Shown in pieces: positions 1-64,000 of a stretch of DNA of 64,000 nucleotides. The position numbers were made by a program, and so were the translations under genes. The DNA is taken from contig CM057060.1 in the NCBI GenBank assembly GCA_029945375.1, positions 1,736,001-1,800,000 on the forward strand, read 5' to 3'. Every line of letters starts with the position of its first letter. Position 1 is the first letter of the stretch. This DNA comes from Agaricus subrufescens. Lineage: Eukaryota > Basidiomycota > Agaricomycetes > Agaricales > Agaricaceae. The notes beneath the pieces were generated by a model that was given only the letters and a program-made list of their open reading frames with translations, did no database searches and was not told the origin of the DNA.

Positions 1-21
1 TCCTGACATCTATCACCTCAG

Positions 22-1337
22 CAAGTAAATCGGCTTGCAATCTCACCTGAGTACACAAGTGCACACTAGCTCTGTCCGGCGGTCCGCTGATTCGCTCTTT
101 AGTAAACGTCTCTTGGCAGCTGCTATTCACAAAAAGGTCAACATATACGAAATTGCGAGTACAGCGAATGAACCAGTATAAACTTTATTATCCAGCAAAG
201 GACAAACATCTGACGCCGTTCGTTAGCTTGTGACCTTCGAGGGACACACCATGAATGTTACTGCAGTCTCGTTTCATAATGAAGGCAAATGGTTGGTCAC
301 CGGCAGTGAAGACGGCTCAATAAGGATCTGGGATCTACGGTGCATTATTATCAATATAGAATTCAATTGGGAGCTCGTTTCTGAAATACAAATCCTAGAA
401 GTTCCTCGCTGCATCGTATCTATGACAATGGAGCTCCCGGTACATATCTTCTTCAGCTTTTCTCAGCAGGGACCTCACTATTTTACTGTCAAGTCAACGA
501 TGTTGTCATTCATCCGAATCAGGGAGAATTGATATCTTGTGATCAAGCAGGCAGCATCAAGCAGTGGGATCTGTCGGATAACACCTGTTCACATGAGCTG
601 GTAGCGCCTTCACTGCATTCTTTGAATATTGACTGATCGTTTTTGAGATCATAGACCCCAGCAGCTGACGTCCCGATTCGTTCAGTCACCTTGGCTTCCG
701 ACGGCTCATGTCTTGTGGCCGGGAACAACAAAGTAAGACATCATAACGTTTGAAACATCCGTATTGGTCATTTTAATATACCTGTGTAGGGTCGATGTTA
801 TGTCTGGAGGATTAACGACGAACATACCGGTTTACCACGATTTCAAGCTGTGACGCGGTTCCAGGCGCATAATAAATACCTGACCCGCTGCTTGCTAAGT
901 CCAGATGCAAGGTTACATATTCCACCCATCAACAATAATCAAACCTTCTCTCACATATTCATTCAAGATATCTCGCTACTTGCTCTGCAGATACCACCGT
1001 CAAAATATGGGCAATCCTTGGAAATTACGAGTTTAGAATGGAGAAGACATTGACGGGTCACCAAAGATGGGTATGGGATTGTGCGTTTAGTGCGGATTCA
1101 GCCTACTTGGTGACAGGTTCGTGGTTATGTATACTTATGCTTTTGCTCCTTCACTCATGTTTGGGACTCTAGCGTCATCCGACCATACAGCACGTTTGTG
1201 GGAGATGTCTTCGGGAGAAACTGTTAGGCAGTACAATGGACACCATAAAGGTTGAGTACTGTCTTTTCTTGTTAACTCTGCTTACCCTGCCATTTGTAGC
1301 TGCCGTTTGTTGTGCTTTACATGACGGTGCAGGTTAG
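22..1337 (+). CDS. LST8: LST8, WD40 subunit of the TOR kinase complexes (5' end outside window)
   Basis: Beta-propeller protein that binds the TOR kinase domain in TORC1 and TORC2. The visible part is 275 residues in ten exons: 22-50, 103-175, 227-339, 399-439, 494-600, 655-732, 790-911, 968-1116, 1173-1250 and 1300-1337. Spliced this way the protein reads continuously through LST8-specific stretches ([69 protein letters not shown]) and ends at a TAG just after the last blade, as in the family. WD or related dipeptides close the blades (IRIWDLR, IKQWDLS, ARLWEM). Introns are 50-60 nt. The first 21 bases are the end of an intron, so roughly the first 35-40 residues lie upstream. Family assignment is firm; exact splice sites are inferred from conservation. 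Confidence 0.93.
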
Positions 1338-2906
1338 GACTTTCAATGTTCATAGCACGTTTCCGTAAACCACTCGTGCAAGTCACTCTGAGGCTGGGTT
1401 TCCTGGAGGCATATTGTGATGTACGTAAGTACCTAATAAGAGAATGGTAGTCCTGGTGGCAAGGATCCTTTTTGCACAGCCTGTGGTCGAGGCCGTTGGT
1501 GATCTTTCGGGAACTTTAACAGTAATGAAGAGTTGGTAACTTTGGTAGCCAGTGCGGTTTCTCCACTCCTTTGACTCCAGTTTCAACTAGCGGGTTTCAA
1601 CTTTGAACTTCAGCTGCGGTGACACAGTTCTAATTCGGGATGTATCCTCTGTCACGGTATCGCCCCCGAATCGGACGCCGAGTCCCTAGTCTTCACTTGC
1701 AGTAAATGAAAGCCCCACAATTCAACACTTGTGATTCTGCCGACTCGAGAATACTACTGGATTTTCCTGCAACCTTATTACGTTGCTTCTCGTGATCGGA
1801 GGGTAGAAGCAAGCCTGACACTCCCGTATAGCATATTTGATGCATTCGATGCTCGTGTTAGGGGTGTAATGGACCTGAATGAAGTACACCGGACCGATTT
1901 ATTAGCCAAGCGAATCTTCATCTGGGCCCATGCAAAGGATTTGACCTCTACTGACGTTTTTGGCAAGACCGGGTGATTCGTTTATGTAGAACTCCTGCAC
2001 AGTGCATGTTGATATCCTTCGAGCCTGTCCAAACGACTCAGGCAATGGTCCTGTGCCGAACAAGTCGGCTCGGATGTTTGTCTCAACAACCTCGGACCCA
2101 TATCCGTGATGGAAGGTGAAGGAGAGAGTTGTTGTTTAGTACGTGTTCTATATTCATGAAACACGTATTGAAAGTTAACGTTGAAATACCACATATGAGT
2201 CTTCCGTTGATGCATTTAGTAGCATTGGGCCAACACCTCGTAGCGGAACTCTCATATGCCCTGTTCCAGAATCTGCACATTTGTTAGGTGCCAGTCCGTA
2301 CTCCGGGAAGATTTACTTAATCAGGCCTTTTACTGAATTGGAAGCCGGTGGACATGGGCCCAAGGAAAAAGAAAGCTTGGGTGAGGACATGTGTATTCGG
2401 ACAGAGAGAGGCCGTATGCCAGGATGTGACCCTACAATATCGCATAAATTCCGTAGGTATGCGGACTCGCCTTTCTCGGTGTCTTGTCTATTTATGGGTT
2501 TAGGTCCTCCTTACGGCATTGAAGGACGGGACTTCGGAACGACTCGGAGCCCATGTTTCACCCCCCTGTGTACTGGATTGTACGTTTAGTGACTAGTTGC
2601 GTGGGTGCTCACATTATAGATATAGATACAAGCAAGCGGGTCGCTCATAAAGCTCGCTGGAAGTCTCCCAGGACGGTATCAGGGTTTGGGCCTTGGTAGA
2701 TAAGAGTCCGTCGTCGGTCGGGTCATGTGGCAACATTCTTATCAACTTCCCATAAGTAGATATGCATATAAATTTGACATTACTTACGAACATGTTCCAT
2801 TGTACCCTTCTCCCCTCCACTTCGACAGTACTTTCTGTCGTCTTGTCTTATTTCTCCAAAGCGCACAGTTCTCGTATTCACATACCAACTTCGCCATTTT
2901 TAGTCC
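1338..2906. other. Intergenic region between LST8 and glutamate synthase, no gene recognised
   Basis: About 1.57 kb. Short open frames exist on the plus strand (1731-1976, 2281-2589) but their translations match no family I know, show no repeats or domains, and cannot be extended by plausible splicing. The last 150 bases before the GOGAT start are pyrimidine-rich (TTCTCCCCTCCAC-like stretches), as expected for a fungal promoter and 5' leader. The rest may be decayed sequence. Confidence 0.5.
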
Positions 2907-5900
2907 ATGACCGTCCCCCCTCTCCAGCATCATGCTGTCCCTACTTCTGATTTACCCCTTGTATCTGAGACCGCCTCATTAGAAAACATTGCTGGGTTTC
3001 ACGCAGTAAAACGCGATGAAAGCTCTTGGGCTGCTACACTCCCTGCTGATCAGGGGCTTTACAGTAATGTAAACGAAAAAGACTCGTGTGGTGTTGGCTT
3101 TATCTGCCACATCAAAGGTGAACGAAACCACAAGATAGTGTCTGATGCTCGCCAGCTATTGTGCGCCATGACTCACAGAGGCGCGACTGGAGCTGATAGC
3201 CGTGATGGTGATGGCGCGGGTGTGATGACCGGCATTCCTCACGAGTTTTTCAAACGGGAGGCGGAAATGGATATTGGTTGCGCTCTCCCGGAGCTTGGGG
3301 AATATGCTGTTGGAAATATTTTCTTCAAGAAGGATGACCCCGCTCAGCTGCAGGCGCAACAAGCCGTATTTGCAAAGATTGCCAATGACCTTGGCCTTCG
3401 CGTACTTGGCTGGCGAGAGGTACCTACTGATGGTACTATTCTCGGACCTGCCGCTAGCAGCAGAGAACCTACCATTCTACAACCTTTTGTAGTTCTTCGC
3501 AATCACTATGGTGATGGAAGTTCTAATCAATTTGGTACCTTTGATGCTCGTCACTTTGAGCGTCAACTGTATGTCCTTCGTAAGCATGCAACGCACCGTA
3601 TGTTCGTACTTTCCTTTGCACTGTATATTGGACCTACAAACTGAATTCTTTTCGTTCGATTAGCGGTCTCTCCAAAGGATTTTACATCTGTTCTTTGGCG
3701 TCAAAAAACATTGTCTATAAAGGCCAACTCTCCCCATCCCAAGTATACAACTACTACCATGATTTGAATCATGTTTTGTACAGATCACACTTCACATTGG
3801 TACATTCTCGTTTCTCTACAAATACTTTCCCGAGTTGGGATCGCGCCCAGCCTTTAAGATGGGCAGCCCACAATGGTAAGTGGCGCTGATAACAACATAT
3901 CATCTTGTCTTAATTTGAAAATTTCCTTTTCAGGCGAGATAAATACCGTACGGGGAAATAAGAATTGGATGCGTGCTCGTGAAGGTGTACTGTCATCACA
4001 ACACTTCGGAGATCAGTTGGATCTTCTCTATCCCATCATCGAAGCAGGTGGCTCTGATTCCGCTGCCTTCGATAACGTATTGGAACTTCTAGTTGTTAAC
4101 GGCGTCGTAACACTCCCCGAGGCCATCATGATGATGATACCTGAAGCTTGGCAGGGTAATGAGAACATGGAGTCAGAGAAGCGGGCATTTTACAATTGGG
4201 CGGCCTGCCTTCAGGAGCCGTGGGATGGCCCTGCACTCTTCACTTTCAGTGACGGTCGTTATTGTGGTGCCAACCTTGACCGAAATGGTCTTCGTCCATG
4301 TCGGTTCATAATTTCTAACGAAGATATCATGGTCTGTGCTTCTGAAGTTGGGGCACTTCACATTGCACCAGAAAAAGTAGTACAGAAGGGTCGTCTGAAA
4401 CCTGGTCGTATGCTATTGGTTGATACCTTGGAGGGACGTGTTGTCGACGACAGAGAGCTCAAGCATAATACCGCATCCAAGAAAGATTTTGCCTCTTGGG
4501 TCGAATCGCACGTTCTACAAGTGCCGAATATCATTAAGCGCGTTAGGCGCAGTCACATCCGGCTAGCACCCATCCTCGATGATTCTACTCTCAGCACTGA
4601 CCCGAAATTGCTTGCATTTGGTTACACATCGGAGCAGCTCAACCTTCTTATGCTTCCCATGATCGTCGATGGAAAGGAGGCTCTTGGATCAATGGGCAAT
4701 GACGCTCCGTTAGCGTGCATGGCCACACAGCCCCGTCTCATATATGATTATTTCCGCCAATTATTTGCACAGGTCACTAATCCACCTATCGATTCTATAC
4801 GGGAGAGCATTGTGATGTCCCTCGAGGCTTACGTTGGGCCTGAAGGTAATCTGCTTGATATGAAGCCTGAGCAGTGCCATCGTATCCTCCTCCCCTCCCC
4901 TATTATTTCGATTGAAGAAATGAATGCTATGAAGAACCTCAAGTCTGCTTACATCACTTGGCCGTCTCGTACCATCGACATAACGTTCCCCAAGGCCGAA
5001 GGTCTTCCTGGCTACAAAGCTGCTTTGGAGCGCGTCTGCAACGAGGCGACGCAAGCTATAGACGACGGGGTCAAAGTCCTCATTCTGAGCGACCGAGCCA
5101 TTGGCCCCGACCGTGTTCCCCTTTCTGGATTGATTGCCTGTGGTGGGGTCCACCATCATTTGACGTCTCAAAAGAAGCGTGCTAAGGTTGCTCTTATGGT
5201 CGAAACTGCCGAAGCTCGCGAGGTTCACCACCTCTGTGTTCTGGTGGGTTATGGGGCTGACGCTGTATGTCCCTGGCTAGCAATAGAGTCAATTCACAAA
5301 GTTGTTCGTGAGGGCCTGTGAGTGACATCTAATTTCCTCTGGCCTCCTTGCTGATGAGTCGGATATAGCGTGAAATCAGAATCCTCTATTGAGGCGCTTT
5401 TCAAAAATTATCGTTACTCGGTTGATAATGGCATTCTCAAAGTTATGTCTAAAATGGGGATCTCCACACTCCAATCATACAAGGGTGCCCAGATATTCGA
5501 GATCTTAGGGCTACACAACGAGGTCGTTGACAAGTGCTTCATCGGCTCTGCTAGTCGAATCAAGGGCGCTACTTTCGATTTGCTGGCCATGGATGCATTT
5601 GAACTCCATGAACGAGGATGGCCCAGCAGAGAAACCATACTTCCTCCCGGTATGCCGGAATCTGGTGAATATCATTGGCGTGACGGTGGAGAGGCCCATA
5701 TCAACGACCCTTCTGGTATTGCAAACCTTCAAGATGCTGTTCGCGAAAAAAACCAGACTGCCTACGATTCATATGCACGCAATGCCAACGAACAGACGAG
5801 CAGGGTCCATCTTCGTGGTATACTTGATTTTCGTTACGAAAACGCTGCCGCTATTCCTATTGAACAAGTCGAGCCTTGGAACGAAATTGTCCGTCGCTTC

Positions 5901-8900
5901 GTCACCGGTGCCATGTCTTATGGTTCCATCTCGATGGAGGCTCATACTACCCTTGCCATCGCAATGAACCGACTGAGTGGAAAATCTAACACAGGTGAAG
6001 GAGGTGAGGACGCTGAGCGTTCTCAAGTGCTTCCCAATGGTGATACTATGCGCTCGGCGATTAAGCAAGTCGCTTCTGGTCGTTTTGGGGTTACTTCCAA
6101 CTACTTGGCTGACGCTGATGAACTTCAAATAAAGATGGCTCAAGGAGCAAAACCTGGAGAAGGTGGTGAACTTCCTGGCCATAAGGTGTCGACTTCTATA
6201 GCTCGCACTCGGCACTCCACGGCCGGTGTGGGATTGATTTCTCCCCCTCCACATCACGACATCTATTCAATCGAGGACCTCAAGCAACTCATTTATGATT
6301 TAAAGTGCTCGAACCCACGATCTCGCGTCTCTGTTAAACTTGTGTCGGAAGTTGGAGTTGGTATTGTGGCTAGTGGTGTTGCTAAGGCTAAGGCTGATCA
6401 TATTCTAATATCTGCTCATGATGGTGGGACTGGTGCTTCCCGATGGACGAGTATCAAATACGCTGGTCTTCCTTGGGAGCTTGGTCTTGCGGAAACTCAT
6501 CAGACCCTTGTTCTCAACGACTTGCGCGGTCGTGTAACCGTTCAGACAGATGGACAGATTCGGACAGGTAGAGATATTGCAATCGCCTGTCTACTTGGTG
6601 CTGAGGAATGGGGTTTCGCTACTACGCCACTAATCGCTATGGGTTGTATCATGATGAGAAAATGCCATCGTACGTGACATATCTACTGAACTAAACTTGA
6701 AGGTCTAATAATCTTTCCAGTCAATACATGCCCTGTAGGTATCGCTACACAAGATCCTCAGCTTCGTGCGAAGTTCGCGGGCCAACCTGAGCAAGTCATC
6801 AACTTCTTCTACTATCTTGCCGAAGACCTTCGCGCTATAATGGCCAAGCTTGGTTTCCGCACCATTGATGAAATGGTCGGCAGAGCTGACATGCTAAAGG
6901 TCAATGAACAATTACGCACCCCTAAGACTGCGTATCTTGATCTATCGGCCATTCTCAAGCCAGCATGGCAGATGCGCCCTGGCGCTGCCACTCATCGCGT
7001 TCGCCAACAAGACCACAAGCTTTATATTCGCCTTGATAACAAGTTCATAGATGAGGCTGAACCTGCCCTGACTAAGGGCCTTCCTGTGCACATTGAGTGC
7101 AACGTGACCAACACTGATCGCGCCCTTGGAACATCTCTCTCTTACCGCATTTCCAAGCTTTATGGTGAAGAAGGGCTCCCGAAGGATACCATCCACATTC
7201 GCATGCAGGGGTCTGCTGGACAGTCTTGTGGCGCTTTCCTTGCCCCAGGTATCACCATTGAGTTGGAGGGCGATGCCAATGATTACGTTGGAAAGGGCCT
7301 TTCCGGTGGAAGACTCATTGTCTATCCTCCAAGACAGTCGACATTCAAAGCCGAAGAGAATATCATAATTGGGAACGTCTGTCTATACGGAGCCACTTCC
7401 GGTGAAGCGTTCATCCGCGGAATTGCTGCAGAGCGTTTTGCTGTGCGTAATTCAGGTGCTAACGCCGTCGTAGAAGGCTGCGGTGATCATGGTTGCGAGT
7501 ATATGACTGGTGGCCGTGTCGTTGTCCTTGGTTTCACTGGACGAAATTTTGCCGCTGGAATGAGTGGGGGCATTGCATATGTTCTAGATATGGCTCATAC
7601 TTTCACTTCGAAGGTAAATATGGAAATGGTTGAGCTAGGCAAGGTAACAGATCCCCGCGAAATTGCTGCTCTGCGCAGCCTGATCGAAGACCACCGTCAC
7701 TATACTGGATCCGAAATTGCGGATCGTGTTCTTCACGACTTCCACCACATTCTTCCTCTATTCGTTCGGGTAATGCCTTTAGATTATAAGCGAGTGTTAG
7801 AGGAGCAGGCAGTCCGCGAAAAGGAGGAGAAACAGCGTCTCAGTGTTATCGATCTTGTTCCATCTCGAACAGCCAGTCAGGTCGATCTGGCATCTGAAGC
7901 TCTTGAAGACATTCTGTTGCACAAAACGCAATCCTCCGCTCTTGTACCTAAACCCCGCCATGAACCATCTGTAACTGATCTCGAAGATTCCCTCGTTGAT
8001 GAATCTACAAACAAGAAGCGTCTCGATAAACTCGATAAGCTGCGGGGCTTTATGAAGTACAAGCGCCTTGGAGAAGCCTACCGCCCACCTCGTAAGCGGG
8101 TCAAAGATTGGAAGGAAATTACTGGACGCCTAACTGAAGGCGAACTCAAATATCAATCTGCTCGCTGCATGGATTGTGGTGTTCCATTCTGTCAGTCAGA
8201 TACTGGTTGTCCTATTTCCAACATCATTCCCAAATGGAATGATCTGGTATTCAAGGGACAATGGCAAGATGCTCTCAACCGTCTCTTGATGACCAATAAC
8301 TTCCCCGAGTTCACAGGCCGTGTTTGTCCAGCTCCTTGTGAAGGCGCCTGTGTCCTAGGGATTAATGAACAACCTGTAGGTATCAAGAGCATTGAATGTG
8401 CCATAATCGATAAGGTACATATTAATCTCTGTTATTAATCATTCGAGCTTATAATATGTTACATCTGTGCACAGGGCTTTGAAATGGGTTGGATGGCGCC
8501 ACGTCTGCCAGAGTGCAGGACCGGAAAGAGTGTCGCTATCATTGGCTCTGGCCCCTCGGGCCTTGCATGTGCTGACCAACTAAATAAGGCCGGACATTGG
8601 GTTACAGTGTACGACCGCAACGATCGCATGGGAGGTCTTCTCATGTACGGAATTCCAAAGTATGTCTCATTTGATCTCCGATTATGCAGTGATTAAAAAT
8701 GCTTTTTTAGCATGAAACTTGACAAAAGCATTGTGCAGAGACGTATTGATCTTATGGCCGCCGAAGGCATTGTCCGTATCGCTTCTTATTCGGTCTACTC
8801 ATCACTGAAGACTTTTTTTTAGACTTTCGTTCCCAATGCACACGTCGGCGTCAATGTGGACGTCAATGAACTACGTAATGATTTTGACGCTGTTGTCGTT

Positions 8901-10113
8901 TGTACTGGTGCCACTTGGCCCCGCGACCTCAAAATTCCAAACCGAAATGCTAATGGCATTCATTTCGCGATGGAGTATCTCCAGGTATGAAGGGCTACTG
9001 CAATTTAAGGCTGTCATCTCAATGTTTCATGCAGCTGAATACGAAGTCATTATTGGACTCGGAACTCCAAGATGATTCGTACATCAACGCTAGAGGCAAG
9101 GATGTTATTGTCGTCGGTGGCGGAGATACTGGTAATGATTGTATTGGTACCGCAATGCGCCATGGTGCTAAGTCCGTGGTCAATTTTGAGCTGCTTCCTA
9201 AGCCATCTGCATCACGCAGCCGTGATAATCCTTGGCCGCAATGGCCCCGGTAAGATGAATTACTCATGATTTCTGGCCCCTACTGATAATCTGTTTAGCA
9301 TTTTCCGAGCGGACTACGGTCACATCGAAGTAGCTGCGCATTTCGGCAATGGTCAGTAACCCTGAACTAGACATCGCTGGCACCTTTTGAAACATAGGCT
9401 AGATCCTCGTGAATATTGTATTTCTACCAAGGACTTTGTCGTCGATGAGGATAACAATCTTGCTGGATTGAACACCGGTGCATACTCAAAATCTATCTTT
9501 CCTGTCATGAGAAAAACTAATGTGATACATCCGATTAGTCCGTGTCGAGTGGACGAAAGACAGTGTTGGTCGCTGGAAAATGGAGGAAGTTCCCGGATCA
9601 GAGAAGTTCTTCCCTGCTCAGCTCGTTTTCCTTGCCCTCGGCTTCATGGGCCCCGAGGCCAATGTTGTCAAGGAGCTAGGCCTCAAGCAAGACGCCCGTT
9701 CAAACATCCAAACACCTCCTAAGGTATGTGGCCATCATATGAATTAATGTTGATTTTCATTAAAACAACGTATATTAGAAATACTGCACAAATGTTGAAG
9801 GCGTATTCGCCGCGGGTGACTGCAGACGCGGTCAATCTCTGATTGTTTGGGGCATTAAGTTAGTCTCTTCTATTCGTTTTAAACTAGAAAACGTGTTTAA
9901 TTGTGATCTTATAGTGAGGGGCGTGGTGCTGCTGCTGAAGTCGATGCTCATTTGAATGGTTCAACAAGGTTGCCGCGTGTAGGAGGTATTAAGACACGGG
10001 TCAGTAGCGATTTGCTTTCTGTTTCAAGACATGAGCTAAAACTCTGGTAGACCTTTGTCCCGCCTCCGAGTAAAATTACACAAAATGGCCATGCCGTTGA
10101 AGTAGAGGCTTGA
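2907..10113 (+). CDS. GLT1: NADH-dependent glutamate synthase (GOGAT), single-chain fungal type
   Basis: Makes two glutamates from glutamine and 2-oxoglutarate with NADH; with glutamine synthetase it forms the ammonium assimilation cycle. Fifteen exons (2907-3601, 3664-3875, 3934-5317, 5369-6669, 6721-8414, 8475-8659, 8711-8771, 8823-8984, 9035-9249, 9299-9351, 9403-9477, 9539-9723, 9779-9858, 9915-9999, 10051-10113) give 2149 residues, the normal length. A 60-residue propeptide precedes Cys61 of EKDS-CGVGF, the N-terminal nucleophile of the class II glutaminase. The FMN and synthase domain carries the 3Fe-4S cysteines in [17 protein letters not shown]. The small-subunit part has two cysteine clusters ([25 protein letters not shown]) and two Rossmann motifs ([23 protein letters not shown]). 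Intron 1 uses the donor AT/GTTCGT, chosen because it restores HRIGLSKGF. Confidence 0.97.
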
Positions 10114-10327
10114 AAGCTAATCGGAAAACTAAGAGTGTTTGGTATCATCATATTATCACGAACTCTTTACATGCTACATCTTTTCACGATATCTGTTCCC
10201 ATTACCATGTACGAATGCTTGTTCTTGTGAATCACTGTCACGAACGAACGATAATGAATGTAATGATTTGCTGTCTGAGAAGGGATGTGCAGTTGATTTG
10301 AAAGTGCTTAACATTAAGTAAATTATT

Positions 10328-12060
10328 CTATCCAAAAAGTCTAAACACAGATGAGCGCTCTTGTACATCCCTGCTCTTTCCACGAATGGCCCAAATACCC
10401 CAATTAGTCTTGACCATAACACGGGGATCAAAATCTGCGATCTCCCACTTTTCGCTACCGAAAGAATTTGGACCGGGTGTGATGACCCATTCAAACTCAC
10501 CAGCGACTTGTGGGGCGCTGGAGAGGGAGCGAACATCACGCTCAACGTCGGTTGGCGAAAAGCCAGTGACAAAGACCGAGCATTTACTAGCAAGGAGCAT
10601 GGGCAGGACCGGGCCCCACTCAGTTGGGGACGCAATTTGCAATTGGGGCTGACCATTCTCGTCCACGGAGTCTGGAGATGGGAACCCAAACCCAGGAGAA
10701 AACATAAAGAAAACGTCACTATAGGGATCCAAGGTGTGTTGGAACTGGGCGTGAACGTCAGCATACTTGGCCTGCATACCGGTAATGGTGAGCTGGGGAG
10801 TATATGGGACTGTGTAAGACGGAACGCCATATCGTTGTAGTGAATCTCTTGTGCGGTTGAAACGAGCGATAGGAGCTGGTGTGGGTGGCTCGTACACGTT
10901 TGGCAGATACTCGGACTTCTTTTCCGCCACTTCCTTTTCAAGCCCAGTATCTGGATTTTCACTCGACTCGTCCTTGGAGCTTGCCGCGTTATTGGAAGGG
11001 GCCGAAGTTGCACCGGCGGTCGTACCGGCTGTGTCACTGGTCGGAGGTTTGGGCAATGAAACCTGTGGTCCAATAAAGAAAAGATGGAAGTGTGTGGAGG
11101 GGAAGAGCATGGTCAACTGCTCCCATACGTGAGGCGGCAAAGACGACTCAGCGCGTGCTCCAAGAACGAACACGCGCACTTGAGGCTTGCCTACAGCTGC
11201 TTCCTCGGTTTCCGGTGCACCAGGCTCAACATGTAGGGTACTTCTCAGTGCTGTAGAGTTTCGAATAACGGTACAGTCAACAAACAGCCTATTTCCCTTC
11301 ACTCCAGAACACCTCACCTGCAAGTGATCTGCTCCCTTCTGGAGTAAGCCTTTGATTATTCAGCGTCAGATTGCTGTACTGGTGCAAAGCGCTACCGATT
11401 GTGATGGGGTATGTGAGAAGTTTACTAGCATGTCGACGCGACCTCTCGGTATCCATAGAGTTGAATCCTCGAGTATACCAAAATACGTCCCAGTTCGCAA
11501 AAGAGATGGCTTCCTCAAAACCCTGTGGGCCTGCAACAGTACCAAAGATAACTTTAGTCAGTCTTCCGGTGAAGGCTAAATACGATTCGCTTACCCGGCA
11601 ACTCGAACTCGTGAAGGCGCCTACCACTCCTCAAGTCATGCTCATCTTCGTTAGCTTCCCGAAGACGATGACAATACTTTTGGTGCTCTGTATCTGCCTT
11701 CCAATGTTCCTCTGAGCAATGGGTCGGCCAACCGCAATCCGGACACTCGAACTTGACCGCGCGGGGTTGCGCTTGCGTGTGAGCGTGAACATGGGTATGC
11801 GAGCCTGCACAGACTGGACAGGGAGCAAGTTGTTGAATAGCCTCTCCTCTGGCGCGCACCGCAGGGAACGGTGACTTGGAGAAGGGATGGAAGAGATTGT
11901 CTTCGGTTAGGACGGGGGAGGGTGAGGACGAAGCGACGGGTTGTGGCTTTTTCTTAAGAAAAGTAAATATTAGTCTGCGATGGCATGTATTGGGCACATT
12001 CCGGGGAAAAGAAAGACCAGGAGAGCGGAACAGCAGCGGCCGCGTCCGGGGCAGGAGCAT
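10328..12060 (-). CDS. MSS51: MSS51-like mitochondrial COX1 translation activator
   Basis: Three exons on the minus strand (12060-11595, 11530-11318, 11250-10328) encode 533 residues. The N-terminus is basic and mitochondrial-targeting-like. A MYND-like zinc knuckle follows, with Cys81, Cys84, Cys106, Cys109, Cys115 and Cys130 visible in CPVC, FECPDCGWPTHC and HQKYC. NEDEHDLRSGR and the EFELPG block then match the Mss51 core, and the long C-terminal domain (SPGFGFPSP, WEIADFDPRVMVKTNWGIWA) is that of the Mss51 family. In yeast Mss51 activates translation of COX1 mRNA and assembly of cytochrome oxidase; transfer of that role here is inference. It is divergent from HIS3, with 88 bp between start codons. 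A low-complexity Ser/Ala/Thr insert interrupts the C-terminal domain. Confidence 0.88.
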
Positions 12061-12148
12061 TAGAAAACTGGAAAAGCAGGGTCATCCCGCGTCTCTCTCC
12101 TTGTTGTCGCCTGTTGTCCAGCGCCCTCCGTCCTCTTTCCCCGCTCTC
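12061..12148. promoter_or_regulatory. 88-bp shared promoter and leaders of MSS51 and HIS3
   Basis: The start codons of the divergent MSS51-like (12060, minus) and HIS3 (12149, plus) genes are 88 bp apart, so both 5' leaders and core promoters must lie here or overlap the first exons. The HIS3 side is a C/T-rich tract, a common fungal initiator context. I see no convincing TATA box. Confidence 0.5.
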
Positions 12149-12988
12149 ATGGCCGCGCCCCGCCAGGCATCCGTCTCCCGGAAAACGAACGAAACAGAAA
12201 TTGAGGTTTCCATTGACCTAGATGTTGGCTCCAATCCAAGCGTGAAACAAACAATCGAAGTTTCTACCGGCATCGGGTTTTTAGATCACGTAGGTCACAG
12301 TGAACCATTCTGCGGCGAGTGTTTATCGCAGTCCTCCAGATGTACTCCGCTTTGGCAAAACATAGCGGGATGTCCTTGACCATGAAGTGTAAAGGCGATC
12401 TCTGGATTGATGACCACCATACTGCAGATAAGTATTAGATTTCCAAGTCTTAGATTATGGGTTATCCAACCACTGCCGTAAGCACAGGACAGCGCCATTG
12501 CGCTGGGCACTGCTTTTAAGCAAGCTCTCGGTGAGGTGCGCGGCATTAGACGATACGGAACTGGTTTTGCTCCTTTGGACGAGGTCAATACCTTTGGACC
12601 TTTCCCCTATTTCGATATCATGAGGTTCATAATTTATTCTTTCCTCAGGCACTTTCACGTGTGGTCATCGATATCTGCTCTCGACCCTACTGCGTCACTG
12701 ATCTTGGCCTCAAGCGTGAAAAAATTGGTGACCTTTCCACGGAAATGATCCCCCATATTTTCTACTCGTTCGCCATTGCATCTGGTGTGACTCTCCATGT
12801 CGACGTCCTGAGAGGTGAAAATGACCACCATCGGTATGTCTGATAAAGCCCGACAACGACAGCCCCACCTCTCATTCATATCTCTGCTCAGGTCAGAATC
12901 TGCTTTCAAGGCTTTGGCTCTAGCAATTCGACAAGCCATCGAGCGGACAGGTAGTAACGAGGTTCCCAGTACAAAAGGGGTTCTATAG
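12149..12988 (+). CDS. HIS3: Imidazoleglycerol-phosphate dehydratase (histidine biosynthesis)
   Basis: Catalyses the sixth step of histidine synthesis, dehydrating imidazole-glycerol-3-phosphate to the acetol phosphate. Five exons (12149-12289, 12340-12427, 12486-12583, 12649-12833, 12892-12988) give 202 residues against 220 in yeast. The conserved path is clear: [89 protein letters not shown] and PSTKGVL at the end. The two histidine-rich motifs (DHHTAED, NDHHRSES) are the Mn-binding sites. Intron 2 (12428-12485) begins ATAAGT and ends CAC; no GT-AG or GC-AG choice restores the TAED reading frame and residues, so an AT-AC intron is required. The convergent M13 peptidase gene ends only 62 bp downstream. 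Confidence 0.93.
12428..12485 (+). other. Predicted AT-AC intron in HIS3
   Basis: The 58-nt intron has 5' ATAAGT and 3' GCAC, with the flanking exon context CTGCAG/ATAAGT and GCAC/AGGAC. Joining these gives codon GAG and the invariant HHTAED motif. The ATAAGT donor resembles U2-type (not U12-type ATATCC) AT-AC introns. Length matches neighbouring introns (50-65 nt). Confidence 0.75.
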
Positions 12989-13050
12989 TATAATTTAACC
13001 AGTCCTATCTGCTTAATACATATCCACAAGAAAGTGGGCAGCTACAGCGT

Positions 13051-16000
13051 CTATCCCCAGAATATGCATTGCTGCTCCCTCGGAGGATTGAGCTTTGCAC
13101 CTTCGCGACACTTGAATGCTCGAGCAAACTCAGGGATATTAGACACAGTTCCATCAACTCTGTATCTGCTGGGTGAGTGTGGATCGGTGCGTATGCGTTG
13201 AACCTAACAGGAAACCATCAGTGGTATCCAAAACCACCCAAATTTGTTACTTACTGCTGCAGCTGGTTTCATAGCCCGCGCCCAGATGCGTCCAAAGGCG
13301 ATGAAAAACAGTTGCTCCCTAAAATGATGTTCGTAAAATCTGAGGTAGTGACCCGCCAAGTTAAGTGAACAAACCTGGTAAAGTCCAAACCAGGAAGCAA
13401 GTATTCAGTGCCAGCTTCTAAAGACGCATCGTATTGTGCTTTCCAAGCTCTGTAGGCTTGAATGAAGCCAGTGTCCCCAATATTTTCCCCAGATGTTCTA
13501 CTTCGATTGAAAAAAGGTGGAGACAAAAGTACAACTTGCACTTACAAATTTCCCTAGCAACATTATCAGTTCAGTTCGAGTTCAATAGCCCATATAGAGG
13601 CAATGACAACTCACATTGACGTATACCTTCCCTCCCTTACCATCATCGATCGAATACTCTAGACTCATTCAGTCAAGCGATCGACTGCGCGCAAGGGGAC
13701 ACTCACTGGAGAACTGTTCAACGATGCAATCCTGCTTCTTATTGAACCCCTCGCTCGTCGAATTCGTCCACCATTGTTCGAGTTTCCCGTGTTGATTATA
13801 AAGTCGTCCAGCAGAGTCAAACGCATGCTACACGATCAGTTTTAATCATCACGAATGGCCAGAACAACCATTAGCTCTTACAGTCAGTTCATGCGCCGCG
13901 ACTTGACCAAAAGCTCCGTATGCGAGGTACCCGGGCCTAAATAAACTTGAGTTTACACAAGATAATAGCGACGGAGGCCATACCAGTTTTGTGAGAAGAA
14001 AGGAGGTTGAAGGATCCCAGCCGGAAAGACAATCTACGAAAAATTGAAAATTCTGCAATTCCATTAGAACAACGTCCTACCTCGTTTGCAGGAGGATTGA
14101 AATAGGCGTTGACCATAGAGGGCCACATTTCCCATGCCTCAGGATCTCTAGTCATTTCCAATTGAAGCCAACTTCTGAAGATCTCGCCACTCCTATTGAA
14201 ATGTCATTCAATAAAAGATCATCACAACAAAACAAGGAAAATAGGACAAACTGTGCGTTCAAAATATTGTCAAAAAAGTTGGTTTTGTCGACCTTGACCG
14301 AGTTATAATATCTGGCTATAGAGCTAGAATCTTCCGTATTTGGGGATAAAGGATATCCGACTTTGACTCTAATAGCGTCAGCCTCACATACAATTAGTCT
14401 ACCAGCTATGGGACGTTTCTGAAAACTTTACCTTCTCCGCGGCTGCCTTGGCAGACTCTTCATCCATCCAATCGATACGAGCAAGCGATGCTTTGAACGC
14501 CTTCACAATATTGGTAATAATTTTGGTTCCCTTCTTTCTTGATTCACCTCCAAAGGTTTCGTTGGCGAAGAATCTGCCAGCAGCGAAACCAAATGTTTGC
14601 TCGACCACACCAACGCAATATTCACCGCGATCGCCAACAGCGCCTTTTTTTATGCCAGTTAGTGCCTCTAACAAAGTGCGCTGCACTTGCCAAGCGTCTG
14701 TGTTCAGGCCTAAGTATGGCGACAAAGCAAGAGCGGCCCTGACTACAAGATATGATTCGATAACCTCGTCTGGCGTCTCGTCCAGGATCTTCGCCAAAGC
14801 CTTTACGTATGCCGGGTATGTCTCAATGACGCGCGTCGGAAACCTTCGAGGAGTGAATGTCGAAAAATAAGTCTCAAAGTTAATCTGAGGTAGAGCATCA
14901 AACAATTCGTTGGGGTGGACTGGATTATAAGTTGCAATTGGATCTTGGAATAAGACATCCCTGGGGAGTACCGTGAGTATATAGGTGAGTGTATGCTGCG
15001 TCAATAAGCTCACAAATCAAGGCTAGCCTCCGCCATATCACTTTCAAAGTCGACGACTTTCTTAGCGAGCTTGCGCATATCACGACGCTTAGGAGGTTCA
15101 TTATCTCCACCATCACCGTCGCCGCCATCGTCGCCATCCCAGGGTGGCCAGGGCCAAGGAGGCCACATCCTTTCACCTTCTTCTTGAACAGAAATCTCGC
15201 TTGTTTGATATGAATTTCCAACGACATCGGTGGCACTTTCATCTTCTTCATCGTCAAGAATGGTAAGGAGACGTTGGATCACAGCTTGATAGAGTCTTCG
15301 GATCTGTTTCTCTTGGAAATATTCCTGTACGCTTGTCAGTTCAACGTAGGGACCAGGGGGAAAGACTCGCCTTCGAGGGAAGGCCAAAATCTGGCTGACT
15401 GAACCACAATACCATGTGATTAGGGTCAGTCCCGACGTCACCTTCAATTTCGAACGAAAACAGAGAACCGATTCCTGCATAATTGAGGGTTTAAACTTCG
15501 AACATAGTAGAGATACATCATATTCCTACCCCTTGAATGAATAAATGCAAGAGCGGCTGTCAGTCCCTGGGATTTCCTTTTCTGCTTAATATCGCTAACG
15601 AGAGTATCCTTCTCCCTATAAAGATTGCGTATCTTTCTAGCGATCTGCACCAACGGAGCATTACCAGTTTTATCTAGTGTCTCCTCGTTGAGGCATGAAG
15701 AATACATATCACGAAGCTTTCGAAGAGTTTGTTGGTCATAGGAATCCAGCGAAGCGAGCGAGTCATCAGATCGTTCCAAAAGACGTTGTATGACTTGCTT
15801 ATTCTGTAGTGCCAGAGCGTCGAAGTTACCGAAGCTACTTTTGTCAGCGGGTAGGGGATTCGCCTTCAACCAGCCATTATCTAGATACAAATATAAACAC
15901 TTGCACTTGTTGTAAACTTCTCATTTACTTACTAACGTATTCATAGAAGTTCTCGCATGGGTCCTGAGTTGTATCAAGAGAAGAGAGAATGGATGCCGAC

Positions 16001-16660
16001 AAGACGATACATTGAGGGTCCATACACACATTCTGTTGGCACAAAATAGTCATTGGTATAATCAAATTTTATTGCTTCAAATAAATCACCTTGTTCGGAT
16101 TTCCTGTGGGCTCTGGAATTGGGATCGGCTTCACAGTTTTCGTGACTTGAGACGTAGTCGTGTATGTTGTAGTCGTAGTCACTGTCCCGACCTTCGTGGT
16201 CTGTGAATCCCTGGTCTTTGTAGTGGTTGTTGTCCAAGTCCTGGTGATAATTTGGGTATCGGTGGAGGATAACGTTTGGTATTCAGTTGTAGTAACCGGT
16301 TTCCCACCGTGTTGGCGCTCAAGGTCGAGCTTGTGTTGAGCACCGGCGAAGAGACCGATGAAAACCTGGGAATGGATGGTGTCATGTCAAAAAAAAACAC
16401 GCATAGATTCAAGTTGGGTCTTACAGAGCTGGCTAAAAGAAGGGTTAAGGCCAAAATCAAAAGAATCTTAGTGAGGGGAGTGAGTGGTTCTTGCGCGACT
16501 GCGTTGAGACGGTCTGAAAACGAAGGATGTTCTTCAAGATCACCCTCCGAACTACGTAATAGCGGTGAATGCTCTTATTGCAGTTCATTAACACGCATTA
16601 TGCTACACCAACCAGAGTAAACGCACCATAGTCTGACGGCCCAGGTTCTCTGTCCGTCAT
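13051..16660 (-). CDS. M13 family zinc metallopeptidase (neprilysin/ECE-like), type II membrane protein
   Basis: Eighteen exons on the minus strand encode 904 residues: 16660-16627, 16573-16425, 16365-16090, 16032-15933, 15880-15530, 15474-15371, 15324-15014, 14960-14432, 14382-14252, 14192-14081, 14033-13984, 13936-13882, 13827-13707, 13658-13615, 13554-13547, 13497-13375, 13318-13255 and 13203-13051. A short acidic cytosolic tail is followed by one membrane helix near residues 45-70 (ILLILALTLLLASSVFIG), a Thr-rich linker likely to be O-glycosylated, then the peptidase. Family marks are VNAYFNPPANE, FPAGILQPPFF, the zinc site HELTH, GENIGDTG carrying the third ligand Glu, and a C-terminal CIFW box. 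An intron splits HELT from H. Exon 15 is only 8 nt, and intron 6 (15325-15370) has a GC donor. Substrate unknown. Confidence 0.93.
13547..13554 (-). other. 8-nt internal microexon of the M13 peptidase gene
   Basis: The minus-strand exon GGAAATTT lies between an acceptor ending GCTAG and a donor GTAAGT. It supplies Gly-Asn and two bases of the next codon in VNGNLTSGENIGD, a conserved M13 stretch. Omitting it deletes the motif and shifts the frame. Confidence 0.8.
15325..15370 (-). other. GC-AG intron in the M13 peptidase gene
   Basis: The 46-nt intron begins GCGAGT and ends TACAG. Splicing gives FGLPSKEYFQEK, the conserved M13 sequence; no GT donor nearby has the right phase. Confidence 0.75.
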
Positions 16661-19472
16661 TGTGACGGACGATACACCAAGCCAAAATTGCGCCCGAGAC
16701 GAGGTGCCCGCAAGTTATATACCCAAAGGAGGGAGTAGTTGCCTCGATGGTAAAGCGCGGATGCGGCAAGGTGATGGCGCGAACAACCTGTTGTATGCAT
16801 CACTCTTTGCGTCACACGAGCCGGATGTCATTCCAAAAATAACTCAAGCTTCATACTACTCTGCTGAATGATATATCTAGAACAAAGACAACCTATGCAA
16901 GTTATATCAGTCAGAACCAAACTTAAGAAGCTCATGAAAAGGTCTGTTGGCATGCCAGAACATAAAGGCAGCCATGCCAGTACTATTTGCTTTGTGATGC
17001 TACACACCTGACGAAAGTCCAATTCACTGGCCGTGCTAGACATACCGCGGAGTCAGATTATTGCGCGCAAGTCTTCCAACGAATCACACCTCAACCCACT
17101 TGCGTTCACTGATAGTATATCAAAGGTATTCTGTTGTCGAAGAAAAGTTATCAATAGTCATCTAAGAGACGGGACTCAACATAATCCACGCCAGCGAGTG
17201 CTATCCTGATAGTCATCAAAGAAGTCGTTACTCCCGACTCTTGTGAGATGTCCGGGATTCACTTCCCAGGCGTTGAGATTGGGTCCTAAACTTCAATGGC
17301 ATCTAAGAGCAATTAAACGAGGACCAGTGGCACCAACGTTTTCATACCCAAGTAGTAAATGAAAGTGTTGTTGAGCTGAATAAAGGCTTCGGCGGTTGAA
17401 ACACAACCAGTAGAATTACCGTTGTTCTGGATACCACCACCGCATAGCTGACTACCCGGGCTTTGAGAAAAGATGGTAGACAAACCAAGCATACAAGACG
17501 CACCGGGCTTCCCAGATAACCCTGCAAGTGGAGCGGATAGCAGAGAATAATTTAAGAACAAAAGGTCGTATATACAAAATTGAGCATGAGTGCAGATATA
17601 CACGTTGCCCGGATGACCACGAGAAACACCACGAACATTGACACGCGATACCTCACCCTAAAGCACACGCTCAAGACGGACCAGACATCTTTGAAACAAT
17701 TTATTGTTACGTAGTTCTGGCCGAGAAGAGAAGAGTCTCTCCGGGACTTTTCCTGAAGAACGGAGGTGACAAATTCAGAGTGTAAGTTCCACAGTGTTTC
17801 GACAGGACTTTCTCCGGAGAACATAGATGACAAATTCAGAGTCCAAGTACCACGCAAATGCGAGTGGGATGTCAGAAGCGGTCCTTCCCAAGAAGAAATA
17901 GCATGAGGTGAACTCCGAGAACACTGAAGTATGCGGCAACCGAACTCGGTCAGGAGTATAGATACTTCCCGAACACATTATCAGAGAATCTAGGAAACTT
18001 GTCTGCAGGGCCAGATAGACTACCGCCTATCATTAGACTAGCGTTAACAAAATTGGAATGGCGACTGAGTGGCGTAAGGCCCTTGCAGGAGATTGAGTCA
18101 GATTGAGTCATACAATGGGCGATGAGTAACTAAGAACAATTGTCATCACGAAATCGACTGACCCAACGATGGCTTCGATGGCCTAAAAAAAACACCACAT
18201 AATGAACAGACGTGGGCTAAATTTCTCTCACCCGTTGTTTCACATGGATGTGACGCCTGCGACATTTCCTGGGAATAGACCCATTAGTATGATGGATATT
18301 AAGAGATTAAATTTCACCCCCGATATTACAGGCATTACCCTGTAAAGGACAAGTGCAACGAATTGATTGAGATTCGCGAGGGCTTCTTGAGACCAGAACG
18401 CGATTGAAATCCTGAGATAGCCCAAAGACCAAAGTTGACAACATCATACCGGCAGCTCCCGCTAGGATCACAGGACATGGTCAACGGTATCTGTGGCGCC
18501 AAATCAATGCAGGACATGCCGCAAAAATCGTCAAACCGGACAGGAAATCCGGAGGGCACATCACGCTGAGTCGAGGGGCGAAAACCCTGTCTTCTAGACA
18601 AGATAGTGTGGTCCGTATTGTCCTGGTGATGCCAGCATTATACTGGCAATCACTAGTCGGCCAAAACACGTTACGCCTGGAGTATCATATAAACAAGCCT
18701 GTCCTAGATCGTTAGTTTCTGCAATGTTTCGACCAGCTCGTGAATATAAGGAGATACTTGGGTAAAGTTTGGGTTTCAACGTAACAAGAGGCGGGAGACA
18801 GCAAATATAGAAGTGTCAAGTTCGCTCTCGGGATGCATGCCCGAGCCTCTGTATTTCAGTCTCTGGGGAGTTGTTATTGGATCCCTGACACATGATCATT
18901 ACCACATTGTGCAGCATCAGCACCCGCCGGCTGGTTGATTCGTCGACACATGAAGTATAAGGGAGTCAAAAAAACCGTAAATGCAGTTGTGTAGGGCATT
19001 GATGACCTCGCGGGCTACCGGTTCACCGCAGAGACAAAATCTACGCACCAAGAACCGCTCAATACATTGAACCTGAATCACTGGTATGAGTTACGAGGGC
19101 CAAGTTATGCCAAGACTCACCCTCAAGGCCAATCTGTTGACACGGGGCGTGATAAAGTTGAGAGAGCGCCTGCTCGAGCCTGCTCGACACGGTATCAGGT
19201 CAAGTATCATAGAGGCCCATAGTCCCCGAGACATGAAATCGGGGGAACCTCTACTTGGCAGTGTCCTCAAAATGGAAACGCGACAATAATCCATTATTAC
19301 TATTGGGCCCCGGAATTGAGTTTATAAGATAGGAAACATTTCACCTGCCCAATACTGATTATAGCCGGCATCGATAATGTCCATCATGGCCTTCTAGCAG
19401 GATCTTCACTTACCCGGAAGAAATTAACTTCACTGGGATTAACACCCTGTTCAATTTGTCAAAAGACACCAT
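16661..19472. other. 2.8-kb gene-poor region with decayed repeats
   Basis: No gene can be assembled. Only short frames (under 100 codons) are present on both strands. A minus-strand stretch near 18240-18425 is hydrophobic and ends in a phrase vaguely like an MFS transporter loop (PGNVAGVTSM), possibly a relic, but adjoining sequence does not support it. A degenerate tandem repeat lies at about 17741-17930. The region looks like eroded transposon or pseudogene sequence. Confidence 0.45.
17741..17930. repeat. Degenerate tandem repeat, about 62-bp unit, two clear copies plus a weaker third
   Basis: Copy one (about 17741-17802) and copy two (about 17803-17864) share GGACTTT, GAGAAC-like and TGACAAATTCAGAG blocks at a 62-bp offset. 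A weaker third copy follows to about 17930. The period is not a multiple of three, so the repeat is not part of a live reading frame. Confidence 0.6.
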
Positions 19473-21161
19473 TCATTTTTTCGCCTCTTCGTCTAAGGAT
19501 TTAGACAACTTTAAATCCCCCACACAAGGTCCACGTCCCTCTCCTTCCATGTCCATGACTCTCCAAAAATTACATCCTTTACCCTCATTCTGAGCACCAG
19601 CATAGCAAGTCCACCAGTACTTATCGGTCTTGCCATCAGTTCTATTTTTCATGTCGGCTCTCAGAATCGTCGGAACGCCACAATCGCATCGGGGTATGCT
19701 CTGCGGGCGAAAATCCGGCCTATAGAATCGGAAGGTAATATTGATCCTACAGTTCGATGGGGAATGTGTGGAGGTAGAGCTAGGAACATGCGACCCCGGC
19801 GAAGACCCCGACCTCACCGCAGTATCGGGACTTATTGTTGGACGAAATAGATCTATCGTGGACTGTGGTGGAATAGAATGTTTAAAGCGTTCTTGGCAGG
19901 AGGCGTGCATGATAGTCAACTATAATCGCGTGAAAAGGTTACATGAGGTAAGTGTCGAAATTGAGTGAGGCCAGTGTCATCAAACTATAGCAGAAACACA
20001 CACGGAATTATGCGCTAAAGGTATATTGAACGTCCTTGCTTTTTGAGATTCTGCTTGATTTATAGGTATGACCTCGCGGAGCCGAAATACTCTCGTGGTA
20101 CCTAGCACCAAAAATGTTTAAATATCTGGACAATCGTTGTTGCAAAACCGTACCTAGACTTAATGAAGCGATAGTCGGGTAAGGTCCAAGGTAGGTAAGT
20201 TGGTCGGAGTGAAACCCGACACTTTCCTTTGATCCTTCGTAGCAATTTGCGGCAGCGACATTTGCCTCCCAGACTGGTCTATCGGACTGTGGATCTTTTC
20301 CCCGGCCTCCGGCGTACTCCAGCGGGTAACGCTCCCGCTTTAGCAGCTCTTCATTTACCACCTTCTCGATAATCTCGCACGCTTGCTCCATTTCCGGGAA
20401 AAACTCTTGGGGAGGATCTGTCATTCGACCATTATACCTATCATTTTATTGGAGTCAATCGACGAGCCAACAAGGTGAAGGTCAGGAAGGGTATGATCTT
20501 ACCAAAACTGGGCGGCCTCCTGCCAGTCATCAGTGCTTCCTTCTCCGGCTTTTCTTGCCCTAGCGAAGAAAGATGTTCTATGAGGGCTTTCAACTACTCG
20601 ATCGAATAGCCACCACTTATTACGTTGCCATTTCTTGGATGCATTGATCATGACATTGAACAGTCGATACGCCAGGTCCGGAGGTAACACGGACGGGTGA
20701 AGCGTACAAGGCGTGTGTTCAGTGACCATTGAAGGATTTGAGAGCATGAGTGGCGGCAGGCCCTTGATTTTACGTGATTTTGCTTGCTCTGGGTCTCTTG
20801 GTTGTCGCAATACCGTCATCAAGTCCGTCGGGGGCTTAGTTGGGGATTTTGAAGACATCCCGATATTAGACTTTGGCTTGATGGTGTTGCTCGAGCTCGA
20901 TGCACAACCCGATTCTGTGAGATCTATACATTCTTTCGTTGGGGTCTTCGTGTTCTTCAACCATGTATCAAGGTTCAGCCTTTTCCTCTTCCTTCCCCCT
21001 TCCGTGATCCCAGCATTGATGTCATTGGCGTCGTTAAGGATCTCAGCAGCGCGTTGGACATCACCATTTGTGATTACAAGCGTTTCTAGTAAGATTTCAT
21101 GTTCGACGGGACGGTTAAGTAAGCTTGAGACAAGCGCAATGAGCGTGTCTGTGTCGTCCAT
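19473..21161 (-). CDS. AlkB-type 2-oxoglutarate/Fe(II) dioxygenase with CUE and GRF zinc-finger domains
   Basis: Four exons (21161-20503, 20437-20154, 20101-20004, 19919-19473) encode 495 residues. The N-terminal 45 residues resemble a CUE ubiquitin-binding fold (LIALVSSLLN, ILLETLVITNGDVQRAAEIL). A basic Ser-rich linker leads to the ALKBH2/3-like catalytic core: the start of the fold at WLFDRV, then ANVAAANCYEG, the iron ligands H and D in GFHSDQLTYLGP, SLGTTRVFRLR, and a distal HASCQERFKHSIPP with the second His. The C-terminus is a GRF zinc finger (CDCGVP, KYWWTCYAGAQNEGKGC, FWRVMD), a single-stranded nucleic-acid binder. This suggests repair of alkylated DNA or RNA with ubiquitin-guided recruitment; substrate is inference. 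It is divergent from the M24 peptidase gene, with 139 bp between starts. The first in-frame ATG is used. Confidence 0.88.
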
Positions 21162-21300
21162 GTGTAAAAATATTGCTGACCAAATTGGGTCTGTCCTGGG
21201 AGGCAGTGACACAGCCGGTATTGTACCTATAAAATACCCTTGCCAGTCTTACCGCCCACGGCCATCTTCTCTCACCTTTTCCCAGGAACATACGCTGAAC
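21162..21300. promoter_or_regulatory. Shared promoter between the AlkB-like and M24 peptidase genes
   Basis: A 139-bp divergent intergenic region. TACCTATAAAATACC at about 21224-21238 contains a possible TATA element (TATAAA) about 70 bp upstream of the M24 start codon. No other elements are clear. Confidence 0.45.
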
Positions 21301-23054
21301 ATGGCTCAGTCGAAGAAAGCGGGTGCTCGTGTTGCTCCACCTCGGCAACACAGTGCGAGGAGTGGAGGCCTTGATTACAAGCTGAAGGTAAGTGTCATTT
21401 TTGGTCGATGTGATCTCTCCACAGCAACGATCTACGCTACAGAAATACCCGATCTTTCTCTTATTATGTCTCGCATTCGCTATTTGTTATGTCGGATTTG
21501 GATTTGGAACGCCACAGCGATACCCTCCAACGATCCCTAAAGCGGCAATTCGAGCCCCTCAGCATCCTTGTGTGTCGGCGACCAATCCAATATTCAGGTC
21601 CGCATACATTTCGCGCCAAAACCAGCTTGCCCAGATTCTGCACGACCTCGGCGCAGAAGCATACATAGCCGAACCAGGCGCTCAGACCCAATACTTCGCC
21701 AACTTCTCTACCACGAATTGGAAACTCTCGGAGAGGCCATTGCTACTTATCATCACTCCGCACCAAACAGAAGATGATAGTATAGTTGCAAAGGCTTCAT
21801 TATTGACTCCAAAGTTTGAGGCTTCTCGGGCCAAACTTCTAGCTATGCCGTCGACTCCAGAGTATGTGGAGTGGGCAGAAGAACAGGACCCATATACTGT
21901 GGCTGTGGAGGCCCTTGGCCTCGGATCAACATCAAACTTGCGCAGCACAGGGAGAAAAATCTTTATCGATAATAGCGCACGACATTTTCTTTATGACGGC
22001 TTCCAGCACGCTCTCATTGGCACTAATATGAACATAACATCGGCACCCAAGGAGGTCAATCAGCTGAGGGAGAGAAAGTCTACTGCCGAAATTGAAATCC
22101 TGAAGTGTGTCAATGAGGTATGGTAGTAATTCAATTAACCATTCTATGTGTTGCTCACGCCTTAATTACTCCAAGGCAACCCTTCTTGGTATTCGCCATG
22201 TTCGCAAGCACATGTACTTTGGGATGCACGAATCTGAAGCTCGAAATATGATATCCACCATTTTTGCCGATGGAGGCCTCTCCAGCGGGTCATGCTTGAC
22301 ACTTTTTGGTGGTCTGTATATTATTCATACCGTATCACTGACACTTAAATGACGGCGACCTCAGAGAACGCTGCCCTTCCTCATGGAAGTGGCACCAACA
22401 AAGTGCTAGGCCAGTCAGACTTTGCATTGTTTGACTGCACTGCAAACTTACACGGCTACTGGAGTGATGTAACTCGGGTAAGTTTCCTTCAAATTTCACT
22501 CACTCGAACTTTCAATTTACCACCCCCTTCAGACGATTGCCTTAAAGACATCTGATATTTCACCCGATAATCTGGTCAAATGGTCTTTGGTCCGTGCAGC
22601 ACAGGAGTCCGCTATCTCAGTAGCGAGGGAAGGCATCGCCGCACGAGTCGTTGATGAGCATGCTCGCCTCGTGCTCCACATTGCGAAACTTGATCAATAT
22701 TTTACTCATCGCCTGGGTCACGGTATGGCTAGCTTCTGCTATCTGACTGGTTTATAATAAAACTATTGCCGTATTTACAGGGATAGGGCTGGAGGTGCAT
22801 GAAGCACCTTACCTCAATGGTGGAAGTACGGATATCATTCAAACCGGACACACCTTTTCTAACGAACCAGGTGTCTACATCGAGGGCGTCGTAAGTGATA
22901 TCTGCCTGTACCCCGCCGCCAGTGATTGCTTAAGCCTAAGCGTGGACAGGTGGGAATTCGCCTCGAGGACTGTTTCTTCATCAACGAAAGTGGACAAGCG
23001 GAGTATTTGACTGCGGGCCTAGGAGGCCCCAGTCGATCTCCTTATGAACCTTAA
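21301..23054 (+). CDS. M24 family metallopeptidase (Xaa-Pro dipeptidase-like), membrane anchored
   Basis: Seven exons (21301-21387, 21425-22117, 22176-22311, 22365-22477, 22533-22722, 22781-22890, 22950-23054) give 477 residues. A short basic cytosolic tail is followed by one membrane helix at about residues 41-60 (FLLLCLAFAICYVGFGFG), so the enzyme probably faces the secretory lumen or outside. The creatinase-type N-domain includes RQNQLAQILHDLGAEAYI. The pita-bread domain carries the metal ligands in FALFDCTANLHGYWSDVTR (two Asp), RLGHGIGLEVHEAP (His), FSNEPGVYIEG (Glu) and GIRLEDCFFI (Glu). The ligand set looks complete, so it should cleave X-Pro peptides. Close to fungal Xaa-Pro aminopeptidase-like proteins; precise specificity not determinable. 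Confidence 0.9.
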
Positions 23055-23442
23055 ACGTTAAACTCTGATCATAACGTTTGATTTATGTTGTATTCACAAC
23101 AAGTATACACCCAAAGCCCCTACATACCCGAATCATCAATCCGCTACTGTATATAATTCATGGACCCGTGAGGTCAATCAGAGAGGAAGATAACAACACA
23201 ACAAAGCGATGATAGTAAAACGACCGTGGAAAAATACTGGTATACGGCAAACAATTAACTGAGGCAATACGATACTATGGGGAAAACGTGGCTCAAAAAT
23301 ACAAAAGATAATAATGTTTCGACCAAGCGAGCTTTTTATAATCCGATATAGATATATGTGAGATTTGCGGGGATGCCGAGGTAGAATGCTGAGGGATACT
23401 TGCGTAAACGATGCAATGCTGTGTGTACATGCCACGAGTGGT
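23055..23442. other. Convergent 3' intergenic region
   Basis: 388 bp between the M24 peptidase stop and the stop of the minus-strand unknown gene. A/T-rich with scattered AATAAT- and TATATA-like elements usable as 3' processing signals for both genes; no gene or RNA recognised. Confidence 0.5.
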
Positions 23443-24231
23443 TCAGTGCAGATCAAGCAATTCATCTGGGGTAGGAGTCGGAAGAGGGATAGCAGCAGGA
23501 GAGAGAGGAACGACAGGGGTGGGAGATTGAAGCGCTGCGTGGCGGAGGAAAGGATTGCGAGTGTGCATACGAGAGATGGGAGAGGCTGAACAGATCCAGG
23601 TCGCAAGATCAGTATACATGCTTATAGATGGCAGCGGCAACTTACAGAGCACACCAGACGAGAACCAGCGGAATGGAGCTGCGTCTGCATCCAGCGACGT
23701 GTCCCCATCAATCATATCAGGGATTGTTCCCACAGGCGCAGGGGACAAACCATCATTGGTAAAACGAGGTAATTCGCGATCGTCGATATCGGTCTTAGGA
23801 GGCGGACCCTCGATTCGGGCCCAAGACTTGAGATTGACGGTGGATCGTTCGAGATTCCAAGAAGGGACGGTGTTTGCAGCTCTGCGGCGGGGGGAGTTGG
23901 GAGGGAACATAGACATGGAAGGGCGGAGGATGGAGAGAAATTCCTCGAGGGCCTCAGAAGGGAGACCCGATCTGCGAAAGCGTGGGTGTGTGAGCGGGGA
24001 GAGAAGAGCAGACGGTCCGGGGCGGGCTCACCGAGGAGAGGGGCGGGGAGAGGTCTCGGCAGAGAGCCGGGAGTCATCGACATCGGGCGAGCGGTCGACC
24101 GCACGTTCGACCGCCGGCGAAAGCAGTCGAACGGGATTAGGCCGGGCAAAGAAGGGGTGGTGAGAGGCGGCTGCGGCGAGGCGGACGGGGCGGGGGGCAA
24201 CGAGGACGGGGGTTTCGTGAATAAAGGACAT
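23443..24231 (-). CDS. Unrecognised 222-residue protein, low-complexity N-terminus
   Basis: Three exons on the minus strand (24231-24032, 23971-23646, 23585-23443) give 222 residues in frame. I do not recognise a family. The protein starts MSFIHETPVLVAPRPVRLAA, is rich in Arg, Pro and Ser, and has a more ordered central block (SEALEEFLSIL, TVPSWNLERSTVNLKSWARI, DIDDRELPRFTND) with aromatic and acidic residues typical of a short conserved motif region; the tail is Pro/Ser/Thr-rich. No membrane segment or signal peptide. Clean splice sites (GTGAGC..CGCAG, GTAAGT..TTCAG) and a long consistent frame support a real gene. The frame stays open upstream of the chosen ATG to about 24366, so the true start could be further out, but that would overlap the divergent MFS promoter. 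Confidence 0.68.
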
Positions 24232-24377
24232 GGATCGTGGACAAGAAGAGATTGATGGCTGTGCATCTCTCTCAGAGCAGCCCACTCTTTGTTTGTTTCT
24301 ATTGTTTCTTGACAAACACCAGTCCTCGTCCGAATCCAGCTTAGTGACGTCACCACGCTTCGACATGGGACTTGGTC
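24232..24377. promoter_or_regulatory. Divergent promoter of the unknown gene and MFS transporter
   Basis: 146 bp between opposing start codons. Contains a GTGACGTCAC palindrome at about 24343-24352, a perfect CRE/ATF-type bZIP site, which could serve either gene. Confidence 0.5.
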
Positions 24378-26401
24378 ATGGACATTTCCGAAGAGACCGC
24401 TCTCCTGCCCAGCGTCGACGCGTCTCAAGATGCGCCTGGCAAGCCGACGCCCCTTCCCAGGCTGCAGCTCGCCGTTCTCTGCGCCACCAGGCTCATGGAC
24501 CCCTTGACTTTCACCCAAGTCAGTCTTACCGTGCTCGCCAATCACGCAGATCATTCACATCACTGCCGTTAGATATATCCGTACATCAACCAACTCCTGT
24601 CCTCGCTCGATACTGTCCCCAACCAGTCACAAATAGGGCTCTACAGCGGCCTTGTCGTACGTTCAGCCTGCAATCGAGACGTCTTCCCTAACGCCTGTTC
24701 AGGAATCCAGCTTCGCCTTTTTTCAGCTACTTGTCGTCTATCAATGGGCCCGAACATCTGGTCAGCCGCCCATAGACAGATTGTTGGACCGTCTGACTAC
24801 TGATGCTTAGATATCATTGGCCGTCGTCCCGTTATTGTTATTGGGACCGCTGGTCTCGCTATATCGACCATCATTCTTGGTTTTACTTTGACTCTACCAC
24901 AGATCCTCATCGCACGGTGCCTAGGTGCGGAAATTATTCTGGGCACCTGACTTGTCTCATCTCTTTTAGCCGGAGTGTTTTCTGGGACTACTGCTGTACT
25001 TCACTCCGCCCTGGGCGAAATCACCGATCAAAGTAATCAAGTACTCGCCTTCCCCATATTTGGTCTTTTTTGGCCGCTTGGGAATATTATAGGGTAAAAT
25101 GCTTCCATTGCTATTGTATGTATCGACGACTGAGGTTTTAGCACTCGTCCAGGCCTATTGTTGGCGGGGCGTTGTCTTATCCTGCAGAACACTTTCCTCG
25201 AATATTTGGATCCTCCGCGTTCCTTCGACAGTATCCGCACTTCTTGCCTTGCCTTTTCTCCGGCTTTTTAGCATTGACTGTAGCCCTATTTGCATGTTTA
25301 CATTTTTCCGAGGTGAGTTCTTTTTAACCTTTTCCAATGTACATGCTAACAACATAAATAAGACCCTTCCGTCGTTGTCCACACCTCACCTTCACAGTAA
25401 ATCAGAAGCTAGCATTGAACACGAATCACTCAGAACTTCACCATCTACGTGCACGCTCGTCATAACCACTTCTTCGGTTAATACACAGGAGCTGCAAACT
25501 TGTTTCACTCACGACGCACATACTTCCTTGCATGTATTTAGCCATTCCACGACCTCCACGACTAACGTGGACGCAGAAGATTTGACAACTCGGGAACTAT
25601 ATGCGATCCCCATTGTTAATGTTTTGTGTCTATCCGGTTTTGTTTTGTGTTTTGTTGGCACAGCGTTTGACGCGATCTTCGTTTTGCTATGCTACACCCC
25701 CGTGGATGCTGGTGGTCTGTCGTTTGACGTAAGCATTCTTTCCCTCAAGCTAGTTGCCGAGACAATAACTATTTTCAGGCTCCTCAAATTGGTTACGCAC
25801 TTGCCATAGCAGGCATATCTTCAATTATCATTCAATTAGCCATTTTTCCGAACTTACTCCGAAGGTTTTCCCACGCTAAGCTATACGCCTGCTTCATGTT
25901 CTTGTGGCCTTTGACGTTTGCACTGTTTCCTCTACTTCATTTCACGATCTCCGCTCTGGGTGATAGTAGTTCAAATGGGCTGGCACTTATCTGGGTTGAG
26001 ATAACAATGTTGATGGCGGTGTCTAGATTTGCTTGGTTATCATACTCGTGAGTACAACGCGCGTCTAGCAGGGTCTATCTCTTACTTAACTGGGCAACAA
26101 GTGTCAGTCTCGTTCTTTGTAAGGACCATGCTCCCAGTCCTAAGGCTTTAGCGAAGACTAATGCTCTGGTTCTGCTTTTCATGAGCATCGCCAGAGCAGG
26201 AGCTCCTGCATTCGTCAGGTAACAGTGGTTTTGTTTGTGCTATTGGTTGATTGGCTCACTGAGCATTACAGTTCAATCTTTGCTCTGTCTACTCAACATC
26301 ATATCCTGGGAAGCTACTTTTGGGTTCTCATCATGATCCTCATATGCCTTCTAGGATGCTCGTTATCTACAAATACAATACGTATCTGTAAAACATTATA
26401 G
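24378..26401 (+). CDS. Major facilitator superfamily transporter (tetracycline-resistance/ZIF-like)
   Basis: Ten exons (24378-24518, 24573-24656, 24703-24760, 24811-24924, 24970-25093, 25153-25312, 25363-25728, 25779-26047, 26102-26218, 26272-26401) encode 520 residues. The N-terminal EETALLP acidic dileucine-like motif is common in vacuolar or endosomal transporters. Successive hydrophobic helices follow, with the MFS signature between helices 2 and 3 (DIIGRRPVIVIGTAG) and GPIVGGALSYPAEH in helix 5, the antiporter motif C region of drug/H+ exchangers. A long Ser/Thr-rich hydrophilic loop (about residues 230-310) joins the two halves. Resembles the fungal MFS group containing ZIFL-like and YCR023-like proteins; substrate unknown. 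Divergent from the unknown gene at 23443-24231, and convergent with the acyl-CoA synthetase, 190 bp away. Confidence 0.9.
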
Positions 26402-26591
26402 CTCGCGATGCTCTCCCCAACATCTGGACTTTACACCTTAGAAAGAAGCACACAGTGAACCAATGTATTATGTACTATTATTTAAGGAATCCATCCATCG
26501 CATTGGCACATATAATTCGTCCCATAAAATACTGAAAACGCAATCCGCAATTAAAAAAGTTTTCTCCGTTTCAAATGAAATAGCGAATACT

Positions 26592-29431
26592 TTAAAGTGC
26601 AGCCATTGACATCCTACCAGGGGAAGGTTCGCCTAAGGCATAAAGACCAGCGATTTCACTCTGGTAGAGCTTCGAGGCTTCTCGGCGTTTGATTTTCATG
26701 GTGGGAGTGAGCGTGCCGTTCTCGATGGAGAAAGGGACAAGGGACAAATGGATTCGCTTGATCATTTCGAATCTACGACATGTAAGATTAATTCAAGGAA
26801 TTCAAGATGAAGCGTTGGAAAGCAAATACTCACCCTCTTAGACCGAGTTTCTGACCATACGCCGTCAACCCACTCAAGAGATGTGCATTCACACGGGCGT
26901 CCTTGATTGCTTCCTCAAGTCCAGCCTGATCCTCTGGGGTGATATGTTTTCCTAAGATCTGGGAAGCGATACCAGCAAGTGAAGGAGGATCCGGGATGAC
27001 GATTCCGACAAGATATGATTGAAGCGAGTCGCCATGGACGTAGATTTGTGCAAGGGAAGGATAGGCGCTGAACAGGTTCTCAATCTTCTCGACAGCGACG
27101 TATTCGCCCTGCGCAAGTTTCATTATGTTCTTGACTCGGTCGATGATTTTGACACGCCCAACGGTATCAATCTCGGCGACGTCCCCAGTATGTAGCCAAC
27201 CTTCTTCGTCAAGGGCTTCTTTAGTAGACTTCGCGTCTATATATACCAAGTGAGTTGAAATAGTCAAAATAACTTGACCGACTTGCCCTTGTAGTATTCG
27301 ACAAATACATTTGCACCACGAACACATAGCTCACCACGAGGGTTTGGCTTGTCTTCGCACGTGTAGCCCAAAGACGGAACATCGACTAACTTGACCTCAT
27401 TGACAGGTATGGGAGGCCCAACAGTGCCACTGGCAGTAGGATCATTAGGCCAAGATCTCGCGCTTGTTGCCATCAGTTCGGTCATGCCATACCTACATTA
27501 CCATACCCATTAGCAAAATCGAATTAACGAAACCGTGAAATTTATACCCTAGTAGTAAATGTTAATTCAGGAGGCGTATAGTCTCGGGACGACATACCTT
27601 CGCTAACTTCACATGCAAATGCAATTTTAATGAAGTCCATAATCTCCGGACTAATAGGAGCCGAGCCACTTGTGACGAGCAGAAGCTGACCCCCAAGAGC
27701 TCTTTGGATCTGAAAAGGGTCTGAGTAGGAGCGAATCAGGATGACAGCTAATGCTTTGACCTTTCGGAAAACTAATCTATCCCAAAGGGGATGAGTATTT
27801 TCGCCCGTGGTGTGGAGCCTTTCGAGTTTGGTTTCCACTGCTTTCCTGAAAATCTTTCCTTTCAAACCAGGGACATTGCCACTAGCCATAGCCGCTTGGT
27901 ATACACGGTTCAGGACACGGGGAACTAAAGGGAAAAGATTAGGCTTAAGGAGTTGTGCATCCTCAAGTAGGCGGAGAGGATCGCCAGAAAAGAACCCGAT
28001 TCGACCACCAACAGCTACCGCACAGAGCTCGCACACTCGCTGCAACAACATTAGATTAGATCAGAGATAATAACAACCAATATACCTGGTAAATATGGGA
28101 AAGTGGTAAAAATGACATGATAGTGCCATCGTCCGGTAAAGACAGGCCGTATAGATTGGCACTGACGGCCATGGCCAGCGACTTATGCGTCAAAACCACC
28201 CCTAACAAACATTTATCTCAGATAAAACATTCTATGCTATCTGAAATGAGCGCTTACCTTTAGGCTTATCGGTGGTTCCCTAGCAGGAGAGCAGTGTAGG
28301 TCTAGCAGCTAGCATAGAGACAAGTGGCTACTCACAGAGGTATAGCAAATGGATGCAATCGTTTCTGGTGACGCTCTGATAGGTTCAATAAGATTAGCCT
28401 TTCCATAGGCTTCAACTAAAGGGGAATGAGTTTTCTGAATAATGTCCATCAATGATGAACGTACCCTCATGCCATTCCTGCACTTTGATGCCAACGGACT
28501 GGCCCCACTCAACGAAAACTTTGGCGGAATGGGCAGGAATACTGTCAATGATAACTACTAATTTCAAGCAAGGAACTTTAGGGACGAGCTTGAGAAGAGT
28601 TGGAACGTGTTCCGAGGTCGCGAATACCACCGTGGTGTGTGCGTGATTGATGCTAAAAAACCAGGTGTGAAAAGGATTCATGATACAAGTGAGAGTCCAC
28701 ATTACATATATTCTGGAAACGATAGAAGACAGAAGATGTTAATGGGGGATGAGAGGCCAAAAGTCTGAAACTCACCAACAGCATCTTTGCCCAATGTGTC
28801 ATACAAGCTCACGGATACCTTCCCGTGTGTCTGCACAGCAATGTCAAGGATTTGCCACTCTGAGCTAGTTAGATGACTATAAGGGTGTGCATGTAAATGA
28901 AACACACCTGGACGATTTATAGACCATATGCCAACGGTTTCGTAGTCACCTCCCCCAACCTCGCCTTTGCTGAAGAGACTGTGTAGAGCACTGCCTATAT
29001 ATCTTCGTTTGTTGTCGACCTCGCCCCAAGTCAGCCACTCATATCGATCCGCGAGTTTGAAAGGATGCGTCGAAAGGATGGGACGATAGCCTAGAAACCC
29101 ACGTTCTCTTCCGGCCTTCAGTCCATCCTCAAAAACTTGATCCAACGTGGTAAATGCCAGAGGATTTTTCTCGTCGAGAAGGCCCCAAATACCTGAAGGA
29201 GAGCATAAGTATGCGATAAGAGGGAAAATTATAGGTGGTATGAACCATTGCGATAGTGAGCTGGCGCAGCCAAAAAAAAAAAGAAAAAAAAAGTCAATTT
29301 TAACTAGCCGAGCCAATTGACGTTGACAGACCAGTTTGTCCAGGGCGTTTCGTTCCAGGGACAGGAATCGACTGTCTATCGAGGGGAAGGTTGTCAGGCC
29401 AGGGGACCACTCGTGTAGTGTTCAGAGGCAT
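26592..29431 (-). CDS. Long-chain fatty-acid-CoA ligase (acyl-CoA synthetase)
   Basis: Activates fatty acids with ATP and CoA for lipid synthesis or beta-oxidation. Fourteen exons on the minus strand: 29431-29332, 29192-28908, 28859-28776, 28712-28706, 28652-28465, 28415-28336, 28279-28258, 28201-28086, 28039-27761, 27709-27598, 27548, 27492-27287, 27236-26834 and 26772-26592, giving 687 residues. Conserved blocks include NRPEWQILD, the P-loop part YTSGTTDKPKGVVLTH, SFLPLSHIYQ, LGGQLLLVTSGSAP, EGYGMTE, TGDVAEID and DRVKNIMKLAQGEYVA. Close to fungal Faa1/Faa4-type ligases and human ACSL. Exon 11 is a single nucleotide that completes the Gly codon of EGYG; exon 4 is 7 nt; the intron after exon 12 has a GC donor. 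No peroxisomal SKL-type C-terminus is seen (it ends MAAL). Confidence 0.95.
27237..27286 (-). other. GC-AG intron in the acyl-CoA synthetase gene
   Basis: The 50-nt intron begins GCAAGT and ends TATAG. Joining gives VEYYKDAKSTKEALDEEG as in homologues. No GT donor nearby has the right phase. Confidence 0.78.
27493..27597 (-). other. Two back-to-back introns flanking a one-nucleotide exon (27548) in the acyl-CoA synthetase gene
   Basis: Intron A, 27597-27549 (49 nt), runs GTATGT to ACTAG. One G follows (complement of C27548). Intron B, 27547-27493 (55 nt), runs GTATAA to TGTAG with a TGCTAAT branch-like site. GAA-G + G + G-TAT-GGC gives the invariant EGYG motif. A single 105-nt GT-AG intron shifts the frame into a stop. 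Confidence 0.78.
28706..28712 (-). other. 7-nt internal microexon of the acyl-CoA synthetase gene
   Basis: The minus-strand exon AATATAT lies between TTCCAG and GTAATG. It supplies Glu-Tyr-Ile of VEYIINHA, conserved in acyl-CoA synthetases. Skipping it changes the frame. Confidence 0.8.
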
Positions 29432-29860
29432 TACGAAATAACGCCGGGAGAGTCAAGGAGCTGTGAGATTGTTCTGAGAAACCCCGAATCAAGTTAACCG
29501 TGGCGCTACCCATGTGAAAATCAATCTACCGAGCACAGACATTACACCTCCGGAATCCGGTCAGCTCAGACAGCATAACGACTGTATTGCTGCCGCTATG
29601 TTATATAGATGTCATATGATATAAGCACTTCTCCAGGGCAATAGAAATGTACACGAGCTTAGGAGGCCGGATCACTAACAGTCCAATCTTGCCGTATGAT
29701 ATAATCGCTGGCACAGGCTTACTGTATCTACTTGTGCATGCACCATTTTCAAACAAAAAAGTTACAATGGTTATACATACAACATAGAGGACGCCCAATA
29801 CATTTTGGAGACCCTTAGACTATAAATAACAGGAATTTCTCGAAATTCGCAGCCCAATCA
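29432..29860. other. Intergenic region, no gene recognised
   Basis: 429 bp between the acyl-CoA synthetase start and the end of the PEF gene. The half next to the synthetase start presumably holds its promoter; the other half is A/T-rich and may hold the PEF 3' end. No RNA gene seen. Confidence 0.45.
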
Positions 29861-30893
29861 TCAAGGAGCCCTCAGCACGATCTACAAAGAAATAAATTTG
29901 AGGAGATATCATCCGGAATCACTGAATGACACTCACCGACATAAATTGCTCGTAGTTTAACTGAATCCAGCCATCACGATCGCTATCGCTACTGCGGCAA
30001 ATGAGCAGGGAGTCAAAGTATAAGATCACAGAAGTACTACTCACTCATGAAACGCTTCTGTGAGTGTCTTGACAGTGATACAAGCTCTTACAAATCGATC
30101 GAAAGTAATCCCTGGGGAAGATCCGTGACTACTCGCAGGTGCGGAAGCTGCTCACAAGCCGACTCAGGCTCGACGTGGGTTGTGGGACTCAAAAGAAAGG
30201 CGACTTACAGTATTTGTATGCGATTAGACCCACAATAGAAGGTGACAGGATATAGTTAAAGCTACGCAATGCATCTGCTAATTCATTCTGATCAATAAGA
30301 CCAGAGCGGTCTTGGTCGAACCGACGGAAAACGTTTTGCCAATCGACGATGTACTTCCAAAGGCCTGAGAATTCTGCATGAAAGTCAGAGTGTGATGGAA
30401 GAGTGCATTCCCATTCAACAAACCATTGAAGTCGATTGTACCGCTGCGATCAGTGTCCTAAAAGACTACTTGAGCTCTCGTTCAGAACAAACCCGGACGG
30501 CATACGAAGATAGACATCAGCATCTTCACTGTATCGAGATCGAATCCTGAAAAAGGTCATAAGGATGTTAACCGAGAAAGAAAGAAAAAAATAACACCAA
30601 CTTGTCCAGTCCCCTGCCAGAGACGAATGATATTGATGAGCGGATCACAAAGCGGCTGCGGACGCACCGTTAAGGAGAGCTGATTGAAGCTCCTGAGGGG
30701 AAATAGAGCCTGATCGATCTACATCGACGGCTTGAAACCACTGCCAAAGCTGTGGATCTGCTCCTGCAGGCGGCTGAGGGGACCATTGGGTGCCGTAATG
30801 GGCTGGCTGTGATCTGGCTGGTGGTGGTTGATAGCTGTGCCGATGACCAGCATAGCTTGTATTACGTTGAGGGTAATTGCTTCTGGCGTACAT
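29861..30893 (-). CDS. Penta-EF-hand calcium-binding protein (peflin/ALG-2-like)
   Basis: Eight exons on the minus strand (30893-30668, 30613-30602, 30546-30506, 30457-30424, 30373-30209, 30147-30045, 29991-29937, 29881-29861) give 218 residues. The N-terminal 45 residues are Gln/Pro/Tyr-rich, as in peflin and ALG-2. Calcium loops follow at VDVDRSGSISPQE, DTDRSGTIDFNE and FDQDRSGLIDQNE, the last after the DWQNVFRRFDQ helix; the weaker fourth and fifth hands contain GITFDRFVRACITV and SDSDRDGWIQLNYEQF. In the family these proteins dimerise through EF5 and link calcium to ESCRT and COPII adaptors. Exon 2 is 12 nt (Gly-Asp-Trp-Thr). Ends IVLRAP, like other fungal PEF proteins. Confidence 0.93.
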
Positions 30894-33428
30894 GTGTAAG
30901 AAGGGAACTAAGGGGTAGCGGTGTAGGAATGACGCTCATCCCCACTGCTGAAGCGCTGACTCTGCTCCAATCGTCTGCAGTTGCTCTACTATAGGCTGAG
31001 GCTTCAATGCTATTAAAGCCTTGATCATGTGTACAAGGCCTCGAGGCATGCTCGTGACGTGACACGACAAAACGCGAACATTAACTTTATCGTATAAATA
31101 AACTGTTTGTGCTGACCGAGGCTGTTGCTGGCAGTCTCCGACTGTCCCCGACCAGAAGTTTCTGTGTTCTGCAGGTTCAGCAGACAGTTTGAAAACCTAA
31201 TATCATGTCAACGCTGTTGGAGGATTTTGTTTCGATGTAATCGTGGGTGCCTACGCGTTTATATATACGACATCTTATGGAATCTCCCAGGGCACTACGA
31301 TGACAGCTTGTAGATGGCGTCACATTGACCGAATGGAAATACGGTGGCGTCTATCGCATTAGCCCGAGATCGTCAGATTCACCCGGAGTTCATGAGAAAG
31401 TACTGTGACATTCATCATCTAAATGAAATACAGGAAATACAGGTCCAGGTAGAAAATGCGTCTGGTGGATTGGCAGCGCGATATTCAGGTATAGACAAAG
31501 AAATACAATATCCCTCCCCCGTGTTCACTGCATGCCCTATCCGCACAACTTCACTTATTTTTTCGTGTTAAATTCCGATTCATCGCCGGATTAAATGTAG
31601 ATGCAACGCAATATAAAAATGACCTTCTAACCTACTCCTAAACCACTTCGTTGGCGAGCCAATAAAATTTCTAGGGCAGCGCAAGAGGTAAGGTGCAGGG
31701 AATAACAACTACCAGGTGTGGCGCTCCGTCACCTTTATGAAGTTAGTACCGAAACTGCAGTGGTTTAATCAAAGATAACGGTCTCAAGGTCTGCTAGGTA
31801 GACATGTAGTGCTGTAACATCCAGACGTACTCCACGTTTGGCTTCGAAGCACGCCAATGGCATGCGATGTGACTCTTCATCTATGAGTCGACTATGAGTC
31901 GATCGCGACGGGCAACCAGGCGTGTTGATAGTGATACAGCAGACAAAGGCTAGCGTACAGCTTCTTGCGCCATATATCCAAGTTTGTTCATCAATACAAC
32001 ACATGGGAGTGATAGAAGCCTCTTTCAGTTGAGGTCCGCCGCCCAGGATTCAATGGCGCTGGACCAGCGAGAACCCTCTCAGTCGTCCGATCTCAAACAC
32101 CACAGAGTAACCTTGTAAACAAGCGTCTTGGGACGGCGAGGCATCGGCCATCCAATAGGGGACCTTTTAGCCAATGTGTAGGGCAACTATAGGGCGACCC
32201 ACAGAGGTGTCAAAGCTCCAGAGTGAACACCTTAATGTTTTAAAATCTCTTCCCAAAGAACAACGCGCGGAACCATCTCTAAGAGTCGTAGCATGCGGTA
32301 TAAAACATCCTGACGAGCAAACATCGTCAAAAAACAAGGCAGTGGAACCCAGCGACCAGGTAAAGCCAGCCAACTGCAATCTCAGGGTGTCTGATCATTC
32401 ACGCCCACGCCAATTGGTCAAGGAGGCATGCCGAAAGCCAACCACAAGCTCCGGTATAATTGGTGTCCACCATCCGTTTCATTTAAGGATCCCGGGCTCA
32501 CATCCTGATGAAACCTCGTTGCCAAACAGAGACATTCCTAGACGAACAAGAATCCTAGCGGAATAAAATGCCTCCTGCTGTCACAGTGATTGCCTTGATT
32601 GCGGCTAGGAAATTCCTATCGGGGACATGGCACCCAACCGCTCGCAGTCACTTTTTAAAAGGTAGAGTTGATTTCTTTGTTTCGATCCGCCGACCAAAGG
32701 TATTTGAATCCTACAAACAAAGTTCAACCAGGCTGTCCAAAATCAAGAGCTTGAATATCGACTAGATTTAGACTGCCTTCTTCACCAGGTTGACTACTTG
32801 TTCTCGATTTTCAGGTTGGGTTTCATTATAGACTTGAAAATAGGTGAGTTGGAGTTGAGAAAATCAACAGAGGTTTATTTTGGGGAAGCCAGATGTGGCC
32901 GGGTTTGACGTGGGATAACATGTGGCGTCGACGTCTGTCTCATCTAATTGAGTGTCCGTGGTAGACTCCTTGAGGGTTCGTTTTCCAGTCCGCGTTAATT
33001 TCGGCCCATTTCAGGCGTAGCCCGCAAAGTTATTCCGTTGCCTGTGTCCTAGTCCTTGACAGTAAAAAAAGACCAAGCTTGTCCAGTATTCAGTGTAAGT
33101 AGTCTCCATAGCCGCTTTTCTGTGTTTCAAGTTGGCCGATAAGACATTTTGATTTGTAGGCAGAAGTCCGAAAGCATCGTACAATCAGGACGGAAGGGTA
33201 ACACGTAAGAGGAAAGAATACCCTTGCGGCGGACTTCTAATAGTCCATAATAATCAATATTCAGATCTTCAGGTTCAGCCAACTTCAGTTCCAATAGTCA
33301 GAAATAGCACGTGGCCATCTCGGCCATCTTCTTGTCATTGACCGGAGGACGAATAATCATCAGATCTCCCGTTTGGGATCTTGGAACCGTCGGTTTGACC
33401 GCGCCTATCCTAATTTCCATTCTTTCGA
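30894..33428. other. 2.5-kb intergenic region, no gene recognised
   Basis: Many short frames on both strands, the longest 32174-32566 (+, 130 codons), which is hydrophilic, has no domain I recognise, lacks compatible splice partners and contains no transposase or reverse-transcriptase motif. Probably decayed sequence plus the promoters of the PEF gene at its left end and the HAD gene at its right end. Confidence 0.45.
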
Positions 33429-34710
33429 ATGTCTACAGGTACTAAGGCCATCATTTTCGACGTTCGTCAACGAAATTCATTTGAGTTCTTCCAGGATGTT
33501 GAGTACTGACGTTCAGTTCACAGATTGGTGGAGTTGTGCTCCGGAGTCCTCTCATTGGGATTTCCAATTACGAAAAGAAGTATGGCTTACCGCCGAACTA
33601 TCTAAACTGCTCAATGTCAGCATTGTTATCCGAGTTGGTGTCCTGCCGCTGACGTCTTACGCAGCGTTGGTCGTGGCTCACAGGGAGCGTGGCAAAGATT
33701 TGAGCGAGGAGAACTTCCTATCTTTGAGTTTTACGAGGCCTTTGGCCGTGACTTGTCAGACACGGAAAATGGGAATAAATGGTTTGCTATCTAAGAATCT
33801 GGTGTTCATTCGATAATCAAGAACTCATCATCCGACATTCAGGTACAAGGCTTACTGTACAAAGAAGGGAACTGGTAGGAGCTACTTCTTTTTGCTCTCT
33901 GTACGAAACTAACCGTTTTTTTCCTCAAGCATGTCCCCCCCTCCCCGAACAACTCAAGATCGATGGCCGAGAGGTAAGTTGGCATAAGTACAACCGGAAT
34001 TAGCCTGAGCATTCCTTCTAGTTGTTTGGAGTAATGATGCGAGAAGCTCAAACTTACAATCCTTATGTTCGAGAAGCTATTCTTCGAATCCGGGGTGCGT
34101 GTGCGCTTTCTTGATCGAGACAAGCGTGGATTGGTTACACGCGGAAAATTTAGGAGCAGGCAAGTGGAAGGTTATCGCCTTGACGAATAATTACCAAAAA
34201 GCCGAGGTTCCCCAAGCGGAACGCGAATTTTTGGGCTGGACAGATGGTGCAACACCAGATCACCTTCTAGATCTTTTCGATGACTTTTGTGATAGTAGCA
34301 CGCTTGGGATGCGGTAAGACTGGACTTCATCTACCAGATGTCCGCATGACAATCATGAAACCGGAAACAGGAAACCGGAACCTGAATTTTATCTCATGGC
34401 ATGTTCCAGAAATAACTTGAAACCTCAAGAGGCCATTTTCCTAGACGATATTGGCATGTAAGTGTGCTCAGGCATGCATGGCGTTCAGGTTCTAATTCAG
34501 TCGCAGAAATTTGAAGGCGGCGAAACAACTAGGCATGGATACCATCTGTCAGTAAACCAGTGCCGGATCAATTCTTGGATTGACTTCATATCTGTTTTTC
34601 CAGCCGTACCAATTGGAGGAGAATTGGGAGCGATCAAGCAGCTTGAAGCTAAACTCGGAATCGATCTTACGTCGGACACTACCGGTGTGCATGAGCCGTC
34701 TAAGTTATGA
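33429..34710 (+). CDS. HAD-superfamily hydrolase (epoxide-hydrolase N-domain/ACAD10-like)
   Basis: Ten exons (33429-33461, 33524-33637, 33684-33781, 33843-33874, 33930-33973, 34022-34094, 34154-34313, 34371-34457, 34507-34547, 34604-34710) encode 262 residues. HAD motif I reads AIIFDIGGVV; only the first Asp is present and the usual second Asp is replaced by Gly, as in the epoxide-hydrolase N-domain and ACAD10 branch. The cap region has GLPPNYLN and AWQRFERGELPIFEFYEAFG. Motif II is VIALTNNY; motif III a Lys within EFYLMAC-SRNNLKP; motif IV is FLDDIGINLKAAKQLG. Motif I lacking the second Asp implies the activity may differ from a phosphatase. The second intron placement (33638-33683) is the least certain; it was chosen for frame and length. 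Confidence 0.85.
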
Positions 34711-34817
34711 GCGGAACGTTGATTATTTTTGGTGCATGCATGAACACGTGAGAGCGAGGACTAAGAAATGAACGTTTCTATTCCAATGTATCTGATGTCT
34801 ATGGATGTACGGTGAAT

Positions 34818-35203
34818 TCAGAAGGGCTTGTCGGAGGCAGGGGTCTTGTCTTCATAGTAGTTGCCAAGCTGATGAAGGAATACTTTAACAAGGAAAATGT
34901 TTCGTGAATGCAGAAGCACTGACCAGCGGGAATTTCACAAGGACTTCGCGGCGCACTAGTGGGGTGACAGACAGAAACTAGGAGAGAAATGTCAGCTCTC
35001 ATTAATGAGTGAGGAGAATTCAAGCATACCAATAGCACTCCTGCTCCCGCACCGAAGCCCCAAATGCCCAATGTGGTAAACCACCGTCTTGAACCCTGGA
35101 ACATTGCACAGGTGAGTACAAGTATATGGCAAAAACCGCTGTGAAGACATACGGCAAGTGTGGCATTCAAAGGTGCTTGGGATTTGAAATTAAGACGAGC
35201 CAT
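34818..35203 (-). CDS. QCR10: Cytochrome bc1 complex subunit 10
   Basis: Four exons on the minus strand (35203-35153, 35095-35030, 34977-34924, 34868-34818) encode 73 residues, the size of yeast Qcr10 (77). One membrane helix spans TLGIWGFGAGAGVLLFLSV. The C-terminal VLVKFPLLGNYYEDKTPASD aligns with the yeast tail [20 protein letters not shown] and ends KPF. It is a small subunit at the periphery of respiratory complex III in the inner mitochondrial membrane, associated with the Rieske protein. It is divergent from NOP16, with 130 bp between start codons. Too short to be called from an ORF scan alone; splice sites are all GT-AG. Confidence 0.88.
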
Positions 35204-35333
35204 CGGAATACACGACGTAGATATTAAGCAAAGGATGCGTTAAGATGCGGAGTGCAGCGGAAAACGTCGCCGGATGATGCCGTCATCACGTGCTTCGAAA
35301 TTTCAGTGAGTACACTCACTATCGCCTTGAAGT
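35204..35333. promoter_or_regulatory. Divergent promoter of QCR10 and NOP16
   Basis: 130 bp between opposing start codons. Contains ATGCCGTCATCACGTGCTTCG with a CACGTG E-box (about 35286-35291), a possible bHLH site that could coordinate a respiratory and a ribosome-biogenesis gene. Inference from sequence only. Confidence 0.45.
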
Positions 35334-36400
35334 ATGGCAAATCCTAGGCAACGACGCAAGGCGCGGTCATCGTCTCATCGTCCCGTCTCTCTTGTGAAGA
35401 ATGGAAAACGACATCTAAAGAAAACACCCCGTAAGATTGATCGACAAACACACTTTCGTACTAATCAATTTTTTTCACAGCGGTCCGAGGACCAAAGGTT
35501 TTACAAGATGCCTGGGATAGGAACAAAACTACCAAACAAAAGTATGTCGTAACTACTTTTCCCTCGTGCCCAGGCTGACATACATACACGCATAATTTAT
35601 AGTTACGCTTTTTTGGGTCTGGTACACTCATTAAATCCTTCAACTTCAGGAGGGTCAGAGCATGCAGTGTCTCCCGAGAATTGTCAACCTCCATCAACGG
35701 ACCAAATCACGAAGGAACCTCCCCTTACATTTGGTAGAATTGTACGGAATGAAGCAGGGGAGATTGTCCGGGTGGAATTGAATGAGGACAATCTCACCCC
35801 GAGCACAGAGCCTCACACTCCACTCATCGACACGGATACATTGTCCAAATGGGCAACGAGTGGAAGCACTTCAGAGTCCCTGGGGACCGAAGCGACTATT
35901 GTCAAGGGTGAGTACTGACTATATTTTTTGGGGCGCTGGTTTGAATGGGTACACGACTATGTCTACTGTGCGTGGAGCAACTCGAGCCCTGAGGGCAATA
36001 TTTTATCTGTTGGTGGATACCCGAACAAACTCGGCGTACCAGCTCGTTGACCGCGCCGGCAAATGGTGTATGCCCGGTAATGAACGGGTCACTGTTGCTC
36101 CATTGCCGGCCCATGACTATGAGGCACTGCCGTATAGGAATTCTCATCTGGTAATTACGAACAGGTCTAGAATGTGTTTCTGTTCCGCGAACTGCGTCGA
36201 ACACTTTGTCGTTTTCGTTATCAGGCGTTGGTTCTCGATTTCCGTCCGCTGGCGAAGTAGCGTTTCTCAGGAGGCTTGTAGGCAAATATGGCGATGATGT
36301 AGAAAAGATGTCTAGGGACCGAAAGCTGAACCCGGAACAAAGGACTGCTGGACAATTGCGGAACGCATTGCGACGCACGGATTTTAGTCGTTCCGCATAG
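35334..36400 (+). CDS. NOP16: Ribosome biogenesis protein NOP16
   Basis: Nucleolar protein of 60S pre-ribosomes. Four exons (35334-35430, 35481-35541, 35603-35907, 36171-36400) encode 230 residues. The start MANPRQRRKARSSSHRPVS and the block RGPKVLQDAWDRNKTTKQNY are diagnostic of Nop16, and the C-terminus FLRRLVGKYGDDVEKMSRDR with KLNPEQRTAGQLRNALRR matches the family end. The acidic middle is variable, as usual. Intron 3 is 263 nt, four to five times the local norm; the frame is preserved by splicing it as one, but it may contain an unrecognised small exon or an alternative 3' part, since the family often has a V-x-x-LE motif just there. The gene is firm; that junction is tentative. Confidence 0.88.
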
Positions 36401-37454
36401 ACGCAGTAAAAATTAGTCTATTCCATCAATGCAATGTCGGAAGACGCAATCCCCGTTATCGCGCCGATGACTCGGCGCTAGTTGAATGTCTTGCGCTTGG
36501 CTGCATCTGGCATCTGAGACCCTGCAAAAAACTTGATGTCTATGCGGAATTTCACCGCATGAATCACTGATGCGCAGCCAACCGACACTTACGTCTTCCG
36601 GGAAGGATCGTCGGTAAATATGACGATAAATAACATGTCTATTCTTCCAGTTCAGTTTTATCCACGACAGGCAACATTTAATGTTAACATCCGCTCTGTC
36701 CACCCTGCCTCGGCACACTAGGTTTCGGAGGCCGAGAGATTAGGTTCAGATTCAGGTTGACATTTCATCGCATCAATAGGGTATGAAATGGAGGTTTTCT
36801 GAATCGTCATCTAAATCAACATACCCAGTCATGAGCGAAGTAATTTTAAGTGCATCGTGAAATTTTCTCCAAGTAGCATGTTTAATACTTGGTATAATGA
36901 CCTAAAGACATACAATATGGTCGTATCTCACGAGAACGTTACAGGGGATGGGCAGCTGCACGTCGGGGAACGGCGGGATTTCACAATGGGCGATCTGCGA
37001 GGAGCTGGGGACCCTTGGAAGAACCCTGTTCTTCAGATTTAGTCAGATTTCCAGGATTCAACCCTGTAGAGCCTCGGGGCATCAGTGGACCAAAAAAAGC
37101 ATAGACCAGATTCGGGATCTGTTTGATCAAGGGATTGTGACCAACGATGTATTTTATTATGATTTGGTAATAAAGTTCATGACATCCTCGAAGACACCAA
37201 ACATCTGCATCATCCTCAAGTGCACACAAATAATGGATTTGCCTGATAATAATTTCAACATGAGAGATCTTTCTAACTCCAGATCCGCTCTAGTCGTGTT
37301 TTCCCTCCTGCCAGCCTTCGCCAAGTCCGTGGCTTGCTGCTTCGATATTTCAGCCCTTGTGTCATCCCGCCACTGGGTCCTCCCCAAACCCTGAGTTTTT
37401 TTATAAGACAAATCTACTTCCGACTTTGTTTACAACCCTCCCGCCCTCCCCACC
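36401..37454. other. Intergenic region upstream of the Zn2Cys6 gene
   Basis: About 1.05 kb without recognisable coding sequence. Short frames at 36857-37042 and 36948-37394 (+) have no familiar motif. The final 60 bp before the next ATG are a C/T-rich leader (CCCTCCCGCCCTCCCC-like). Contains the promoter of the transcription factor gene and the NOP16 3' end. Confidence 0.5.
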
Positions 37455-40276
37455 ATGTCTCCCCGAGGATCTGGCCCAGCCACTTCCGGCGCTGGCTCCC
37501 GAAATTCTACAGCCCCTTATTCTCGTCGTGCAAGCAGCCAGCCCAAGTCCACTCGCCAGCAATTCTCCGCTTGTGGAGCATGCCGAATGCGCAGGTAGGT
37601 CTCTTCATATTCAACGTCGATGGTGTACGTGCTTATGGATCCAGAGTTCGCTGTGACCTCAAAGACCGTATCATTGCGACTGCGGGCCCAAACCCGTCTT
37701 GCTCAAACTGTAAAGAACGGAATATAAAATGCGTGTATGTCCGACATTCAACGACCTACACGTGTCGAACTAAGACACCTCCTAGGGATGAGTTTGCCGA
37801 TGTGAAGGCGGTCAAACTACTCCGGCGCGGTCGCCGGCTTCAGCAGGTCGAGTGAGTTATGGGCATATACCACTGTCGTTCACAGCTACAATGATCTTTG
37901 GTCAGGGCTATCTACGGCAAATCGTCCGACATCCAAGGGGGCGGTGTATCTGCGGCGCCACCATCCACACGCCTACCAAGTATCATTCCGAATCTTCGAC
38001 CTGAATTCTTTGCTTCTGCTTTCTGGTCGTGGTTTTGTGTTCAACGTCAGTCTTCTTTGTCCGCCGACCCACCCAGGGTATTGACATCCTCTGGAAAATA
38101 GGTCCTATCTTGGATTCGATCGAATTCCCTTCTAGGTTTTATGCTCACACGAAAGGGACACAGTCTTTGGGTCATGAAGGTGGCATAATTGCCATGCTTC
38201 TGGTCATTTGGGCCGCGTCTTTCGGCCTCGATGAACAAGGACTTCCTCCGGACAATCATGAAGATATCTGCATTGTTGGACATTCACCTGACAATGAGAG
38301 CGCCGACCCCTGGAACCCGAGGGAATCTTCCCAAGATGTGAGATGGCGCGAGAGAAAGGATAAGATCGATGCCATGCTCCGTGAGGTCCTAGAGCTGATC
38401 GATTTTCATGGCGTGATGAGACGACCATCCTTTGATGGCGTCCAGGCCCTCCTTCTTGCCCTTCCTCTGCTTGAAGGTAAAAATCCCTCCGTTGTTATCA
38501 ATTTTACTGGACCTCAATTGCCCAACACAGATGCTCCACCCCTGGAGAAGATAGCCATCCACGAAGCAACCCTGTCCCAAGTTCGCGCGCTATGCAACCC
38601 CGGTCACCGCTCCTCGGGACAAACCTCATTTAGTCATGACCCTGATGATATCCTCGTACGCGCTCGGATCTTCTGGTACGCCCACACCCATGAAGGTCTA
38701 GTCACTGGAATGAAAGGCGGTCGTTTTGTCCTGTAAGTTCAATGCGCGCTCGTCCCTGGCTGCAGCTCATAAGAAAAATCAGCACAAATGATGACCTTGA
38801 CGCACTCCAAAAAAGCATACCGTCCCTTCCTTCTTACCCTTCTGGCGGCAATTATGGACCGGACCATCGGCCCAAGGCTCTGGTTGACCTTACCCAAATG
38901 TCACGGATACCTCTGCGTATCAATGGCATCTGTCGAAGAGTGCACGAGGTCTTGACCGGTACCAAAGCTGCAAAATGCGCCGAAGGGCACGGTCTGATTG
39001 AAGCTAACGGCATGCGAGAAGTCTGGCGTGATCTCGACCGTTGCTGGCGAGACCTAGAGGTTTTGAAAGAGACCATTTTACAGGATGAAGACCACACTCG
39101 TCGTGTATATATCGAGCAGTATGCTTGCGCCTGGCAGGTGTGTTGGCTTACCATATAATTGTTCATGACTGACTTATTCCTTAGATTGTCATTTTCGAAT
39201 GTCACAACCTGATTCGCGAGTCTCTAAAACAATATATGTCCGCCACCCCGACTCAGCAAATGTATTCCACACCCCCCGCCCCCCCCAGATCCTCCTCAAA
39301 TTCATCGAGCTCCTCTCCCTATCTTTCACTTCAACAACTATATTCTATCGCTGACCGCAAGTGCCTTGGTCGCCTTCCCCTTATCGTCGACATCCTCAAA
39401 CGCCACCTGTCTAGTGGTAGTGTCGAGGACTCTGCTTTATTCAGATGGGATGCTGGCCTAATAAGAGACGGATGTTTCTTCGCGGCCTACCTTGCAGCTG
39501 CAGTCGATGGAGATCTCCTCGAAACCATTGACGATCCGGATCTCAGAGAAAGTGGGATAGCCACGGTCCCTGCTTGTTGTTCGACAGAAGAAGGGGTCGC
39601 TACATGTATAGCCGCCTTCACCAGAATGAGGTGGGTTTGTGCCAAAAATGAGGAGCGTTTACAAACCATAAAGATGGTTTGGGACAATCGCAAGCGTCGG
39701 CGGCATCACCACAGCCACCGCTCGGAACCCGACCTTCGCTTTCGACACCCCTCTCTATACGAACAAGCGGTAGACCCAGAAGGTGGTCTACACGCCAATC
39801 GGCCCTCTCTCCCACCGCTCAGCATGTTTGCGAACCAAAGGCGAGTCGAATCTGCTCCATCGACGTCGTACACAACAGACGGCACTGGTACAAGCGGATG
39901 GCCATGCTATACGCCACCAGGGACAGCTACCTCCGGTACCACAAGTACTGGTACTGGCCTCAGTGCGCGTGGTTCTCCAGTGTTCCCTCACATCGGACCG
40001 TACAAGAACGAGATCGATGAAACCTATTATCATAGTACAGGAAGCGACGTTGGCCAGTTCAGCTTCAACGTCCCTATTGTCCCCTCTGTTCGGGATCCCC
40101 CCCTTTATACCCAGCGCAACTTTCCTCCGGATCCACATGCCATCCCTGGTGGTACGTCATCGACCTACCTTGGGCAGGCCTTCAGTACAGTCAGTCCTTT
40201 AGTCGTGGGTTCAGGTGGACACGACCCAGACGGCGGCCCACACTTTGGTGAGGCCTGCCAAGGCAGCTACCATTGA
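37455..40276 (+). CDS. Zn(II)2Cys6 fungal transcription factor
   Basis: Seven exons (37455-37594, 37645-37734, 37786-37851, 37906-38045, 38102-38732, 38774-39137, 39185-40276) encode 840 residues. The binuclear cluster starts at about residue 40 (CGACRMRRVRC, then CSNCKERNIKC), spacing C-X2-C-X6-C-X15-C-X2-C-X6-C; the X15 loop is long for the class. A basic linker (KLLRRGRRLQQVE) follows, then a middle-homology-region-like helical domain (SWFCVQRPILDSIEFPSRFY, GGIIAMLLVIWAASFG) and a Ser/Pro/Gly/Thr-rich C-terminus. The cluster is split by two introns. Target genes are not apparent; no biosynthetic cluster surrounds it. Intron 4 ends at AAAATAG, chosen because it alone restores the frame. Confidence 0.9.
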
Positions 40277-41491
40277 AGCAACGGAATAATAAGCTTTTGT
40301 ATGCTACTCTACCCCGTCCGCTTTAATATTGCTTCATCTAGAATATATCCCTCGCGTACAGCACCGTGCTAGATTTTGATTTATTCAACCTGATGTATTT
40401 TCATTGTAGTAGTAAAAAAAATAATGTTTATGGATAAGAGGTCTTTGAAGGCAATGAGCCCTTGCAGCATCATGAAACGTGCATTTCAGAAGTGACAGCG
40501 ACGTCTGCTTGACGAACGGGCGGATGCCATAGGAAAACAAAAGTTACCACTGCCACTAGTCGGGGAGATCCTTCGACCTAGGCAGAAGTATAATTAATTA
40601 ATAGAAGTACCGCAGGTTCGAGTTGCCTTATGGGTCAAGAACCAAGGTTATCGCGATCCTGTGCTATCGTGGGTTCTGTACGACTCAGGGAGCGACAAAG
40701 ACGCGTGCATTCTCGAATTGCTGCGTCATGTGGCACCAACATGCCTGATGATGATCCAATTGTTGGATAAGGCCTGTTCTACTTTCGGCTTCTAGGAGTG
40801 AGGAAGTCGAAGGTGCTTCCGTTCCGGCCATGACAAGATCAGCGCCAACAATGAGTGTTTTGTGAGTCCGTCCAAGTCGCGTCAAACGAGAACTACAATG
40901 TTCTCCTACATATCACCTGATTTATTGACTTTGGCGCAATACTCACCTGAGCCCTGTCCCCGGGGCTGGACAGTGAAGAGCGTATGTCACACGGTTCCCG
41001 GTACAGGGGGCGGACTGAAACCTTTTAAAGGATAGATTAATACACTGGCCGCGGAAATCTGCGATACAAAACTTGTGATGATGATCGAGACGGCAATTAG
41101 GTAGGGAGTTAGACTACGGTAAGTATCTTTCTGCGTGCAAGATAAATTAGGATTTCTCCTGTCGGGTATATTTGTGGTGATTTCTCCCACTGGACTCGCA
41201 TTGAACTACCCTAGCACGAGGTTTTCTGAACTTCACCGAATACCCCTGTCGTTGTATATCCTTCTGTATGACCACAAATCTGGTAATCTACGGAAAAGAA
41301 ACATTGAGGCCGATTTACAAATACACAACGACAAAAACCATAAACCCTGAGGGAGACAAGCTCGACCCTTCCAATTCTATATATAATCATCACTCAATTA
41401 CCGCTTTAGGCGATGCTTCTCTGAGTCCGTCGGCTGGACATCAATACCTTGCTTGTCAAGTACTCCCACCAACACCGCAGTTATCACTGTC
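40277..41491. other. Intergenic region, no gene recognised
   Basis: 1.2 kb. Short frames only. AGGTTCGAGTTGCC near 40614 resembles a tRNA B-box but no A-box or cloverleaf fits. Holds the transcription factor 3' end and the zinc-ribbon A promoter. Confidence 0.45.
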
Positions 41492-42058
41492 ATGTTTCGT
41501 GAGTTTTTCTGATTTACCTGCCAATTTTCGCTAAGAAACCCCAGTTTTCATTCCAATCATTTGTGAGTAGTTCCTACAACTGTTGATGTGGATAACTCAA
41601 TAACCAATCCCCCGGAACTTCTTTAGTCGGATGCCAGACTAAGTTGAAGCCGGAAGCCGACCAAATACCCCGCATTTGCCCTCGGTGCCACAATGGCGAG
41701 CCTTTTGATCCTTCGCATATCTATTCGGCTTGGAGGACTGACGGATCAGTACTTTCAGCTTCCGTTTTTCCGGCAAAGAAGACCACCTGGTTCGAGCTTT
41801 TCTGTGTGCCTGTTGTACCACTCTCAAGGAAACACGTTTTGGTCTGCACAATTTGTGGATGGCAAGGGGCCATTGTCAATTATGAGTAAGCACGTTGTTC
41901 TGGTAAGGAAACTTCTCATTTGAAGCTGTGTTCGCAGGCAGGCTCCAACTAGCGGGAGATCAGTTCCGATGCCGCTTCAGAGTGCACAAGGATGGGAAGC
42001 ACCTAGCCAACCGGGCTACCAGCCAGCTTACATCAATCAACCTCAGAAGCACACGTAA
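41492..42058 (+). CDS. Small zinc-ribbon protein A (tandem paralogue)
   Basis: Five exons (41492-41498, 41545-41562, 41627-41695, 41759-41885, 41938-42058) give 113 residues: MFLFIPIIFGCQTKLKPE, CPRCHN, a conserved TTWFELFCVPVVPLSRKHV block, CTICGWQG and a Gln/Pro/Tyr-rich tail (QPGYQPAYINQPQ). The paired CxxC knuckles define a zinc ribbon of a small fungal family with a hydrophobic N-terminus; function unknown. Exons 2 (18 nt) and 3 (69 nt) have exactly the same lengths as in its neighbour, showing tandem duplication. The first coding exon is 7 nt. Intron 3 (41696-41758) has a GC donor (GCGAGC). The gene was assembled from conservation with gene B and known homologues of the WFELF type. Confidence 0.82.
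41696..41758 (+). other. GC-AG intron in zinc-ribbon gene A
   Basis: The 63-nt intron begins GCGAGC and ends TTCAG; the paralogue uses a GT donor at the homologous place (intron 42422-42474). Reading through gives extra residues absent from the paralogue. Retention would stay in frame (63 nt, no stop), so an intron-retained isoform is possible. Confidence 0.65.
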
Positions 42059-42213
42059 ACGGGATGAATGTGTTCTCCTCTTTCCTTATCTCCTTTCCTC
42101 TTATTGCTGTGCTCTGTTTCTGTCTAGTCTACACCTTATATACGATGTGCCAAGTCTTGCATTATTAAGCTGTGACACCATACCTTGCGCTCATACCAAG
42201 ACGAAAGACACGA

Positions 42214-42763
42214 ATGGATTGTGATTTTTGTGAGTTTGGATTGTGGCTTACATTGTGCATGCTGTTCTGAATGAAACAGTCTTTATTCCAATTATTTGTG
42301 AGTATAATTAGCCTCAGTCAGACTTGGAACGAAGCTGATTGAAGCGAATTAGTGGGTTGTTCCTCGAGGGTGACTCCAGACGCGGTCCAGAGCCCGAGGA
42401 TATGTCCACACTGCCATAATAGTGGGTTGCTCCGGATCTGTCTTCGTCGCGAAGGATCACTAGTAACGAGATAGTGTCACTTGTGAGCGGGAAGAAGCGC
42501 ACTTGGTTCGAGCTCTGCTGCGTTCCCGTGATCCCTATGTCAAGCAGCCATATCTGGCTGTGTTCGATATGCCACTGGTCTGCAAAGACGAAAAAGTACG
42601 CTCTGGCCTGTTGACGATCAGGGCAAATCTGACCAGCGATAGCTTTCAGCCACAAATGCCAGCAGGAGGAGGATACTATCCTGCACCAGGTCATTATCCT
42701 CCCCCGAGTCAGTACCCGGCACCCGTCTATGCACCATACAATGGAGGGCCGCCCCGGCAGTAA
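42214..42763 (+). CDS. Small zinc-ribbon protein B (tandem paralogue)
   Basis: Five exons (42214-42229, 42280-42297, 42353-42421, 42475-42595, 42643-42763) give 114 residues: a hydrophobic N-terminus (FFFIPIILGC), CPHCHN, KKRTWFELCCVPVIPMSSSH, CSICHW and a Pro/Tyr/Gly tail (GYYPAPGHYPPPSQYPAP). Same architecture and intron positions as gene A, 155 bp upstream; the last exons are both 121 nt. Divergence is substantial, so the duplication is not recent. The FIPII segment followed by two CxxC knuckles and a WFEL helix suggests a membrane-associated zinc-binding protein; function unknown. Start codon choice (42214) is tentative. Confidence 0.8.
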
Positions 42764-43006
42764 ATGTGAATTGAATTGCCTGTACTGTATGAACTGTATG
42801 TACTGTAGATTGTGCCTAACAGACTGGTGACTGCGGCCGGCGACGGACGGTGTGGGTGGCTGTCGGGCCAATGAGGATGCGTGTAGGGCCGAGACGAGCG
42901 GGCCACGTGCACAGCATGGCCAGGCTGTTGACGCATCCTTGGATTCCTTCCTCCCAACGACCTCGTACGTTACATAGCGCCCATCCCCTCCTCTTTCCAT
43001 ACCACC

Positions 43007-44023
43007 ATGCACACGAGCGAATACGATTATCTCTTCAAGCTCCTCCTCATTGGCGATTCTGGTGTTGGCAAGGTTGGTATTGGCACTCTCCTTTTGTCCA
43101 CCGCTCAGCCCAGATCCTTTTTCTAGTCTTGCCTGCTCCTGCGTTTCGCCGACGACACATACACAGAAAGCTACATCAGCACAATTGGTGTTGACTTCAA
43201 GATTCGTACCATTGAACTAGAGGGAAAGACTGTAAAGCTCCAGATTGTACGTATCCTTTTGGGCTGCTCTTGCCACGAGGCGGTACCACCCCCTTGACTC
43301 GTGTCTTGTGGCCCTTCTCAATATCTCTGCATTTAAATTCGCATAACTGACTCTTTTTCCGGGCTTATTTCACTAGTGGGATACAGCTGGTAAGGTTTCC
43401 TCGAATCCGCAGTTTTTTTTTACACCTTAACATGCGGTTGCAGGCCAAGAACGTTTCAGGACTATAACTTCGTCCTATTACCGTGGAGCCCATGGAATTA
43501 TCGTGGTTTACGACGTTACAGACAATGGTACGTTATCTTAATTGTCTTGTCGGAGTGGGTCAATAACTACGAATTGGTAGACACATTCACCAATGTCAAG
43601 CAGTGGCTGCAAGAAATCGATCGATATGCTTCAGAGGGTGTGAACAAGCTTCTCGTTGGCAACAAGTCGGATTTGACTGGGAAGAAAGTGGTAGAGTATA
43701 CGGTTGCCAAGGTAAGTACTCGCTGAGTCAATATCAAACACCCTAGGTCTAAGTTTTGCGGTCCTGCAGGAATTCGCTGATCAACTTAATATTCCATTCT
43801 TGGAGACGTCCGCTAAGAACGCGACTAACGTCGAGCAAGCTTTCTTGACGATGGCCAAGCAAATTAAGGATAGGTTAGTCAAGCTTGTATCAGGCATCTT
43901 CATTTAGTTGACCCAATAATCCACAGAATGGGCTCTGCTACTGCACCAACCGGCGCTGCCAAGTCATCAACAGTTACGCCAGGCCAATCAGTGCAGTCGC
44001 AACAGTCCAGCAGCTGCTGCTGA
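43007..44023 (+). CDS. YPT1: Rab1-type small GTPase
   Basis: Drives ER-to-Golgi vesicle tethering and autophagy. Seven exons (43007-43072, 43127-43246, 43377-43389, 43444-43527, 43581-43711, 43770-43873, 43927-44023) encode 204 residues. All G motifs are intact: GDSGVGKS, switch [41 protein letters not shown] and [10 protein letters not shown]. The C-terminal CC is for double geranylgeranylation. The effector region is that of Ypt1/Rab1, not Sec4 or Ypt3. The third exon is 13 nt and codes WDTA plus one base, so splicing interrupts the catalytic switch II motif on both sides. Confidence 0.97.
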
Positions 44024-47000
44024 ATGATACCATTCCTCTCGTTCAATCCGATGCTGTGCGTTGTTGATTCCCTTGTGAATGAGTACCTCGCTCGATGTTA
44101 CATTTACGCGCATACACCCATTACTGTATGGACCGATCCTCTCCTATTCATCTACATGTTCTTTATATCTGTGCAGTCTCTTATCAACGATGCAGTGGTG
44201 GTAAACCCCTCTCGTAATCTTTGTCTGTGCGTTGAGTAGATGTTACTGTTACTTACACCATCTTGACCCTTTAAATCGATTTCATTCTGCCTATTGAGAG
44301 CGATTCTATTTTGGAGCATCAGCGAACGCCCATAATCATTAGCGCAGAAACGTGACAACTGCCCAAACGGAACTTGGTCCATCTCAGTCTAAGCGCCAAA
44401 AGATTGTTACACACTAGTAGACAATATTGGACATATGAGTTTCCTGTCTCATGAGCCATGAATTGCATGCTGGTGTTCATACCGGGAGAGAAAGACGGCT
44501 CTATTATACTATTTTTATGTTGGACTACTATTAAACATCGAACCTGGAGGCATCCTATTGATAAACGCACATTCATTTCGGGATCCCTGAAAAGAGGAGA
44601 AAATGAAAAAACACCCAGCCAAGCGCGCGGTGCGCCAGAAAAAAACAAAAGCGAAAAGGAGAGTCTTTTGCCACTTGTACTCAACACAAAAAGAAAACAC
44701 GTCTTTCGTGTGCTTCCCACTCAGTGCCATTTGGATTTCAAAAGTCAGACCCTGGACGGCTCTGCGCCCCTATTGTTAAACATGGAGGACGTCGGCTTTT
44801 GCCTGTGTTTTTTTTTTGCTTCTGATTTTTGGGTATCTCGATGTTTCCGGGGCGGGGTGACGATCAAGATAACTGGACGGAGGCCGGAGAGATCGTCATT
44901 GGTTGATTTATGGAGAGGGGAAAACATCATGATGTGGGTACACTATGATCGCGACTAGAAGACAACAAAAAGACCGACTTCTGTCTAAAAAGTCATTTTC
45001 ATTGGCGCGCACAATGCCAGACATCAGAACGGTCTAACTCTAATCTTTTTTTCTGTTTTTGTCTGAGGGACCAATTTGAGATTCCGGGAGATCCTGGGCT
45101 TGGTGGGTAAAAAAAAAATTAAGAGAGGGAGGGAGGTGGGGGAGAACAATCCCTCGGGTATAACTGCGTACGTAAATACAATCCGCAATTTTTTGAACCA
45201 CGTACTTTGGGGGTAATCCCGCTCCTTTAGGATTGGAAATCTCCCTTTGAGTGATCGAGGATTTTTTTTTTTTTTGCTGGAGAATTACTTTACGCTTTAC
45301 GTGGAATAGACTGTTCTGAAATTTGATTTACCTGGCCTTCGCCGTACAGTTTTTTTTTCTTTTTTCGTAAAAGGGTTATGTACCAAAATGGATATTCAGG
45401 GTGACGGGGTAAAAAAAAGACAACGGAAATCAGAAAGAAGGGAATGGCCGAGGAGGACAATGCAAATCTGTGTCTTTATGAGTCAACGAATTTCGTTTGT
45501 TGAGACAGGCTATTGAAGGCTAGGGCTATTGTTTTTTTTTTTCTTCTAATTCTTCCTTTTTTTCCCGAACCCGGAGTGCCTACCGTAAAAAACGGGCTTT
45601 TTAATAGGGTAATTTATCCCGGATATCCGGATGAAGACCCATGTGGTTTCGTTCTCGGCATTGTTCCACTTCTGGCGTCACTTTTTTTTATTTATTTATG
45701 GGTTTACCCTTTTAACCCTTTCGTTATTATACCTTCCATTAAATCTTTCCGAGAGGGCTTTTTGGAAGTGGACAATAGCCTGGGTCCGGCGGCGTCCAAC
45801 AAAAATGCTCAGGGATTGATGGGATAAATTAGTTGTAGGGTCCAAGCTAGGTGATCGAAGAAGATACTAAGTGGCGGGGGTTCTATGTTGCGCCACATTG
45901 AAAAGGTAGTAGCCTGCTATGTAGTAGTGTAGCTAAATATGTCCTGGTCATTAGCGGCGCACACGTAAAGACGGTTATGATAACTAGGAAGCATACGTTC
46001 CGCAGCAGATAGATGTAAAACACCACATGTGTTATGAGTCTCTTATACCCAGTTTGATGGTCCAACATCACGCATCACCTTTCGATCATTGTGCTGTTAC
46101 CAGAACGAAAATGGCAGATCAAAATGTTCGGGGAGAAGCGAGCGCATCACTGCTGTTAACCCTGATCAAGTGCATAGAAAGAACATTCAAGGAACCTCAA
46201 TTGAAATGAGATACATAGCACATCGCGGGGGGGGGGGGGGACCCTAGTGAGGGCTCTTGTAAAACGCGCTTTTTACGCTAAAACCTTGTCGGAGAATGTA
46301 TCACAGCCGAACGGTCCCAATTGATGAGAGTCAAGTTTGTGATATGGGGAGTTTCAAGTAGCAAGGAGAAGGAGACTGAAAACCCGAGATTGATCAATGC
46401 TGCCATCCGTGCGGCAGGCTATATTAAGGTTTCAGAATTTGGAATCGAGTGTGTTTGCATATACCGTCAGCGAGTCATCCCCTCCTGTTTGATCAACAAT
46501 CGCATATAGGCGTACTAGCGGCGCACATTATTCAAATTTATCATATCGCAAGTCCATAGCTAGCTAAAAGTGTACAAAAAAAAGAAAAAAGAAAAAAGAA
46601 GAACAAAGTGGGTCTGCGGCAACAAATCACAATAGAGGAACGATCGTGCCGATATACATATAGGCAATGAAGTGGATATGATGATGATCAACCAAAGACG
46701 ACATATGGATACAGATGCAGTCTGGATGCAGTACAGAAGAACGGTCAAAGCGGCTAAGTAATTGATGTCCCCAGGGGTAATTCGACTGATTTTGATGGAG
46801 ATGGGAAAGCGATTCCATTGGCAGTAGGAGGTGTATCAATACTTTACCAGGAGTACTTAAATATATCAATAGCTGAATGGTCAGCTGGTGAAGAACAAGA
46901 GATTGAGTGGCATCGGTGCTGTCAAACCAAGACTGCCGAGAAAGTGTAGATGGGCGCAGGCTGTGGTGATGGAGGACGGCGGGATCGGGAATGATCTTGA

Positions 47001-47611
47001 TATTATTATTATTATGCAGAAACAGCATCGACTGGGAAACGGGTATCATGATCAGCCCGTTAGGGGAAGCAAAGTGGGAAGATAGGAGTCAAGGGAAGGC
47101 GTCCAATGCATTGTTGTCAACGCATATTCGGGCCTGTGAAGATTTGGCCGCCGAAAGCAATTGGAAATGACAAAACGAGAGGTGTAACGATCACCGCAGT
47201 TACACCGGAATTGACTGGCCCTGACAAGCAGATGCGACGAAGAATCACACACGGGGTTGGAAAAGGTGCCACGAGGACCAGTTTTGGAGAGATATGCATT
47301 GGATGGGTTCCCAAGTGAGCAGAGAACGGACCAAAGTAGGGCGAGAATATATATATGCATTGGAGTTGACAATCTAGAAGCAGTACAATTGATGATATGA
47401 TATGTGAATGGCTCGCTTCGCGATGAGAACGGTGGCTATTATTGCGATCGGCTAGGGAGCGCTATGATGGTGCTATGATGGTTCCGTGTGTGCAGAGGGC
47501 GAGCACTGCGTCGCATGTGCAGACCCAAGTGGAGTGGAGGAGAGTGTGAATGTGCGGGAGAAGGCACATGGGGGGGGTGGCCGATGGCCGGGCTGATATA
47601 CAGCGGAGGGA
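44024..47611. other. 3.6-kb homopolymer-rich intergenic region
   Basis: No gene assembled. Many A and T runs of 8-13 bases between 44.8 and 46.6 kb, a run of 14 G at 46227-46240, and a 12-bp palindrome CCGGATATCCGG at 45619-45630. Minus-strand frames at 46627-47049 and 47052-47360 (the latter starting with a signal-peptide-like hydrophobic segment) are unsupported by homology. Contains the 3' end of YPT1. Confidence 0.45.
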
Positions 47612-48145
47612 TCATGCGGACTGAGATGGTCCGATTGCGGCAAGAAGGGAAGAGTCAAGAACTGGCAAGAGGTGAGCCGATGGGATGGACCAGGGGGGAA
47701 AGAGCACGGACTCGAGAGTGACGTCAATTAAATTTGGAGGAGAGTGTGACAGGGCCTGGTGCAGCAATCTCGGATTGTCGTACCAGGCGGACGGACGGTG
47801 GTGTCTCGGCTGCAGGCGAGGAGCGGGAGGGAGTCCGGCAGAGTGTCGCTTGGAGGGGGCGGCATCGAGGTGGTCGTGGGGGTCGCGTTTGCGCTTGCGG
47901 GACTGCCTGACATAGGGCGGGCGGGAGAGATCCTGGTCAATGTCGGGGAGGTCGAACTGGAGGAAGGTCGGGGAGTGGTAGGGAAGGGGGACGGGGGCGA
48001 GGATGGGGCGTTGCAGACGACGTGGAGGGAGAGGGGGGGGAGGGGCGAGGCGGGCGAGGCGGGCGAGAGGGTGGCGGGCGAGAGGGGCGACGGGGGGGAG
48101 AGAGGGAGCATGGGGAAGGGGAATGGGCAAGGAACTGGGATGCAT
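47612..48145 (-). CDS. Possible proline-rich nuclear protein, 177 residues (uncertain)
   Basis: Single uninterrupted frame from an ATG. I recognise no family. The N-terminal 70 residues are Pro/Leu-rich low complexity; the middle has a plausible functional look (FDLPDIDQDLSRPPYVRQ, then a basic RKRKR cluster like a nuclear signal); the C-terminus is PPNLIDVTLESVLFPPW and SSLLAAIGPSQSA. The sequence is GC-rich here and several other frames on both strands are also open, which weakens the case. In its favour, it sits divergently 121 bp from the mL49 start, the same arrangement as other gene pairs in the window, and the C-terminal half reads like real protein. Confidence 0.42.
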   Translation of the reverse strand: MHPSSLPIPLPHAPSLPPVAPLARHPLARLARLAPPPPLPPRRLQRPILAPVPLPYHSPTFLQFDLPDIDQDLSRPPYVRQSRKRKRDPHDHLDAAPSKRHSAGLPPAPRLQPRHHRPSAWYDNPRLLHQALSHSPPNLIDVTLESVLFPPWSIPSAHLLPVLDSSLLAAIGPSQSA

Positions 48146-48266
48146 TGGGGTATATTATATATTGGCGAGTATAGACGAGACAGAGACGTGACGGCCGGCC
48201 CTGTGGCGGTGCCTTCCTCTTCCGGACAGCACCTCTCTCCCGCTTCCCAGTCACTCGCCATTCCCC

Positions 48267-48668
48267 ATGTCCCTCCTGCGCCCCATTCTCCGCCCAGCCC
48301 CCCTGCCCTACGCCTCCGTCCGCTTTGCCTCCAAGGGCCGGCCCCACAAGGGTCCGCGCTACACCGTGCCCCGCAACCCCAACGGCACCCTCCCCGTCTA
48401 CACCGACATTCGAGACAACGGCGCCACCGACCTGACGCTGATTCGCAACGTCCAGGGCGAAGCTTACGTGAGGCCCCTTCAACTTCACCGCCGCACACAC
48501 TGACACCTCGCTCAGCTCCTGGCCAACCAGCTCCGCATCACCATTTTCAGGTGTGCCAATCCCCACAAGGCTGTGGCGAAGGTGTCGACCAACGGCCAAG
48601 AAGTCATTATCACCGGTGCCAAATGGAAGCCAGACATCATCAAATGGCTGGAAGAACGTGGGTTCTAA
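48267..48668 (+). CDS. IMG2: Mitochondrial large ribosomal subunit protein mL49 (Img2 family)
   Basis: Two exons (48267-48467, 48516-48668) encode 117 residues. The N-terminus is a mitochondrial presequence (MSLLRPILRPAPLPYASVRF, Arg-rich, no acids). The mature protein has YTVPRNPNGTLPVYTDIRDNG, LTLIRNVQG, LANQLRITIF, then VIITGAKWKPDIIKWLEERG ending GF, the hallmark end of Img2/mL49. Structural component of the mitoribosome. Intron of 48 nt, GTGAGG to CTCAG. A possible further intron at GTGTGC after the IFR residues was considered, but the frame stays open and homologous through it, so it is kept as exon. Confidence 0.9.
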
Positions 48669-48932
48669 CCCTTTCGTAGGTTCGTCACGTCTCCGACCGT
48701 TTCTCCAGTTGATGCCATCTCTCCCTAGCCTGCCACCCAGGTCGCGGTTCGAAGCCGCTGAAAGCCCGTCGTAGAGATCCTCTTTTGCTATACTTATTCC
48801 GTCGGTGTCATTAAAACTTACTCTCTTGCAATAAAAAAAGCAAACACTGTGCATAACACTAGACTAGGGTTAGGGTCCCGGGCTTCCGACGCGGATCGGC
48901 CGTGCGTGAAAAAATTGCGATCATCCTTCACC

Positions 48933-50681
48933 ATGTCCACCACCACACCGCCAGTCAACAATCTCGTTCCACAGGGCGTTAGCAGCGGATCAGCCCCTCT
49001 TTCGGCCCCCTCCCGCGCCACCCCGCGCGAGGGAGGGAACAGCCTCGGTACCTTTGGTGTACCCATCTTTCCCTATTCTGCTGTTTCCTCCTGACTCACT
49101 CCACAATTCAGGTCAAATCTGGCCTTGCCCAGATGCTCAAGGTCAGTTGTCCCATCTCGACCTTCATCGATCAGGATTGACGATTTCTTTGATCCTAATT
49201 AGGGGGGCGTGATCATGGATGTTGTCAATGCTGAGCAAGTCTGTCCATCCTATATTTCGCCCTTAGATCTTAGCGCCTGATCCTTCCTATCAAGGCCCGT
49301 ATCGCCGAAGAAGCCGGCGCCTGCGCCGTCATGGCATTAGAGAGGGTGCCCGCCGACATCCGCGCTGAAGGTAACGCTCAACATCTTTTTCAAATCAAAC
49401 ATGTTTCATGCTATGTAATACAGGTGGTGTCGCTCGCATGGTAAGCTGTTACCTGTTCCCTCGAAAAATCACCTCATTTCGCCTAATTTTGCCTAGAGTG
49501 ATCCCCAAATGATTAAGGAGATCGTAAATGCTGTCACTATTCCTGTCATGGCCAAAGTTCGTATAGGCCACTTCGTCGAAGCACAGGTCAGCTGCCAAGG
49601 TTCTCGGAATGGAATTCGGGACTCGAAAGTAACATCTAAACAGATCTTGCAAGCTATCGGAGTGGATTATATCGACGAGTCCGAAGTATTGACTCCCGCA
49701 GATGAAGAGCATCACATCAATAAGCACAATTTCAAAGTTCCCTTTGTTTGTGGTGCCCGTAACCTCGGCGAAGCGCTCCGCCGCATTTCCGAGGGTGCTG
49801 CCATGATTCGTACCAAAGGTGAAGCTGGCACGGGTAATGTTGTCGAGGCCGTCCGTCACGAGCGTACCGTTATGGCGGAGATCAGGCGAGCCGCTTCCAT
49901 GAATGAGGAAGAGCTTTATTCGTTCGCCAAGGAGATCCAGGCACCCTTCCACTTGCTAAAGGAAACTGCGAGATTGAAGCGTCTTCCTGTCGTCAACTTT
50001 GCTGCTGGAGGAATCGCTACTCCGGGTACGTAACCTCTTTTAACCCCTTCTCCTGAAGAGAAGCTCTTTTCCAAATCGTGGCGGATGACTTATGGTCATA
50101 ATCTTTTTTTAGCTGATGCTGCTCTCATGATGCATTTGGGGTGCGACGGAGGTAAGTCGCCTATTTAGGGATACCCTTTGCTCGCATGACCCAAGTATTC
50201 ATTTATTCGCTTAGTCTTTGTTGGATCTGGTATCTTCCATGTCAGTCGTTCACTCAATCACCACTAGGTTCTCGATAAGGTGTCAACGAGTGTACTGATC
50301 TACTCGGAATTTTTCTGTCACTTAGTCTGGCGACCCCGCTAAACGTGCTCGTGCTATCGTACAGGCTGTACGTTTTCCCCTACTTCTTCTTAGCACGAGT
50401 TGGTGTTAATTCTATGAATCCAGGTGACTCACTACAATAACCCTAAAATGTTGGCTGAGGTAATTATTGATCTATGACTTGTTGCTCCTGCGCAGCCTAA
50501 GCGTGCACAATTCTGAACAATTTCATTTTTCAGGTATCGGAAAACCTCGGTGCCGCTATGGTTGGTTTGACCATGTAGGCATTCAGTATATTTTGGGCTT
50601 TGCCACGAACATTAATGCTTTCACTTTTTCTTTAGTGACAACAAACTCAAGGGAGGAGAATACGCTAAACGAGGCTGGTGA
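48933..50681 (+). CDS. PDX1: Pyridoxal 5'-phosphate synthase lyase subunit (PDX1/SNZ)
   Basis: Makes vitamin B6 (PLP) from ribose 5-phosphate, glyceraldehyde 3-phosphate and ammonia delivered by the glutaminase PDX2, which is not in this window. Thirteen exons (48933-49058, 49112-49141, 49203-49238, 49295-49370, 49424-49440, 49497-49586, 49644-50025, 50113-50151, 50215-50240, 50326-50367, 50424-50459, 50534-50574, 50636-50681) encode 328 residues. Signatures include [20 protein letters not shown] with the substrate Asp, [28 protein letters not shown] with a catalytic Lys, [42 protein letters not shown] with the second Lys, and [16 protein letters not shown]. Ends GGEYAKRGW. Several exons are tiny (17, 26, 30 nt). 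Confidence 0.96.
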
Positions 50682-53181
50682 TCGGTCTGTTGTTCGCTTT
50701 AGAATTTGGCCCATTCAGGGTAAAGGGGTGTTTGGTAAGTTCGAGGGGGAAAAAAAACAGTCTGAGGCCTGATGAATTCTTCGGACGACTTTTCTTGGAT
50801 AGTTCTCCTCTCCTACTTCGATATCTTATTAGAAAATAACTGTAACGAGCGATTTGGATTTTTGAAATGTGTTGTATTGCCCCTGCATTTTGAAACTGGG
50901 CGTCATTGTTGATTCTAGCTTCCTGCATGCCTTTGATCAATTGCACCATTCCATCTTTTACTACGTGTGCATAAAACCACGGCTATGGTTCAGGTTAAGA
51001 GTTTCTAGTTCGTTCATTGCATTCATATCGTAACATTAAAAATGAAACTGATACGTTTACGTGTTTTTTATTCGTTTTACGTTCGCTTAAATGACATCGA
51101 TATGGTGCTTTATATGAATAGTACCATTAGTAGCATATTGTTATGTTCCTGGCGGTGGTGGTGTGGTTTTTTTTTGTATTTGACATTGTCCGGAGTTTCA
51201 GTTGTGTCGGCTAGCGATACGATCGAACTATCAGGAGGGGAGAGTTTATCCGAGCTGTGTGCCAACTGTATACTACTATAGTAGTGGTAGTACCCGTCTC
51301 CCCGAAAATTGATATAGAAACTTGTGAAGCCCCACTTTACTCTTTTTTGGGGAAGGGAATTATGAAAAGACTAGAATGAGTGGGATTAGAAGCTTTTGTG
51401 TAGTTGAAATGAATGAAATGGGCTAAAGGATGTGTAAATGGATTTAGTTATCAAGGAATCATATCGATTATCAGTTTTGATTATCGCTTATGTATTTCGG
51501 AGTGAACTTGACCCTATATTACTCAATTGAGATTTGTATGGGGAAGCTTGGGTTGCTTGTTGTTGGAAGGACTGGTTTGAGTGGAGTTGAAGAGTATAGG
51601 TTGTTATCAGAAACCATCATCGGTGTAACTTTGTTCGGTCAGGGAATGATTAGTGATGCCCCGACGGTAGTAGGATATTTCTGTCTTTATCCATCATTAT
51701 CATCATTACTCACATATACACCGATGTACTTGTTTTCGGTGACACGGTTGAAACACGTATAGCTGGATGGGCTAGTTAAGCACCTTTTTGAAACGAAAAC
51801 TAAATCGAGGATTTTGTGTAAGGGTATCAGTCTCATTAATCCTGAGAAAAGCGATCAAAAATCTGAGTTTCGCGTATTTCCAGAACAGGTAATCCACCTT
51901 CCGTATTTGATCTTTGATTGATGTGCCCTGTGCCCACTCATGCAACCAAGTACTATTTGGATTAATGTCTTGTAGTTTCTAGACTGTTCTTTCCTTTGGA
52001 GCTATGTGGTGCTGGTAGAGATAGACTATGTTACGGAGCTCGGGTAGAAGAACCGCTTCTGGGGTAGAGATGTATGATGTTTAGCAGTTGCAATGTAGTG
52101 TTCGGGCCCGAGCGGCCCGGTTTCATTCGGAAGCAAACGGAGTTTAATCATTGGGGGCTCATGAGTTAATCAATGAGGTTTTCTGGAGGGAATGTTACCT
52201 GGATAGACATATACGAACATTCTATAGGCATACTCAAGTTCCAAGGTATATCTCCTACTGTAAGGCAACCCAAGTGCTCAAGTGTAGGTGGATTGAATGA
52301 GACTGCGTGAGCGCTGTTGCTTGGCGCTTGAACTTGAGACTAGGACCTATGATTTGATGCTATCCGCAACTTAGTACACGGAGAAACGCCGATAATCCTG
52401 TCTAGTGCAACGATAGTCAAGCCGCTGAGTACGGCGGGCTATCTTCTGCATGGCCGTTTCCGATTCTCAAGGGGGAGGGATGTGGCGTATGTTTACGATT
52501 CAAATGAAGTTTGCCTAAGATTTCAGACGAAACTGATATAGTAAGAGACGAAACGGTTTTCCGCTTGGTTATTCAATGCCCTGGCGTCCCTTGAGCTCCA
52601 CCGGCGCCTATGAACAATTTTGAATCGTTCATCTGTTGGGCAGTTGTTTTTTGTGATGAAACTCTCGGGAGTATCGTTCTCTTATGAAAAGCAAATGTTT
52701 TCTTATAACTTGGGTTCCCAGTAAGGAAACGGACGCGTCGAATGTTGACCACTTTCACACGGGAGCCACTTAAGTAGATGATGATCCGGCTAGTAACAAC
52801 CAAACCTCACAACACTACACGCGTTTTACAGAAAAAAAACCATTGAAGAATAATAGACTCTACAGGGGTTGTCATTCCATAGCCAAAGTATACATATCTC
52901 TACTACCGACGAATCTACCAAGAGAAATGGTCGCACAAGTTACAGCGCTGGGACAACCTATGACGTCATACCGAGATCGGCAATTGCACAACTTTGGGGA
53001 TGTTTAGTTAACTCCCCCTTCACCCCTTAACTCTTCCTCCTCTTACACCTCAGGCCTCTCTACCCAAGCTTGCCTGCCTGTACCACCCGCATTCATTGCA
53101 TCTATTTTTATAATTTGCTCTTTTTTACCCACACCAATCTTTTTTTTTTTTCCTACACTCCCCCTCCTCAATCGTCATCGA
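50682..53181. other. 2.5-kb intergenic region, no gene recognised
   Basis: A/T-rich after PDX1, with only short frames (e.g. 51490-51762 +), none with recognisable motifs. The last 150 bp (about 53020-53180) are strongly pyrimidine-rich with CTCTTCCTCCTC and a run of T, a typical fungal promoter and leader for the small gene that follows. Confidence 0.5.
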
Positions 53182-53614
53182 ATGTCTGCGAAACAATCAC
53201 AAAATGCAGAAGAGATATTGAAGAGTTTCTTGTCGGTCAGTCTATACACTACAAAACGGGAAATAAAGATATTGAAATTTGTCTATGCATCCCCACTCCT
53301 TCCCCTTCTCGCTCCTTTTATTTGATCCGGCTGGTTACGCGTTTGGACACAGCATGACCCAAGAGCTCGGTATACATTCGACAGCGAGAAAGATAGTCCA
53401 GAGTCTCAAGTCTGCCGGCAAGGCCAATCAGAGGAATGTATCACTGTACGTTTGCTCCTTCCCGCGAAACACTATTTACAATGTTGAAATACAACATCGT
53501 CAGGTCAAAATGAGCTCGAAACAACTGTTCAAGGCTATGCAGGATCACGGGTTCTTTTGCGCGTTACCTTCTAACCCTGGCAAGACGCATATGGAGTGTA
53601 GACCGTTCCCATAG
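53182..53614 (+). CDS. Small unrecognised protein, 85 residues, three exons
   Basis: A pyrimidine-rich leader is followed by ATG at 53182. Exons 53182-53235, 53353-53445 and 53504-53614 are each a multiple of three, with phase-0 GT-AG introns of 117 and 58 nt. The protein starts MSAKQSQNAEEILKSFLS, continues with an acidic/polar middle (DPRARYTFDSEKDS) and ends with MSSKQLFKAMQDHGFFCALP and a KTHMECRPFP tail. No family is recognised; no signal peptide or membrane segment. The last exon looks like genuine folded protein. An alternative frame through exon 2 (TARKIVQSLKSAGKANQ) is also open, so the middle is uncertain. An A/T inverted repeat directly follows the stop. Confidence 0.5.
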
Positions 53615-53628
53615 TTCAAACACTGCAC

Positions 53629-53651
53629 ATATATATATTATATATATATAG
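53629..53651. repeat. TA-rich inverted repeat after the small gene
   Basis: A near-perfect palindrome of alternating TA starting 14 bp after the stop at 53614. Could form a hairpin or act as an A/T-rich 3' processing efficiency element. Confidence 0.5.
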
Positions 53652-53819
53652 ACTGGAATATTGGTGTGGTCATTCATATTCATGCATCATGCGTTGTTGT
53701 AATGGGGACGGATCCCTACGTCACAACCAAAAATGTAATCATCGAATAATCCCGTAGAAGTGTTCAAGAGCTCCCAATATACATCACGTCGGATCCAAAA
53801 AAAAAGAAAAGCACAACAT

Positions 53820-55505
53820 TCAATCGGACGTAGCCATATCTGGAGTAGGACAATCGATTCCTAACATTCCAAGCTTAGCCTTCTCCACTTGTGCATCAGC
53901 AATTCTTCGCCGCGTCTCCGCCATGCGTAAATCAATGGTTGCCATATCTAATTCGTGTAGTGCGCGGCGAGTAGTGCGAGATACCTGATCATGCACTTGA
54001 TTGAGGTTGATGCGATGGGATCGATATCGGACGAGCTATTGGCAAGGTTTTGAGGTTGAATTGCAAGTCATACAGGAGAAAAACAGTACTCACGTCAAGC
54101 TCTAGCTGTGTGATACCATATCTCCCTGCTTTTGGGTGTGTGACGCTTCTTGTCCACCTTTCACTCGTTGGTGGTTGAATTTTTGTAAACTCTGACGAAC
54201 GTAGGAGAGGCTGGTCAGATAGATCTTTTGGTCTACGATCAGCGCGGGGTCCAGTGGGATACATGGGAGCCGGCGCCGAAATGGGCACCGGTGGGGGTAC
54301 AGGGGCAGACATGCTCGAAGGCGTTGAAGAAGTATGATTTCTGGGACCTTTGGGCGGAGACTTGGATATTTTCCGCCATTGGCTCCCGCGTGGGCCCTTG
54401 GGTGGAGAATGTGACCTTCCGCGAGCTTCCACCTTTTCTGGTTTTGGTGTAGAAGAGGAGGACGGCTTCTCCGTAACCTCAGGCTTCAAATAGGAGACTT
54501 GTTCTTTGATGGGTTCAGTTTTGACAGGTACTTCGGGTTTGGTGGGATAATTTGATATGGGTTGGGTTGGAGGTAGATGGATATCAGACTTTTCAATTTT
54601 GACGGTGGGTTTCTCGTCAACGTGTGATGGAGGAGCAGTGGTATTAGGGCGCGAGGGGGGTGGTGTGGGGTCGATATCTATTTTTTTGGGTGAGGGAGGT
54701 CGGGAAATAGGTGGTAGGGCAGGAGGTGGTGGAGGTTTTGTTTCGTTGGAAGTAGGTGGTGGGGTTCGGTGAGGATTATTATGATTATCAGAACGTGTGC
54801 GGGAAGGAGAACGAGGAGGAAGAGGGGATCTGGTGTGTGCTCGTGACGGTCGCGGACTATCTGATATAGAGTGATTACCGAGTTTGAGCCGTTTCGGAGG
54901 TGGAGAGCGGGGGCGTGGACTTGGGCTTCTCGAGTAAATTCGAGGGCGAGAGCGAGGAGGTGTAAAGGGTCGATGGCGTGGTGATCTGGTGTGGGATCGG
55001 GACACTCGTGGTGACCTGGAGCGGGAATACCTTCTTGGCGGGGGCGAGCGTGAGCGACGGCGAAAAGGCGATCTCGAGCGGGAGTAGCGTCGAGGAGACC
55101 TAGATCTGCGATAGGCTGAGTCTTGAGAAATGTGAGTGACTGCGCTGGAATTGGCAGAGCAAGGAAAGACACACCATACCGCCGTGGTCTGAATCTGTCG
55201 TCGTCACGCCTGCGGTCGTAGGTTCTGGGATCTCTGCGGTCGGTATCACGCCAGTCACGCCGGGAATCGCGGTGGTAGTCCCTGTCTCGCCGGTCTCGTT
55301 CCCAGTCTCTGGCGGGGGGGCGCCTGGGGGGGTAGGTAGCGACATAGCTGTCTGGCTCTGGTCTCTGGTGGCGAGGAACGTAGGATCTGTCCGGGTCTGG
55401 GACGCGGGGGGAGTGGAGGGGGGCCATGGGGCGGGCAGTGGTGACGCGGTCGTGTCTGCGCTCCTCCTTGAGCGGCGACTCTGGCTTTGGCGGGAGGCTG
55501 GCCAT
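53820..55505 (-). CDS. RS-rich, proline-rich protein (probable nuclear/splicing-associated)
   Basis: Three exons on the minus strand (55505-55175, 55121-54094, 54035-53820) encode 524 residues. Residues 1-110 are charged and rich in Arg/Asp (ERDRRDRDYHRDSRRDWRD). Next comes a classic RS block (YRRSRSPRRYSRSRSPFRRR and further RSRSP repeats), then a long Pro/Ser/Thr-rich disordered region with VKTEP and VKIEK motifs that fit the SUMO consensus, and a C-terminal helical domain (QVSRTTRRALHELDMATID, ETRRRIADAQVEKAKLG) likely to form a coiled coil. No RRM is present. I do not recognise an orthologue. The RS content and divergent pairing with cyclin L (40 bp between starts) suggest a role in pre-mRNA splicing or transcription; that is inference. 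Confidence 0.78.
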
Positions 55506-55545
55506 GGGAGAGAGACGCAGCTCTTGTTTGGCGCGTAAACAAGCG
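55506..55545. promoter_or_regulatory. 40-bp intergenic spacer between divergent RS-protein and cyclin L starts
   Basis: Only 40 bp separate the two start codons, so 5' leaders and core promoter elements of each gene must overlap the other's coding exon, or the two transcripts overlap at their 5' ends. Confidence 0.6.
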
Positions 55546-56556
55546 ATGACCCCTGCCTTGCCCCCGCTCGCCTCCCTCGCCCAGCTCTCCCAGACGCCCT
55601 CCCAGCAGGATGGCGTCCCCCCAGACCTCGAGGACGACCTCCGTGCCCACGGCTGCAAGCTCATCCACCAGGCCGGCATCCTCCTGAACCAGTCCGTGCT
55701 CTCTCGTGTTCGTCTCGCCCCCACCGCGCTCACACAGCACCAGGAAGCAGGTCGCAGTTGCTACGGCGCAGATCCTCTTCCAGAGGTTCTGGTACGTCAG
55801 CTCTATGAAGAACTTTGGCGTCGCGGTGCGCATCATGGGTTGGAGTCTGCTTTACATATTTTGCTCAGCTGCGGTATAGGACATTGGCATGGGAGCGTTG
55901 TACCTCGCGTCGAAGCTGGAAGAGTGCCCCATACGGATGCGGGACCTGATCAACGTCTACGACGTGCTGCTCCAGCGAGCGGCGCACTCGATTAGCCCCA
56001 AGGCGGATGCGCCCTTCAAATACTACCCGATGTCCTACTTTGGCACTACATTCTACGACCTCAAGGAAGCCCTCGTCGTTGCCGAAATGCAGATTCTGAA
56101 GCGACTGGGGTTTGACGTGCACGTGGTGCTTCCCTACGGGACCCTCATCAACTACCTCCAGGTGGTGGGGCTCATCAAACACGAAACGGCGTGCGCAAGG
56201 GCATGGGGGTACCTTAACGATGCGTAGGCGAAATGATTAATTAGGCGACTGAATCGGGCCCTGACTGCGTCTCCAGGTTCCAGACACCCGTGTATGCGCT
56301 GTACCAAGTGCCGACGATTGTGTGCGCGGCGATCCTGCTGACACTGCGGCACCTGGGGCTGTCGCTGCCGTCGGAGGCGCCGCACTGCTGGTGGGAGCTG
56401 TTCGACGCGTCGTGGGAGGACATGTGGAGTGTATGCGGATATGTGATGCGGCTGTACCGGGAACGCGGGGCTGAGGAGCGGCGACGGGTCCTGGGTCTGC
56501 TTGCCAAAAAGGACGTCCGGCGCTGGCTCGAGAATAGATCACGTGACGAGGCGTAG
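55546..56556 (+). CDS. Cyclin L-like transcription/splicing cyclin
   Basis: Four exons (55546-55691, 55744-55825, 55880-56223, 56277-56556) encode 283 residues. Cyclin fold 1 contains QVAVATAQILFQRFWYVSSM and MGALYLASKLEECPIRMRDL, the cyclin L/T/K type of box; FYDLKEALVVAEMQILKRLGF and the VHVVLPYGTLINYLQVVGL helix follow, then cyclin fold 2 (TPVYALYQVPTIVCAAILLT, LPSEAPHCWWELFDASWEDM). This matches cyclin L, partner of CDK10/11-type kinases in splicing and transcription. Animal cyclin L has a C-terminal RS domain, absent here; the divergent neighbour encodes an RS-rich protein. The gene ends 42 bp before the SRP receptor start. Confidence 0.9.
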
Positions 56557-56598
56557 TCGTACTTGTAATGCTTGGAATACACCCTTTCTCGCCCACCC
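56557..56598 (+). other. 42-bp spacer between cyclin L stop and SRP receptor alpha start (same strand)
   Basis: The spacer contains a C/T-rich leader-like tract (CCCTTTCTCGCCCACCC) and no room for a normal 3' UTR plus promoter. Cyclin L 3' sequences and SRPR 5' sequences must overlap, or the two are co-transcribed. Confidence 0.6.
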
Positions 56599-59500
56599 AT
56601 GCTCGACCACTGCTCCATCTCCCACAAGGGTTTGCTTTTTCTGCCCGTTCGCTATTCTCCAGCTGACCCCACCCGCAGGTGGCCTCGTCCTCTGGTCCCG
56701 CTCGTTCACCCCCGCAGCCGCCCAGCTCGCTTCCTCACCCGTCTCCCCCGTCAACTCCCTCATCCGTGAGGCCCTTATCGAGGGCAGGACCACCGACGAA
56801 AAATACGAAAAGGATGGCTATGCCGTCAAGTGGTCCTTTGTGAATGACCTCGAGCTCATCTTTGTCGTATGTATATGCTGCATCCCATAACACGGAACGC
56901 CATCTCAATCCCGCAATCCAGGTCGCATATCAGCGCATTCTTCAGCTCACATACGTCGACGAGCTCTTGCTTGCCCTTAAAACCCTCTTTGTCAAGTATT
57001 ACGGACCCGTCATCACTACTTTTGTTGCTTCCCTCCATGCCCTCGACTCTGCCAAGGCGACCGCCCTCGAGCCTACCACCTGGAATTTTGCAAAAATATT
57101 CGAAAAATGGGACAGCGCCTTTGATAGCGTCTTGCGCAGTTTGGAGGACAAGGTCTGCCCAGCCTGGTCCACGTTGTATCATTCACTCACATGTAACTTA
57201 GGACCGTCGATCTCGAGGCAGGGCCATCACTCGCCCAGCGTCCATACCCATCGAACCTCCATCGTCTGATGACCAGAGCACTGGTAAGTGCCTTACAGCA
57301 AAGCCGATCATTGCGGTCCATATCTATCTCACTTGCCAGAGCCCACCGTGGATGTCGATGCTCCCAAAGACGAGCAACAAATGGCTCGAAATCTCCAAAT
57401 TCTAAAAAATAGGCTGCGTGGACGAGGCGGGAGGCGTGGGGGACGAGGAGGAAGACAGGCGATGGCAGAGGGGTCCGGTGGCCGAGAGAGTCAGTCCGAG
57501 TATGCTGCTCCTTTGATGCCAATATTACTTCCTGATCCGTCTGACAGCTCCGAGACTCCGACAAAGCGCAAGACTAAAGCCAAGGTAAAGCGCACGTGGG
57601 GCGATGCTCAGCTTACCGAACAAGATATGGATGCTTTGAACTATAGTACTGACAAGGCGGCTGATGGGAGCGTTGGCAATACCGAAGATGTCCTGACACT
57701 CGTCGATCAGTCCTCTCTTGGTTCCAGGAATCAGGACGGCCTGTATGAAGTCAAGGATTGGGAATTCTCCAAGACCCACAATGATATACTTGCCGACGTC
57801 ATCAAGCCGTCCGACAAGACTTCTTCTAGTTCTCTCGGAACATTTGGATCGTTGATTGCACGGCTTACTGGATCCAAGGTCCTCACCGAAGCCGACCTCG
57901 GACCAATCCTTGAAGGCATGAAACAACACTTGATGAAGAAGAACGTCGCGAAAGAGATCGCCGATAAAGTATGCGAGGGTGTCGGTGAAAGCTTGGTTGG
58001 AAGAAAGGTCGGTGGATTTGAAAGTGAGCCTTCTACCTCCTCCCTGAGAAAGGTCACAGCTCATTCTTTCCATCGGCAGCCACAAACACTGCTGTTCGAA
58101 AGGCACTGTCAACATCTATCACGCGCATTCTCACTCCAAAGACCTCGACTGATCTCCTTCTCTCCATTCGTACAAAATTAACATCGCCTCTTCCCTCAAC
58201 TCAACAGCGTATGCCGTATAGTATTACCTTTGTCGGTGTTAATGGTGTTGGCAAGAGCACAAATCTTTCCAAGGTCTGCTTCTGGCTGATCCAAAACGGA
58301 CTTCGAGTTCTGATCGCCGCGTGTGACACCTTTCGGTGCGTTCGTTCCGAACATTTTCAATCATGTTCGGGGATTGATGAACTGCAATAAACTTTTTTTT
58401 CAGGAGCGGAGCGGTTGAACAATTACGCGTTCATGTTAGGAACCTGAGTATGCTCGGCGTAAATGGTGCCGCTGACAGTAAAGGCCGTGTGGAATTGTAC
58501 GAGAAAGGGTACGGCAAGGACGCGGCGGGAATAGCCAAGGAAGCAATCGCATATGGTACGTTGTAACTTGGCCGTTACTGATCGAGTGTGTAACCCTAAC
58601 GACATAATGTAGCCCGAGACAACGATTTTGACGTTGTGCTTATTGATACGGCAGGTCGTATGCAGGATAATGAAGTATGGCATCTACCTTTTTTTCTCAT
58701 GGATCTTATCTTGACCAGATCTCTTTTCCACCTACCCTTTCATCCCCGATTTCTTCCCTGCTTGCAACCTGAACTGTCAATCAACCTATCCAGCCGTTAA
58801 TGCGGGCGCTTGCAAAGGTAACAGTTCTCAAAAAAACCCTGGAAATGATTGTTATGTTTGCTAATCAACAATTGTTCTCCACCCCTTTTTTCCCCTCTTA
58901 CGGCTACGGATATAAATCATCAAGTTGGTTGCAACGAATAATCCAGACAAGATCATTTTTGTTGGTGAAGCATTGGTGGGCAATGAAGCCGTTGATCAAC
59001 TGACCAAATTTGATCGTGCCCTTCGCGACTTTTCATCTGCTTCCGGGGTTGGCAAGGGACGTGGTATTGATGGAATGCTGGTGACTAAATGGGATACTGT
59101 GGATGACAAGGTTCGAACTTTCTGGTTCTTGTTTTTATTTTTCTTCTTTTGGGTTATTTCGCCTGCATCCTGCATCCTGTCTAGCCAGGATTGTTTTTTT
59201 TCACACTGGTAACAGCGGTTTTACCGGGTGCAAAAAAAACCCTTCCCTTCTCTCTTTTTTTATTACTTGTTTGAAAGTTTCTCCATTGGATGAGAAAGGT
59301 TGCGAACGTAAAACTGATTCTTCTGATACCCGTCTCTCCTTTGTTTCTCTATTTTTCCCTTTCTCCTCCATATAGGTGGGAGCAGCCCTCTCCATGACAT
59401 ATGTCACCGGGCAACCTATCATTTTCGTTGGATGTGGACAGGTGCGTGTCTATGTAACTAGTTTTGATTACCCCACACTAAACTTGACAATGGATCTCAA

Positions 59501-59657
59501 TTCATTTCAAAAAAAAAATTTTTTTTTCCCTCGAACATTATTGGGGACGTATCAATTCGCACGTTTTGATCATTTCCGTCGGTTTGTGTTTCAGACCTAT
59601 ACCGATCTGCGGCAGTTGAGAGTGGCCAATGTCGTTCAAGCTATTTTAAGCGAGTAA
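56599..59657 (+). CDS. SRP101: Signal recognition particle receptor alpha subunit
   Basis: ER-docking GTPase that receives SRP-ribosome complexes. Twelve exons (56599-56629, 56679-56866, 56922-57152, 57202-57283, 57340-58023, 58080-58335, 58404-58555, 58613-58674, 58794-58817, 58925-59110, 59376-59441, 59595-59657) encode 674 residues. The start MLDHCSISHKGGLVLWSRSF is the Longin-like X domain that binds SRbeta. A charged linker has an RGRGGRRGGRGG stretch. The N domain leads into the G domain: VGVNGVGKSTNLSK (P-loop), ACDTFRSGAVEQLRVH, LIDTAGRMQDNE, LVTKWDTVDDKVGAALSM, PIIFVGCGQ and TDLRQL near the end. Late introns (59111-59375, 59442-59594) are long and T-rich compared with the rest of the window. 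Confidence 0.95.
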
Positions 59658-60393
59658 GTGGGTGGAAGTTATAATAAGGTTGGAAGTTTGGGTGGTTCGA
59701 GGGAGGGAGGTAAAAAAACATATGGAATATTTTCTTCTTTTTTTTATATTGTTAATTTTTGTTTTTTTCTCATGTATGGTTCCAGAGCTATCAACTATAT
59801 ATTAATGAGATCAAGTTGGATAGAGAGGTTGGCAACACGATGATTTCCCTTGCCTACACCTCACCTCCCGACGACAATAACAGCTTGTAACGCAACAAAA
59901 AGTTATCGCTGTGGTTACACTGATCGATAGTTAATTCCAGAGTAAATGGAAAATCGTTGTATAAGACTACATAAAACAAGAAAAGCTACAGAATAGCCAA
60001 GACTGACATTTATAAAAGCTAAAGTAAATCCACAGCAGCTCTTCAAGATGTGCAAGGGTAAAAAAAAGCTTCCAGCACTTGGAGCAACGTTACAAAAAAA
60101 AAACAGCGGGTTGCCTAGATAACCAAGAATCGGGGCAAGGGAAATAAACAGAGGGTTAGCGGAGAGGTGTGAGGGTATTTACAGGACGTGAACATAGGAA
60201 AACTGGATGAGAAAACATGTAGTTCCTCAATAAATGAATCATAAAAAAACACACAGGGGGGGGCGGAGCTGGTGTATGAACATATAAACAACATGACAAT
60301 GTGGGTGGGTTCTCTTTGTATCAGAGACAAGTCGACGAAAGCATAGCGAATGAAGTGAATTTGTGGGTTGGGGAGGGGACCACGTTACTGTGA
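59658..60393. other. Convergent 3' intergenic region
   Basis: 736 bp between the SRPR stop and the stop of the mucin-like gene. A/T-rich with T and A runs; ACATAAAAC-, ATAAAAG- and AATAAA-like strings may serve as polyadenylation signals. No gene or structured RNA seen. Confidence 0.5.
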
Positions 60394-61727
60394 TTAGGAG
60401 GTTAATTGTTGTGGTTGCACCGGGCGAGGTGGGAATTGGAAAGTTCCTGTTCCAAAAGGTATCCGACGGCCGTTGGGGCTGGTCGGCGTACCAGGCGTCG
60501 AGCCTGGTGAAGAGGGCACCGCTGGTGGGGGAGTTCCAAGCGGACGAGTGCTATATAGGATTTCGGGTTGAGGCGGAGGTGGTAGAGGCACAGACGGCGG
60601 TATAGGTCTCTCATCCCTGTACTGTTCCATTTGACGGCTATTGTCCAGAAGCTCGGCGAAACGTGAGTTGGGAGCCCTGAAGTTGGCATTACCCGCGCCA
60701 CCTGTCCCTGCGCCTCCGTAGTTACCGACTTGGGTGTTGCCTTTTCCATTACGATTCGCTGGAGCACCAAAACCTTGTGCAAATGGATAAGCAGGTGGAT
60801 TAGAGAGGTATTGAGCTGATGGTGCAACACGATTTTTGCGACGTCGCTTGTAGACAATCCATGCTCCAAACGCGAGTGCAACAAAGAGAACCGCGCCCAC
60901 GACACCACCAGCAATCGCACCAGCGTTGCTGTGGTGGGACAAAGCAGCTGCTGGCGTTACTTCACCAGATGAAGAGGGAGAGGGATTAGGAGAGGGATGG
61001 GGTGCAGGGGTGACGAGTGCGCTGGAACCGCCGCCGGGGATAACAGCAGCTGATACGCCGGGAATACCAGTGACTGTATCGGAACCTACAAACAGCATCG
61101 GTTACCCAGTTTAACGGTCACGTTTACGATTGACTTACTCTGAGGGTTGACCGGAGAGTCTGGCGAAGAGTGGGTAGTACCGTCTGATGTTCTGCTAGGC
61201 GCGCCGCCAGAAGAACTGCTCGAGCGTGAGTCCGGGGCAGGGGGGGTGTTGCTTGAACCTCCATCAGTGTTAGCTAAGGGGGTTGAGCCTGAGTCGGCGC
61301 CTTTACTTCCCCCCGTATCTCCAGTTTCGGTGTCTACGCTATCATGGCTATCGGTGCTTGGATGGTCATCAGCTCCATCCTTGCCAGTATCCGTATTGGT
61401 ACCACCACCAGGATGAGAATCTGGGTCACTGCCTCTGCCGGGAGGAGTTGGCGGGGGAGCAGGAGGAGGGTTGATGCTAAAGGGCGGATTGTCGTGGGGA
61501 TTGCCAAATTCTTTGCCGCCCCCATTGTTATCTGGGCCATGATTATCATCGTTTCCAAAGGCATGCCCACGCCCATTGCTACTTCCAGGACCATTGTCGC
61601 CTCTGTGGGGAGTGTCCGGTGGTCCGTTGCCATTGCCATGGTCGTTGGGGCCTTTGGGACCTTGCCGTGGAGTGTGCACGCGCGGAAGGGACCTCCTCGA
61701 GTGCCTGCGAAGAGTATGCGAGGACAT
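60394..61727 (-). CDS. Mucin-like single-pass membrane protein
   Basis: Two exons on the minus strand (61727-61139, 61085-60394) encode 426 residues. The N-terminal half is Gly/Asn/Asp/Pro/Ser/Thr-rich (DNGPGSSNGRGHAFGNDD, GGTNTDTGKDGADD, SSSSSGGAPSRTSDGTTHSS), likely heavily glycosylated. A clear membrane helix (AGAIAGGVVGAVLFVALAFG) is followed by a stop-transfer KRRRKNR and a Pro/Gly-rich cytosolic tail. This matches the fungal wall-stress-sensor or mucin-type layout, but no WSC domain is present. The chosen ATG gives no signal peptide (MSSHTLRRHSRRSLPR). A hydrophobic stretch in another frame just upstream (SFFLHVLAY) suggests a missed 5' exon or frameshift. It is divergent from glyoxalase II, with 159 bp between starts. 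Confidence 0.72.
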
Positions 61728-61886
61728 GGAGAAAAAAAGAGAGTGGAAAGGAACGACGAGAAAAGAAAGAGGGTGGGGGAGGAAAGCTGGTGATGGGGAA
61801 CAAGGAGAAAGGCAGTCACATGGTCCCTCTGCTTATGTTTTCTCCCTATGTTTCTCGCCCGCCGCTTATCCTTTCTCACCTCCAGA

Positions 61887-62882
61887 ATGAGGGTTGTCCC
61901 CGTCCCTGTCCGTCAGGATAACTATGCCTACCTCCTCATAGATACTCCCACAAACAAGGCCGCCGCGGTCGACGTGTACGACGTCAACAAGGTCTCCGCC
62001 GCTGCACAGAGCCTTGGTGTCTCCATCGTCGCCGCCATCACCACCCACTGGCACGACGACCACAGTGGTGGTAACCATGTGCGCGTTATCTCACATTTAT
62101 CCCCCCAGGCCTGCTCAATTATCTATCCAGGATTTTGTACGTCGCCCATCCCGTAAGCATGATATTTTCAGCCATGACCGAACTTGGTGCAGGGCAAGAA
62201 ATTCCCAGGCCTGCCCATCTACGGCAGCAAAGACGAAAAGAATGTCAAAAATGTCTCCCATCCCGTCAGCGATAACGACGAGTTCACGATTGGCAGCAAC
62301 ATTCATGTCAGGCAAGTGCTCGTATATGCCATGCCCGCAGCAAGGCTTCATCAGCATGTCCTAGGTGCCTTGCCACGCCTTGCCACACTAAAGACTCCAT
62401 CTCTTACTACGTGACGGATTCCACCGATCCATCTCACCCCGGAGGTGTCTTTACCGGCGACACCCTCTTCATTGCCGGATGTGGTCGTTTCTTCGAGGGC
62501 TCCGCGGATGACATGAGCCGCGCTCTCAAGTATCTATGCTCTCTCCCTGACAAGACCCTTGTCTACAATGGTCATGAATACACTGCCGGTAATCTCGCCT
62601 TTGCTAAGAGCATAGAGCCGGATAGCCCTGGAATCGCTCGGCTCTCGCAGTTTGTCAAGGACAACGACGTTACCACCGGCAAGTCCACCATTGGCGATGA
62701 GAAGGATTGGAATGTCTTCATGCGCCTCCATTCACCGGACGTTAGGCAAGTATTTCTTTGGAGACACCTATAATGTATATACTCATAATTGGTACAGAGC
62801 AAAGACAAATGCCGGCCCAAATACACCAGATTCCGACATCATGAACTCGCTAAGGGAACAGAAGAACAATTTCAGAGGGTGA
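61887..62882 (+). CDS. GLO2: Glyoxalase II (hydroxyacylglutathione hydrolase)
   Basis: Hydrolyses S-lactoylglutathione to lactate and glutathione, the second step of methylglyoxal detoxification. Four exons (61887-62078, 62193-62311, 62365-62745, 62798-62882) encode 258 residues. Metallo-beta-lactamase signatures are THWHDDHSGGN, CLATPCHTKDSISYYV, GVFTGDTLFIAGCGRFFEG and VYNGHEYTAGNL; the C-terminus IMNSLREQKNNFRG is the substrate-binding helix end. No targeting peptide is obvious, so probably cytosolic. Introns 2 (62312-62364) and 3 (62746-62797) both begin GCAAGT: no GT donor gives the right phase. Intron 1 is 114 nt, and the residues joined across it (GGNHGKKFPGLP) are slightly shorter than usual, so a small exon may be missed there. 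Confidence 0.93.
62312..62364 (+). other. GC-AG intron in glyoxalase II (intron 2)
   Basis: The 53-nt intron runs GCAAGT to CCTAG. Joining AG+G gives HVRCLATPCHT, the conserved metal-binding segment. The GT inside GCAAGT is in the wrong phase for the acceptor. Confidence 0.8.
62746..62797 (+). other. GC-AG intron in glyoxalase II (intron 3)
   Basis: The 52-nt intron runs GCAAGT to TACAG. Joining AG+A gives SPDVRAKTNAG and the conserved C-terminal LREQKN helix. Using the GT three bases in would stay in one open frame but give an unrelated tail. Confidence 0.75.
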
Positions 62883-63014
62883 ATCGATCCTTGGGGTAAA
62901 TATCGCGTATCTGATGATCGCAGTAGCACAATGCCCAAGCTGTAATTGTTAAGAAAATAGGAAATCGCGGGTACAAGTTTTCTCTTCCTCGTATGATCAT
63001 AAGGCCTCGTTCAT

Positions 63015-63873
63015 TCATGCCATGCCGAAAATCTTGAGTACTGCACTTCTAGCGTATGGAATATACGAAAGCGTGTACCAGGTATACGCGAGGTATTCAA
63101 TAAAGACGAAGACTAGGACAACAATTAGTAATTTTTCGAAGTAATAGGAAAAATAGGACGGACTAAGAGAGAGAACCTGCAGCAGCAAGGGGGATCATGT
63201 TATCAGTCACCAGGAAATGCAAGTAACAAATGCCACGTACATCGCTGCCAATGACAAAGGCGAAAATAAAGACCAGAACGATAGATGCGATGAGCATGAT
63301 CGTTGCAATTACACGAACAGGTTTGAACATCTATTCATCATATTAAGCAAAAAAAAAGTCATATCCACATTTCATAAACGCACCAGCTTCAATTGACTGA
63401 AAAACTGGAGAATAGAACAGTCAACTCATATTTGATCTTGAGAATCGAAAAGAGCCTTACGCCAATGACAAAGCCAGTTCCAATCAGCGATACAATGGTT
63501 CCCAAGACAAACAGTACTGCGGAACATGTCGTGTAAGCAAAAGTTCCAGCACATTCACTGTACACAAAACTTGACACGTACCTGCAAAAGTTCCCGTCTG
63601 ACCAAGGAAAAGCATAATAGCACCCAACAGACTCAGAACGAATCCAATCGCGAGGCTAAATCCACCCCCCACAAAGCGTTCCAAAAATCGTATAAGTCAG
63701 GGGGGGGACAGGTAAAGAAAAAAAAATCAATGTACGCACCAACCAATAAATCCGTACAACCTCGTCATCTTTGACAACTTCAAGAACTTAAATGCCGAAT
63801 CCCCCTCGAAGAACTGTGTTTCCGGGACCAGATTGGCGCCCGCCTCAAGATTAAGCCATCCTTTGCTCCCCAT
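63015..63873 (-). CDS. SFT2: SFT2-type Golgi vesicle transport protein
   Basis: Seven exons on the minus strand (63873-63740, 63655-63582, 63516-63461, 63404-63384, 63330-63241, 63176-63164, 63112-63015) encode 161 residues. After a short cytosolic N-terminus (MGSKGWLNLE, FKFLKLSKMTRLYGF) come four membrane helices: CLAIGFVLSLLGAIMLFL, VLFVLGTIVSLIGTGFVIG, IATIMLIASIVLVFIFAFV and LSLIFVFIEYLAYTWYTLSY, with the family phrases GQTGTFA, QLKLMFKPVR and SYIPYARSAVLKIFGMA. In yeast Sft2 acts with Got1 in retrograde fusion at the Golgi. Exon 6 is 13 nt. The 51-nt intron after it could be read through in frame, which would insert 17 residues; splicing restores the family sequence. Confidence 0.88.
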
Positions 63874-64000
63874 TATTCTGTTCTCAAGTCTTCTTCTTCT
63901 AGAGTTCTAAAGTCGAATAGCACAGATGCGCGCGTCGAGATCACAAGCAGAAATGGAAGCGAATGGGATACAGAATTTGTTAAACGTGTTGAGGTGAAGT

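Follow-up and report, generated by a model that had tools for sequence, protein, structure and literature searches.

A probable one-nucleotide exon within the EGYG motif of two acyl-CoA synthetase genes in Agaricus subrufescens

A gene with several very short exons

The window, a stretch of 64,000 nucleotides from a single contig of Agaricus subrufescens, carries on its reverse strand a predicted gene of 15 exons that would encode a protein of 692 amino acids (the 'window gene'). Judged by its sequence, the product is a long-chain acyl-CoA synthetase of the AMP-binding family, with the 'long-chain' part of that description taken from homologue names alone: the protein carries the Y-G-x-T-E motif, in the form EGYGMTE, and a 687-residue model lacking exon 2 matches PF00501 (AMP-binding) with a score of 238.7 bits, where the cut-off is 29.9. 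Among the best 120 of some 7900 protein matches, the closest homologue comes from Agaricus bisporus (P0001, 84% identity), and the next two named matches are from Leucoagaricus (69%) and Macrolepiota (74%). A paralogue lies on another contig of the same genome (the 'C8 copy'), and is used throughout for comparison. The features that concern us here are as follows.

29431-26592, reverse strand: predicted long-chain acyl-CoA synthetase gene, 15 exons read by homology, 692 amino acids; exons 1 to 15 measure 100, 15, 285, 84, 7, 188, 80, 22, 116, 279, 112, 1, 206, 403 and 181 nt
29246-29260, reverse strand: exon 2, a microexon of 15 nt, CTCACTATCGCAATG (AHYRNG); counterpart in the C8 copy at C8:2215452-2215438
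28706-28712, reverse strand: exon 5, a microexon of 7 nt, AATATAT (part of EYIINH); identical in the C8 copy, at C8:2214905-2214899
28258-28279, reverse strand: exon 8, 22 nt (SGTTDKPKG), from the gene model
27598-27709, reverse strand: exon 11, 112 nt, ending GTT AGC GAA G, from the gene model
27549-27597, reverse strand: intron 11, 49 nt, phase 1, GTATGT...TACTAG; donor score 9.6, against a control range of 2.2-10.3
27548, reverse strand: predicted exon 12 of 15, a single G, the middle base of the glycine codon GGG in EGYGMTE; from the enumeration of splicing arrangements and the C8 copy
27493-27547, reverse strand: intron 12, 55 nt, phase 2, GTATAA...ATGTAG; donor score 3.7, above 3 of 24 control donors
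27287-27492, reverse strand: exon 13, 206 nt, starting G TAT GGC ATG ACC, from the gene model
27237-27286, reverse strand: intron 13, 50 nt, GC-AG (donor GCAAGT)

Exon 2 is easily swallowed by a pseudo-intron of 139 nt; a gene model that omits it shows a length mismatch at this point with nearly all homologues, including those we class below as transcript-like, and AHYRN or AHYQN occupies the position in each of the six compared there (P0001 and P0003-P0007). Intron 13 was picked by eye, as it yields YYKDAKSTKEAL and fits the homologues; its counterpart in the C8 copy is a GT-AG intron with the donor GTCAGC. Within intron 12, at 27508-27501 of the reverse strand, we also noticed by eye the string GGGTATGG, the letters of the Gly-Tyr-Gly codons, lying 14 nt ahead of the genuine GGTATGG at the exon 13 boundary (TAATGGGTATGG / TAATGTAGGTATGG); it resembles a short tandem duplication, and has no counterpart in the C8 copy.

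Splicing arrangements in two diverged copies

To cover the ways in which exon 11 might be joined to exon 13, we enumerated single and double introns of at least 30 nt whose donors were GT, GC or AT and whose acceptors were AG or AC; the stretch covered started 36 nt upstream of the reference donor and ended 30 nt beyond the reference acceptor. For the window gene this gave 110 single-intron and 1170 two-intron arrangements, of which 17 and 128, respectively, are in frame and free of stops; exactly one produces EGYGMTE, and it is the arrangement with the one-nucleotide exon, which is also the top-scoring double. For the C8 copy there were 152 single and 879 double arrangements (12 and 107 in frame), and again one, the same one, gives EGYGMTE and has the highest score among the doubles. 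Both introns thus begin with GT and end with AG, the frame is kept, and the solution is unique in each of the two copies. Joining exon 11 straight to exon 13, so that the G is skipped, reads EGMA-stop in both. The original prediction had placed a single-base exon between two canonical introns of normal size (49 and 55 nt), and had noted that one GT-AG intron would lead to a stop; its coordinates prove correct, and these parts of it are supported.

The paralogue on C8 was found by a protein search of the genome, and its exons 1-14 are equal in length to those of the window gene. Over 663 codons paired by position the two proteins are 71% identical, with differences of 0.24, 0.13 and 0.48 at codon positions 1, 2 and 3; as third positions differ most, both proteins are under constraint. 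At the codon in question the C8 copy reads GAAG / GTGTGT...TTGTAG (50 nt) / G at C8:2213742 / GTGCGG...ATACAG (59 nt) / GTATGGC. The likeness of introns 11 and 12 between the copies is at the level of shuffled sequence (z of 0.2 and 0.0), and since the introns are unrelated whilst the exon structure is equal, the arrangement would seem to be old and to have been kept. A pattern describing the whole arrangement, built from both genes, has two matches in the 44.65 Mb genome when simple repeats are skipped, namely these two genes, and a reversed control has none. In a phylogenetic tree the two copies belong to separate groups that are sisters to each other (support 99), and A. bisporus is represented in both, which places the duplication before the split from A. 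bisporus; the one-nucleotide exon is likely to be older than that duplication. In two distant paralogues on contigs C1 and C4 (approximately 32% identical), the codon preceding the tyrosine is interrupted by one phase-1 intron, its boundaries read by eye.

As controls we used 24 introns of the two genes that are fixed by homology, with lengths of 46-71 nt and donor scores of 2.2-10.3. The introns beside the single bases (49 and 55 nt in the window gene, 50 and 59 nt in the C8 copy) fit this range. The donors of intron 12 are weakish, at 3.7 in the window gene and 5.8 in the C8 copy (the latter above 5 of the 24 controls). Branch-like motifs (YTNAY) are found 13 and 17 nt before the ends of introns 11 and 12, as TTAAC and CTAAT in the window gene and as CTGAT and CTGAC in the C8 copy; a match is present in 23 of the 26 introns checked, and the motif is too loose to weigh much. 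A de novo survey of introns in 264 kb, made for length and splice-site statistics, was set aside, as false positives likely dominate it (medians of 110 and 124).

Homologues and other readings of the motif

Two protein searches, each taken as the best 120 of approximately 7900 matches, gave 182 distinct homologues, which we divided by source and contig size. Twenty-five, from jgi, lgn or ena sources only, sit on contigs 2.2-5.6 kb long, with protein lengths of 674-713 amino acids in 24 cases and of 600 in P0085; because the gene has 14 introns, we infer that contigs this short are transcripts, and call these homologues 'transcript-like'. The other 157 are NCBI-sourced. Among these 182 listed homologues, the EGYG motif is malformed in 63 of the 157 NCBI-sourced proteins (40%) versus none of the 25 transcript-like ones (Fisher p = 1.6e-5), and the first 120 alone give 45 of 100 versus 0 of 20. 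Variable N- and C-terminal ends aside, the motif is the worst seven-residue window of the protein, followed, in the interior of the protein, by the 7-nt exon 5, where the length is wrong in 20% of the 157 and in 0 of the 25. The defect is a one-residue insertion in 24 of the 63, and a skipped motif or a translated intron in the rest. All 25 transcript-like homologues read EGYG(M/L/S)TE; they are all from other species, and a non-canonical intron would read alike, so that they bear out the protein sequence and not the one-nucleotide exon as such. P0169 and P0172 (EGYGSTE) were counted as well formed, the length of the motif being right. The data point to a recurrent annotation error, which leaves 63 of the 157 listed NCBI-sourced homologues malformed at an invariant motif.

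Malformed cases span Russulales (Stereum), Boletales (Hydnomerulius), Polyporales (Trametes), Gloeophyllales (Heliocybe) and Agaricales (Mycena), and the two A. bisporus proteins orthologous to the C8 copy (P0007 and P0040) are among them. The 94 NCBI-sourced homologues that are well formed, amongst them P0001, which is the window gene's orthologue in A. bisporus, may come from species that lack the structure, which would then be many, or from annotation that used RNA evidence. On a tree of 184 proteins the malformed label requires 45 changes, against a shuffled mean of 52.6 (as low in 2 of 500 shuffles); it is scattered over the tree, as annotation luck would give, and provides no date for the exon. 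The clade around Coprinopsis has 0 of 6 malformed. Several species of Polyporales carry two copies, in two sister clades. Within this order (P0130-P0170) one clade has 10 of 17 malformed and its sister clade 0 of 15 (p = 0.0003, for clades chosen after the tree was seen), as if the split codon had been retained in one copy only, in the manner of the plant gene VPS55 discussed below.

Three models with long inserts, P0019, P0027 and P0119, can be read as retaining an intron 11 (of 57, 51 and 48 nt) that ends in CAG and has a G after it, which by this hand count is weakly compatible with a one-nucleotide exon. A search for orthologous DNA returned only two bacterial loci of no use (L023 and L024) from genome contigs, and nothing from viral contigs. 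Protein models suggest that the one-nucleotide exon is probably widespread in Agaricomycetes. We would go further only with reserve, and give an even chance to the idea that it is ancient and inherited across several orders of this class (Agaricales, Boletales, Russulales, Polyporales and Gloeophyllales), that it has persisted because AG-G-GT in a GGG glycine codon suits the consensus of both splice sites as well as the protein, and that skipping, which stops translation at once, acts as a built-in check on splicing.

Of the other ways to read the locus, the one that fares best is a single canonical intron whose donor lies 4 nt downstream (GTNN|GT), such that the proteins would really be one residue longer, with EGMYGMTE in the window gene and EGVYGMTE in its C8 counterpart. 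In both copies this keeps the frame and meets no stop, and in the window gene it is a canonical in-frame solution with a single GT-AG intron, 101 nt long and ending at the normal acceptor; a donor at +7 would add Met-Ser. The original prediction, which stated that all the alternatives tried fail, thus missed one that does not. That 24 of the 63 malformed models have an insertion at this very position (EGX, then Y or F) could be taken to favour this reading, but such an insertion is found in none of the 25 transcript-like homologues, and the motif is aligned without one in the five PDB alignments examined. The +4 donor scores 0.2 in the window gene and -2.7 in the C8 copy, under all 24 control donors (minimum 2.2), and the extra Met lowers the Pfam AMP-binding score from 238.7 to 232.1 bits. 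The identity of the inserted residue is of little help: the codon NNG that this donor would generate fits 16 of 23 cases (P0114, with EGSFG, left out), which is uninformative because 13 of the 20 amino acids would fit anyway. On balance we hold a true extra residue to be highly unlikely.

Slimmer still is the prospect of one non-canonical intron of 104-109 nt, ending for instance in TA here and in CA in the C8 copy. The mRNA would be identical to that expected from a one-nucleotide exon, so cDNA alone, the check put forward in the original prediction, cannot separate the two readings; against it, different non-canonical ends would be needed at the same place in two copies, each of which offers a wholly canonical AG-G-GT between two stretches of intron size.

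It is also conceivable that an error of sequencing or assembly has dropped a base, and that splicing removes one intron of about 105 nt; the picture would be just the same if a G had been lost from a run of Gs next to either splice site. The same error would, however, have to recur at the same codon of the C8 copy, on a different contig, and the presence of that second copy with the same structure makes this explanation very unlikely, to a degree that we place below the two preceding ones. A chance AGGGT between two intron-sized stretches would likewise be needed twice: in dinucleotide-preserving shuffles, AGGGT with at least 40 nt on each side arises at frequencies of 0.020 (2.0%) for the window gene and 0.046 (4.6%) for the C8 copy, and AG-any-GT in 3.5% and 11.7%, with both genes in fact having AGGGT. 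Finally, one intron of 105 nt, or of 110 nt in the C8 copy, would be longer than all 24 controls. Least probable of all, and barely worth entertaining, is a stwintron, in which an internal intron interrupts the donor, branch site or acceptor of an external one: two adjacent introns would indeed be removed in sequence, as in stwintrons, but both donors and both acceptors are contiguous and uninterrupted, so that the twin-intron origin floated in the original prediction does not apply in the defined sense of the term.

Proposed splicing and comparison with known one-nucleotide exons

Synthesising these observations, we are highly confident that the G at 27548 is a constitutive one-nucleotide exon, with introns 11 and 12 likely to be removed in turn, each recognised as an intron, and with the G completing the GGG of EGYGMTE. 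Splicing itself, the order of removal and the constitutive use of the base are inferred from the DNA; the replication internal to this genome is good, in that two diverged copies keep the exon. The mature mRNA would have the junction GAAGGGTATGGC, and a skipped form would read GAAGGTATGGC.

Short introns are recognised across the intron, and it is unlikely that exon-definition factors, or two spliceosomes at a time, would find room on a single nucleotide; we therefore envisage sequential reactions, in which intron-defined removal would amount to a recursive-like scheme with one base retained. Either order of removal would be workable because the letters of the sites repeat themselves: the donor of intron 12 would be presented as AGG|GT both before the removal of intron 11 (TAG+G) and after it (AAG+G), and the acceptor of intron 11 would have GGT next in line before and after the removal of intron 12. 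Failure to include the G would give a truncated product, the message for which would probably be destroyed by decay. As to origin, intron 11 would occupy an old phase-1 position, common to the two distant paralogues, and intron 12 would be a later gain, one base further on, made before the two copies split.

At recursive splice sites, a donor stands next to the junction once the first intron is out; the proposed scheme is akin to this, with the differences that one base would be retained and that the introns are very short. In a zero-length recursive splice site the acceptor AG abuts the donor GT and nothing is retained, whereas here one G stands between AG and GT and the frame breaks without it. 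In both copies the base has AG and GT as flanks, each half is a usable intron, and frame and motif need the base, which is what would be expected of a single-nucleotide exon. Fungal stwintrons, as described in passages of two reports (PMC8469720, PMC12403724), are two adjacent U2-type introns removed in succession, as we propose here, and differ in that the window gene has uninterrupted donors and acceptors and would keep one base.

Exons of this kind are rare, as the original prediction supposed, but less so than it allowed, since plant VPS55 (PMC8831610) and Fusarium CYP621A (PMC12940212) are on record besides APC11 of Arabidopsis. In the relevant passages of the APC11 report (PMC4674806), the exon is a base A in a stretch of 422 nt, proven by base substitution; as here, the base is needed for the frame, although at our locus it is a G between introns of 49 and 55 nt. 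The portions of PMC8831610 available to us describe the APC11 and VPS55 exons as conserved across land plants and missing from reference annotations, and for VPS55 they give support from RNA-seq and RT-PCR, alternative inclusion in some lineages, and cases in which one of two copies lacks the exon. VPS55 thus resembles our case as a conserved, misannotated one-nucleotide exon, and differs in being a plant gene with RNA support. Excerpts from a paper on a plant microexon database (PMC12409088) name only APC11. The one-base exon of placozoan cox1, to go by part of its report (PMC5436844), is mitochondrial rather than nuclear and spliceosomal.

The closest parallel is CYP621A of Fusarium, where, according to passages of the report (PMC12940212), the G of an AG-G-GT forms the second base of the glycine codon of the PKG motif, and there are RNA reads from two species. 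Its authors count it there as the second case overall and the first in fungi, a count that overlooks VPS55. Shared with the present case are the single G, the AG-G-GT context, the position in the middle of a glycine codon of a conserved motif, the two introns, a frame that is broken without the base, and misannotation by pipelines; the differences are that the gene there is an ascomycete P450, and here a basidiomycete acyl-CoA synthetase, with two paralogues in one genome, read from DNA. The agreement in letter, context and codon position suggests a testable rule, namely that such exons would be expected to gather in GGN glycine codons within essential motifs, these being the codons in which the exon-edge consensus and the coding need coincide. 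We found no one-nucleotide exon of a basidiomycete in print in the parts of the open-licence PMC literature that we covered; the exon described here would be of a known kind, in what would be the fourth nuclear gene, and the first from a basidiomycete, among the cases found.
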